The notes under the pieces were generated by a model, which worked only from the letters and a program-made list of their open reading frames with translations, was not told where the DNA came from and ran no database searches. This document shows, in pieces, positions 1 to 37,825 of a stretch of DNA of 37,825 nt. Each line of letters opens with the position of its first letter. Position 1 is the stretch's first letter. The translations under genes and the position numbers were made by a program. This stretch comes from Acidimicrobiales bacterium. GTDB lineage: Bacteria; Actinomycetota; Acidimicrobiia; Acidimicrobiales; SZUA-35. The DNA lies in NCBI GenBank assembly GCA_024638815.1, contig JAHEJM010000028.1, positions 1,478 to 39,302 of the forward strand. The letters are read 5' to 3'.

Positions 1-110
1 TCGACGGCGAGGGCTTCGCACAGATCTGGCCCTCGGTTGTCGTGCTCTCCGCCGTCGGGGTTGGCCTCCTCGTTGTCGCCTCGGTGGCCATGGCCCGGAC
101 TCTGCGCTGA
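1..110 (+). CDS. C-terminal end of a membrane protein (partial)
   Basis: The reading frame starting at base 3 is open from the window edge to a TGA at 108-110. It encodes about 35 residues ending in a hydrophobic segment (PSVVVLSAVGVGLLVVASVA) followed by a short basic tail (MARTLR). This looks like the last transmembrane helix of an integral membrane protein, for example an ABC-type permease, but the fragment is too short to name the family. The codon choice (GTC, GCC, CTC) matches the neighbouring genes. The start lies outside the window. Confidence 0.5.
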   Translation, partial: DGEGFAQIWPSVVVLSAVGVGLLVVASVAMARTLR

Positions 111-225
111 CGCGAAACTGGATGGATGGATAGGTCGACTCGTGCTGCCGGCCCCGAGGACGGCAACGCATTCGCCGGACTGGCCAGGATCCACAGCAGG
201 TCAGGGGTCGGCCGCGGTGCCGGTG

Positions 226-552
226 TCAGCCGGCGTAACGGAGGTGGGCCGGGAGGCTGTCGTCGACCATGATGATGACGTCACCGGGCTCGAGTAGGGA
301 CCCGTCGGCCTCGAGGTCCACCGGCTGGGCCCCCTCGACCTCGGCACCGACGGCGGCACGGATCAACGGCCGCTCCGGAAGGTCGAACAAGAATTCGCCG
401 TGCTCATCGGCCGTTGTCACCCGCCGCTCGCCCCCACCTCCCACCGGGGTGTAGGCGAACCACACGGTCACACCATCGAAGCTGGTTTTCCCGGCGGCGC
501 CGACCAGCCGACCGGTCAGGGCCCACTCCCCCACCGTGCTTTCGGCATCCAT
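226..552 (-). CDS. Hypothetical protein with carboxypeptidase-regulatory-like fold
   Basis: A 108-residue protein of unknown function. It has no signal peptide or membrane segment. The pattern of short beta strands (residues 10-20, 28-36, 43-48, 53-57, 66-72, 91-96), with the phrase TADEHGEFLFDLPE followed by a strand starting RAAV, resembles the carboxypeptidase regulatory-like beta-sandwich, in which a small domain carries a bound ligand or acts as a spacer. That assignment is an inference from pattern only. I chose the ATG at 552 because the open frame further upstream reads like non-coding sequence and runs into the downstream end of the oxidoreductase gene. It follows that gene by 115 bases on the same strand, so it may be read from the same transcript. 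Confidence 0.6.
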   Translation of the reverse strand: MDAESTVGEWALTGRLVGAAGKTSFDGVTVWFAYTPVGGGGERRVTTADEHGEFLFDLPERPLIRAAVGAEVEGAQPVDLEADGSLLEPGDVIIMVDDSLPAHLRYAG

Positions 553-667
553 GGCAAAACTATGGCATATCGGGGCCACCGACGGCGCTCGCGTGGCATC
601 GTTCGGCCATGGCTCATGGCGCCTTGTTGGGGACCGGCGTCCGTTCACCAGACATCGGACGTCAAGG

Positions 668-2809
668 TCAGGGCCTGGAGTGGGCGCTCGGCACCCGCTG
701 GATCCGGACCCGGTTATCGTGATAGACCGCGCCCCGGCCCATGTCGGAGTCCCGCTCGGCCACCGTGGCGTTGACCCCCATGGACCACCATCCCTTGGTG
801 GTGGCGGCCACCCCCGGTCGTGCTCCGCCATCCACGGACACGACAGCGGTGAACGAACCTCGATCGTTGCCGACGACCACCGGGTCGCCATCGGCCAGTC
901 CGTCCCGAGCGGCATCGTCGGGATGGACCGACACCGTCGGCGCCACGGTTCGACCGGCGGTCACGGCGGTCCCGGCGAACACCGAGTTGATGTGCCAGTC
1001 GCTGCCATTGGCGATCAGGTCGTACCATCCGCCCGCCGATTCCATCGTCGGCCGGCCACCGGCTTCCAACGCCGGTCGATACTCGGGCAGTCGACCGTGG
1101 CCGTCGGCCTCGGCCCGGTCGGAGACGAACTCGAACCGGCCCGAGGGTGTGGGAAAGCCGTCGGCGAACGGCCGGTATGGTCTCTGCGCCGACGGCACCC
1201 TTACCCAGCCCCGGCGAGCGAGTTCCTCCAGCCCAAGACCAGCCTTCCGATACTCCGCGGTATCGAGCAGGTCGGCCAGCAGTTCCTCGTCGTTGCGATA
1301 CAGCTCGGGATGATCCAGCCCCATGGCCCGGGCCAGACGGCGGAACATCTCGGTGTGGGGCAGACACTCAGCAGGCGCCTTGACGGCCGGCCGGTTCAGG
1401 TTGAGGTAGAGATGGGCGAACGAGTTGTTCAGCTCCCACTGCTCATGCTGCATGGTCGACGGCAGCACGATATCGGCGTAGTCGACCGTCTCGGTGGGGA
1501 AGATCTCGGCCACCACGGTGAACAGATCAGGTCGCGACAAGCCTCGACGTACCCCGTCGATGTCGGGGTTGGAGACCACGGGGTTGGCCCCGTACACAAA
1601 CAGTGCCTTCACCGGTGGGTCGTCGAGGTCGAGCAGGTTGGCCACCAGGTTGGTCATGGCCAGATGGCGGGGCCGCCCGGCCGAGAAACGGTCGATGAGC
1701 TTGCCCGCCGCCTTGGCCACATTGAGCCGGTACGGGCCATCGGTGGAGTACACGAGCCCTCCCCCCTGCCGATCGAAAGCGCCGAGCAGCGCCGGCAGGC
1801 AGGAGATGACCCGGGCCGCCTGACCGCCGTGGGCGTGGCGCTGCATGCCTTGGCCCAACTTCAGGGCCGGGGGCCGATTGTCGTCGGCCGCCAGCAGCTC
1901 GGCCAACTCCTCCAGTTCCCGAGGCTGGAGCCCGCACACTTCGGCGGTGTGGGCGGGAGTCCACGGCTCGACATGGGCTGCGAATTCGTCGAATCCCCGG
2001 CACCGCTCCCGGATGAACGGTATGTCGACCGTATCCCTATGGATCAGCGCCCGGCACAGTCCGAGGGCCAGTGCCCCGTCGGTGCCGGGTCGAGGGGCAA
2101 GGTGCAGATCGGCCCGCCGAGCCGTTCTGGTCCGAACCGGGTCGACCACCACCAACGGTGCGCCCCCGGCCCGGGCCTGCTCCACGAACGGCCACCAATG
2201 CTGGTTGGCCACCAGGGTGTTGGAACCCCAGATCACCACCGATCCGGCGTCGACCACATCCTCGGGATCCATCCCGGCCCCGGTGCCCATGGTGTAGCTC
2301 AGCCCGATGTGGCCGCTGACCGAGCAGATGGTGATGTGATGACCGCTGACCCCCAGGTGATTCCACAACCGGGCGCCGGCCGGGCCGGCTCCGCCCTGGA
2401 GGAATCCCACATTGCCGGTCCCGGCGTAGGGCCAGATGGCGGCCGGGCCATCGGTGGCGATGAGGTGAGTGAACCGGTCGGCGACCTCGGCCAGGGCCTC
2501 ATCCCAGCCGATGGGCTCGAACGCCGACAGCCGGCGTTCGCCGTCGACCACCGGATCACCGGTGCTCGGAGTCGATCCTTTCGCCGCCACCCGGCGTAGG
2601 GGGCGGGTCAGCCTGGCCGGCTCGGCGGCGACACGCAGCCACGGATTGACCTTCTTGCACAATCCGCCGGCGGTGAACGGATGCTCGGGGTTGCCCCGCA
2701 ATCGGGTGGCCGCCCCGTCGGTCACGGTCACAATCCAGGAACAACCGTCGGGACAATCCAGTGGGCAGGAGCCGACGGTCTCGGTGGTTGTCGAACCGGT
2801 GGCGGTCAC
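668..2809 (-). CDS. Molybdopterin-dependent oxidoreductase, iron-sulfur type
   Basis: A 713-residue member of the DMSO reductase / formate dehydrogenase-like molybdopterin superfamily. The N-terminus carries a [4Fe-4S] motif, C15-x3-C19-x3-C23-x27-C51 (CPLDCPDGC), typical of the cytoplasmic BisC-like branch. The central part has the dinucleotide-binding phrases IWGSNTLVANQHWW and NPVVSNPD. The motif TICSVSG puts Cys162 near the place where the metal ligand lies in relatives. The C-terminal domain (SDWHINSVFAGT to the end) is the guanine-dinucleotide-binding barrel. No Tat signal is present, so the protein is probably cytoplasmic. The start is a GTG at 2809, whose first bases overlap the stop of the upstream S4 gene (GTGA), indicating translational coupling. 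The substrate cannot be read from sequence, and no electron-transfer subunit or cofactor-synthesis gene is nearby. Confidence 0.9.
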   Translation of the reverse strand: MTATGSTTTETVGSCPLDCPDGCSWIVTVTDGAATRLRGNPEHPFTAGGLCKKVNPWLRVAAEPARLTRPLRRVAAKGSTPSTGDPVVDGERRLSAFEPIGWDEALAEVADRFTHLIATDGPAAIWPYAGTGNVGFLQGGAGPAGARLWNHLGVSGHHITICSVSGHIGLSYTMGTGAGMDPEDVVDAGSVVIWGSNTLVANQHWWPFVEQARAGGAPLVVVDPVRTRTARRADLHLAPRPGTDGALALGLCRALIHRDTVDIPFIRERCRGFDEFAAHVEPWTPAHTAEVCGLQPRELEELAELLAADDNRPPALKLGQGMQRHAHGGQAARVISCLPALLGAFDRQGGGLVYSTDGPYRLNVAKAAGKLIDRFSAGRPRHLAMTNLVANLLDLDDPPVKALFVYGANPVVSNPDIDGVRRGLSRPDLFTVVAEIFPTETVDYADIVLPSTMQHEQWELNNSFAHLYLNLNRPAVKAPAECLPHTEMFRRLARAMGLDHPELYRNDEELLADLLDTAEYRKAGLGLEELARRGWVRVPSAQRPYRPFADGFPTPSGRFEFVSDRAEADGHGRLPEYRPALEAGGRPTMESAGGWYDLIANGSDWHINSVFAGTAVTAGRTVAPTVSVHPDDAARDGLADGDPVVVGNDRGSFTAVVSVDGGARPGVAATTKGWWSMGVNATVAERDSDMGRGAVYHDNRVRIQRVPSAHSRP

Positions 2810-3177
2810 GGCCGGCCTCGCAGCCGGTCGATCTGGCGCCGTTCCCGCTTGGTCGGGCGACCCATGCCTCGAGCTCGGGCCCCACCGGGCGGGGTCAGGA
2901 CCGGATCGGACTTCTTCGGTCCGGGCGGCGACAGGTCCTCGTAGCACTCGGCGGCCCGAGCCGCTCCGACCCGCTTCTCGATGAGTTCGACCACCCGGTA
3001 GACGAGACGCCGATCGCCCTTGCGGGCCTCGACGAGGTCGCCAACCGAGACCTTGGTCGCCGGTTTTGCCGGCTCGTCGTTGACCGTGACCTTGCCCGAC
3101 GTACAGGCGGCCCCGGCCGCTGTCCGGGTCTTGAACGCCCGGACCGACCACAGCCATTTGTCGACACGAACCGTCAC
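2806..3177 (-). CDS. hslR: S4-domain RNA-binding protein, Hsp15/HslR type
   Basis: A 123-residue protein with an N-terminal S4 RNA-binding domain: VDKWLWSVRAFKTR, then the glycine turn SGKVTVND and VGDLVEAR. The tail after residue 90 is rich in Lys and Arg (GRPTKRERRQIDRLRGRP), as in the Hsp15 family. In Escherichia coli Hsp15 binds 50S subunits carrying stalled nascent chains, so a ribosome-rescue or quality-control role is the expected function. The GTG start at 3177 is preceded by the hexamer TACCCT seven bases upstream, so the message is probably leaderless. The gene overlaps the molybdopterin oxidoreductase by four bases; the pairing has no obvious functional logic. Confidence 0.85.
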   Translation of the reverse strand: MTVRVDKWLWSVRAFKTRTAAGAACTSGKVTVNDEPAKPATKVSVGDLVEARKGDRRLVYRVVELIEKRVGAARAAECYEDLSPPGPKKSDPVLTPPGGARARGMGRPTKRERRQIDRLRGRP

Positions 3178-3184
3178 CTGTTCC

Positions 3185-3190
3185 AGGGTA
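3185..3190 (-). promoter_or_regulatory. -10 hexamer TACCCT for the S4 gene
   Basis: TACCCT ends seven bases before the GTG at 3177, the spacing expected for a leaderless transcript. No Shine-Dalgarno sequence is present, so this site supports that start. Confidence 0.55.
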
Positions 3191-3245
3191 GTGCCCGGGC
3201 TGTTCCCGATTGCACGGCGCTCGGTGGGTCCGCCGACCGCCCAAC

Positions 3246-4130
3246 TCAGGCCAGGGCATTGGCCAGATCATAGACCCGGCGCTTGGACGCCCCGGTGTCG
3301 GCCACCACGGCAGCCACCGCATCCCGCTTCGACTGTCCCCCCGTCAACAGATCCGACAGCCGGCGCCGGAGTTCGTCATCGCCGATGGGGGTGGAGGCAT
3401 GGTGAGCGCCCGCCACCACCAGCACGAACTCGCCCCGGGGTTCGACCTCGACGGAGCGGGTGGCGGCCTCGGCCAAGGTCGTCAGCTCCGACTCTTCGTA
3501 CAGCTTGGTCAACTCCCGGCTCACGACCACCGTTCGGTCGGGTCCACACACCCCGGCCAGGTCCTGCAGGGTCCGGGTCAGCCGGTGGGGGGCCTCGTAC
3601 AGCACGACGGTTCGCGTTTCTCCCGCCAACCGGTCCAACCGGTCCCGCCTGTCTCGGCCCTTTCGGGGCAGGAACCCTTCGAACACATAGCGATCGGCGG
3701 CCAGCCCGCTCACAGCCAGGGCCGCCGATACCGCGCTGGGGCCCGGGACGACGGCCACACGGTGACCGGCTCGGCGCACCGCGGCCACCACCGCAGCCCC
3801 GGGATCGGACACCACCGGCATGCCGGCGTCACTCACCAGGGTCAGGGTCTCACCGGCATCCAGGCGATCGATGATCTCCGGAATCCTGGCGTGCTCGGTG
3901 TGCTCGTTGGCCACCAACAACTCGGGTCGTTCCCAGCCACGGTCATCACCGGCGTCGGCCACGAACTCGGCGGCGACATGGGTCAGCAGCCTGCCGGTGC
4001 GCCGGGAGTCCTCGCAGATCACGGCATCGGCCGTGGCCAAGGCCCGGGCGGCCCGAGGTGACAGGTCGGCGAGGTTGCCGATCGGCGTCCCCACCACGAG
4101 AAGCAGCCCGGCCGGCGCCTCCGTTGTCAT
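3246..4130 (-). CDS. rsmI: 16S rRNA (cytidine(1402)-2'-O)-methyltransferase
   Basis: A 294-residue tetrapyrrole-methylase-fold enzyme that methylates the 2'-OH of C1402 in 16S rRNA using S-adenosylmethionine. Diagnostic segments are LLVVGTPIGNLADLSPRA at the N-terminus, AVICEDSRRTGRLL, GMPVVSDPG around residue 103, and VPGPSAVSAALAVSG. The C-terminus ends with the family helix SKRRVYDLANALA. The length is close to the usual 280-290 residues. The ATG at 4130 overlaps the stop of the upstream DUF192 gene (ATGA), so both belong to one transcript that probably begins at ychF. Confidence 0.95.
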   Translation of the reverse strand: MTTEAPAGLLLVVGTPIGNLADLSPRAARALATADAVICEDSRRTGRLLTHVAAEFVADAGDDRGWERPELLVANEHTEHARIPEIIDRLDAGETLTLVSDAGMPVVSDPGAAVVAAVRRAGHRVAVVPGPSAVSAALAVSGLAADRYVFEGFLPRKGRDRRDRLDRLAGETRTVVLYEAPHRLTRTLQDLAGVCGPDRTVVVSRELTKLYEESELTTLAEAATRSVEVEPRGEFVLVVAGAHHASTPIGDDELRRRLSDLLTGGQSKRDAVAAVVADTGASKRRVYDLANALA

Positions 4131-4522
4131 CCTCGATCGTCGTCGTGGTCGCAGCCTCGGATCTCGACGATGTCGCCGACCTTGAGCTCCCAGTGGCCGA
4201 AGGCACCGGCCGGCGCCTCCAGTACGGACCGGGCCCGCCAGACCGGAAACGTCACCCGGTTCCGGTGAAGCCGCAGGGTGCGGATGACCTGGTTCTCGGC
4301 ATCGAGGAAGGCCACGTCGAGCTCGAAGGCCATGGAGAAGGAGTGAACCGATCGGGCCCCCTCGATGAGCAAGGCGCCTTCGAGGCTGTTGCGACCAAGG
4401 AGACCGCGGGTCTTGGCCACCCGGCCCCGGGCGATCTCCAAGGAGGCCAGGACCTCTCCGTCCCGAACCAACCAGCCCGACTCCGGGTCCTCGGTTCCCG
4501 GGATTCGAAACCGGCTAGCCAT
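4127..4522 (-). CDS. DUF192 family protein
   Basis: A 131-residue DUF192 protein. Family features are RGRVAKTRGLLGR, the central GARSVHSFSMAFELDVAFLD (normally xHTxxMxFPIDVxFLD), and VLEAPAGAFGHWELKVGD at the end. The biochemical role of the family is unsettled; many members are exported, but this one has no signal peptide. I placed the start at the ATG at 4522 because GGGAG lies eight bases upstream; an in-frame ATG at 4549 would add nine residues and cannot be excluded. It sits about 50 bases after ychF and overlaps rsmI by four bases, so it is the middle gene of an operon. Confidence 0.85.
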   Translation of the reverse strand: MASRFRIPGTEDPESGWLVRDGEVLASLEIARGRVAKTRGLLGRNSLEGALLIEGARSVHSFSMAFELDVAFLDAENQVIRTLRLHRNRVTFPVWRARSVLEAPAGAFGHWELKVGDIVEIRGCDHDDDRG

Positions 4523-4575
4523 GGCCAGGACTCCCGGCTCGCGTCCCATTGCTCACCGTCCCGTCGAGGGAGCGG

Positions 4576-5676
4576 TCATACGTTGAAGCGAATCTCCAGC
4601 ACGTCTCCATCTTCCACCACGTAGTCTTTGCCCTCTTGTCGGACTCTACCGATTTCCCGGGCCTTGGACCAGGAGCCGATCTCGAGCAGCTCGTCCCAAT
4701 GGATGGTTTCGGCCCGAATGAAACCCCGTTGGAGATCGGAGTGGATGAGACCGGCGCACTCCGGTGCGGTCGAACCCACCCGGAACGTCCAGGCCCGAGT
4801 CTCCTTCTCCCCGGTGGTGAAGAAGGTCCGGAGGCCGAGTATGTGATAGGCGGCCTGGATGAACCGGACGAGCGCACCTTCTCCCAGGCCGTAGGCGTCC
4901 AGCATCTCGGCCCGGTCCTCGGGGTCGAGCTGGGCCGCCTCGGCCTCGAGCTGAATGCAGGCCCCGAACACAGGAGCACGATCACCGGCACTGGCCCCGG
5001 TATGGCATACCAGCTCGTCCTGGACCGGCTTGATCACCGTGTCCACGTCGGCCAGTTGATCCTCATCGATGTTGACCACGGCCAACACCGGTTTGTTGGT
5101 CAGCAGGAACCATGGTTTGAGCAGGGCGGTGTGGTCGTCGGACAGTCCGCTGCGGTAGAGCGGAGTCCCCGCTTCCAGATAGGACAGTGCTGCTTCCGCC
5201 GCGGCCACCTCGTCTCGCAGTGTCGGGTCGCCCTTGGCCGCCTTGCGCTTCTTCTCCAGCTGTTTCTCCACCGTCTCCAGATCGGCGTAGGTCAGCTCCA
5301 ACTCGACGATGTTGAGATGTTCCACCGGGTCCTGGGGGCCGGGCACGTCATCGTCGCGGAATGCCCGCAGCACGAACACGATGGCGTCGACCTCTCTGAT
5401 GCCGGCCAGGAACTTGTTGCCCAGGCCCTCACCCTTGCTGGCACCGGCCACCAAACCGCCTATGTCGTTGAACTGCACACTGGCGGGAACGACCTTCTTG
5501 GAGTTGCTCATGGCGGCCAGCGCGTCGAGTCGATGATCGAACACTTTGGCCACCCCGACGTTGGGGTCGGTGGTAGCGAAGGCGTAGGGGGCGGCCAGGG
5601 CGCTGCCACCGGTCAAGGCGTTGTACAACGACGACTTCCCGGCGTTGGGTAGGCCGACAAAACCGAATCGTTCCAT
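4576..5676 (-). CDS. ychF: Redox-regulated P-loop ATPase YchF (Obg family)
   Basis: A 366-residue YchF/OLA1 protein, an Obg-family P-loop NTPase that prefers ATP and associates with ribosomes. The N-terminus has the P-loop GLPNAGKSS (residues 8-16), then FATTDPNVGVAKV, and the Walker B/switch II phrase FNDIGGLVAGASKGEGLGNKF. The nucleotide-specificity loop reads VVNIDEDQ where true GTPases have NKxD, as expected for the ATP-preferring branch. A coiled-coil follows around residues 130-160. The C-terminal TGS domain reads FFTTGEKETRAWTFRVGSTAPECAG to EIRFNV. TAGCAT eight bases before the ATG suggests a leaderless mRNA. It heads the ychF, DUF192, rsmI run. Confidence 0.97.
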   Translation of the reverse strand: MERFGFVGLPNAGKSSLYNALTGGSALAAPYAFATTDPNVGVAKVFDHRLDALAAMSNSKKVVPASVQFNDIGGLVAGASKGEGLGNKFLAGIREVDAIVFVLRAFRDDDVPGPQDPVEHLNIVELELTYADLETVEKQLEKKRKAAKGDPTLRDEVAAAEAALSYLEAGTPLYRSGLSDDHTALLKPWFLLTNKPVLAVVNIDEDQLADVDTVIKPVQDELVCHTGASAGDRAPVFGACIQLEAEAAQLDPEDRAEMLDAYGLGEGALVRFIQAAYHILGLRTFFTTGEKETRAWTFRVGSTAPECAGLIHSDLQRGFIRAETIHWDELLEIGSWSKAREIGRVRQEGKDYVVEDGDVLEIRFNV

Positions 5677-5684
5677 ATGGTCTC

Positions 5685-5690
5685 ATGCTA
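5685..5690 (-). promoter_or_regulatory. -10 hexamer TAGCAT for ychF
   Basis: TAGCAT lies eight bases upstream of the ychF ATG at 5676. No Shine-Dalgarno motif fits in the gap, so this looks like a leaderless promoter. Confidence 0.55.
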
Positions 5691-5772
5691 CGGCCGTCGG
5701 ACCAACGTGAGGCCGAAGGCCGAACGACCGACCGATGTTTGCCACAGGCCGACAGGCACCAAAGCCCACGAC

Positions 5773-5821
5773 CGAGTTTGCCGCAGGCAAACTCGCTAAG
5801 GACCTGCCCGCGGGCAGGTCC
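5773..5821 (-). terminator. Tandem strong hairpins after the DUF427 gene
   Basis: Two perfect stem-loops lie just past the DUF427 stop. Bases 5800-5821 form a 22-base perfect palindrome (arm GGACCTGCC, centre CGCG). Bases 5773-5795 form a 10-bp stem (CGAGTTTGCC) with a GCA triloop. No clear T-run follows either hairpin. They probably act as a terminator for the DUF427 transcript and insulate the ychF promoter, though a repeat element is an alternative. Confidence 0.5.
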
Positions 5822-5826
5822 GGCAG

Positions 5827-6345
5827 TTACCAGTGGGCCGTCCCCGGTGCGCCCTTGAACGGCCCGGTGACGTTGGCCGTGATCCATCCCCCGTAGAACA
5901 TGCCCTCGTTGGGTTCCACTCGCTCGTCGTCGACCCAGCACTCGTCAAGGAGCTGGGCGTAGAAGGCCCAGTGATCGGCGATGGAAGCGAACGTCGGTGT
6001 CGGTCGGCGATACGTCCAGGCCGCGGCCGGAGCCACCACCGACCCTTCGGGAGCGGATTCATCGGCCGACCGGGGAATGACGACATCGGCGTAGTCGGCC
6101 GCCCCCTTCCATTCACAGAATGTCTGCCGGCTGACCGGCCGGAGCAGAGAACCATCGACCCGATCGGGAGGCACGTAATAGGCCGGCGGTTGGCTGGTCT
6201 CCAGCACCCGATAGGCGCCCGGCGAATCAGCCACGGTGACACCGGCGTGGACGACCCGGATCCGCCAGTCAACCCACTCGAGCCGAGGCGGACGGGGGTA
6301 ATCCCACACCGATTCGATGGGCTTTCCGTTCTCGGCTTTGTCCAT
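5827..6345 (-). CDS. DUF427 domain protein
   Basis: A 172-residue DUF427 protein. Typical phrases are ESVWDYPRPPRLE near the N-terminus, the strand IRVVHAGVTVADS, RVLETSQPPAYYVPPDRV, CEWKGAADYADVV and WTYRRPTPTFASIADHWAFY. The family is common in actinobacteria and fungi; its biochemical function is not established. I chose the ATG at 6345 because the conserved domain starts immediately after it and TACCGT lies seven bases upstream, consistent with a leaderless start. The open frame upstream of it lacks conserved sequence. Confidence 0.85.
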   Translation of the reverse strand: MDKAENGKPIESVWDYPRPPRLEWVDWRIRVVHAGVTVADSPGAYRVLETSQPPAYYVPPDRVDGSLLRPVSRQTFCEWKGAADYADVVIPRSADESAPEGSVVAPAAAWTYRRPTPTFASIADHWAFYAQLLDECWVDDERVEPNEGMFYGGWITANVTGPFKGAPGTAHW

Positions 6346-6651
6346 CGGTTCAACGGTAGCCGTATTTCGACTCAAGGTTCGGACCACATCAGCCGATACG
6401 CGGGTACCAGCACCCCCAAACAGTGACCACCGACACGGCGACCACCATCGCTGTGCTATCGATCCGGTGGCCTCCGGCACCGTCGGATCCCTTGTTCGGA
6501 CCCACACCGTCGGATCTATCGCCATAGGAATCCGCACTGCCACCTTCGCACTGCGCATCCGAACGGCCTCACCTCACAGTCATATCCATGCTTCGGCGTC
6601 GACCCGGCGACGGCAGCCGGGAGGCGGCGATACACGTAGGGAGACCAACTC
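6346..6651. other. Divergent intergenic region between the DUF427 and septum-formation genes
   Basis: About 300 bases with no supported gene. At its left end is the DUF427 -10 hexamer TACCGT (6353-6358, minus strand). The 12-mer CACCGTCGGATC occurs twice in direct orientation at 6478-6489 and 6505-6516, 27 bases apart, and could be a regulator site or chance. A Shine-Dalgarno sequence (GGGAG) precedes the plus-strand gene at 6652. I saw no clear -35/-10 pair for that gene. Confidence 0.4.
6353..6358 (-). promoter_or_regulatory. -10 hexamer TACCGT for the DUF427 gene
   Basis: TACCGT is seven bases upstream of the ATG at 6345, with no ribosome-binding site between. It supports a leaderless start there. 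Confidence 0.5.
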
Positions 6652-7134
6652 ATGAAGCGCATCATCGGCGGGGCCGTCGTGGCCGGAGTGGCGGTGTTCG
6701 GGGGCGTGACCGCCACCGGCGACGACACCGCCCGAAACGACCAGCAGCAGATCATCGTCTCCGGCGGGCTCGGGGCGTTCGCCATCCAGACCGGTGATTG
6801 CCTGAACCTGCCCGATCGATACACCGAGGTGCAATCGGTTGAGGGCGTACCCTGTGACCGGCCCCACAACGCCCAGGCGTTCGGGGCGTTCGACCTCACC
6901 GGATTCGACCAGGACTTCCCCGGCTCGTCGGCCTTCGCCGAGCAGGCCGATGCCGGATGCCACAGCCGGTTCGAGGACTTCGTCGGCACCTCCTATCAGC
7001 AGTCCGAGCTCTACTACACCACCTTGGAGCCAACCGAGGAGAGCTGGGAGCTGGCCGGAGATCGGGAGATCCTCTGTATCCTCGTCCCGTCCACGGGAAC
7101 GGTGGCCTACGACGCCCGGGGAAGCGGCCGCTGA
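6652..7134 (+). CDS. Septum-formation-like exported protein
   Basis: A 160-residue protein with an N-terminal signal or anchor segment (KRIIGGAVVAGVAVFGGVTA). The body matches the actinobacterial septum-formation family: FAIQTGDCLN, then VEGVPCDRPHNAQAFGAFDL, AGCHSRFEDFVGTSYQ and a late cysteine in DREILCILVP. Four cysteines (GDCL, VPCD, AGCH, ILCI) are spaced as in that family and probably form disulfides outside the membrane. The family name refers to a proposed link with septation in mycobacteria, but a direct role here is not shown by the sequence. The ATG has GGGAG upstream. It stands alone on the plus strand, followed by the PHP gene 72 bases later. Confidence 0.75.
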   Translation: MKRIIGGAVVAGVAVFGGVTATGDDTARNDQQQIIVSGGLGAFAIQTGDCLNLPDRYTEVQSVEGVPCDRPHNAQAFGAFDLTGFDQDFPGSSAFAEQADAGCHSRFEDFVGTSYQQSELYYTTLEPTEESWELAGDREILCILVPSTGTVAYDARGSGR

Positions 7135-7192
7135 CCAACTGCGGCGGTGGCCGCGGGCGTCCAGCCCGTGTAGACGGCCGGGAACATGGCAC

Positions 7193-7198
7193 TAACAT
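7193..7198 (+). promoter_or_regulatory. -10 hexamer TAACAT for the PHP gene
   Basis: TAACAT ends eight bases before the ATG at 7207. This favours 7207 over the in-frame ATG at 7186, which would lie upstream of the predicted transcription start. Confidence 0.5.
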
Positions 7199-7206
7199 CG
7201 AGGATC

Positions 7207-8262
7207 ATGAATCCGATCCCGGACCAAGGGCCGACCCTCGACCCACCCCACTTTCGGCGGGCTCTCGATCGGGCCATCTACCTGCTCGATCGTGATATGG
7301 CCCCCACCCGGAAGATCCGGGCCTTCGTGAAGGGCCGGACCATCTTGTCCGAGCTGGCGGCCGAGCAGGGTGACGATGCGGTGGAGGCCCTGGTCCGGGC
7401 CGGCCGCCTGACGGCGCTGGACGGGATCGGGCCGTCGATCGAATCGGTGGTGGCCGGGGCCTACGGTGCCGGTTCCACCGACTACCTCGACGACCTCGAA
7501 GCCCGTACCGTGATCGAGATCGGCCCCGGGGCCGGGATCCGGGCCGCTCTGAAAGGTGACTGCCATTCCCATTCCACCTGGTCCGACGGAGGGGCCGAAC
7601 TGCGGACCATGGCCGATGGGGCCCGCGCCCTGGGCCACGACTACCTGGTGGCCACCGACCACTCGGCCCGCCTGACGGTGGCCCACGGGCTCTCCCCCGA
7701 GCGACTGGCTCACCAGCTCGACGAAATCGCGGCGTTGAACGAGGAACTGGCCCCCTTTCGCATCCTGACCGGGATGGAGGTCGACATCCTCGACGACGGG
7801 ACCCTCGACCTGCCCGACGAGTGGTTGGCTCGGCTCGATATCGTCATCGCCTCGGTCCACCACCGGATCCATCAGGACGCCGACGCCATGACCAAACGCC
7901 TGGTGCGGGCGGTGGCCCATCCCCACGTCGACATACTGGGCCACTGCACCAACCGCAAGATCCTGGGCAACACCCGCCTGCCCAGCCGGTTCGACCCCGA
8001 CTACGTCTTCGCCGCCTGCGCCCGCTTCAACACCGCAGTTGAGATCAACTGTCGACCCGAGCGCCAGGATCCTCCCGAGGACCTGCTCGAACTGGCCCTG
8101 CAGTGGGACTGCCGCATCAGCATCGACTCTGATGCCCACGCCCCCGGACAACTGGAGTGGGTCAACTACGGCTGCGACAAGGCGGCCCGGGCCGGTGTCG
8201 AGACCGATCGCATCATCAACACCCGCTCGGCCGACGACCTGCTGGAACTGGTGGCGGCCTGA
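7207..8262 (+). CDS. PHP-domain phosphoesterase with helix-hairpin-helix (PolX-like, no polymerase domain)
   Basis: A 351-residue protein with a short helix-hairpin-helix region (residues about 50-85, LTALDGIGPSIESVV) followed by a PHP domain. The metal-binding residues are all visible: DCHSHSTWSDG (HxH), VATDHS, the Glu of TGMEVDI, SVHHRI, VDILGH and SIDSDAH. This matches the C-terminal half of bacterial PolX, in which the PHP domain gives 3'-5' exonuclease or phosphoesterase activity. The PolX nucleotidyltransferase region is missing, so a stand-alone nuclease or phosphatase is expected. The start at 7207 rests on the TAACAT hexamer; 7186 is possible. The HAD gene follows in the same direction but has its own promoter. 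Confidence 0.85.
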   Translation: MNPIPDQGPTLDPPHFRRALDRAIYLLDRDMAPTRKIRAFVKGRTILSELAAEQGDDAVEALVRAGRLTALDGIGPSIESVVAGAYGAGSTDYLDDLEARTVIEIGPGAGIRAALKGDCHSHSTWSDGGAELRTMADGARALGHDYLVATDHSARLTVAHGLSPERLAHQLDEIAALNEELAPFRILTGMEVDILDDGTLDLPDEWLARLDIVIASVHHRIHQDADAMTKRLVRAVAHPHVDILGHCTNRKILGNTRLPSRFDPDYVFAACARFNTAVEINCRPERQDPPEDLLELALQWDCRISIDSDAHAPGQLEWVNYGCDKAARAGVETDRIINTRSADDLLELVAA

Positions 8263-8308
8263 TCGGGCTGCCATGCTCGGGAGCCGGACCGGGATCGTCC
8301 GAGCTCGG

Positions 8309-8314
8309 TAGGCT
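8309..8314 (+). promoter_or_regulatory. -10 hexamer TAGGCT for the HAD phosphatase gene
   Basis: TAGGCT ends six bases before the GTG at 8321. An earlier in-frame GTG at 8315 directly abuts the hexamer and could not lie in the transcript, so this site decides the start. Confidence 0.6.
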
Positions 8315-8320
8315 GTGCCG

Positions 8321-8983
8321 GTGCGTCTGCGGTGCCGAGGTGTGTTGTTCGACAATGACGGGGTGCTGGTCGACTCCCACCGCCAAGTGGCCGAGGCCTG
8401 GGCCGAGATCGCCCGTCTCCACAAACTCGACGTGGAGCGTCTGCTGATCGACCTGGTGGGAGTCCGAGCCTATGACACGCTGTCCCGGTATCTGCCCCAC
8501 CACGAGGCCGAGCAGGCGGTCATCGTGCTGGAACGCCTGGAGGTCGAGACGGCCATGGCCACCGAGGCCGTCGCCGGGGCCACCGACCTGCTGAACCGGC
8601 TACCCGTCGACCGCTACGCCATCGTGACCTCGGCCTCCCGACGGCTGGCCGAGGCCCGCTGGGCCGGGGCCGGTATCCCAGTACCTCCAGTGGTGGTGAC
8701 CGCCGACGACGTGTCCCGGGGCAAGCCTCACCCCGAGCCGTTCCTCACCGGAGCCGCCGGTCTCGGCGTCAACGCCTCCGAGTGTCTGATCTTCGAGGAC
8801 TCGCCGTCGGGGGGCCGAGCGGCGGTGGCGGCCGGAGCAACCGTCATCGCCGTCGGCGATCAGCGCTGGGACGTCGAACCGACGGCCCGGATTCCCGACC
8901 TGACCTCGGTCACGGTTGACACCGTCGGCGCCGCCGACTCCCCTGGCCGACCAGGCGATGTGGTGCTGGAACTCCAACACTAG
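8321..8983 (+). CDS. HAD superfamily phosphatase, beta-phosphoglucomutase-like
   Basis: A 220-residue HAD subfamily IA hydrolase. Motif I is FDNDGVLVDS with the nucleophile and acid/base Asp near residue 10. The helical cap follows at about 20-80. Motif II is the Thr/Ser in AIVTSASRR, motif III the Lys in SRGKPHPEPF, and motif IV IFEDSPSGGRAAVAAG. This pattern fits sugar-phosphate phosphatases or phosphoglycolate phosphatase-like enzymes; the exact substrate is not readable. The GTG start at 8321 is chosen from the TAGGCT hexamer six bases upstream. The bL37-like gene follows after 44 bases with its own promoter. Confidence 0.85.
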   Translation: MRLRCRGVLFDNDGVLVDSHRQVAEAWAEIARLHKLDVERLLIDLVGVRAYDTLSRYLPHHEAEQAVIVLERLEVETAMATEAVAGATDLLNRLPVDRYAIVTSASRRLAEARWAGAGIPVPPVVVTADDVSRGKPHPEPFLTGAAGLGVNASECLIFEDSPSGGRAAVAAGATVIAVGDQRWDVEPTARIPDLTSVTVDTVGAADSPGRPGDVVLELQH

Positions 8984-9015
8984 CCGCTCACCGTGGGCTC
9001 CGGCCTCGGCACCGC

Positions 9016-9021
9016 TAGGGT
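9016..9021 (+). promoter_or_regulatory. -10 hexamer TAGGGT for the bL37-like gene
   Basis: TAGGGT ends six bases before the ATG at 9028, predicting a leaderless mRNA. A dedicated promoter supports the tiny ORF being a real gene. Confidence 0.6.
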
Positions 9022-9027
9022 TGAGTC

Positions 9028-9114
9028 ATGTCAAAGCGCCGTCGTAAGAAGCGTCTGAAGGCTCGTCGGACCAAGGCCAACCACGGACGCAAGCCCACCG
9101 TGGGCCGCAACTAG
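9028..9114 (+). CDS. Small basic ribosomal protein, bL37-like (28 aa)
   Basis: A 28-residue ORF, too short for most gene callers, beginning MSKRRRKKRLKARR and ending KANHGRKPTVGRN. Fourteen residues are Lys or Arg. The KANHG(R/K) core and the length resemble bL37, the tiny large-subunit protein found by cryo-EM of mycobacterial ribosomes. That match is from memory, not a search. Independent support for a real gene is the TAGGGT hexamer six bases before the ATG and the strongly biased composition. It stands alone between the HAD gene and the convergent phosphohexomutase. If correct it would insert into 23S rRNA as a structural element of the 50S subunit. Confidence 0.7.
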   Translation: MSKRRRKKRLKARRTKANHGRKPTVGRN

Positions 9115-9187
9115 CGCACCGATCGAGACCAGGGAGGACCACCCGACCACCAGCGGGATGTGGCTCCGGGTCCGCCGAACGTCCTCG

Positions 9188-11041
9188 CTATCCCACCACC
9201 AGGGCCCGTACTGCATCGGCCAATTCCTCGAGCCGGGGCTGAGCCGCGGCCCGGGCTGTATCGGCCGGACCCGGCGGCTCCACCACCTCGATGTAGGCCT
9301 TCATCTTCGGTTCCGTTCCGCTGGGACGAATGATGACCCGGGACCGGTCGGCCAGGTCGATGACCACTCCGGGGGTGGGCGGCAGGTGCCGCCCTTCGGC
9401 CAGATTCTCCACGGCAACCACCTCGATGCCGGCCAGCTGCGACGGCTCCACCGTCACCGCCCGCTGTTTGCACGCCTCGGCCTCGTCATCGGTCATCTCG
9501 GCCAGGCTGACGGTGACCTGTGAGGTGGCCCACAGCCCGAATCGTTCGATGATGGCGTCCAGCCGCCCGGTCAGGCCGGTGCCCGCGGCCTTGCACTCGG
9601 CCGCCAGCTCGGCCAGGACCAGGGCGGCGCTGACACCGTCCTTGTCCCGGACCCGGTCACCGATGCAGTAGCCGAGGGCCTCCTCGTAACCCATGAGGTA
9701 GGTGGTCTCCGGCTGCTCCACGATCGGTCGAGCCACCCATTTGAAACCGGTGAGGGTGCGCACACTGGTGGCGCCGTTGGCCTCGGCGATGCGGTTGATG
9801 AAACGGGATGACACAATCGACGACGCAACCAATGGCTGGACCGCCTCGGACCGGTGGCGGAACACATGGTCCAACAGCAGAGCACCGACCTCATCGCCCG
9901 ACAGTCGTCGCCATCGTGGGCTCTCGTTCTCGGCCCCGTCCTTACCACCGACGGGAACGGCCACGGCCAGCCGGTCGGCGTCGGGGTCGTTGGCCACGAT
10001 GACATCGAACGGTTCCCCCCGTCGCCTTGCCTCCTCGGCATCGCGGAAGGCCAGATCGAGGGCGCCGGCTTCCTCCGGGTTGGGGAAGGCGGCGGTGGGA
10101 AAGTCGGGATCCGGCTCGAACTGCTCGGCCACCACCGCCGGAGGAGGAAAGCCGGCGGCCTGGAAGCAGTCGAGCAGGTGACGACCACCCACGCCGTGCA
10201 TGGCGGTGTAGAGCACGGCAACCGTACGGTGGTCGGTCAGCAGTGTCTCCACGGCGGCCTGGCGATGACGGATGCGAACGGTGTCGTCGAGCGACACCAC
10301 CGAACCCGGGGTGTCGGCCTGCAGGCCCAACTGGTGGGCCACGGTGCGCGACCTGTTCTCGGCCACGGCCCGGTGGTCGGCGGCCAGGCGACGACCGATG
10401 TCGAGATGGTCGACGGCCACCTCGTCGATCCGAGCCGCGATCTCCCGATCGGCCGGGCTGACCAGCTGGATGCCGTCACCCAGATACAGCTTGTAGCCGT
10501 TGTCGGCCGCCGGGTTGTGGCTGGCCGTGATCATGATTCCGGCGTCGGCCGCCCGGTCGATGACGGCGTGAGCCAGCACCGGGGTGGGAACCGGTCGATC
10601 GATCAGCTCGGCTCGCCCGCCCATGGCCGCGATCTCGGCGGCCGCGTTGGAGGCGAACCGTCGGGAGCCGTGGCGGGCATCGTAGCCGAGAACGATGGAG
10701 GGGTGGGTCGTGCCCTGTTCGGCCATCCATCGCAGCAACCCCACCGTGGTCTGGGCCACCACAACCCGATTCATCAACCGGGGCCCTGGTCCCAGGGCTG
10801 CTCGAAGTCCGGCCGTTCCGAACGAGATTCGGCCGTCGAAAAGCCGCTCCACCTCGGCTGGATCATCACGGCGCAGCTGTTCCAGCTGTTCGGCGGTGGC
10901 AGGATCGGGGTCGATGGCCAACCAAGCCCCACTGTCGGCAAGACTGTCGGCCCCACTTTCGACCCCTGTGCCGGATACGGGCGAGACGCGACCGGAGTCG
11001 GGGTCGCGGCGGTCGGACGATTGCGGTGATGACGGGTTCAT
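9188..11041 (-). CDS. Phosphohexomutase (phosphoglucomutase / phosphomannomutase)
   Basis: A 617-residue alpha-D-phosphohexomutase that interconverts hexose 1- and 6-phosphates. The order of domains is standard: SFGTAGLRAALGPGP at the start of domain 1, the phosphoserine loop GIMITASHNPAADNGYK, the metal loop VANDPDADRLAVAV, the sugar-specificity loop GYEEALGY, and the phosphate-binding loop IRPSGTEPKMKAYIE near the end. Length and the AADNGYKLYL wording fit the PmmB/PGM2-like branch of actinobacteria rather than ManB/AlgC. About 45 extra residues at the N-terminus, rich in Ser and Asp, precede the conserved part, so the true start may be downstream. AAGG lies close to the ATG at 11041. It is divergent from the VOC gene. 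Confidence 0.9.
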   Translation of the reverse strand: MNPSSPQSSDRRDPDSGRVSPVSGTGVESGADSLADSGAWLAIDPDPATAEQLEQLRRDDPAEVERLFDGRISFGTAGLRAALGPGPRLMNRVVVAQTTVGLLRWMAEQGTTHPSIVLGYDARHGSRRFASNAAAEIAAMGGRAELIDRPVPTPVLAHAVIDRAADAGIMITASHNPAADNGYKLYLGDGIQLVSPADREIAARIDEVAVDHLDIGRRLAADHRAVAENRSRTVAHQLGLQADTPGSVVSLDDTVRIRHRQAAVETLLTDHRTVAVLYTAMHGVGGRHLLDCFQAAGFPPPAVVAEQFEPDPDFPTAAFPNPEEAGALDLAFRDAEEARRRGEPFDVIVANDPDADRLAVAVPVGGKDGAENESPRWRRLSGDEVGALLLDHVFRHRSEAVQPLVASSIVSSRFINRIAEANGATSVRTLTGFKWVARPIVEQPETTYLMGYEEALGYCIGDRVRDKDGVSAALVLAELAAECKAAGTGLTGRLDAIIERFGLWATSQVTVSLAEMTDDEAEACKQRAVTVEPSQLAGIEVVAVENLAEGRHLPPTPGVVIDLADRSRVIIRPSGTEPKMKAYIEVVEPPGPADTARAAAQPRLEELADAVRALVVG

Positions 11042-11067
11042 GCGCTTGCCTTGCGGTGGACCACGGC

Positions 11068-11073
11068 TACGAT
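11068..11073 (+). promoter_or_regulatory. Probable -10 TACGAT for the VOC gene
   Basis: TACGAT places transcription start near 11080, giving a leader of about 23 bases that contains the AGGAG ribosome-binding site (11090-11094) before the ATG at 11103. A second hexamer, TATGGT at 11082-11087, is too close to leave the ribosome-binding site in the mRNA. Confidence 0.4.
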
Positions 11074-11102
11074 TGGTTGCCTATGGTTCAGGAGCTGGTT
11101 TC

Positions 11103-11867
11103 ATGCCTCAACTGCGGGCCCTGACCGTAGGCGACAATCCGGCAGGTTGGCAACAGGCTGGGTTCAGCGTCGTCGACGATTCCACCACCATCGGTTCGGT
11201 CACCATCACCTTCGATGAGCGGCGCGGCCCCGGCATCGCAAGCTGGACCTTGAGCGGCCTGCCCGAGGATGCCGTCGACACACTGGACGGTCTGGGATTG
11301 CCGACCGACTCGGCCATTCACCCCGATTCGGTGACCGTCCTGACCACCGACGACTCGATCGCCGAGCCACCCGCCGTGGTCCACGTCAACGCCGTGGAAC
11401 GCATCGACCATCTCGTCATCCACGCCGCCGATATGGCGGCGGCGACCTCGGGCCTGGCCGGGGCCGGTTTCGAAGCCCGCCACCACCGCCCCATCCCCCA
11501 CTCCGAGGAACCGGCTCAGCAGGTCTTCTACTGGGCCGGTGACGTCATCGTCGAGTTGGTGGGGCCGATGCCGGTCACCTGGGATCAGCGGGTCGCAGCG
11601 TCGGCCAAAGCCGACCCGTCGACCAACGTCGACACCTCGACCGGCGCCGGCGCCGACCGGACCACCTACGACGCCTGGTTCTGGGGTCTGGCCCTGGCCA
11701 GTTCCGACCTCGATCACACCGTGGCAACCCTGGGTTCGAGGACGTCGGATCCCGGTCCTGCCGTACAACCCGGGCGCCACATCACCACCATCGACCACAA
11801 GGCGTTCGGTATCAGCGTGCCATTGGCCGTGCTGTCACCCCATCCGTCGGATACGGCCAATGCTTGA
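11103..11867 (+). CDS. VOC (glyoxalase-like) family protein
   Basis: A 254-residue protein. The first 85 residues (LRALTVGDNPAGWQQAGF to VHVNAVE) resemble an incomplete or divergent vicinal-oxygen-chelate half. The second half begins RIDHLVIHAADMAAATSGLAGAGFE and includes QVFYWAGDVIVELVGP, the usual beta-alpha-beta-beta-beta module with a His and a Glu as candidate metal ligands. Members act as dioxygenases, glyoxalases or metal-binding resistance proteins; the substrate cannot be inferred. AGGAG lies eight bases before the ATG. Its stop overlaps the start of the next gene by eight bases, so the two are translated as a pair. Confidence 0.7.
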   Translation: MPQLRALTVGDNPAGWQQAGFSVVDDSTTIGSVTITFDERRGPGIASWTLSGLPEDAVDTLDGLGLPTDSAIHPDSVTVLTTDDSIAEPPAVVHVNAVERIDHLVIHAADMAAATSGLAGAGFEARHHRPIPHSEEPAQQVFYWAGDVIVELVGPMPVTWDQRVAASAKADPSTNVDTSTGAGADRTTYDAWFWGLALASSDLDHTVATLGSRTSDPGPAVQPGRHITTIDHKAFGISVPLAVLSPHPSDTANA

Positions 11868-12465
11868 CCACGTCTTCACCGACGCCATCGGTGCCTTGCG
11901 GGATGCCCTGGAGTCGGCCCTGCTGGAGCGACAGGCGGTGGAGGAACGGTTCCAGGCCGACATCCTTCTCGGCGACATCACCTGGGAGACCAGCTATGGC
12001 CTGCCCGGTGAGGGTTCCCCTCCGCGGGTCCAGTTGGATCTCAGTCTCGAATGGCCGACGTGGGCCCAGACCGCCTACCGGACCTGGTACCTGGACGAGG
12101 AGTTCACCGAGGGACCGGTCATCGACATCGAGATCGTGTTCCGGGTGCAACGGCTGGCGGAGACGCCGGATCCGGCCGTGGTCATGGGCGGAATGCCCCC
12201 GTTCACGCCACAGATCGGTGACGAGGAGCTGGCCGGGCTGGGGCCCACGCTGGAGACGGTCTACGACGCCGATCTCGAGGTGGTGTCCCATGCCGTGGAG
12301 ATCACCTACACCGGTTCCTACGAGCTGGACGAGAAGACCTTGGAGGACGGCTCCGCGCTGGATGAGCATTTCGCCCAGATCGGCGGGTGGATCACCGCCG
12401 CCCTGGTTCGCCTCGGCGACCTTCCCCTCACCTTCCAACCGGCCCGGGAAGGTGAAGAGCGGTAG
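11860..12465 (+). CDS. Hypothetical protein coupled to the VOC gene
   Basis: A 201-residue protein I do not recognise. It is acidic, without signal peptide or membrane segment. The first 35 residues are helical (MLDHVFTDAIGALRDALESALLERQAVEERF). A beta-rich part follows with ITWETSYGLPGEGSPPRVQLDLSLEWPTWAQTAYRTW and IDIEIVFRVQRLAE, and a final helix around GGWITAALVRL. It starts at the ATG at 11860 inside the last codons of the VOC gene (8-base overlap), strong evidence that it is translated. The EAL gene follows after 30 bases with its own promoter. Confidence 0.75.
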   Translation: MLDHVFTDAIGALRDALESALLERQAVEERFQADILLGDITWETSYGLPGEGSPPRVQLDLSLEWPTWAQTAYRTWYLDEEFTEGPVIDIEIVFRVQRLAETPDPAVVMGGMPPFTPQIGDEELAGLGPTLETVYDADLEVVSHAVEITYTGSYELDEKTLEDGSALDEHFAQIGGWITAALVRLGDLPLTFQPAREGEER

Positions 12466-12482
12466 CACTTCCTACGCTGGGG

Positions 12483-12488
12483 TAGCCT
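12483..12488 (+). promoter_or_regulatory. -10 hexamer TAGCCT for the EAL gene
   Basis: TAGCCT ends seven bases before the GTG at 12496. There is no Shine-Dalgarno sequence. It supports the GTG rather than the in-frame ATG at 12541. Confidence 0.5.
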
Positions 12489-12495
12489 GGTAGCG

Positions 12496-13521
12496 GTGCA
12501 CTCATCGGAGCGGTCGATTCAACTTCCCGGGGCGGAACCCATGCTGATCCTGTTGGGATCGACCGAGTCCAGCATCGTCAAACACCTGGACGAGGATCTG
12601 ATCGCCAAGGCGGCCGACATCGACATCCGCTCCGACGTGGTGTGGATCGAGGTCGAGGACTGCCGCTGGTATCTGCGGGAACTGGTGAGTCGCATCACCA
12701 ACCGGGCTGCGGTTCGCATTGCCTTCGCCGATCTGGACTCCCGAACACCGGAGCTGGTCCAGCAGGCGCTGATGTCGGTCCCCCTCGATGTAGTGGCCGA
12801 CCGGCTGGAACAGGAGGAGCTGGCCAGCAATGATCTCGAATACGAGGTCCGATACCAACCGATCGTGCGTCTGGGCACCCGGACCGTTGTCGGCTATGAG
12901 GCGCTCATCCGGGGCCGGCTGGGCGACGAACATCTCACGGCCGACGATCTAATCGGCCGAGCAATGAAGGGTGGCTGGTTGCTCGATCTCGACGCCCGCT
13001 GCCGGGATCATGCGGTCCGTGGCGTCGGCCCCTGGCTGGGTGCCGGCCTGCTGTTTCTCAACATCATGGCCCCGGACGGGACCTTCGATCTGGCGGCGGC
13101 CCGCAAGACCATCCGGCAGGCCGAGGACATCGGCCTCGAGCCTGATCAGCTGGTGTTCGAAACAGCCGAGCGCAATCGTTACGTCGACATTGATCTGGCC
13201 GCGGCCCAGCTCAACAAGCTCCGCAACATCGGGGTCAGGATCGCCATCGACGACGTGGGCGACGGCTACTCCAGCCTGCGGGTAGCCACCAGTTTCAAAC
13301 CCGACGTCCTCAAGCTGAGCGGTGATCTGGTCCACGCACTGCCGGGATCGGAGGCCACCGCCATCATCAGGGCCGTGGTCGATCTCGCTCATCAAACCGG
13401 GGCGTGGGTGGTGGCCGAAGGGGTGGAGAGCGAGGCCCAGGCCTCGACCCTGCTGAAGCTGGAGGTCGATTGGGGTCAGGGCCTGCTGTTCGGCGGACCC
13501 CGTCTACTCCCGGCCGGCTAG
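12496..13521 (+). CDS. EAL-domain cyclic-di-GMP phosphodiesterase
   Basis: A 341-residue protein with an unassigned N-terminal region of about 115 residues followed by a complete EAL domain. The catalytic set is present: the Glu of YEALIRG (residue 135), Asn in LFLNIMA (189), the Glu pair in FETAER, the DD of IAIDDVGDGYSSL, the Lys of DVLKLSGD, the Glu of AEGVESEAQ and the Gln of WGQGLLFGGP. It is therefore probably an active phosphodiesterase that hydrolyses c-di-GMP to pGpG. The Asp that usually follows the lysine (KID) is Ser here. There is no GGDEF partner domain or membrane segment, so the N-terminal part is probably a sensory module. The GTG start is set by the upstream TAGCCT. Confidence 0.85.
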   Translation: MHSSERSIQLPGAEPMLILLGSTESSIVKHLDEDLIAKAADIDIRSDVVWIEVEDCRWYLRELVSRITNRAAVRIAFADLDSRTPELVQQALMSVPLDVVADRLEQEELASNDLEYEVRYQPIVRLGTRTVVGYEALIRGRLGDEHLTADDLIGRAMKGGWLLDLDARCRDHAVRGVGPWLGAGLLFLNIMAPDGTFDLAAARKTIRQAEDIGLEPDQLVFETAERNRYVDIDLAAAQLNKLRNIGVRIAIDDVGDGYSSLRVATSFKPDVLKLSGDLVHALPGSEATAIIRAVVDLAHQTGAWVVAEGVESEAQASTLLKLEVDWGQGLLFGGPRLLPAG

Positions 13522-13534
13522 GCGGTCCACCGCC
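13521..13534. terminator. Small hairpin at the end of the EAL gene
   Basis: GGCGG-TCCA-CCGCC starts on the last base of the EAL stop codon. The 5-bp GC stem could contribute to termination; no T-run follows. Confidence 0.3.
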
Positions 13535-13594
13535 TCCGGTCACTAGTTTCACTTGGCCGCTTGGATGTTCACGATCAGGTCAAGTTTCGGCGAC

Positions 13595-13613
13595 GTTTGG
13601 CCGGAGGCCAAAC
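13595..13613. terminator. Hairpin between convergent EAL and kinase genes
   Basis: GTTTGGCC-GGA-GGCCAAAC is a perfect 8-bp stem with a triloop, between genes that converge. It can fold from either strand and is the best candidate for a bidirectional terminator here. It resembles the GTTTGCC-GCA-GGCAAAC hairpin at 5773-5795. Confidence 0.5.
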
Positions 13614-13656
13614 TCAAGCCGTCCTCGGCCGTCGGCAGGAGCACCGTCTCGCCGTA

Positions 13657-14787
13657 CTAGAGCTGGTCGAGGAACTCGGAGAGAGGACGCCGGGGTCGAG
13701 GACCGACATGGGATATCACCTCGGCTGCGGCCATCGAGCCCAACCGGCCGGATTCGAGCAGGCTCAAGCCCCTACTCAACCCGAACAGCACCCCGGCCGC
13801 ATACTGGTCGCCGGCCCCGGTGGTGTCGACCACCGGATCGACCTTTTCCGGAGCAACCCTGACCCGCTCGCCGTGGGAGATGAGCCACGAACCGCGGGCA
13901 CCGAGTGTCACACACGCCAGCGGGACCTCGGTTGCCACCCGGTCCACGGCCTCGTTGAGCTCGCACTCGTAGAGCCGGGTCAGCTCGGCCTCGTTGGCGA
14001 ACAGGATGTCGACCGGTCCTGCGACCAGTTCCAGGAACTCGTGGTGGTGGCGCTCGATGCAGAACGGATCGGACAGGGTGAGCGCCACCTGGCGGCCGGC
14101 ATCGCCGGCCACGGCCATGGCTTTGCGGATGGCCTGTTTGGCCGATTCGACATCCCACAGGTAGCCCTCACAGAACAGGATGCGCCCGGCGGCCACGGTG
14201 TCGGCATCGACGTCGCCCGGTTCCAGCATCACCGAAACCCCGAGATAGGTGCTCAGCGTTCGCTGGGCGTCGGGGGTGACCAGGATGAGGCAGCGAGCGG
14301 TGGGAGGGCCGACGATGGACGGTTTGATGTCGAACTCGACACCGAGCGAGCGCATGTCGTCGATGAACACCCCTCCGAGGTAATCGTCGCTGACCTTGCC
14401 GATGTACGACGCCGACCCGCCGAACGAGGCGATTCCGGCCATGGTGTTGGCGGCGGAACCGCCCGATGACTCCACGAGGTTGGTATCACCGGGATGATCG
14501 CTGTCGCCGGAATGGGAGGCGGCCATGAGCCGGTACAGCTCATCGGCCCGATCGTGGTCGATGAGGTGCATCGCCCCTTTGTTCAAACCCTGCTCGTCGA
14601 GGAACGCATCGCTCGACACCCCGATGACGTCGACAATGGCGTTGCCGACGCCGACGACATCGACGGTGCCGGTCTCGCCCGCACCGGCTTCGAAGGTCTC
14701 GGTCCCGGCCTGGCCGGCCGGCTGGTCGTTCCGGGGATCGACGCTGGAATGACCATCACTACCAACCGCTGGCTGCGCTCCTACCAC
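13657..14787 (-). CDS. PfkB-family carbohydrate/adenosine kinase
   Basis: A 376-residue ribokinase-like (PfkB) enzyme. The conserved part starts at about residue 42 with VDVVGVGNAIVDVIG, continues with the substrate loop ESSGGSAANTMAGIASFGG and SYIGKVSDDYLGGVF, and ends with the PfkB signature DTTGAGDQYAAGVLFGL, where Asp is the catalytic base. The wording is closest to bacterial adenosine kinase-like proteins, so phosphorylation of adenosine or a related nucleoside is likely. The GTG at 14787 is preceded at seven bases by TACGGT, giving a low-complexity N-terminal extension of about 40 residues. It lies downstream of nrdJ beyond a strong terminator. Confidence 0.88.
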   Translation of the reverse strand: MVGAQPAVGSDGHSSVDPRNDQPAGQAGTETFEAGAGETGTVDVVGVGNAIVDVIGVSSDAFLDEQGLNKGAMHLIDHDRADELYRLMAASHSGDSDHPGDTNLVESSGGSAANTMAGIASFGGSASYIGKVSDDYLGGVFIDDMRSLGVEFDIKPSIVGPPTARCLILVTPDAQRTLSTYLGVSVMLEPGDVDADTVAAGRILFCEGYLWDVESAKQAIRKAMAVAGDAGRQVALTLSDPFCIERHHHEFLELVAGPVDILFANEAELTRLYECELNEAVDRVATEVPLACVTLGARGSWLISHGERVRVAPEKVDPVVDTTGAGDQYAAGVLFGLSRGLSLLESGRLGSMAAAEVISHVGPRPRRPLSEFLDQL

Positions 14788-14794
14788 GGAAAAA

Positions 14795-14800
14795 ACCGTA
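14795..14800 (-). promoter_or_regulatory. -10 hexamer TACGGT for the PfkB kinase gene
   Basis: TACGGT lies seven bases before the GTG at 14787, consistent with a leaderless transcript starting at that codon. Confidence 0.5.
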
Positions 14801-14858
14801 CCTGCTGGCCGGCCGATTCACGATTCCCCGTCGCTCCAATGCCGCCGGGGACGAAAAC

Positions 14859-14892
14859 CAGTTGGGGTGGACCCAAAGGTCCACCCCAACTG
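14859..14892 (-). terminator. Rho-independent terminator of nrdJ
   Basis: A perfect 15-bp stem (arm CAGTTGGGGTGGACC) with a 4-base loop lies 26 bases past the nrdJ stop. On the minus strand it is followed by GTTTTCG, a short T-tract. It is the clearest intrinsic terminator in the window. Confidence 0.85.
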
Positions 14893-14918
14893 ATAGCCGA
14901 TGACGAACAGACTCGCCG

Positions 14919-17744
14919 TCAGCTACATCCACTGGTGTTGCCACACCCAGGACAGGCGTGGCAACTACCAGCTCGTTGCATGGTGATGCCGCACTGCATG
15001 CAAATCGGTGCATCGGGATCGGCCACCGGCGCGTTCGACGACTCGGTGGACGGTCGCTCCGATGAGGACTCGGTGGCCGACCAGTTGGCCAGCAGATCGT
15101 CGGCCGATTCCACCGAGGGAGGATCGACCGGGAGTTCGCCCGGAGAGGAAACGGCCTCGTCCACACCGGGCAGTGTGGGCTGGCTACGCTCGCCGGTGGT
15201 GAAGATGCCGAGCGAGGCTCGGTCCTCATAGCTGAGATAGAACACGGCGAGCTTGCGGAACAGGTAATCCATGATGGAGGTGGCGATCCGGATGTCGGGA
15301 TCATCGGTCATGCCCGCCGGTTCGAACCGCATACCGGTGTAGGTCTCCACATAGGCCCGTAGCGGCACCCCGTACTGGAGGCCGTGGCTGAGCGACAGGG
15401 CCAGGGCATCCATGATTCCGGCCATGGTCGAGCCCTGCTTGGACACCCTCAGGAACACCTCGCCGGGACGACCGTCGTCATATTCACCCACGGTGACGAA
15501 GGCCTTGCAGTCGGCCACCCGGAACTCGAAGGTACGGGACCGGCGATCGCGGGGCAGCTTCTCCCGAACCGGCTTGTAGATGATCTTGGGCTCGGGCTCG
15601 ACGACCGGGGCTGCGGTTGCGGTGGCCGACCGGTCATCATCGTTGTCGGCGTCCGACTTCTTGGCCATGGACAGCGGCTGGGCCACCTTGCAGTTGTCGC
15701 GGTAGATGGCGATGGCCTTGACCCCCATCTTCCAGGCGTCGATGTGGAGTTGCTCCACGTCCTCGACCGAGACCTCCTCGGGCATGTTCACCGTCTTGGA
15801 GATGGCCCCGGAGATGAAAGGCTGCACGGCGGCCATCATCTTGACATGGCCGAGGTAGTGGATGGGATTGTCTCCCATGGAGCAGGCGAACACGGCCACA
15901 TGCTGATCCTGCAGTCCCGGGGCGCCGAGGATGGTCTTGTTCTCGTCGATGTAGGCCACGATGGCGTCGATCTGCTCGGAGCTGTAGCCGAGGCGGCCCA
16001 GAGCCCGGGGAACGGACTGGTTGACGATCATCATCGTGCCGCCACCCACCAGCTTCTTCATCTTGCATAGACCGAGGTCGGGCTCGATACCGGTGGTGTC
16101 GCAGTCCATGAGCAGGCCGATGGTGCCGGTGGGAGCCAGCACGGTGGCCTGGGCGTTACGCACCCCGACCGACGGGCTCAGCTCACACACCCTGTCCCAG
16201 GCGTCGCCGGCTTCGTCGAGTATGGCGACCGGAGCATTGTCGCCGTCGATGTCGGATACGGCGGCCCGATGCTGGTTCAGCACCCGCAGCATGTGCTCCT
16301 CGTTGTCCTCGTAGCCGGCGTGGGGGCCCATCCGGGCCGCGGTACGAGCCGAGGTGTAGTAGGCGTGGCCGGTCATCAGGGAGGTGATGGCGGCCGCCGT
16401 GGCCCGCCCTTCGTGCGAGTCGTAGGGTAGGCCCAGGTTCATCAGCAGGGCACCGATGTTGGCGTAGCCGAGACCGAGCTGGCGGAATCGACGGGAGTTC
16501 TCGCCAATTGCCTCGGTGGGATAGTCGGCCCGTCCAACCAGAATCTCCTGAGCGGTGAAGAAGTGCTCGACCGCCGTCTTGAACCCCTCGACATCGAAGG
16601 TGTCATCCGGGTCGAGGAACTTGAGCAGGTTGAGGCTGGCCAGGTTGCAGGCCGAGTTGTCCAGATGCATGTACTCGCTGCACGGATTGGATCCGTTGAT
16701 CTTGCCGCTGTTGACCGAGGTATGCCACCGGTTGATGGTGGAGTCGAACTGCATGCCGGGATCGGCGCACTCCCACGACGCCTGAGCGAACTGGCGCATG
16801 ATGTCGCGGGCCTTGACCATGCGGATCACGTCGCCGGTGGTACGGGCCACCAGGTTCCAGTTCTCGTCGTTGACCACGGCCTGCATGAACTCGTCGGTGA
16901 CCCGGACCGAGTTGTTGGCGTTCTGATACTGGATGGAGTGGCTGTCGGCGCCGTCGAGATCCATGTCGAAGCCGGCTTCCCGGAGCACCCGGGCCTTGCG
17001 CTCCTCGGTGGCCTTGCACCAGATGAACTCTTCGACGTCGGGGTGGTCGACGTCGAGCATGACCATCTTGGCCGCCCGGCGCGTCTTGCCCCCCGACTTG
17101 ATGGTTCCGGCCGAGGCGTCGGCGCCCCGCATGAAGCTGACCGGGCCCGAGGCCGTACCGCCGCCCCTCAGCTGCTCGTCGGACGATCGGATTCGAGACA
17201 GGTTGATGCCGGCACCGGAACCACCCTTGAAGATCACGCCTTCCTCGACGTACCAGTTCAAGATCGCATCCATGGTGTCGTCGACCGCCAGGATGAAACA
17301 GGCCGAGGCTTGCTGGGGGACGCCGCGAACTCCGATGTTGAACCACACCGGCGAGTTGAAGGCCCCCATCTGGTTGATGATGAGGTACTTCAGCTCATCG
17401 TTGAAGATCTGGGCTTCGGTGGCGTCGAAATAGCCGTCCTCGATACCCCACTTGGCGATGGTGTCGACCACCCGGTCGACCACCTGCTTGAGCGACGTCT
17501 CGCGCTCATCGGTGCCAAGGGTGCCCCGGAAGTACTTCTGGGCCAGGATGTTGGTTGCGTTGACGGACCAGAAGTTGGGGACCTCGACATCGAGCTGCTC
17601 GAAAGCGATCTCACCGGTCTTCCAGTTGGATATCCGAGCGTCACGCTTCTCCCACGTGACGGTGTCATACGGATCGACCCCGGCGGTGGTGTAGTACCGA
17701 CGGAGGCCAATGCGGGTTTGCTCGGATGCGAGGGCCATTTTCAC
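14919..17744 (-). CDS. nrdJ: Vitamin B12-dependent (class II) ribonucleotide reductase
   Basis: A 941-residue adenosylcobalamin-dependent ribonucleoside reductase that makes deoxyribonucleotides without oxygen dependence. The N-terminal part has FNSPVWFNIGV, ASACFILAVDD and VIFKGGSGAGINLS. The active-site region holds NPCSEYMHLDNSACNLASLNL, with the radical cysteine and the conserved Asn and Glu. LAPTGTIGLLMDCDTTGIEPDLG is the phosphate-binding loop. The last 30 residues carry paired cysteines, CMQCGITMQ and CHACPGCGNTSGCS, as in actinobacterial NrdJ. It is full length. It appears to be transcribed from a promoter near 18600 covered by NrdR boxes, leaving a leader of roughly 840 bases. The ATG at 17744 has a weak GAAG upstream; an ATG two codons downstream is an alternative. 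Confidence 0.97.
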   Translation of the reverse strand: MKMALASEQTRIGLRRYYTTAGVDPYDTVTWEKRDARISNWKTGEIAFEQLDVEVPNFWSVNATNILAQKYFRGTLGTDERETSLKQVVDRVVDTIAKWGIEDGYFDATEAQIFNDELKYLIINQMGAFNSPVWFNIGVRGVPQQASACFILAVDDTMDAILNWYVEEGVIFKGGSGAGINLSRIRSSDEQLRGGGTASGPVSFMRGADASAGTIKSGGKTRRAAKMVMLDVDHPDVEEFIWCKATEERKARVLREAGFDMDLDGADSHSIQYQNANNSVRVTDEFMQAVVNDENWNLVARTTGDVIRMVKARDIMRQFAQASWECADPGMQFDSTINRWHTSVNSGKINGSNPCSEYMHLDNSACNLASLNLLKFLDPDDTFDVEGFKTAVEHFFTAQEILVGRADYPTEAIGENSRRFRQLGLGYANIGALLMNLGLPYDSHEGRATAAAITSLMTGHAYYTSARTAARMGPHAGYEDNEEHMLRVLNQHRAAVSDIDGDNAPVAILDEAGDAWDRVCELSPSVGVRNAQATVLAPTGTIGLLMDCDTTGIEPDLGLCKMKKLVGGGTMMIVNQSVPRALGRLGYSSEQIDAIVAYIDENKTILGAPGLQDQHVAVFACSMGDNPIHYLGHVKMMAAVQPFISGAISKTVNMPEEVSVEDVEQLHIDAWKMGVKAIAIYRDNCKVAQPLSMAKKSDADNDDDRSATATAAPVVEPEPKIIYKPVREKLPRDRRSRTFEFRVADCKAFVTVGEYDDGRPGEVFLRVSKQGSTMAGIMDALALSLSHGLQYGVPLRAYVETYTGMRFEPAGMTDDPDIRIATSIMDYLFRKLAVFYLSYEDRASLGIFTTGERSQPTLPGVDEAVSSPGELPVDPPSVESADDLLANWSATESSSERPSTESSNAPVADPDAPICMQCGITMQRAGSCHACPGCGNTSGCS

Positions 17745-18585
17745 TTCACTTTCTGACTACTGATGCTTCGTATCGTCGACCGGCCCGGAGGCGGATCGAC
17801 CGATGATGATCATTGCGACACGGCACATGGGTGATTGACAACAATGGGCTTTCGACATTTCCGGTTGTTGATCAACCTGCCTGCGACCCGATTGGTCGTC
17901 CTCACTCGTCCTTGTCGACATTGATTCGACGAGGCAATGATTTGGTTCAGTTGTACGGTGCGGCTGTGACACTTTGCCGAGCTGTGTCGGCGTCGGCCGT
18001 GCGCTCACGTCGACCGGTTCGAGGCAGTGGGCCTGGTGCCGATGTCGGTGTCGCCCGGTCGCGGTCGCGTCGAGCCGCTACCTGGTTCGTTGCGTGTACT
18101 CAGCCCGAGGGCTGAACGATGTTGTAGTCAGCACAACAGAACCCGCCGTTCCGCCCGTCGGGCGTTGCTCCGTGCGCCTCTCCTCTGACCGTTGAACCGT
18201 ACCGACCCCCTTTCCACCCAGGTCGATCCGTCCTGCGGCCCCTTCTGTCTTCTCACACGGAACGCCCCGAAAGGGCCGTTCTGTACTCGTGGAAGATGGT
18301 TGCTGCGTGTGCTCCGACTGGTTTTTGCTCCTTCGGCTCTCCTGTTTGTCTTGGCGGTAGGTTGCGTGGTCTCGGCGTGGCCGCTCGGTGCCTCAGCCGG
18401 AGCGAATCCGGTGGATCGGCGGGCGAATGGCGGCAGGCGGTTCGACCAGGCAGCAGACTCGCAAACCCCTGCTCGTCGGCCGGTGGTGGGTGTTTTCTCC
18501 CACCGATCGGCGAGCTTGGCTACTAGCCAGCCACTAGATCTTGTGCTTGCCGCCAGCTCGACTTCGAGCGACGCACAAGATGTAG
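17745..18585 (-). promoter_or_regulatory. Long structured 5' leader predicted for nrdJ
   Basis: This stretch between the predicted nrdJ transcription start and the gene has no convincing ORF. The longest frames have third-position GC clearly below that of real neighbours. Several perfect stem-loops occur: 18100-18115 (TCAGCC, 6 bp), 18120-18138 (TGTTGT, 6 bp), 18152-18164 (CGCCC, 5 bp), 18257-18284 (8+3 bp), 18397-18411 (CCGGA, 5 bp) and 18471-18515 (9 bp with two wobbles, internal loop, then 6 bp). Because nrdJ needs B12, a cobalamin riboswitch was looked for, but no B12-box-like sequence was found. The leader could hold an unrecognised RNA switch, or the promoter may lie closer to the gene than supposed. 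Confidence 0.4.
18531..18546. promoter_or_regulatory. NrdR box A
   Basis: CCACTAGATCTTGTGC matches the NrdR-box pattern acaCwAtATaTwGtgt at every strongly conserved position. It starts 42 bases before box B, four helical turns, so both lie on the same face of the DNA. Confidence 0.85.
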
Positions 18586-18588
18586 TTT
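18573..18588. promoter_or_regulatory. NrdR box B
   Basis: GCACAAGATGTAGTTT fits the NrdR-box consensus with one mismatch in the conserved half-sites. It begins four bases downstream of the predicted -10 of the nrdJ promoter and covers the expected transcription start, a position suited to repression. Confidence 0.85.
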
Positions 18589-18591
18589 GCC

Positions 18592-18621
18592 ATTACATCA
18601 TTGTAATTACGACGGTGTCAA
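18592..18621 (-). promoter_or_regulatory. nrdJ promoter (TTGACA, 18-bp spacer, TGTAAT)
   Basis: On the minus strand a perfect -35 TTGACA (18616-18621) is followed after 18 bases by TGTAAT (18592-18597), which differs from TATAAT at one position. The spacer and -10 are AT-rich against a GC-rich background and contain the dyad ATTACA-TCAT-TGTAAT. The only downstream gene on this strand is nrdJ, 840 bases away. The immediate NrdR boxes make this assignment likely. Confidence 0.65.
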
Positions 18622-18639
18622 TGGGCGTTTTTTGATTTT

Positions 18640-19136
18640 GTGGCAAATTGCCCGGGCCGAACCGGCGACGGCACCCCGAACCCCACCACCATCGGGGTCC
18701 ACGCCACCTCCCCGCCGATGAACCGTCATCGCAGAACCCGCGAGATGGAGCCTCGGGCACGGGCGCGGCCCGACGTCGGGCCCCAGCCCGGGCGCCGGTC
18801 TCGCCACGGACGTGTGGCCCCGCACCGGTGCCGTCGGTTGTCGCTCCTGCCCGGGCCCGCTTCATTCGACCTCGATCCCTTCCCTGCCGTTTACTCGCCC
18901 CGCCGTAATCGGCGGGACATTCGCCCGGTCGCAGGGCAGGGCGCGGTGACGGAGATCGAGACGTCGGTATCAGGTCGAGGTTCGATCGTTGGCCGGCGAA
19001 CGTTCGCCGATCCGGACATAGCTAGCAAACCCATGGAGTCCCGTGTCAAACCAGGCTCCTACCATACTGATGCCCTACACCGACCTCCGTCACGCTGCCC
19101 CACGACGGGCGTACCCCCACCGTAGTGACGGCCACC
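18640..19136. other. Gene-free stretch with perfect palindromes
   Basis: About 500 bases in which no frame looks like a protein. Three inverted repeats stand out: GGCCCGACGTCGGGCC at 18767-18782 (16-bp perfect palindrome), CCCGCC-GTAATC-GGCGGG at 18899-18916, and CGGCGAACGTTCGCCG at 18994-19009 (16-bp perfect palindrome). The first and third look like dimer-binding sites more than RNA hairpins because they have no loop. No -10/-35 pair or known regulator box was recognised. CGAACGTTCG resembles the LexA half-sites but lacks the 4-base spacer. Confidence 0.35.
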
Positions 19137-19180
19137 TGTGGATTGTAAGGGGAAGACAATGTGGATTTTGTTGTGGATTA
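19137..19180. other. Cluster of DnaA-box-like sequences
   Basis: TGTGGATTG (19137-19145), TGTGGATTT (19160-19168) and TGTGGATTA (19172-19180) are in the same orientation. The common DnaA box reads TGTGNATAA, so each shares the TGTGGAT core and differs at one or two of the last two positions. A weaker TGTGGGCAG follows at 19192. Local sequence is AT-richer than its surroundings. No dnaA or dnaN gene is nearby, so this is unlikely to be the main origin. Confidence 0.4.
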
Positions 19181-19310
19181 CCCGTCCGGGCTGTGGGCAG
19201 GTGTGACGGAGCGGGGATGTCCTGGGGATAGCCCGGTGGCGGCCGCCGTCACCGGTACGGGGCGGGCGACGCCACATCATCCGACCACGTGCTCGGCATC
19301 ATCTGTTCAA

Positions 19311-19316
19311 TATGAT
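19311..19316 (+). promoter_or_regulatory. -10 hexamer TATGAT for the RibD-like gene
   Basis: TATGAT ends six bases before the GTG at 19323, the best -10 match among the leaderless genes. It fixes the start; the open frame further upstream would not be transcribed from here. Confidence 0.65.
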
Positions 19317-19322
19317 GGCCGA

Positions 19323-20108
19323 GTGAAGCGCCTTTATCCCCCCAATGGCTTGATCGACACCGATGGCGACGACGACACCGTCGATCCCCTGGACGAGGTC
19401 GGTCGAGAACGCCGCCCCACCCACACCGACCGGCCGTGGGTCTTGACCAACATGATCAGTTCGGCCGACGGGGCCACAGCGGTGGGCGGCGTGTCCGGCG
19501 CCTTGGGTGGAGACGGCGACCGGGCCATGTTCCGAGCACTGCGAGGCGTGGCCGACATCGTGTTGGCCGGTGCGTCGACGGTTCGACAGGAGCGGTACCG
19601 GCCGGCTGCACGTCATGACGAGACCGTCGACCGGCGGCGAGCCCGGGGCCAGGCCGACCGACCCCGCATCGCCGTCATCACCGCCTCGGCGAGATTGGAT
19701 GAGACCCTTCCCCTCTTTCACGACCCCGACGATCGACCCATTATCCTCACCGGCGGTTCGGCCGATGCCGATCGCCTGACCCGCCTTCGTACGGTGGCCG
19801 AAGTCATCGTCGCCGACGACGACTCGGTGGCCCCGGCCTGGGCCCTGGCCCGGCTCCACGCCCTTGGGGCCGGCGTGGTGCTGTGCGAGGGAGGACCGTC
19901 GCTCAACGGCCAGTTCGTGGCCGCCGGCCTCATCGATGAGTGGAACCTCACCATCGCGCCCATGACCGTTGCCGGTGATTCCCCCCGCGCCGCCGTCGGA
20001 CCGCTGCCCGAGGGTCCCCCGCCGGGCATGACCCTGGAGCGAGTGTGGGTTGATGACGAGGACTACCTCTTCTGCCGGTGGACGCGTCGAACCTACCCGG
20101 GTTCCTAG
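19323..20108 (+). CDS. RibD C-terminal / dihydrofolate-reductase-like protein
   Basis: A 261-residue protein of the RibD_C reductase family, which shares the dihydrofolate-reductase fold and uses NADPH. Diagnostic segments are RPWVLTNMISSADGATAVGGVSGALGGDGDRAMFRALRGVADIVLAGASTVRQERY (substrate and cofactor region), IAVITASARLD, ILTGGSAD, and GAGVVLCEGGPSLNGQFVAAGLIDEWNLTIAP with the GGP nucleotide loop. It lacks the N-terminal deaminase of bifunctional RibD. The pyrimidine reductase step of riboflavin synthesis is possible, but many such proteins have other reductase roles and no rib genes adjoin. The first 35 residues are variable. The GTG start is set by TATGAT six bases upstream. Confidence 0.85.
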   Translation: MKRLYPPNGLIDTDGDDDTVDPLDEVGRERRPTHTDRPWVLTNMISSADGATAVGGVSGALGGDGDRAMFRALRGVADIVLAGASTVRQERYRPAARHDETVDRRRARGQADRPRIAVITASARLDETLPLFHDPDDRPIILTGGSADADRLTRLRTVAEVIVADDDSVAPAWALARLHALGAGVVLCEGGPSLNGQFVAAGLIDEWNLTIAPMTVAGDSPRAAVGPLPEGPPPGMTLERVWVDDEDYLFCRWTRRTYPGS

Positions 20109-20144
20109 GGCGGGGCCACGGGCCACCACCCCCGAACGGGTCTG

Positions 20145-20615
20145 CTACGGAACCGGCGATTCGCTGGGATCGCGCTTGATCAGCCGGGCCTCGCGCTCGA
20201 AATCGTCGATGTCGGTGAAGTCTTTGTAGACCGAGGCGAATCGAAGATAGGCCACCTGGTCGACGGACCGGAGCTGGTCGAGCACCGCCAATCCGATCCA
20301 CTCCGATGTGACCTCGAAACCCTGGCTTCGGGCCCGTTCTCGAACCCCGTCGACGATGGCCTCGAAGTCATCGGTCGTCAACGGCCGACCTTTACACGCC
20401 GCCATCAAGCCGTCCACGATCTTCTGACCGTCGAACGGCTGCCGCTCCCCGGAACGTTTCACCACCACCAAGGGGGACTGCTCCACCTTCTCGAACGTGG
20501 TGAACCGCTGCTCGCACGACACGCATTCCCGCCGGCGACGGATGGAGGCGCCGTCATCAGCCGAGCGCGAATCGATGACCCGGGTATCGCTGGCCATACA
20601 TACCGGACATCGCAT
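20145..20615 (-). CDS. nrdR: Transcriptional repressor NrdR
   Basis: A 156-residue ATP-cone regulator of ribonucleotide reductase genes. The zinc ribbon is MRCPVCMASDTRVIDSRSADDG with RRRRECVSCEQRFTTFEKVE, four cysteines in CxxC pairs. The ATP-cone follows: VVVKRSGERQPFDGQKIVDGLMAACKGRP to AYLRFASVYKDFTDIDDF. NrdR senses ATP/dATP and binds NrdR boxes; two such boxes lie upstream of nrdJ, about 2 kb away. The start is the ATG opening the zinc ribbon, with TAGCTT seven bases upstream. It lies 104 bases downstream of the LysM gene, so read-through from the LexA-controlled promoter is also possible. The lexA, LysM, nrdR order is the one known from mycobacteria. Confidence 0.97.
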   Translation of the reverse strand: MRCPVCMASDTRVIDSRSADDGASIRRRRECVSCEQRFTTFEKVEQSPLVVVKRSGERQPFDGQKIVDGLMAACKGRPLTTDDFEAIVDGVRERARSQGFEVTSEWIGLAVLDQLRSVDQVAYLRFASVYKDFTDIDDFEREARLIKRDPSESPVP

Positions 20616-20622
20616 GGCAACC

Positions 20623-20628
20623 AAGCTA
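20623..20628 (-). promoter_or_regulatory. -10 hexamer TAGCTT for nrdR
   Basis: TAGCTT lies seven bases before the nrdR ATG at 20615, giving nrdR a probable leaderless promoter of its own. Confidence 0.5.
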
Positions 20629-20718
20629 GCGGGCGCTACGCCAACCAGGCTGCGCACGCCTACATCAATCTAGGTGCAGTGGGACGACGAACGACCATAG
20701 CCGGTCCGATCTCCGTTC

Positions 20719-21318
20719 CTAGTCCAGCAGTTCCCGGGGGACCACGATCTGCTGGCCCACCTGCACGGTCGACCCTCCGTTGAGATCGGCCAGCGCGGCG
20801 ACGGCGTCCCGACGATCATGGCCGGGGGCGTACCGTTCGGCGATCGACCACAACGAATCTCCGGGGGCGGCGACCACGACGAGATCGTCGGCCCCGGCGG
20901 TGGCCACAGCGGCCGCCGGCGACGAGGCGGCCGACACCATGGCGGACCAGTCCTGGGCCGGCGGCTGACCCTGGGCCACCCGAACCGCCAGGAGAGCCCC
21001 GACGATGAGGGCGGCGGCCAAGGCCACTGCAGGCCCCGAACCGATGACCGAACCCAGCACCGGCGATGCCGACAGTCGCTCGACCATACGATCGAAGACG
21101 ACGAACGGCCCGGACGGGGCCGGCGTGACCGAGTGGTCGGCCCTGGCAACAAACTCGCCGCCGGCTTCATGGGCCGGGACCGGGAAACCGGACGGGGCGG
21201 ACCTGGTGTTGTCGACGACGAGGCGAAGATGAGGACGGACCTCGGACCGGGGGCCGGGATCTGCGGGAAGGGAACGGGCGGTGCGAGACGGGGTCTCGGG
21301 TCGAAGAAAAGCAACCAT
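20719..21318 (-). CDS. LysM-domain membrane protein, probable SOS cell-division inhibitor
   Basis: A 199-residue protein with a cytoplasmic N-terminus of about 90 residues, one transmembrane helix (AVALAAALIVGALLAV, around residues 98-113), and an extracytoplasmic C-terminal LysM domain, VVAAPGDSLWSIAERYAPG to VQVGQQIVVPRELL. The topology and the divergent position next to lexA match YneA of Bacillus, DivS of Corynebacterium and ChiZ of Mycobacterium, which block septation or act on the wall during the SOS response. Sequence similarity among these is low, so the call rests on context and topology. GGAG precedes the ATG. Three LexA boxes lie in the shared upstream region. Confidence 0.85.
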   Translation of the reverse strand: MVAFLRPETPSRTARSLPADPGPRSEVRPHLRLVVDNTRSAPSGFPVPAHEAGGEFVARADHSVTPAPSGPFVVFDRMVERLSASPVLGSVIGSGPAVALAAALIVGALLAVRVAQGQPPAQDWSAMVSAASSPAAAVATAGADDLVVVAAPGDSLWSIAERYAPGHDRRDAVAALADLNGGSTVQVGQQIVVPRELLD

Positions 21319-21391
21319 GGCGACATTCTCCTCAAAGGGTGTGACAGTCTGGACCCGATCGGCACCGGCGCTCGTGCCGAATCAACTTCGA

Positions 21392-21405
21392 CGAACGGTT
21401 GTTCG
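21392..21405. promoter_or_regulatory. LexA box 1
   Basis: CGAACGGTTGTTCG is a perfect CGAAC-N4-GTTCG SOS box. It overlaps the -35 element (TTGTTC) of the lexA promoter. Confidence 0.9.
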
Positions 21406-21427
21406 TCAGACGCATGTTCGATATACT
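21399..21427 (+). promoter_or_regulatory. lexA: lexA promoter (TTGTTC, 17-bp spacer, TATACT)
   Basis: TTGTTC at 21399-21404 and TATACT at 21422-21427 are 17 bases apart. On the other strand an overlapping hexamer TAGTAT (21423-21428) could serve the LysM gene. Both face LexA boxes 1 and 2, so the pair should be repressed together. Confidence 0.7.
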
Positions 21428-21429
21428 AA

Positions 21430-21443
21430 CGAACAGTCGTTCG
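21430..21443. promoter_or_regulatory. LexA box 2
   Basis: CGAACAGTCGTTCG is a perfect CGAAC-N4-GTTCG box directly downstream of the lexA -10, at the expected transcription start. Confidence 0.9.
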
Positions 21444-21470
21444 CTGACAACCTCTTGGCGGATGAAATTT

Positions 21471-21484
21471 CGAACAATTGTTCC
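21471..21484. promoter_or_regulatory. LexA box 3
   Basis: CGAACAATTGTTCC matches the SOS box except for the last base. It lies in the predicted lexA leader, 41 bases after box 2, about four helical turns. Confidence 0.8.
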
Positions 21485-21529
21485 GCATCGCACCGACCAT
21501 CCACATTCACCAAGGACAGGGAGATCGCC

Positions 21530-22165
21530 ATGGGCGAGCACAAGCTAACGAAACGTCAACGACAGATCCTGGAGTTCATCGAACGTCAGATGAGAGAGAA
21601 CGGGTTTCCTCCGTCGGTCCGGGAGATCGGGGCCGAGGTCGGCCTTCTGTCACCGTCGTCGGTCCACTCACAGCTGGCCACGCTGCAGAAGCAGGGGTAC
21701 CTGGTGCGGGATCCGGCCAAGCCCCGGGCCATCAAGGTCCGGTGGGATTCGGTGACCGGAGCGACCGGTATCGAGCGACGCCCGGTACGTCACGTACCGT
21801 TGGTGGGAGATGTCGCCGCCGGCACCGATGTACTGGCCGAGGAACACATCGAGGAGACGCTGCCCGTACCCGCCGACCTGGTGGGCGACGGTGATCTGTT
21901 CATGCTGCGGGTCCGAGGCGACTCGATGATCGAGGCCGGCATTCTCGACGGTGACTATGTAATCGCCCGGGTGCAGAACCATGCTCGCCACGGCGACACC
22001 GTGGTCGCCGGTATTCCCGGCGGTGAGGCCACGGTGAAGGTCTACAACCGCAATCGCAACAAGATCATCCTGGTTCCCGCCAACTCCTCCATGGAACCCA
22101 TGGAGTACCCCGATCACGAGGTCGAGATCTACGGCAAGGTGGTCTCGGTCATGCGCCGGCTGTAG
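21530..22165 (+). CDS. lexA: SOS repressor LexA
   Basis: A 211-residue LexA. The winged helix-turn-helix is at residues 5-65 (LTKRQRQILEFIERQMRENGFPPSVREIGAEVGL, SPSSVHSQLATLQKQGYL). The cleavage site is Ala-Gly in VPLVGDVAAGTD, the catalytic Ser is in RVRGDSMIEAGI and the Lys in GEATVKVYNR, so RecA-stimulated self-cleavage should work. The start is the ATG with AGGGAG seven bases upstream; the longer upstream frame contains the LexA boxes and is not coding. It is divergent from the LysM gene, and autoregulation through boxes 1-3 is expected. A strong hairpin follows the stop. Confidence 0.97.
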   Translation: MGEHKLTKRQRQILEFIERQMRENGFPPSVREIGAEVGLLSPSSVHSQLATLQKQGYLVRDPAKPRAIKVRWDSVTGATGIERRPVRHVPLVGDVAAGTDVLAEEHIEETLPVPADLVGDGDLFMLRVRGDSMIEAGILDGDYVIARVQNHARHGDTVVAGIPGGEATVKVYNRNRNKIILVPANSSMEPMEYPDHEVEIYGKVVSVMRRL

Positions 22166-22178
22166 CGGTGCGGCACCA

Positions 22179-22225
22179 TCGGCCGTCAGCCGGTTGGGTC
22201 TCCGCCACCGCCGGTTGACGGCCGA
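22179..22225. terminator. Terminator hairpin after lexA
   Basis: A 15-bp stem (arm TCGGCCGTCAGCCGG, one G-T wobble) with a 17-base loop begins 14 bases after the lexA stop, between convergent genes. No T-run follows, which is common for high-GC actinobacterial terminators. Confidence 0.6.
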
Positions 22226-22289
22226 CCTTCTCCCTCGAACCATCGACGGTGCCCCGTGGGCGCCGCCCGCAGTTCGGTGCCCGCCATGT

Positions 22290-25200
22290 CTAGTGCGGCT
22301 CGATCACGACATCCTTCCAGAAGCCGGGGTACTTGACCGCAATGGTGGGATATCGCTTGACCCAGGGCTTGATCATGTGATCGACGCCGAAGTGGGTCAA
22401 CGGAACGACGGGCGCCTCCTCGGCCAAGATCTCCTCCGCCCGACGGTAGAGCGCAAGCCGTCCCGGCTGATCGACCGATCGGCCGGCCAGCTCGATAACA
22501 CCCCAGTATTCTTCGTTCGCCCAGACTGGTTGAGCCATCTCGACACCCACTCGCAGGAACGTATCGGGGTCGGGATAGTCGGCCCACCAGCCTGCGATCT
22601 TTACGGTCCCATGAGTGCGGCCACTCGGCGCAAGGAGAGCCTCGATACCGTGCGCTTCCGCAATCTCACAGCGGATCCCCAGGGTCGTCTGCCAGCTCTG
22701 TTGCAGGAACGAGGCGATGTGCCGCCGGGAAGGCATGCAGCTGATGGCAAGTTCCGGGAAGCCCTGACCGGCCGGAAAGCCGGCGGCGGCCAGGAGCTCC
22801 CGGGCCTTCTCCGGGTCGTGGGGCAAGGCGATGCCGTCGACGTGTCCGGGCATGCCCGGCGGCACGATCCCCGCGGTGATGGCGTCGCCGTAGCCATCGA
22901 GACGGCCACGGGCCAACAACGAACGGTCCAGGCCATGAGCAAGCGCCTGTCGAACCCGGCGGTCGATGAAGGCCGGATGTGCAGGGTCGACCCAGTAGAA
23001 CAAGGTTGTCAAGGACTTTCGAGCCGAGTACTCGGCGGGCTTGCGGCGACGTAGAGCGACCATGTCCTCGAGTTGGCCGAACCAGGTGGACAAGACGTCG
23101 AGCTCACCGGCTTCATACATCGCCATTTGTGTCTCACCCGGTACGCCAAGGGCGAGCTGGACCTGTTCGAGATTGCCCGTGAAGGCCCCGTGGAAGCGAT
23201 GATCGCGCTTCAGCACCATTGATGTGCCTCGCTCCCAGCTCTGCAGCCGGAACGGGCCGTTGGTCACGATGTGGTCGGGGCTCGCCCAATCGTTGCCATG
23301 CTCGAGGACAACATGTCGGGGGATCGGCAGCGAGACATAGTAGGCAAGATTGTGAATGAAGTAGCTGGTCGGCGCCTCGAGCTCGATCTCCAGTGCCCGG
23401 GCGTCGAGAGCACGGATGCCGACCCTTTCGAGATCGTCGTGTTGGCCGAGATGGTAGCCTTGTGCCCCTTTTCACCGGGTGGAGCAGTCGACCCGCAACC
23501 GGGGTGGCCGTCGCTGGATCGAGGGAGCGATGGTAGGTGAAGGCGAAGTCATGGGCCGTGACCGGCACCCCGTCACTCCAGAAGACGTCGTCGCGCATAT
23601 GAAAGATGTAGCGCCGCCCCCGGTCACGAATCTCCCAGCGATAGGCGACATCAGGCACGATCTCGCTCTCGGGTCCGAAGTCCACCAACCCGCTGAAGAG
23701 CTGTGTTGCAACCGGTGCACTCAAGCTCTGGCCGCCCATTGACGGATCGAGCGTTGCCGGGTCGTCCCATATCAATCGCAGGGGGTGCGGAGCATGTGAT
23801 GTCGCCCGATGCAAGCTGAACGTGCCGGCGTCCACCGCCTGCGGCCACAATGCGAACGCCTCGTCGAAGGCACGCTGGGCCCGGTCGTAGTCGAAGGCGT
23901 TCTGGAAGGTGAGACCAAGCTTCATCAGCGTGTGGGCGATGGCTTCGCGATCGCGCCGGTCCCGGAGAAGCTCGATGGCGCGACGATAGTGCTCGGCCGC
24001 TTCCTCCTGGGCGTACAACGCGTGGGCGCGATCTCCGGCTCGAATCAGGTAGACCACGGCATGCTCGACGTCGCCCGCCTCGCAGTAATGGTGGGCCAAC
24101 GTGGCCAGCACCGGCTCGACCTGGTCACCATGGATCTCCTCGACCGCGGCCGCAATCCGCCCATGCAGGGCACGCCGCTCGCTGTCGCCGAGCGAGCCGT
24201 AGAGGTAATGCTGGAACATCACGTGGGAGAATTGGAAGTGCGAAGACACGTGCTCGCCGATCTGAGCGCTTCCCGACGTGCGCACCAGTCCATGGCGACT
24301 GGCCAGAGCGCGGAGCCGGCGATCGACGTCGCCCACGCCCCCTACCGCAACGAGGAGCTCCGCTGTGAAGCGCTCACCCTGGACGGCGGCCGCCTCGAGC
24401 AGGCGGCGATCATCGGCGTCGAGTCGCACGAGCCGCTGCTCGATCACTGCACTCACGCGACTTGGCACCGCCTCCCAGTCGATGGGCTCGCCCTCGACCC
24501 AGCGCCCTTCGTCATCCTGAACCAACTGGCCCTGCTGGCGCATCTCGCGAAGGAGTTCCACCAGGAAGAGCGGGTGGCCGCGGGTGCGCCGGAACAGCTG
24601 AACCCGGAACGGCTCCCCCAACCGGTTGGGCTCGCCATCGAGCAGGGCATCACTCAGCCGGCGCGCCCTTTCCATGTCGAACTCTTGCAGATCGAGGTTG
24701 ATCGCCCCGTACAGCCGCTCGAACTCGAGGATGGTCTGTCGCAGCGTGTGTCCGGGCTCACCGTCGCCTGCCACCTCGATCTCGCTCGGGCGAAACGCAC
24801 CGGCGATGAGAATCCGGCTACCCTCGCCTCCGACCGAGATGGAAGAGCAGGCTGACCGAGGCGGCATCGGCCCACTGCAGGTCGTCGATCACCAGCATCA
24901 GCGGACGCTGCCGGGCCAGCGTCTGCAGCGCTGTGGTCAGCTGATCGAAGAGCGGACTCCGCTCGATGTCGTCCCCCTCCCCCGTGGAACCATCCGGTCC
25001 AAGCCATCGGGCAATGCTGGCGGCCGGCACGAGGGTTCCGACCAGGGATGGGGCCACACGCCGGATGATGCCGGCGGCATCCGGGGCCGCCGCCCACAGC
25101 CGTTCGATCTGTCCTGGCAGGAGAGGTCCACTCTGACCCCGCCGCTCGAGGTCTCCCACCAGTGTGAGCAGGATGTCGCGGAACGGGAGGTTGGGGCCGA

Positions 25201-25530
25201 CTGCGGTGGAGGCGAGTCGGCAACGATCGGTCGTTGATCGAGCGGCATCCGGTGGATGGCGCGCTCGCCGAGGGCACCAACGATGAAGTCATCCTGCTCG
25301 GCGTCGGGGACCGGGAGCGCATCGGCCAGCCGCTGCGCCATCAGACGCGACGGCCGTCGTTCGTCGTGCTCGATCTTCTTGATCGTGACGACTGCGCACG
25401 CCACCTTGCGAGCAAGCGCAGCCTGTGTCAGATCGAGCGCCAGCCGGCGCCGTCTGACCCAGTATCCGAACGAGCTCGTGTCGTTTCCCGGCAGGCGTTC
25501 CGCCACTGGTACCTCCCCTGTATCCCTCAT
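22290..25530 (-). pseudogene. Broken XRE-HTH / AAA ATPase / TPR / solute-binding (SBP family 5) fusion gene
   Basis: Read in order, four parts of one regulator can be seen in three different frames. From the ATG at 25530 there is an XRE-type helix-turn-helix (WVRRRRLALDLTQAALAR, VTIKKIEHDERRPSR). After a frame change near 25160-25240 comes an ATPase segment, LPFRDILLTLVGDLERRG, with Walker B LMLVIDDLQWADAASVSLLFHLGRR. A one-base shift near 24829 leads to RILIAGAFRPSE, GHPLFLVELLREM and TPR-like helices to about 23850. A solute-binding family 5 domain follows (LIWDDPATLDPSMGGQ, DVFWSDGVPVTAHDFAFTYHRSLDP), then another one-base shift at 23465-23472 (an A4G4 run) into TNGPFRLQSWERG and the true C-terminus. 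No P-loop (GxxxxGKT) exists in any frame ahead of Walker B. Either the gene is decayed, or the two single-base shifts are sequencing errors in a gene that has lost its P-loop. Confidence 0.8.
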
Positions 25531-25626
25531 GTATCTCTCGGGCGTACCCGGTGGGGGCCGGCTACTGGTCCAATGACCTCGAAGGAACCCTTCCTTCAAC
25601 CGTACTAGACCAGAGAGGTAACGGAA

Positions 25627-25902
25627 ATGCCGAAATACGTCATCGAGCGATACATACCCGAGGCCGGGCGGCTGAGCCCGGACCAGCTCCAGGCCATCTC
25701 GCAGCAGTCTTGCAGCGTGCTTTCGGAGCTGGGCCCTGCCATTCAATGGGTGCAGAGCTACGTCACGGAGGACCGAATCTACTGCACCTACATCGCCCCC
25801 GACGAGGCGATGGTCCGCGAACACGCCCGCCGCGGCGGATTCCCCGCCGATCGGGTTGTGGCCGTTCAGGCAACCATCGACCCCACCACCGCCGAGGGGT
25901 AG
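25627..25902 (+). CDS. DUF4242 (SCO4226-type) small protein
   Basis: A 91-residue DUF4242 protein: MPKYVIERYIPEAGRLSPDQL, CSVLSELGPAIQWVQSYVTEDRIYCTYIAPDEAMVREHARRGGFPADRV. The family has a ferredoxin-like fold and the Streptomyces member SCO4226 was described as nickel-binding; the His and two Cys here could bind metal, but the function is unproven. AGAGAGG precedes the ATG. It is divergent from the broken HTH-ATPase regulator, with 96 bases between the starts, suggesting it was that regulator's partner or target. It is intact, while its neighbour is not. Confidence 0.85.
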   Translation: MPKYVIERYIPEAGRLSPDQLQAISQQSCSVLSELGPAIQWVQSYVTEDRIYCTYIAPDEAMVREHARRGGFPADRVVAVQATIDPTTAEG

Positions 25903-25912
25903 GTGCGACACC

Positions 25913-26281
25913 ATGTGCTCCTATCCCGTCCGTCATCTGAACGATGACCCCGTCGACCACACACTCGACACGGCAGCTGCCGCTGTTGTGTTGCCGCCGG
26001 CACGGACCCGGGTGTTCCGAGTCGGCGGACATCCTCGGAGTCGGGCCATCGTGATGGCCGCCCTGAGCCTTCTCGCCACGATGCCCGTTGCGTTGGCCGT
26101 CGCTGTTCCCGTGGCCGCATCGGTGACGGCCACCGACGCGAGCACCTGCACCTTCGGTGGACGATACCGACCGGCCTGCCAACGCACGGCCGGAGCCGCT
26201 GACGGCTGGTTCGAAGCCGGAGACCTCCAGGGGCCGACGAACGGCGAATCCACACCGGTGCGAAACCTTGCGGTCCGATAG
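25913..26281 (+). CDS. Small hypothetical protein with one membrane/signal segment
   Basis: A 122-residue ORF starting ten bases after the DUF4242 stop, with AGGTG upstream of the ATG. Residues about 42-65 are hydrophobic (AIVMAALSLLATMPVALAVAVPVAASV) after a basic stretch, so it is either a membrane anchor or a late signal peptide ending AxA. The rest is a short polar tail with two cysteines (STCTF, RPACQR). No family is recognised. Third-position GC is fairly high, supporting coding, but it could be a fortuitous frame. It is probably cotranscribed with the DUF4242 gene. Confidence 0.5.
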   Translation: MCSYPVRHLNDDPVDHTLDTAAAAVVLPPARTRVFRVGGHPRSRAIVMAALSLLATMPVALAVAVPVAASVTATDASTCTFGGRYRPACQRTAGAADGWFEAGDLQGPTNGESTPVRNLAVR

Positions 26282-26320
26282 CCTCGGGCCCTTCGAACAC
26301 GACGACCTGCGGGTGCGCAG

Positions 26321-26380
26321 TGAATCGGCTCAGACGTTGAACTCTGAGCCGATTCAACCGCATGGGTCACGACGACCCAT
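26321..26380. terminator. Two tandem perfect hairpins between convergent genes
   Basis: Bases 26321-26356 form a perfect 13-bp stem (arm TGAATCGGCTCAG), or 14 bp counting an inner A-T pair, with a loop of about eight bases. Bases 26362-26380 form ATGGGTC-ACGAC-GACCCAT, 7 bp. They lie between the small membrane-protein gene and the convergent CoA-transferase. Bidirectional termination is likely; no strong T-run follows. Confidence 0.55.
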
Positions 26381-26547
26381 ATTTCCCCCTCAAGCAGGAC
26401 GGGGTGAACGGCATGCCACCCGATCCGAGCAGAAGGTGCCGGGACCGTACATTTCGGGGACATTACCGGAGCGTTAGGCGAATGTTACCCTTGTCACGCC
26501 GAAAGCGCCATACCCAATCTTGTTTTTCGTGCTAGGAGAATCCGAGG

Positions 26548-27804
26548 TCATCGGCACCCGAGTGCGGACCGATGGTCGGCGTGGGCCACGGCGGTCAAGC
26601 GCCGCGCCCGGCCCTCGAAGTCGATACCGGCCAGTTCGGCCACACCGTTCTCGGTGACGACATAGTCGGCCAGATAGCGACTCACGGTAACCGGGGCCGG
26701 CGGCTCGATGGCGGCCACGATGCGCGACACCGCACCGGAGCGAGCCGTCGACGGCAGGACCACGATGTTGCGGCCACCCTCCGACAGCCAGGCCGCATTG
26801 GCGAAATCGGGCTGGCCACCCGGACCCGACACCACACGCCCGGCCACCGCCTCGGCGTTCACCGACCCGTCCAGGGCGACTTCGACCGCCGAGTTGATGG
26901 CGGTGAATCGGTCCTGGGTGGCAAGGGTCGGTATGCCGTGGCTGTAGTTGGAGGCCACGACCACCACGTCGTCCCGGCCATGAAGCCAGCGCACCGCCTC
27001 CCGGGTGCCGACCAGGGCCGAGGTGATGTGCAGCCCGGCGTCGACGGTCTTGGCCGAGCCATCCATCGCCCCCCGCTCGATCAGGTCGATGGCGGCATCG
27101 CCCAGCATGCCGCTGTGAAGGCCCAGATGACGATGCTGAGCCAGGGCGGCCAGGGCGGCGTCGGGCAACCCACCGATTCCGTACTCGATGGTGGCTCCGT
27201 CGCTCACCAACCGGGCCACCAGTTCGGCGATGGCCCCCGCCACCGGATCGGGGCCGGCGTTCGGCGGCGTCGGAGCGTCGGGCGATGGCAGGCAGACCAG
27301 GTCGTGGGCTTCGACCTCCACCAGCAGGTCGAACTCGTGGCGCTCGCAGGCCACCGGACCTCGAACAAAGGGCATCGCCGGGTTGACCTCGGCGATGACG
27401 AGGGGCGCGGTACGAACCAACTCGACCGCGGCCCCGCCCAGGGCCCCCAGGCTGAACCGCCCATCCGGTCCCGGTGGGCTGACCTGGACCAGTACCACGT
27501 CGACCTCCAACGGCCCCCCGTTGGTGAAGAGTCGGAAGAACTGTGACGATCGAGCCGGTACGAGACGAAGCCGGTCGGCCGGCAGACCGGCCGTGGCCCG
27601 CGATGGCTGAACCGACAGGTGACGAAACGGCGTGCCCGACCCGAAGGTGGCCAACGGCTCAAGAAGGTAGTCGGAGGCGGTTTCGATGTTGGACCACCGG
27701 TCCGGCTCCTCGGCCATGGCCTCGACCAGTGCCGTCGGGGTGCCCATGAGGGCCGACACATAGACCCGTGACCCGTCGGCGATCATGGCCATGGCGTCGG
27801 TCAT
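26548..27804 (-). CDS. Acetyl-CoA hydrolase / 4-hydroxybutyrate CoA-transferase family protein
   Basis: A protein of 418 residues from the ATG at 27804, in the CoA-transferase family that moves CoA between acyl groups such as acetate, butyrate or 4-hydroxybutyrate. Recognisable parts are DGSRVYVSALMGTPTALVEAM at the start, VIAEVNPAMPFVRG, IEYGIGGLPDAALAAL, DAGLHITSALVGTRE, and NSAVEVALDGSVNAEAV, whose Glu is the likely nucleophile that forms the CoA thioester. GPGGQPDFANAAWLSEGGRNIVVLPST follows. An alternative GTG at 27885, four bases past the dapE stop with GAGGG upstream, would add 27 residues and couple it to dapE. The substrate is not determined. It lies downstream of dapE without a clear terminator. 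Confidence 0.88.
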   Translation of the reverse strand: MTDAMAMIADGSRVYVSALMGTPTALVEAMAEEPDRWSNIETASDYLLEPLATFGSGTPFRHLSVQPSRATAGLPADRLRLVPARSSQFFRLFTNGGPLEVDVVLVQVSPPGPDGRFSLGALGGAAVELVRTAPLVIAEVNPAMPFVRGPVACERHEFDLLVEVEAHDLVCLPSPDAPTPPNAGPDPVAGAIAELVARLVSDGATIEYGIGGLPDAALAALAQHRHLGLHSGMLGDAAIDLIERGAMDGSAKTVDAGLHITSALVGTREAVRWLHGRDDVVVVASNYSHGIPTLATQDRFTAINSAVEVALDGSVNAEAVAGRVVSGPGGQPDFANAAWLSEGGRNIVVLPSTARSGAVSRIVAAIEPPAPVTVSRYLADYVVTENGVAELAGIDFEGRARRLTAVAHADHRSALGCR

Positions 27805-27888
27805 GGTCCCGGACCGTCCGTCTCGTCGGCGCACCGGCGCCGGCAGTTGGCCGTCACGATCCAGGGCCGATCGGGCGATGGCCACCGG

Positions 27889-29001
27889 TCAGCGGCCCTC
27901 GGCGTCCGGATCCGACGGTTCGGTGATCAAGCGATACAAGGCCCGATGGACGGTCTCCAACGACTCCCGCTCCAGCCGTTCGTCGGCGGCGTGGGCCAGG
28001 GTGGGATCGCCGGGACCGAAGTTGGTGGCCGCCACCCCCAGTTGATCGAACCGAGCCACGTCGGTCCACGCCAGCTTGGCCCGAACGTCGAGATCGTTGT
28101 CGCTGATCAGCCGTTCCAGCAGGGGATGACCGAGCGAGGGGGCGCACGCCGGCGAATGGTCCACCACCATCAGGCGATCACCGTTCTTCCCGCTGCCCGA
28201 GCCGAGATCCGTGTCGGCGAACGGAGCCAGCATGTCCCGCATGTGGGCGTAAGCCTCGTCACCGGTGCGATCGGGGGCGTAACGATAATGAATGGCCAGG
28301 GTGACCTCGTCGGGAATCACATTGCCGGCCACCCCACCGTGTATCGTCACGGCCTGAACCGACTCCCGGTAGGTACACCCGTCGATGACGGGGGTTCGGA
28401 CCTGGTGGTTGGCCAGCGCCTCCAGTACCGGGGCCAGACGATGGATGGCGTTGCGGCCCATCCACGGGCGGGCGGTGTGGGCTCGAGCCCCGGTCAGGGT
28501 CAGCTCGAATCGCATGGCCCCCTGGCAGCCGGCCTCGATCACCGCCCCCGTCGGCTCGCCCACGATGGCGCAATCGCCGTGCAGAAGGTGGGGGGCTTCA
28601 GCGATGAGTTCGTTGAGCCCGTTGTGTTCCTGGGCCACCTCTTCTCGGGCGTAGAAGACGAAGGTAAGATCGAGAGCCGGGTCGGGCACTGTGCGGGCCA
28701 GGTGAAGGAAGACGGCCAGCCCGCCCTTCATGTCGGTCGAACCCAGACCCCACAGGGTGTCACCGTCGATGCGGGCGGCGGCGTTGTTGTTGGCCGGCAC
28801 GGTGTCGGTGTGGCCGACCAGCAGCAGCCGGCGGTTGCGACCGAGCTCGGTGCGGGCCACCAGATTGTCGCCGATGCGGGTCACGGTCAGATGATCGAGA
28901 CCGGCCAGCTCGGCCTCCAGCCAATCGACGAACGGCCGTTCTTCAAACGAGATCGACGGCATATCGACAAGTTGGGCGGTGAGGGCCAACAGATCAGCCA
29001 T
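27889..29001 (-). CDS. dapE: Succinyl-diaminopimelate desuccinylase
   Basis: A 370-residue M20 metallopeptidase-fold enzyme that removes succinate from N-succinyl-LL-2,6-diaminopimelate. The dizinc ligands are visible: His and Asp in LLVGHTDTVP, Asp in GSTDMKGG, the Glu pair in FYAREEVAQEH, Glu in IVGEPTG, and the late His in DPTLAHAADER. The dimerisation insert (TARPWMGRNAIHRL to NVIPDEV) is present. The start is the ATG at 29001, with TACCGT six bases upstream; a longer frame upstream belongs to the divergent gene's region. It is the last step before dapF in the succinylase route, whose other genes lie at 29863-34450. Confidence 0.93.
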   Translation of the reverse strand: MADLLALTAQLVDMPSISFEERPFVDWLEAELAGLDHLTVTRIGDNLVARTELGRNRRLLLVGHTDTVPANNNAAARIDGDTLWGLGSTDMKGGLAVFLHLARTVPDPALDLTFVFYAREEVAQEHNGLNELIAEAPHLLHGDCAIVGEPTGAVIEAGCQGAMRFELTLTGARAHTARPWMGRNAIHRLAPVLEALANHQVRTPVIDGCTYRESVQAVTIHGGVAGNVIPDEVTLAIHYRYAPDRTGDEAYAHMRDMLAPFADTDLGSGSGKNGDRLMVVDHSPACAPSLGHPLLERLISDNDLDVRAKLAWTDVARFDQLGVAATNFGPGDPTLAHAADERLERESLETVHRALYRLITEPSDPDAEGR

Positions 29002-29007
29002 GGGCCC

Positions 29008-29013
29008 ACGGTA
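29008..29013 (-). promoter_or_regulatory. dapE: -10 hexamer TACCGT for dapE
   Basis: TACCGT lies six bases before the dapE ATG at 29001, back to back with the TAGTCT hexamer of the divergent gene. The two leaderless promoters sit within 17 bases of each other. Confidence 0.6.
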
Positions 29014-29018
29014 GCCGG

Positions 29019-29024
29019 TAGTCT
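29019..29024 (+). promoter_or_regulatory. -10 hexamer TAGTCT for the membrane-protein gene
   Basis: TAGTCT ends eight bases before the ATG at 29033 and five before the GTG at 29030, so transcription probably starts at or next to the start codon. Confidence 0.5.
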
Positions 29025-29032
29025 GAACAGTG

Positions 29033-29440
29033 ATGTCAACTGCAGATGCCGCTGTCGAATCCGCTTCCTCCGGTTCCGGCCAAGGGATCAAGGAAGCCAC
29101 CGGCCCCGGTGCCGACTCGGTCCGAACCGAATCGGTTCGCCCCGAATCGGTTCGCGCCGAGCGCCTTTTCAGCAAGTCCATCGTGGTCTCCGGTATCCGG
29201 TGTCTGCTGGCCTACATCGTGTTGCCCTTCGTCACCCCGTTCATCGGATTGGCCCCGGGGGTGGGCGCCGGCTTCGGCCTGGTCATCGGGCTCGTCGCCA
29301 TCGCCGCCAACCTGTTCAGCATCCGGCGGTTCTGGCGGGCCGACCATCGTTGGAAAGTCCCCGTCACCGTGCTGCACGTGGCGGTGATCGGGCTCCTCGT
29401 CGTGCTGGTCATCAACGACATCCGGGAGCTGATGGGATGA
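29033..29440 (+). CDS. Small membrane protein with repeat-bearing N-terminus
   Basis: A 135-residue protein with a polar N-terminus of about 50 residues, then three hydrophobic segments (IRCLLAYIVLPFVTPFIGLAPGVG, GLVIGLVAIAANLFSI, VTVLHVAVIGLLVVLVIND). The N-terminal part contains a five-residue repeat, VRTES-VRPES-VRAER, encoded by the 15-base repeat at 29114-29158. I do not recognise a family. The gene is divergent from dapE and 16 bases ahead of a YbaN/DUF454 gene, so the two form a small membrane-protein operon. Both ATG at 29033 and GTG at 29030 are possible starts. Confidence 0.7.
   Translation: MSTADAAVESASSGSGQGIKEATGPGADSVRTESVRPESVRAERLFSKSIVVSGIRCLLAYIVLPFVTPFIGLAPGVGAGFGLVIGLVAIAANLFSIRRFWRADHRWKVPVTVLHVAVIGLLVVLVINDIRELMG
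29114..29158 (+). repeat. Three 15-base tandem repeats inside a coding region
   Basis: Units GACTCGGTCCGAACC, GAATCGGTTCGCCCC and GAATCGGTTCGCGCC follow each other without gaps. The last two differ at one base. The period is in frame, so copy-number change would add or remove five residues without a frameshift. Confidence 0.8.
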
Positions 29441-29456
29441 GGCCGGAGCTCGCCTG

Positions 29457-29891
29457 ATGCGGCCGTTCTTCCTGGTTGCCGGATTTCTCTGTGTCGGTCT
29501 GGGCTGGGTCGGCCTGGTCACGCCGGGCATGCCCGGCACCGTGTTCTTCGTGGCCGCCACCTGGTGCTTTTCCCGCTCCAACCCCCGGCTCGAGCGGTGG
29601 GTGCTCGAGTTGCCCGGCGTCGGGCAACTGGTCGACGACTATCGCAGCGGCCTCGGTATGCCCCGGCGGGCCAAGATCACGGCCATCACCTGCATTGTCG
29701 TTGCCTGCAGTTTCAGCGCCGGATACGCCATCGAACCGACCTGGGTCCGCATCGTCGTGGCCCTCACCGGACTGGTCGGCGTGTGGTACGTCGGCCGGCG
29801 GATTCCGACCCGGGAGCACATGGTGGCGGACCGGGACGACGACACCGCTCCGACCCCCAGCGCTACTGGCCGGAGTGAAGGGCCTCGTTGA
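29457..29891 (+). CDS. YbaN / DUF454 family membrane protein
   Basis: A 144-residue protein of the DUF454 (YbaN) family. The family hallmark is at the N-terminus: [47 protein letters not shown], followed by [18 protein letters not shown] and a second membrane region ([32 protein letters not shown]). Function is unknown in the family. The ATG has GGAG eight bases upstream. Its last 29 bases overlap the 3' end of the convergent dapD gene. Confidence 0.85.
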
Positions 29892-30762
29892 TCCCACCCC
29901 ATCGTGAAGGGTCGGACTCCCGCACCTCGATCTTGCCCGTCGTCGAGTTCTGCAGATAGAGCAGACCGGGTCGACCCGACAGCTCCTTGGCCTTGACCTG
30001 CTCGCCCCCCGGCAGGGTGACGATGGTTCCCGCCGTCACATAGACACCGGCGGCAACGGTGCAGCCTTCCCCCAACGAGATCCCGATTCCGGCGTTGGCT
30101 CCGATGAGGCAGTGCTCCCCCACCGTGATCTTCTCCGTCCCGCCACCGGACAGGGTGCCCATGATGGACGCACCGCCACCGACATCGCTGTTGGCGCCGA
30201 CGATGACCCCCTGGCTGATACGGCCCTCCACCATGGCCGGTCCCAACGTGCCGGCATTGAAGTTGATGAACCCCTCGTGCATGACCGTGGTGCCCTCGGC
30301 CAGGTGAGCCCCGAGGCGGACCCTGGTGGCATCGGCGATACGAATGCCCGACGGCACCACGTAGTCGCACATGTGGGGGAACTTGTCGACGCCCCGGACC
30401 ATGACCACATGGCCCTGAGCCCCGGCACCGGCCCGCAGCGAATCAAGCCGCTCCGGCACCACCGGCCCGGCGCTGGTCCAGGCCACATTGGCCAGCACGC
30501 CGAAGATGCCCTCGACGCTGATCGAGTTGGGGGTGACATGGCGCCGGGACAGCAGATGGAGACGTAGGTAGGCATCGGCGGCGTCGGCCGGACGTTGGTC
30601 CAGATCCTCGATGGTGGTGGTGACGACCTCGCCCCGGATCATGCCCAGCTGCTCGGCCGGACAGGTCCGCTTGGGATCGACGCCGTCACCGGGGTACCAG
30701 ACGTCGAGTCGGGTTCCGGTCTCGGCGTCAACGTAGCTGTGTCCTGTGGCAGTCACGGTCAT
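29863..30762 (-). CDS. dapD: Tetrahydrodipicolinate N-succinyltransferase
   Basis: A 299-residue enzyme that transfers succinate from succinyl-CoA to tetrahydrodipicolinate, the first step of the succinylase branch of lysine and meso-DAP synthesis. The C-terminal half is a left-handed beta helix with hexapeptide repeats ([67 protein letters not shown]). The N-terminal domain is of the actinobacterial type. The ATG at 30762 is chosen because TAGGCT ends six bases upstream; an in-frame GTG at 30768 would overlap the promoter. The 3' end overlaps the convergent DUF454 gene by 29 bases. Confidence 0.93.
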
Positions 30763-30768
30763 GCCCAC

Positions 30769-30774
30769 AGCCTA
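30769..30774 (-). promoter_or_regulatory. dapD: -10 hexamer TAGGCT for dapD
   Basis: TAGGCT ends six bases before the ATG at 30762. The GTG at 30768 abuts the hexamer and is ruled out as a start by this promoter. Confidence 0.6.
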
Positions 30775-30804
30775 CGGGACTTGGCCGATGGGTCACATGC
30801 GGAC

Positions 30805-31926
30805 TCAGGCCAGACCGAGACGACGGGCCACCAGCTGGATACGGCTGTCAGGCTGAACCACGGCGATGCGGACATGACCCGAGCCGGCCTCGCCATAGAA
30901 CTCGCCCGGGCTGACCAGGGCCCCGGCCTCGGTGGCCAACCGCCGGGCGAAGGCCCAGGCGTCGCCGTCGGGAGCCGGGCACCACAGGTAGAAGCCGCCC
31001 CCCGGCAGCGGCGTGACCGCCCCCAGCTTCTCCACCACCTGCTGCATCAGTTCCAGCCGCCGGCGATACAGGCTCCGCTGGGTCTCGACATGGGCTTCAT
31101 CACCGAAGGCGGCCACCGCCGCCGCCTGGACCGGGCCGGGCTGCATGAAGCCGGCGTGCTTGCGGACCTCACCCAGGTAGTGGATCAGCTCGCCGTCGCC
31201 GACATAGAAGCCGCAGCGGGCCCCGGCCAGATTCGACCGCTTCGACAGCGAGTGCACGGCAACCACCCCGTCGAGACCGGTGGCGACGATGGATCGGGGC
31301 GGCCCGTCCCAAGTGAAGGCGATGTAGCACTCATCGGAGACCACGGGCACGCCCCGGGCTCGACCCCAGGCGGCAGCGGCGCCCAGATCGTCCAGCCCCC
31401 CTGCCGGATTTCCCGGGGTGTTGACCCACAGGCACAGGGCCCGGGCGGCATCGGCATCGTCAATGGCGTCGAGGTTGATACGCCACCGGTCGTCGACCGG
31501 TACCGGCACGGCCCGGCACCCGGCCAGGGTGGCCCCCATGGCGTAGCTGGGATAGCTGACGGCCGGGTAGAGCACAGTGTCACGCTCCGGGGTTCGCAGC
31601 TTGAGCCAGTGAGGTAGCCCGGCCACGAACTCCTTGGAGCCAATCGTGGCCCGAACGTCGTCGGGGCCGACGGCCCCGTCGCCACCATCGAGACCGACGG
31701 TGCGGTTGAGCCACTGGGCGGCGGCCGAGCGAAAGGCCTCTGTTCCGATGGACGGCGGATACGAGCGCTCCATGCCTGATGAGGCCAGGGCGTCGACCAC
31801 TGAGGGGGGCGGGGGGTCGAACGGGGTGCCGATGGACAGATCGACCACGCCGCCGTCGTGGCTGCCGGCGATGGTCTTCAGTTCGTTCAGTCGGTCGTAG
31901 GGGTACGGGGGTGGTACGAAGCCCAT
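30805..31926 (-). CDS. dapC: Succinyldiaminopimelate aminotransferase
   Basis: A 373-residue class I PLP-dependent aminotransferase. The PLP lysine is in HSLSKRSNLAGARCGF; other conserved parts are YPAVSYPSYAMGA, LWVNTPGNPAGG (substrate and PLP contact), VVSDECYIAF with the Asp that binds the pyridine nitrogen, and the C-terminal Arg in GHVRIAVV. Wording and position between dapD and dapF identify the actinobacterial DapC, which makes N-succinyl-LL-2,6-diaminopimelate from the keto form with glutamate. TAACAT six bases before the ATG indicates a leaderless mRNA. It lies 43 bases upstream of dapD on the same strand. Confidence 0.92.
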   Translation of the reverse strand: MGFVPPPYPYDRLNELKTIAGSHDGGVVDLSIGTPFDPPPPSVVDALASSGMERSYPPSIGTEAFRSAAAQWLNRTVGLDGGDGAVGPDDVRATIGSKEFVAGLPHWLKLRTPERDTVLYPAVSYPSYAMGATLAGCRAVPVPVDDRWRINLDAIDDADAARALCLWVNTPGNPAGGLDDLGAAAAWGRARGVPVVSDECYIAFTWDGPPRSIVATGLDGVVAVHSLSKRSNLAGARCGFYVGDGELIHYLGEVRKHAGFMQPGPVQAAAVAAFGDEAHVETQRSLYRRRLELMQQVVEKLGAVTPLPGGGFYLWCPAPDGDAWAFARRLATEAGALVSPGEFYGEAGSGHVRIAVVQPDSRIQLVARRLGLA

Positions 31927-31932
31927 CGGCCG

Positions 31933-31938
31933 ATGTTA
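31933..31938 (-). promoter_or_regulatory. dapC: -10 hexamer TAACAT for dapC
   Basis: TAACAT ends six bases before the dapC ATG at 31926. It overlaps the last codon and stop of hflX, so dapC can be transcribed independently. Confidence 0.6.
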
Positions 31939-33537
31939 CCGGCGCCCACCCCGGGTCGAGCCGGGGCCGCCCGCTGCGTCGGCGGCGGGCAGTTTGCTCA
32001 CCACCACCTCGGACAGCCGCTTGGCCGACGATGACTCGAGCCGGGCCGTGAGCCGCATTCCCTTCTCCTCCGACTCCTCGCTCAGCACCTGGCCCTCACG
32101 ATGGGCGGCGGCCAGCAGGTCACCTCGAGCCCATGGCACGAAGAGTTCGAACAGTTCGGTGTCGGCCCGCAATTCCTCGGCCAGGGCGTCGAGCAGGCGG
32201 TCCATGCCCTCCCCGGTCACAGCCGAAACGCCGACCGAACCCGGGTGTTGGGCCACCAGCCGTTCCATGTCGTCGGCCACGTCGGCCTTGTTGAACACGA
32301 TGAGCTGGGGGATCTCGTCGGCCCCGATCTCGGCCAGTACGTCGCGCACGGCGTTGATGTGGGCGTCGGGGTCGGGACCCGAGCCGTCCACCACGTGAAG
32401 CAGCAGATCGGCTCCGGCCGCCACCTCCAGGGTGGACTTGAACGCCTCCACCAGCTGGTGGGGTAGCTTTCGCACGAAGCCGACGGTGTCGGTCATCAGG
32501 ATCGGCTCACCGCCGGGCAGGCTGAGCTTGCGGGTCGTGGGGTCGAGGGTGGCGAACAAGCGGTCCTCCACCCTGACCTCGGCCCCGGTCAGGCATCTCA
32601 GCAGCGACGACTTACCGGCGTTGGTGTACCCCACGATCGACACCGTGTGATAGGGCGAGCGATGGCGGGCCTTGCGCTGGTTCCGACGTCGGGCCGAGAT
32701 GGAGGCCAGGTCCCGCTCCAGCTTGTGCATGCGCCGAACCAGGCGGCGACGGTCGACCTCGATCTGGGTTTCACCCGGACCTCGGGTCCCGATGCCGCCG
32801 GCCTGCTGGGAGAAGTCCTTCTTGTTGCGCAGTCGGGGCAGCCGGTAACGAAGCTGGGCCAGTTCGACCTGGGCCTTACCCTCGGCCGAAGTGGCATGCT
32901 GGGCGAAGATGTCGAGGATGACGGCGGTGCGGTCGAGCGCAGTGCGCTTCAGCATGCGCTCCAGGTTGACCTGTTGACCGGGGGTGAGCTCGTCGTCGAA
33001 GACCACGGTGTCGGCGTCGATGGCGAGCGAGGAGTCCAGGATCTCCTGGACCTTGCCCTTGCCCACGAAGGTGGCGGGGTCGGGTCGGTCCCGGCGTTGC
33101 ACGATGCGATCCAGGGCGTCGGCCCCGGCGGTGTCGACCAGAAGGGCCAGCTCGTCGAGCGAGGCCTCGGTCTCGGCATCGGTCCGCCCGGCGGTCTTGA
33201 CCCCGACCAGCACGATACGTTCCCGGAACGCCCGATCGAGGAAGCCCCGCTCAACGGTGGAACCGTATTCTCCGAAGGCACCCCGATGCTCGCTCTCCAC
33301 TCTCCCGACGTCCCAGTTGGGGAGCCCGTCGCCGTCCAGGCGGTTCGGATCAGCTCCATCGTCCACGAAGCCGACGTCGTAGTCGTCGAAGGGACCGAGG
33401 TCGTCGCCGGTGTCGACAGCGTCGCCGTCCCAGCCCCGATCGTGGACCCCGGCTCCGGCCGTACCGTTCGACGACGATTCTGTTGCGGCGGATCGGTTGG
33501 ATGATGGCCGAGGTGAGGATGGACTGTCGTTACCCAA
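31936..33537 (-). CDS. hflX: GTPase HflX
   Basis: A 533-residue HflX, a ribosome-associated GTPase that splits stalled or hibernating ribosomes. The HflX N-terminal domain spans about residues 90-290 (RIVLVGVKTAG, GKGKVQEI, VVFDDELTPGQQVNLERML, QAGGIGTRGPGETQIEVDRR). The G domain follows with VGYTNAGKSSLLRCL (G1), the switch and LTDTVGFVRKLPHQLVEAF (G3), and FNKADV (G4). An acidic low-complexity extension of about 80 residues precedes it. No ATG lies near; a TTG at 33537 with GGGAG eight bases upstream, overlapping the dapF stop by eight bases, is the best start. A GTG further in is possible. It is coupled to dapF as in many actinobacteria. Confidence 0.93.
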   Translation of the reverse strand: MGNDSPSSPRPSSNRSAATESSSNGTAGAGVHDRGWDGDAVDTGDDLGPFDDYDVGFVDDGADPNRLDGDGLPNWDVGRVESEHRGAFGEYGSTVERGFLDRAFRERIVLVGVKTAGRTDAETEASLDELALLVDTAGADALDRIVQRRDRPDPATFVGKGKVQEILDSSLAIDADTVVFDDELTPGQQVNLERMLKRTALDRTAVILDIFAQHATSAEGKAQVELAQLRYRLPRLRNKKDFSQQAGGIGTRGPGETQIEVDRRRLVRRMHKLERDLASISARRRNQRKARHRSPYHTVSIVGYTNAGKSSLLRCLTGAEVRVEDRLFATLDPTTRKLSLPGGEPILMTDTVGFVRKLPHQLVEAFKSTLEVAAGADLLLHVVDGSGPDPDAHINAVRDVLAEIGADEIPQLIVFNKADVADDMERLVAQHPGSVGVSAVTGEGMDRLLDALAEELRADTELFELFVPWARGDLLAAAHREGQVLSEESEEKGMRLTARLESSSAKRLSEVVVSKLPAADAAGGPGSTRGGRR

Positions 33538-34450
33538 GGATGACGCTCCCGATATAGCCGGCGGGGCCGCTGAGAAAGATCTCATCGCCGTCCAGTTCAA
33601 CGGTAGCCGAACCCCCGGGCATGGTCACAGCGGTTTTCGCACCCACCATGCCGGCCCGGTTGGCGGCCCAGGCGGCGGCGCACGCCCCCGACCCGCAGGC
33701 CTGGGTGATCCCCACCCCCCGCTCCCACACCTTCATCCGGATGTCACCGTCGTCGGTGACGTGGACGACATGGACGTTCACACCATCGGAATGGCCGGCC
33801 TCGACCCGGGGACCGGCCACCGCCATGTCCACCGCCTCGAGATCGTCGGCAGTGGCGACAAACCCGACCACGTGGGGGTTGCCGAGATCGACGCCGGCCT
33901 CGGCGATGACGGACACACCGGCGTCGGCCCAGCGGCCGTCGGCCCCGGGCGCAGGACGAGCCCGGCCCATGGATGCGCGAACCTGCCACGTCGAACCGGG
34001 AACCGGCTGCACGACGAGTTGGCGGGAGCCGGCGTCGGTCTCGACAACCAGGGCAACAGGACCGTGGATACCGGGGTCGGCCGGGTCATCGGGCACGGGC
34101 GAACCGAGTAGTCGCTGCACGACGGCCTGGCCCAGGCAACGAATCCCGTTGCCGCTGATCTCGGCCCGGCTACCGTCGGCATTCCACAACACCATTGCCC
34201 AGTGGGTGGTGGAGCCATCCACCGGCTGGGCCACGATCAGGCCGTCGGCCCCGATACCGGTCCGGCGGTGACACCAGCGACGAGCCTGATCCGATGACGG
34301 CTCCCATTCGGGGGCCAGTACGACAAGGAAGTCGTTGCCCAGACCGTGATGCTTCGTCAGCAGCAGGGACGAGGCGCCGATGCCGTCGGGGGCCGCCGGA
34401 GGTATGGTATGCGGGTTTCGGGGGTGGGACTGAATGCCGGGGTCGACCAA
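33530..34450 (-). CDS. dapF: Diaminopimelate epimerase
   Basis: A 306-residue PLP-independent epimerase that converts LL- to meso-diaminopimelate. The two catalytic cysteines are in the expected settings, SGNGIRCLGQAV and ITQACGSGACAAAWA, within the two mirror-image halves. The start of the domain is TKHHGLGNDFLVV at about residue 32, and GIGADGLIV follows. The start at TTG 34450 is chosen because AGGA lies seven bases upstream and no ATG or GTG is available before the conserved region; it gives a 30-residue extension. The stop overlaps the TTG of hflX. Confidence 0.92.
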   Translation of the reverse strand: MVDPGIQSHPRNPHTIPPAAPDGIGASSLLLTKHHGLGNDFLVVLAPEWEPSSDQARRWCHRRTGIGADGLIVAQPVDGSTTHWAMVLWNADGSRAEISGNGIRCLGQAVVQRLLGSPVPDDPADPGIHGPVALVVETDAGSRQLVVQPVPGSTWQVRASMGRARPAPGADGRWADAGVSVIAEAGVDLGNPHVVGFVATADDLEAVDMAVAGPRVEAGHSDGVNVHVVHVTDDGDIRMKVWERGVGITQACGSGACAAAWAANRAGMVGAKTAVTMPGGSATVELDGDEIFLSGPAGYIGSVILG

Positions 34451-34618
34451 TGAGTTTCCTCGCTGTTGCCGTCGTTGGTGTTTCTGCCGTCATCGGTGGA
34501 GCCGAGCCCGGCCCATAGCCCGTTGGCGGGTGGCCGGCCGGTTCGGCACCGATCTTGTCTCTCCAGGGTACGGGCTGGCGGTGACGGCCACTGTGGTTTT
34601 CGGTCCGGGACCCGAGGT

Positions 34619-35632
34619 TCAGCCGCCCGAGGCCGGTTGGGTCGGGGTCTGCGGTTCGGTGGTCGTCGGCTCGGTCGACGGGGAGGACGTCTCGGTCGAC
34701 GTGGTGGAGTTCCCGTCCGTGGTTGGCGTCGTGGTCGTCGATGACGAGGAGGAGGAAGAAGAAGAAGTGGTCGCCGTTGATCCCGACAATGTCGAGGTTG
34801 TCGATGCCTCGCCGGTGGTGGATGTGGAGCCGGTCTGCGACGACGTGGTGGTGGGTTGGCCGGTCGTTGTACTCGACGAAGGTGCCACCGACGTGGTGGT
34901 GGTTGAAGCAGCGGGAATCGACGTGCCGCTGCGGCTTCGTCGAGAGGAACGAACCGCACCGGAGGCGCTCGTCGTGGACTCCGAGCGGTCACTGTCGCCT
35001 TCCTCGAGGGAATTGACCGGCAACTCCCCCTGGTCGGTGGCGTCGACGTCCGATTGCGATCCGCCGGTGCCATCATCGAATCGGCTGCGGCTGCCGGACG
35101 AGCCGGAATCGGCCCGTCTGCTCGATCCGACGGGCTCGGCGTCGTCGGCCGAGCCGGCCGAGACCACACCACCGGTCGGATCGGCCGTCTGGTCGTCCGA
35201 GCCGTCGACCATGGCTCGAACCACGGTGACGATGATCAGACCGGAGACGAGCACGGCGACCGTCGACAGGACGGCGAGAACACCGACGGCGAAGCGTCGC
35301 TCGCCGGGGAGTTCCGAATCGCCGGGCATGGGCCGGATCGACGGCGTGGCGGCGGCCTCCTCCGTCGGCAACGCAGGCTCGTCCGTCGGCGCCGGGGGCT
35401 GGTGTGTCGGCGCCGGGGGGCGAGGTGACTGATCCGTTGGCACCGGGGGGCGGGGTGACTCCCCTGTCGGCGCCGAGGACTCGAGCGAGTCTTCGTAAAC
35501 CACCAGCGTGCTCTTCGACAGTGGGCCGATCGGAATCGGCCGAGGCGCGGGGAGGCTCCGCTCGTCGAGATCGAATTCGGTGGTGTCAACCGCATCCCGG
35601 GGAGAGAACGGCGACGGCGTAGGGCCGGACAT
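34619..35632 (-). CDS. Single-pass membrane protein with mucin-like Ser/Thr-rich exterior
   Basis: A 337-residue protein in three parts. The cytoplasmic part (about 1-112) has a Pro-rich run with repeats PTGESPRPPVP, PTDQSPRPPAP, PTHQPPAP, PTDEPALP. One transmembrane helix follows (FAVGVLAVLSTVAVLVSGLIIVTVV). The exterior (about 140-337) is extreme low complexity: acidic Gly/Ser first, then nearly only Ser and Thr with runs of Ser and Thr, ending QTPTQPASGG. This is the composition of an O-glycosylated stalk or wall-spanning segment. No enzymatic domain is seen. The Pro-rich interior could recruit SH3- or WW-like or division proteins; this is speculation. A -10 TATACT lies about 33 bases upstream. 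Confidence 0.75.
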   Translation of the reverse strand: MSGPTPSPFSPRDAVDTTEFDLDERSLPAPRPIPIGPLSKSTLVVYEDSLESSAPTGESPRPPVPTDQSPRPPAPTHQPPAPTDEPALPTEEAAATPSIRPMPGDSELPGERRFAVGVLAVLSTVAVLVSGLIIVTVVRAMVDGSDDQTADPTGGVVSAGSADDAEPVGSSRRADSGSSGSRSRFDDGTGGSQSDVDATDQGELPVNSLEEGDSDRSESTTSASGAVRSSRRSRSGTSIPAASTTTTSVAPSSSTTTGQPTTTSSQTGSTSTTGEASTTSTLSGSTATTSSSSSSSSSTTTTPTTDGNSTTSTETSSPSTEPTTTEPQTPTQPASGG

Positions 35633-35664
35633 GGATGCACCCGCCTGTCGGTGAATCTGTTGGC

Positions 35665-35670
35665 AGTATA
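35665..35670 (-). promoter_or_regulatory. -10 hexamer TATACT for the Ser/Thr-rich membrane protein
   Basis: TATACT on the minus strand predicts a transcription start near 35658 and a leader of about 26 bases containing GGCGGG before the ATG at 35632. No convincing -35 was found. Confidence 0.4.
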
Positions 35671-35713
35671 GTTCCGACGCAGGGGGTTCCAGGGAAGTCG
35701 CGCCCCACTCGCT

Positions 35714-35771
35714 GTGATTCGTGTCGGCCTCGTGGCCGTCGGGTGATTCGTGTCGGCCTCGCGGCCGTCGG
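35714..35771. repeat. 29-base tandem duplication after the nucleotidase gene
   Basis: Two adjacent 29-base units (35714-35742 and 35743-35771), starting GTGATTCGTGTCGGCCTCG, differ at one base. Each contains a short GGCC-TCG(T/C)-GGCC hairpin. They end two bases before the stop codon of the 5'-nucleotidase (35774-35776, minus strand), where a terminator would be expected. Confidence 0.8.
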
Positions 35772-35773
35772 GA

Positions 35774-37240
35774 TCAGGCCCAGGACGCCGAGTCGTGGGG
35801 CAGCGTGCCCCGGGATGCCCGGATGTAACCGAACGGTGTTTCGTAACGAAGGTTGGAGACCCGGGAGGTGTACACGTCGGCATAACGCTCGAGCTGGCGG
35901 GCGAACAGGCTCTTGTCCTGGCCGGCCCGCATCAGTGCCCCCCAGTTCGGGTTGCCCAGGTCTGCGGCCCGGCGGGCCAGGGGGGCGATCTCGTCGTCCA
36001 GTCTGAGGGCGGCGGCGCTGACCCGGTTGTAGGCGGCCTGGGTGCCACCGTCGGACTCGGGCCGGCGAGCGGTCAGTCGCAGCTGGGCCTGACGTCGATC
36101 CAGATCGATCTTCTGGGCCATGAGCGACCCCAACTTGGCCTGATCTGGGGCGAACTCGATGGCCGCCAGGACCTCCGACTCCAGCTCTCGCACCACCAGC
36201 GCCGTCCGCCACCGCAGCACGTCCTTGGTGACGTGGACGTCGCCGAACAGGTGGTCGCCGACGTAGAGCGGCTGGCCACCGGAGATTCCCAGGCTCTCCT
36301 CCACCAGCCGGGCGTTGCCGCCGAAGTAGACCGATCCAGCCTCCAGCGTGCCGTGGTAGGGCTGCAGCAGTGAACGTTCCTCGTCGACCACCCGGTAGAT
36401 GGGGTTGGTGCGGGAGAAGAACCGCGGCTTGTCGGCCGACACGATCACGATGTCGAACAGATCCCGCCACGTGGTGTCCCCGGGGCAGAACTCATCGACG
36501 GTGTAGGCCATCATCGTCTTGGTGTAGGCCCAGTCGGAGTTGGTGATCAGCAAAAGGTTCTTTCCCGCCAGGCGTTGGTCCAGCAGGGTGGTGACCAGAT
36601 CGGGGTCGGGTTCCACGAACCGGTCGGGGTCGGCCACGATGCCGGCCTTGAGGGTGCTGGTCAAGTGGGTCTCGGTCAGGGCGTCGTCGACCAGGCGGTA
36701 GAGGTCGGCGTAGCTGGAGGCCCCCGGTAACGGATGCTGGTCGTGTAGCTCGACCAGCTGGGTCCACAGGGCGGCCCGCGACAGCTCGAACATGGTGTTC
36801 ATGAACATGAATCGGGGCTCGGACAGATCGAGCACGGTTTCGCGGTAGTGGTTGCGAACCTGCTCGAAGGGCAACATGGTGTTGCCGTGCTGGGCCCGAA
36901 CCACGTAGCCGAACCGGGTGGCCTTGCACAGGTTGCCGAGCTGTAGGTCGAAGGTCAGTCCGATGGTGAACGCATCGGGGTCGAAGATCAGGTCGGCGAC
37001 CGGTAGACCCTGGCGGCCCAGGATGTCCCGGGCGTACTCGAAGGCCCGATGCTCCCACTCCTCCACCTTGTAGTGGATGAGGGTGTAGTCCATGTCATAG
37101 CCAACGGCCTGGACCGCCCGCAGGTTCAGGGTCCGGTTGGCGAACACCCCCCGCTCCGGCGGCGCCGAGTCGAGTTCGACCGTCACATCGGCGCCGTCGG
37201 CCTGGTCGGCGGTCGGCACGGGCACATCATCGGTGGCCAT
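35774..37240 (-). CDS. HAD-IG family 5'-nucleotidase (cN-II-like)
   Basis: A 488-residue HAD-superfamily protein of the purine 5'-nucleotidase (cytosolic nucleotidase II-like) family. Motif I is GYDMDYTLIHY, with the nucleophile and acid Asp. Motif II is the Thr of LLITNSDWAYT, the motif III lysine is probably in SADKPRFFS, and motif IV is PLYVGDHLFGDV. These enzymes dephosphorylate IMP/GMP-type nucleotides in the cytoplasm; specificity is not readable. The start at ATG 37240 is set by TACAGT seven bases upstream; an upstream in-frame start at 37306 would add 22 unconserved residues. The gene lies 52 bases downstream of the exonuclease III gene. Confidence 0.9.
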   Translation of the reverse strand: MATDDVPVPTADQADGADVTVELDSAPPERGVFANRTLNLRAVQAVGYDMDYTLIHYKVEEWEHRAFEYARDILGRQGLPVADLIFDPDAFTIGLTFDLQLGNLCKATRFGYVVRAQHGNTMLPFEQVRNHYRETVLDLSEPRFMFMNTMFELSRAALWTQLVELHDQHPLPGASSYADLYRLVDDALTETHLTSTLKAGIVADPDRFVEPDPDLVTTLLDQRLAGKNLLLITNSDWAYTKTMMAYTVDEFCPGDTTWRDLFDIVIVSADKPRFFSRTNPIYRVVDEERSLLQPYHGTLEAGSVYFGGNARLVEESLGISGGQPLYVGDHLFGDVHVTKDVLRWRTALVVRELESEVLAAIEFAPDQAKLGSLMAQKIDLDRRQAQLRLTARRPESDGGTQAAYNRVSAAALRLDDEIAPLARRAADLGNPNWGALMRAGQDKSLFARQLERYADVYTSRVSNLRYETPFGYIRASRGTLPHDSASWA

Positions 37241-37247
37241 CGTGGTC

Positions 37248-37253
37248 ACTGTA
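37248..37253 (-). promoter_or_regulatory. -10 hexamer TACAGT for the nucleotidase gene
   Basis: TACAGT ends seven bases before the ATG at 37240, favouring this start over the longer in-frame alternative at 37306. Confidence 0.55.
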
Positions 37254-37292
37254 GGCAGAGCGGTTGGCGTTGCCCTCCAACCCGTCACCCGG

Positions 37293-37825
37293 TCAGTGGC
37301 CGACACCAGGGCCGACGTCGATCACCAGTGGAGCGTGGTCGGAGGGGCGTTCCGCAGTGCGGGCCGGGCGATCCACCCAGCACGCCTCGATCCGGGGCCA
37401 CAGTGGTTCCGACACCAGGGCCAGGTCGAGGCGCAGGCCCCGATCGCCGAGGCGGCCGGCAACCGGTTCGGGCCCGGGATCGGCCACCACCTGTTGCCGG
37501 TAGTTCCACCAGGTGAACTCGGGAGTGTCAGGGTGCAGGGTGCGGGCGGCGTCGACGAAGCCGGCGTCCAGCAGGGCGGCCACGCCCGCCCGCTCCGGGG
37601 GCGAGGCGTGGGTTTTGCGTCGAAACCGGCGGGGGTCGTAGATGTCCTGATCGGCCGGGGCCACGTTGAAGTCGCCGCAGACGACCGTTGAGGAGCCGGC
37701 CCACCGGCCGACCATGGCCTCGCACCGAAGCCGCTCCAGCCACACCAGCTTGTACAGGTAATGGGGGTCGTCCAGCGCCCGACCGTTGGGCACATACACC
37801 GTGGCCACCCGGATCGGGTCCTCGG
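37293..37825 (-). CDS. xthA: Exodeoxyribonuclease III (C-terminal part, cut by window edge)
   Basis: The C-terminal 170-odd residues of an exonuclease III / AP endonuclease, which cuts DNA at abasic sites and removes 3' blocks. Visible motifs are VYVPNGRALDDP, VVCGDFNVAPADQDIYDP (catalytic Asp and Asn), FTWWNYR, GLRLDLALVS and the final SDHAPLVIDV with the Asp-His pair. The frame is open to the window end, so the N-terminal metal-binding half lies outside. Symbol xthA is by family; the actinobacterial paralogue could equally be called exoA. Confidence 0.9.
   Translation of the reverse strand, partial: EDPIRVATVYVPNGRALDDPHYLYKLVWLERLRCEAMVGRWAGSSTVVCGDFNVAPADQDIYDPRRFRRKTHASPPERAGVAALLDAGFVDAARTLHPDTPEFTWWNYRQQVVADPGPEPVAGRLGDRGLRLDLALVSEPLWPRIEACWVDRPARTAERPSDHAPLVIDVGPGVGH

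Follow-up and report, generated by a model that had tools for sequence, protein, structure and literature searches.

A predicted McdR-type operator accompanies paired NrdR boxes at the promoter of a class II ribonucleotide reductase gene of Acidimicrobiales

The window, by which we mean the whole analysed stretch of 37,825 nucleotides, contains on its minus strand the gene nrdJ for a class II (adenosylcobalamin) ribonucleotide reductase (RNR; 14919..17738), which is recognised by Pfam and by the NCBIfam model PRK06556 (1413.5 bits, cut-off 859). On the same strand lies nrdR, the gene of the zinc-ribbon/ATP-cone repressor NrdR (20145..20615; TIGR00244, 179.9 bits, cut-off 124.65). In the window's own genome, which is about 91% complete, no RNR large subunit other than NrdJ was found, and NrdJ matches no ATP-cone family in Pfam or NCBIfam; the only ATP-cone protein found in this genome is the nrdR product. 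Judged by nrdJ, the closest named relatives are metagenome assemblies of Acidimicrobiales and Acidimicrobiia.

Upstream of nrdJ, the minus strand presents in succession a TTGACA hexamer (-35, 18616..18621), an 18-bp spacer, a TGTAAT hexamer preceded by TGn in the manner of an extended -10 (18592..18597), NrdR box 1 (GCACAAGATGTAGTTT, 18573..18588), 26 bp, the downstream NrdR box 2 (CCACTAGATCTTGTGC, 18531..18546), 792 nt and the ATG of nrdJ at 17738. Transcription would start 7 nt after the -10, at a position that box 1 overlaps, and would yield a long untranslated leader (17739..18585). Both boxes are palindromic with C4 and G13, and they start 42 bp apart with a 26-bp spacer between them, a distance of four helical turns. 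The initial annotation of this DNA had claimed two NrdR-like boxes at this distance, and their positions are confirmed; when 17739-19322 was resampled 1000 times with a first-order Markov model, two comparable 16-mers at a distance of 20-60 bp never arose, under a consensus fitted to the window's own boxes. A TTGACA-N18-TGTAAT promoter facing nrdJ and adjoining a box had also been claimed and was found as described, the -10 ending 3 bp from the box end at 18588. Regulator, site and target do lie together in the window, the distance between nrdR and the nearer box being about 1.6 kb rather than 2 kb as had been stated.

The leader of about 840 nt is long for a bacterial gene and contains no minus-strand open reading frame of at least 90 aa. 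These two features would suit a scenario in which an unseen promoter near 17745 drives nrdJ, the promoter at 18531-18622 making another RNA. We consider this very unlikely: in 12 leaders of the genus and family inspected by eye, nothing promoter-like is conserved nearer the ATG, where only the ribosome-binding region looks conserved (most of them carry an RBS-like cAGAAAGnGAA), and the promoter module stays constant while the distance from box 1 to the ATG spans 97-899 nt among the four-turn relatives, being longest in the window's own genus. A leader conserved in sequence was rejected, as blastn at E <=0.01 recovered only the window's own copies. No Rfam family matched at gathering score in the window, nor at E <=1 within 17600-19400, and a cobalamin riboswitch or an nrdJ RNA in the leader was rejected on these grounds; the leader's fold has a z of -2.2, and one of 20 shuffles folded equally well. 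The NrdR boxes are near-complementary, so that a hairpin could form at the 5' end of the RNA. A conserved RNA hairpin between the boxes was nevertheless rejected, as the inner stem is weakly supported (mean z of -0.72 over 77 spacers, two-sided change in 3 of 12 predicted pairs, and an unfavourable covariation term of +0.23) and the outer pairs arise because the boxes are palindromic.

The initial annotation had named conservation in relatives as a test of its reading, and the boxes pass it. Upstream regions of nrdJ were taken from 39 genomes of the family (37 with an RNR match), 80 named loci and 29 further loci of the class, and 133 regions were scanned, over at most the 1500 nt nearest the gene, with a symmetric matrix built from first boxes. 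This matrix was trained on family members, which therefore match by construction, as the loci of other families do not. The 133 regions include one copy of the window itself and some genomes twice; two more window copies and four loci with fewer than 120 nt upstream were left out, and two loci (L030, L032) lack the N-terminus of nrdJ. A pair scoring at least 20 bits was present in 106 regions and missing from 27, the best of 133 single-base shuffles reaching 14.5 bits. Removal of identical promoters left 95 distinct ones, which are related and do not stand for independent events.

In these 95 promoters the boxes start 41-43 bp apart in 77 cases (41 in 26, 42 in 45, 43 in six) and 30-32 bp apart in 17 (30 in one, 31 in 13, 32 in three), so that 94 have an integral number of turns; the last is a doubtful pair at 48 bp (L089), and no promoter has a spacing of 33-40 or 44-47 bp. 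Seven pairs first scored at 38 or 39 bp were shifted by 3 bp to 41 or 42 because C4 and G13 then fit, and one (L100) stays at 31. A relative with a complete genome, Aquihabitans sp. G128 (L060), has a 42-bp pair. From this distribution we conclude that the spacing changes by whole helical turns, four turns being usual in Acidimicrobiia. The survey thereby constitutes a natural experiment, with three or four turns and otherwise a single doubtful case.

The linker of the window's NrdR exceeds by three residues the linker of the 7p37 chain, which we take to be S. coelicolor NrdR, and aligns without a gap to the 9fvr chain, presumably E. coli NrdR. The idea that linker length is relevant to box spacing comes from PMC12051234. 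As a cause of the four-turn spacing it was rejected: of the 57 NrdRs whose linker was covered, 55 share the window's length, including all five three-turn loci among them, and the exceptions are L036 (+3) and L139 (+1 relative to the window).

The initial annotation was right about four turns, and its view of this spacing as a departure from the usual three does not hold, as four turns are the norm in this group and are known elsewhere. Streptomyces coelicolor nrdRJ and nrdAB and E. coli nrdHIEF likewise have palindromic paired boxes at an RNR promoter, in helical phase and with GC pairs nine apart, in the presence of nrdR (PMC9110341, PMC12051234), although the spacers there are 15-16 bp, or three turns, as compared with 26 bp here (PMC12051234). 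The NrdR pairs of Streptococcus pneumoniae, a member of an unrelated phylum, have 25-26 bp spacers and hence four turns, and tolerance has been demonstrated in vitro for four NrdRs with 12-27 bp spacers (PMC12051234). Altogether, the claims about the NrdR pair, the promoter, the target and the nearby nrdR stand, and the earlier reading is partly supported. The boxes are real and of a known kind, and their spacing, already known elsewhere, is newly seen here; the interesting object is the promoter that carries them.

This promoter is not a plain one, as had been assumed, but also contains a conserved, predicted McdR-type operator. The sequence AATTACAATGATGTAATG (18591..18608, minus strand) has one mismatch to AATnACAnnnnTGTnATT, the site published for McdR/ResR, which regulates cell division in mycobacteria (PMC9040748). 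Spacer and -10 together read AATTACA-atga-TGTAATg, and 11 of the 12 specified positions of the motif fit; its right half coincides with the -10, and the right arm ends in G instead of T. An octamer, GTAATTAC (18603..18610, minus strand), occupies positions 6-13 of the 18-bp spacer and thus its exact centre. A second, weaker palindrome of McdR-like form, ATTGACACCGTCGTAATT (18605..18622, minus strand; two mismatches), overlaps the first and contains the -35; it may simply be the -35, and composites like it occur in the mcdR-like promoters described below.

None of 1000 Markov resamplings of 17739-19322 contained the McdR motif at one mismatch or fewer. The aligned promoters display a conserved spacer, GKAAYTAC, followed by nnTGn ahead of TGTAAT, and 91 of the 95 promoters have a McdR motif with at most two mismatches immediately before box 1, as compared with one of 95 shuffles; in the other four the site has three mismatches. 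In the own genome, GTAATTACANTGNTGTAAT is matched perfectly once, at nrdJ, with one other match at three mismatches. One congener (G032) has two nrdJ copies (L013 and, by its record name, L038), each with a McdR and NrdR promoter. A search of the phylum with a longer spacer pattern at one mismatch or fewer gave hits in 40 of 296 genomes, 19 of them outside the class, including 10 of one family (f54). Two loci of this family (L171, L172) carry a tripled GTAATTAC-like array with a 14-bp period, which in L171 (about 1480-1530) stands directly before a MerR_1 gene beside a BFN-nuclease gene and is probably the MerR gene's own operator. The position of this array pointed to a MerR regulator. Elsewhere outside the class, the contexts inspected (L144, L165-L170) showed no recognisable RNR gene.

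One protein of the own genome, P0001 (contig C90), matches MerR_1 with 55.3 bits and is the only match there to the MerR protein from that locus; no NCBIfam model above cut-off names it. Homologues of P0001 at E <=0.001 were found in 79 of 80 genomes of the class (the weakest at 4e-4), with several matches per genome in many of them, that is, MerR paralogues. A BFN nuclease gene adjoins the mcdR-like gene in 26 of 30 loci, and a BFN gene fragment lies upstream of P0001 in the own genome; the Rv1830 gene, too, presumably follows a BFN gene. Such a BFN/MerR neighbourhood has been described for Actinobacteria (PMC6683498). Gene neighbourhood, motif and a whiB target in common lead us to predict that P0001 is the McdR/ResR orthologue; the own genome encodes this McdR-like protein alongside NrdR. 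The upstream stretches of the 30 mcdR-like genes contain GTAAYTAC or GTAGTTAC in 20 cases, as compared with three of 600 shuffles, and come within three mismatches of the McdR motif in 18, as compared with 23 of 600 shuffles. None of the 30 has a full-consensus McdR site; the best site has two mismatches in one promoter, three in 17, four in nine and more in three, two of which are truncated stretches (L204, L216).

The presence of MerR paralogues in many genomes of the class might mean that the site at nrdJ belongs to a different regulator, such as an FtsR-type MerR paralogue or a factor with a similar palindrome. FtsR (Cg1631/Rv1828) is comparable in being an actinobacterial MerR regulator of division encoded in the same gene cluster, but it binds another motif, which in the Corynebacterium glutamicum ftsZ promoter reads AACCCTAAAGTAAAGGTTGAGGGTA and is unlike the nrdJ site (PMC6683498). 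Moreover, the own genome gave a single MerR match, and the motif at nrdJ agrees with the published McdR motif and shares with it the whiB target. We accordingly see only a slim chance that another regulator is involved, and take a McdR-like protein to be the probable ligand.

A further explanation would dispense with a second regulator altogether. The TGn beside TGTAAT, with its variable n, looks like an extended -10, and TTGACA and TGTAAT by themselves resemble half-sites, so that the conserved spacer could be a promoter feature only, namely an extended -10 with a motif favoured by actinobacterial RNA polymerase, with NrdR as the sole regulator. The distribution of the palindrome at other genes makes this improbable. 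In the own genome, 20 sites occur at two mismatches or fewer as compared with five for a reversed-pattern control, and seven as compared with one at one mismatch or fewer. A one-mismatch site lies 130 bp from the WhiB gene, and two-mismatch sites belong to dnaA, dnaN and a uvrD-like gene; at three of the seven one-mismatch sites there is no clear target. Another one-mismatch site of this genome lies 58 bp upstream of a gene that by eye is SbcC-like.

Among 12 congeners, 79 sites at one mismatch or fewer stand against four for the reversed-pattern control. Within the regions examined, which take in two of the six sites of one congener (G034), dnaE1 has a site before it or at its start in 12 of 12, trpS/scpA in 10, whiB in 10 and dnaA in four; nrdJ has one in all 12, as taken from the motif list in 11 and read from locus L009 in G034. 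For 27 genomes of the order, the own one included, the count is 107 sites as compared with two in the control. Assignment covers 80 of these 107, of which 41 are upstream of marker genes (DnaE1 13, WhiB 17, NrdJ-like 7, RecA 2 and TrpS/ScpA 2, counting one WhiB that is only 47% alike and one NrdJ-like match of 24%); at the remaining 39 no marker gene matched. Both comparisons with the control speak against a mere promoter feature, as does the placement of the palindrome, judged by eye, at other genes: it overlaps a -10-like TAGAAT at scpA, follows just after a -10-like sequence at dnaE1 and the mcdR-like genes, and lies near the starts of whiB and mcdR-like genes.

Several of these sites have neighbours of their own. 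Upstream of dnaE1, the McdR-type site is directly followed in six of 14 loci by the DnaA-box-like TTGTCCACAG, and near versions are present in two more (L290, L303); this suggests that dnaE1 is jointly controlled by DnaA. In three congeners each, a McdR-type site is located 68 bp upstream of a yajC-like gene that is followed by secD, and upstream of a gene for a protein with, by eye, a pentapeptide-repeat-like tail.

Class I RNR genes provide an additional comparison. Class I-like matches occur in 12 genomes of the family, of which 11 were examined, the match in G009 being a fragment only; NCBIfam models, applied to five of them, identify alpha and beta subunits in G013, G017 and G038 and alpha in G010 and G016. 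A McdR motif at two mismatches or fewer is present in all 11 upstream stretches, as compared with 10 of 220 shuffles. An NrdR pair at 40-41 bp is found in five of the 11, and nrdR was found in exactly these five genomes; the pair is thus present in five of five genomes with nrdR and in none of the six without it, two of the six being assemblies of 55% and 81% completeness. Among these 11 relatives NrdR box and nrdR gene go together, while the palindrome is kept at the class I RNR in the six genomes without NrdR boxes, which again argues against a promoter feature with NrdR as sole regulator. The predicted operator is common to class II and class I RNR and is kept where nrdR was not found. In seven genomes of the family that also have class I-like matches, nrdJ has no NrdR pair, and the McdR element is gone from six of these nrdJ copies, the seventh (L025) keeping a four-mismatch trace; six further nrdJ stretches, chosen from members of the order that gave two or three RNR matches each, have neither pair nor element.

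Taken together, we consider it likely that the nrdJ promoter is doubly controlled by NrdR and a McdR-like MerR protein, with binding, repression and transcription start predicted from the sequence. In this model a strong sigma70-type promoter at 18531-18622 (TTGACA, 18-bp spacer, extended -10) would drive nrdJ. The McdR/ResR-type operator would lie over the -10 and part of the spacer, the second overlapping palindrome would probably cover the -35, and the two in-phase NrdR boxes, four turns apart, would lie over and after the transcription start. NrdR loaded with dATP and ATP would be expected to occupy both boxes and to switch the promoter off when dNTPs are plentiful. A tetramer of NrdR in this state kinks DNA and restricts the access of polymerase (PMC9110341), and a position over the predicted start and the first transcribed bases is as expected for such a tetramer. 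P0001 would be expected to sit on the upstream operator and to block RNA polymerase. dNTP synthesis would in this way be tied to a cell-cycle or growth signal that is also applied to dnaE1, scpA, whiB and P0001's own gene.

The effect of the McdR-like protein is probably repression rather than activation, because the palindrome covers or follows -10 or -10-like sequences at nrdJ, scpA, dnaE1 and the mcdR-like genes. Activation of nrdJ in the fashion of MerR proteins is a tentative alternative, which would fit an octamer centred exactly between -35 and -10, as in MerR activator sites. Overexpression of McdR in M. smegmatis repressed whiB2 and raised the mRNA of the replication genes recA, dnaB and dnaN (PMC9040748); this rise runs counter to simple repression of such genes and leaves room for activation or for indirect effects. 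On the other hand, the nrdJ spacer measures 18 bp and those of MerR-activated promoters 19-20 bp (PMC9040748), the -35 and the -10 are each close to consensus, the whole palindrome extends over the -10, and the sites at scpA, dnaE1 and the mcdR-like genes overlap or follow -10-like sequences; we thus retain repression as the preferred reading.

Motif, MerR family membership and whiB target link this system to McdR/ResR (Rv1830) and the whiB2 operator of mycobacteria, with its AATnACAnnnnTGTnATT (PMC9040748); it differs in that Acidimicrobiales have the motif repeatedly at nrdJ or class I RNR, dnaE1, scpA and partly dnaA. Two papers on McdR/ResR describe the family through whiB2, division, DNA repair and translation (PMC9040748, PMC10336103). 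The main text of PMC9040748 contains none of the terms 'nrd', 'ribonucleotide', 'dnaE1', 'dnaA' and 'scpA', and that of PMC10336103 neither of the first two, supplements aside in both cases, and the available text of PMC12051234 mentions no McdR-type site for the S. pneumoniae pairs. Supplements and most subscription papers aside, we found no literature that joins NrdR with Acidimicrobi- or ResR with NrdR or ribonucleotide reductase.

The recurrence of the motif suggests a role of the McdR/ResR family in replication, and there may be a direct link between DNA-precursor supply and the cell cycle. An operator common to RNR, dnaE1, scpA, whiB and, probably, the gene of the regulator itself would bear on how actinobacteria couple dNTP supply to the cell cycle. 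We lean slightly towards the view that chromosome replication in Acidimicrobiia has a master regulator in the McdR-like protein, acting through its palindrome on nrdJ or class I RNR, dnaE1, dnaA/dnaN, scpA, in some genomes recA, whiB and its own gene. If this is true, a single switch would serve dNTP supply, DNA synthesis, condensation and division alike, and NrdR would be a separate brake, driven by dNTP feedback and stacked on the RNR promoter.
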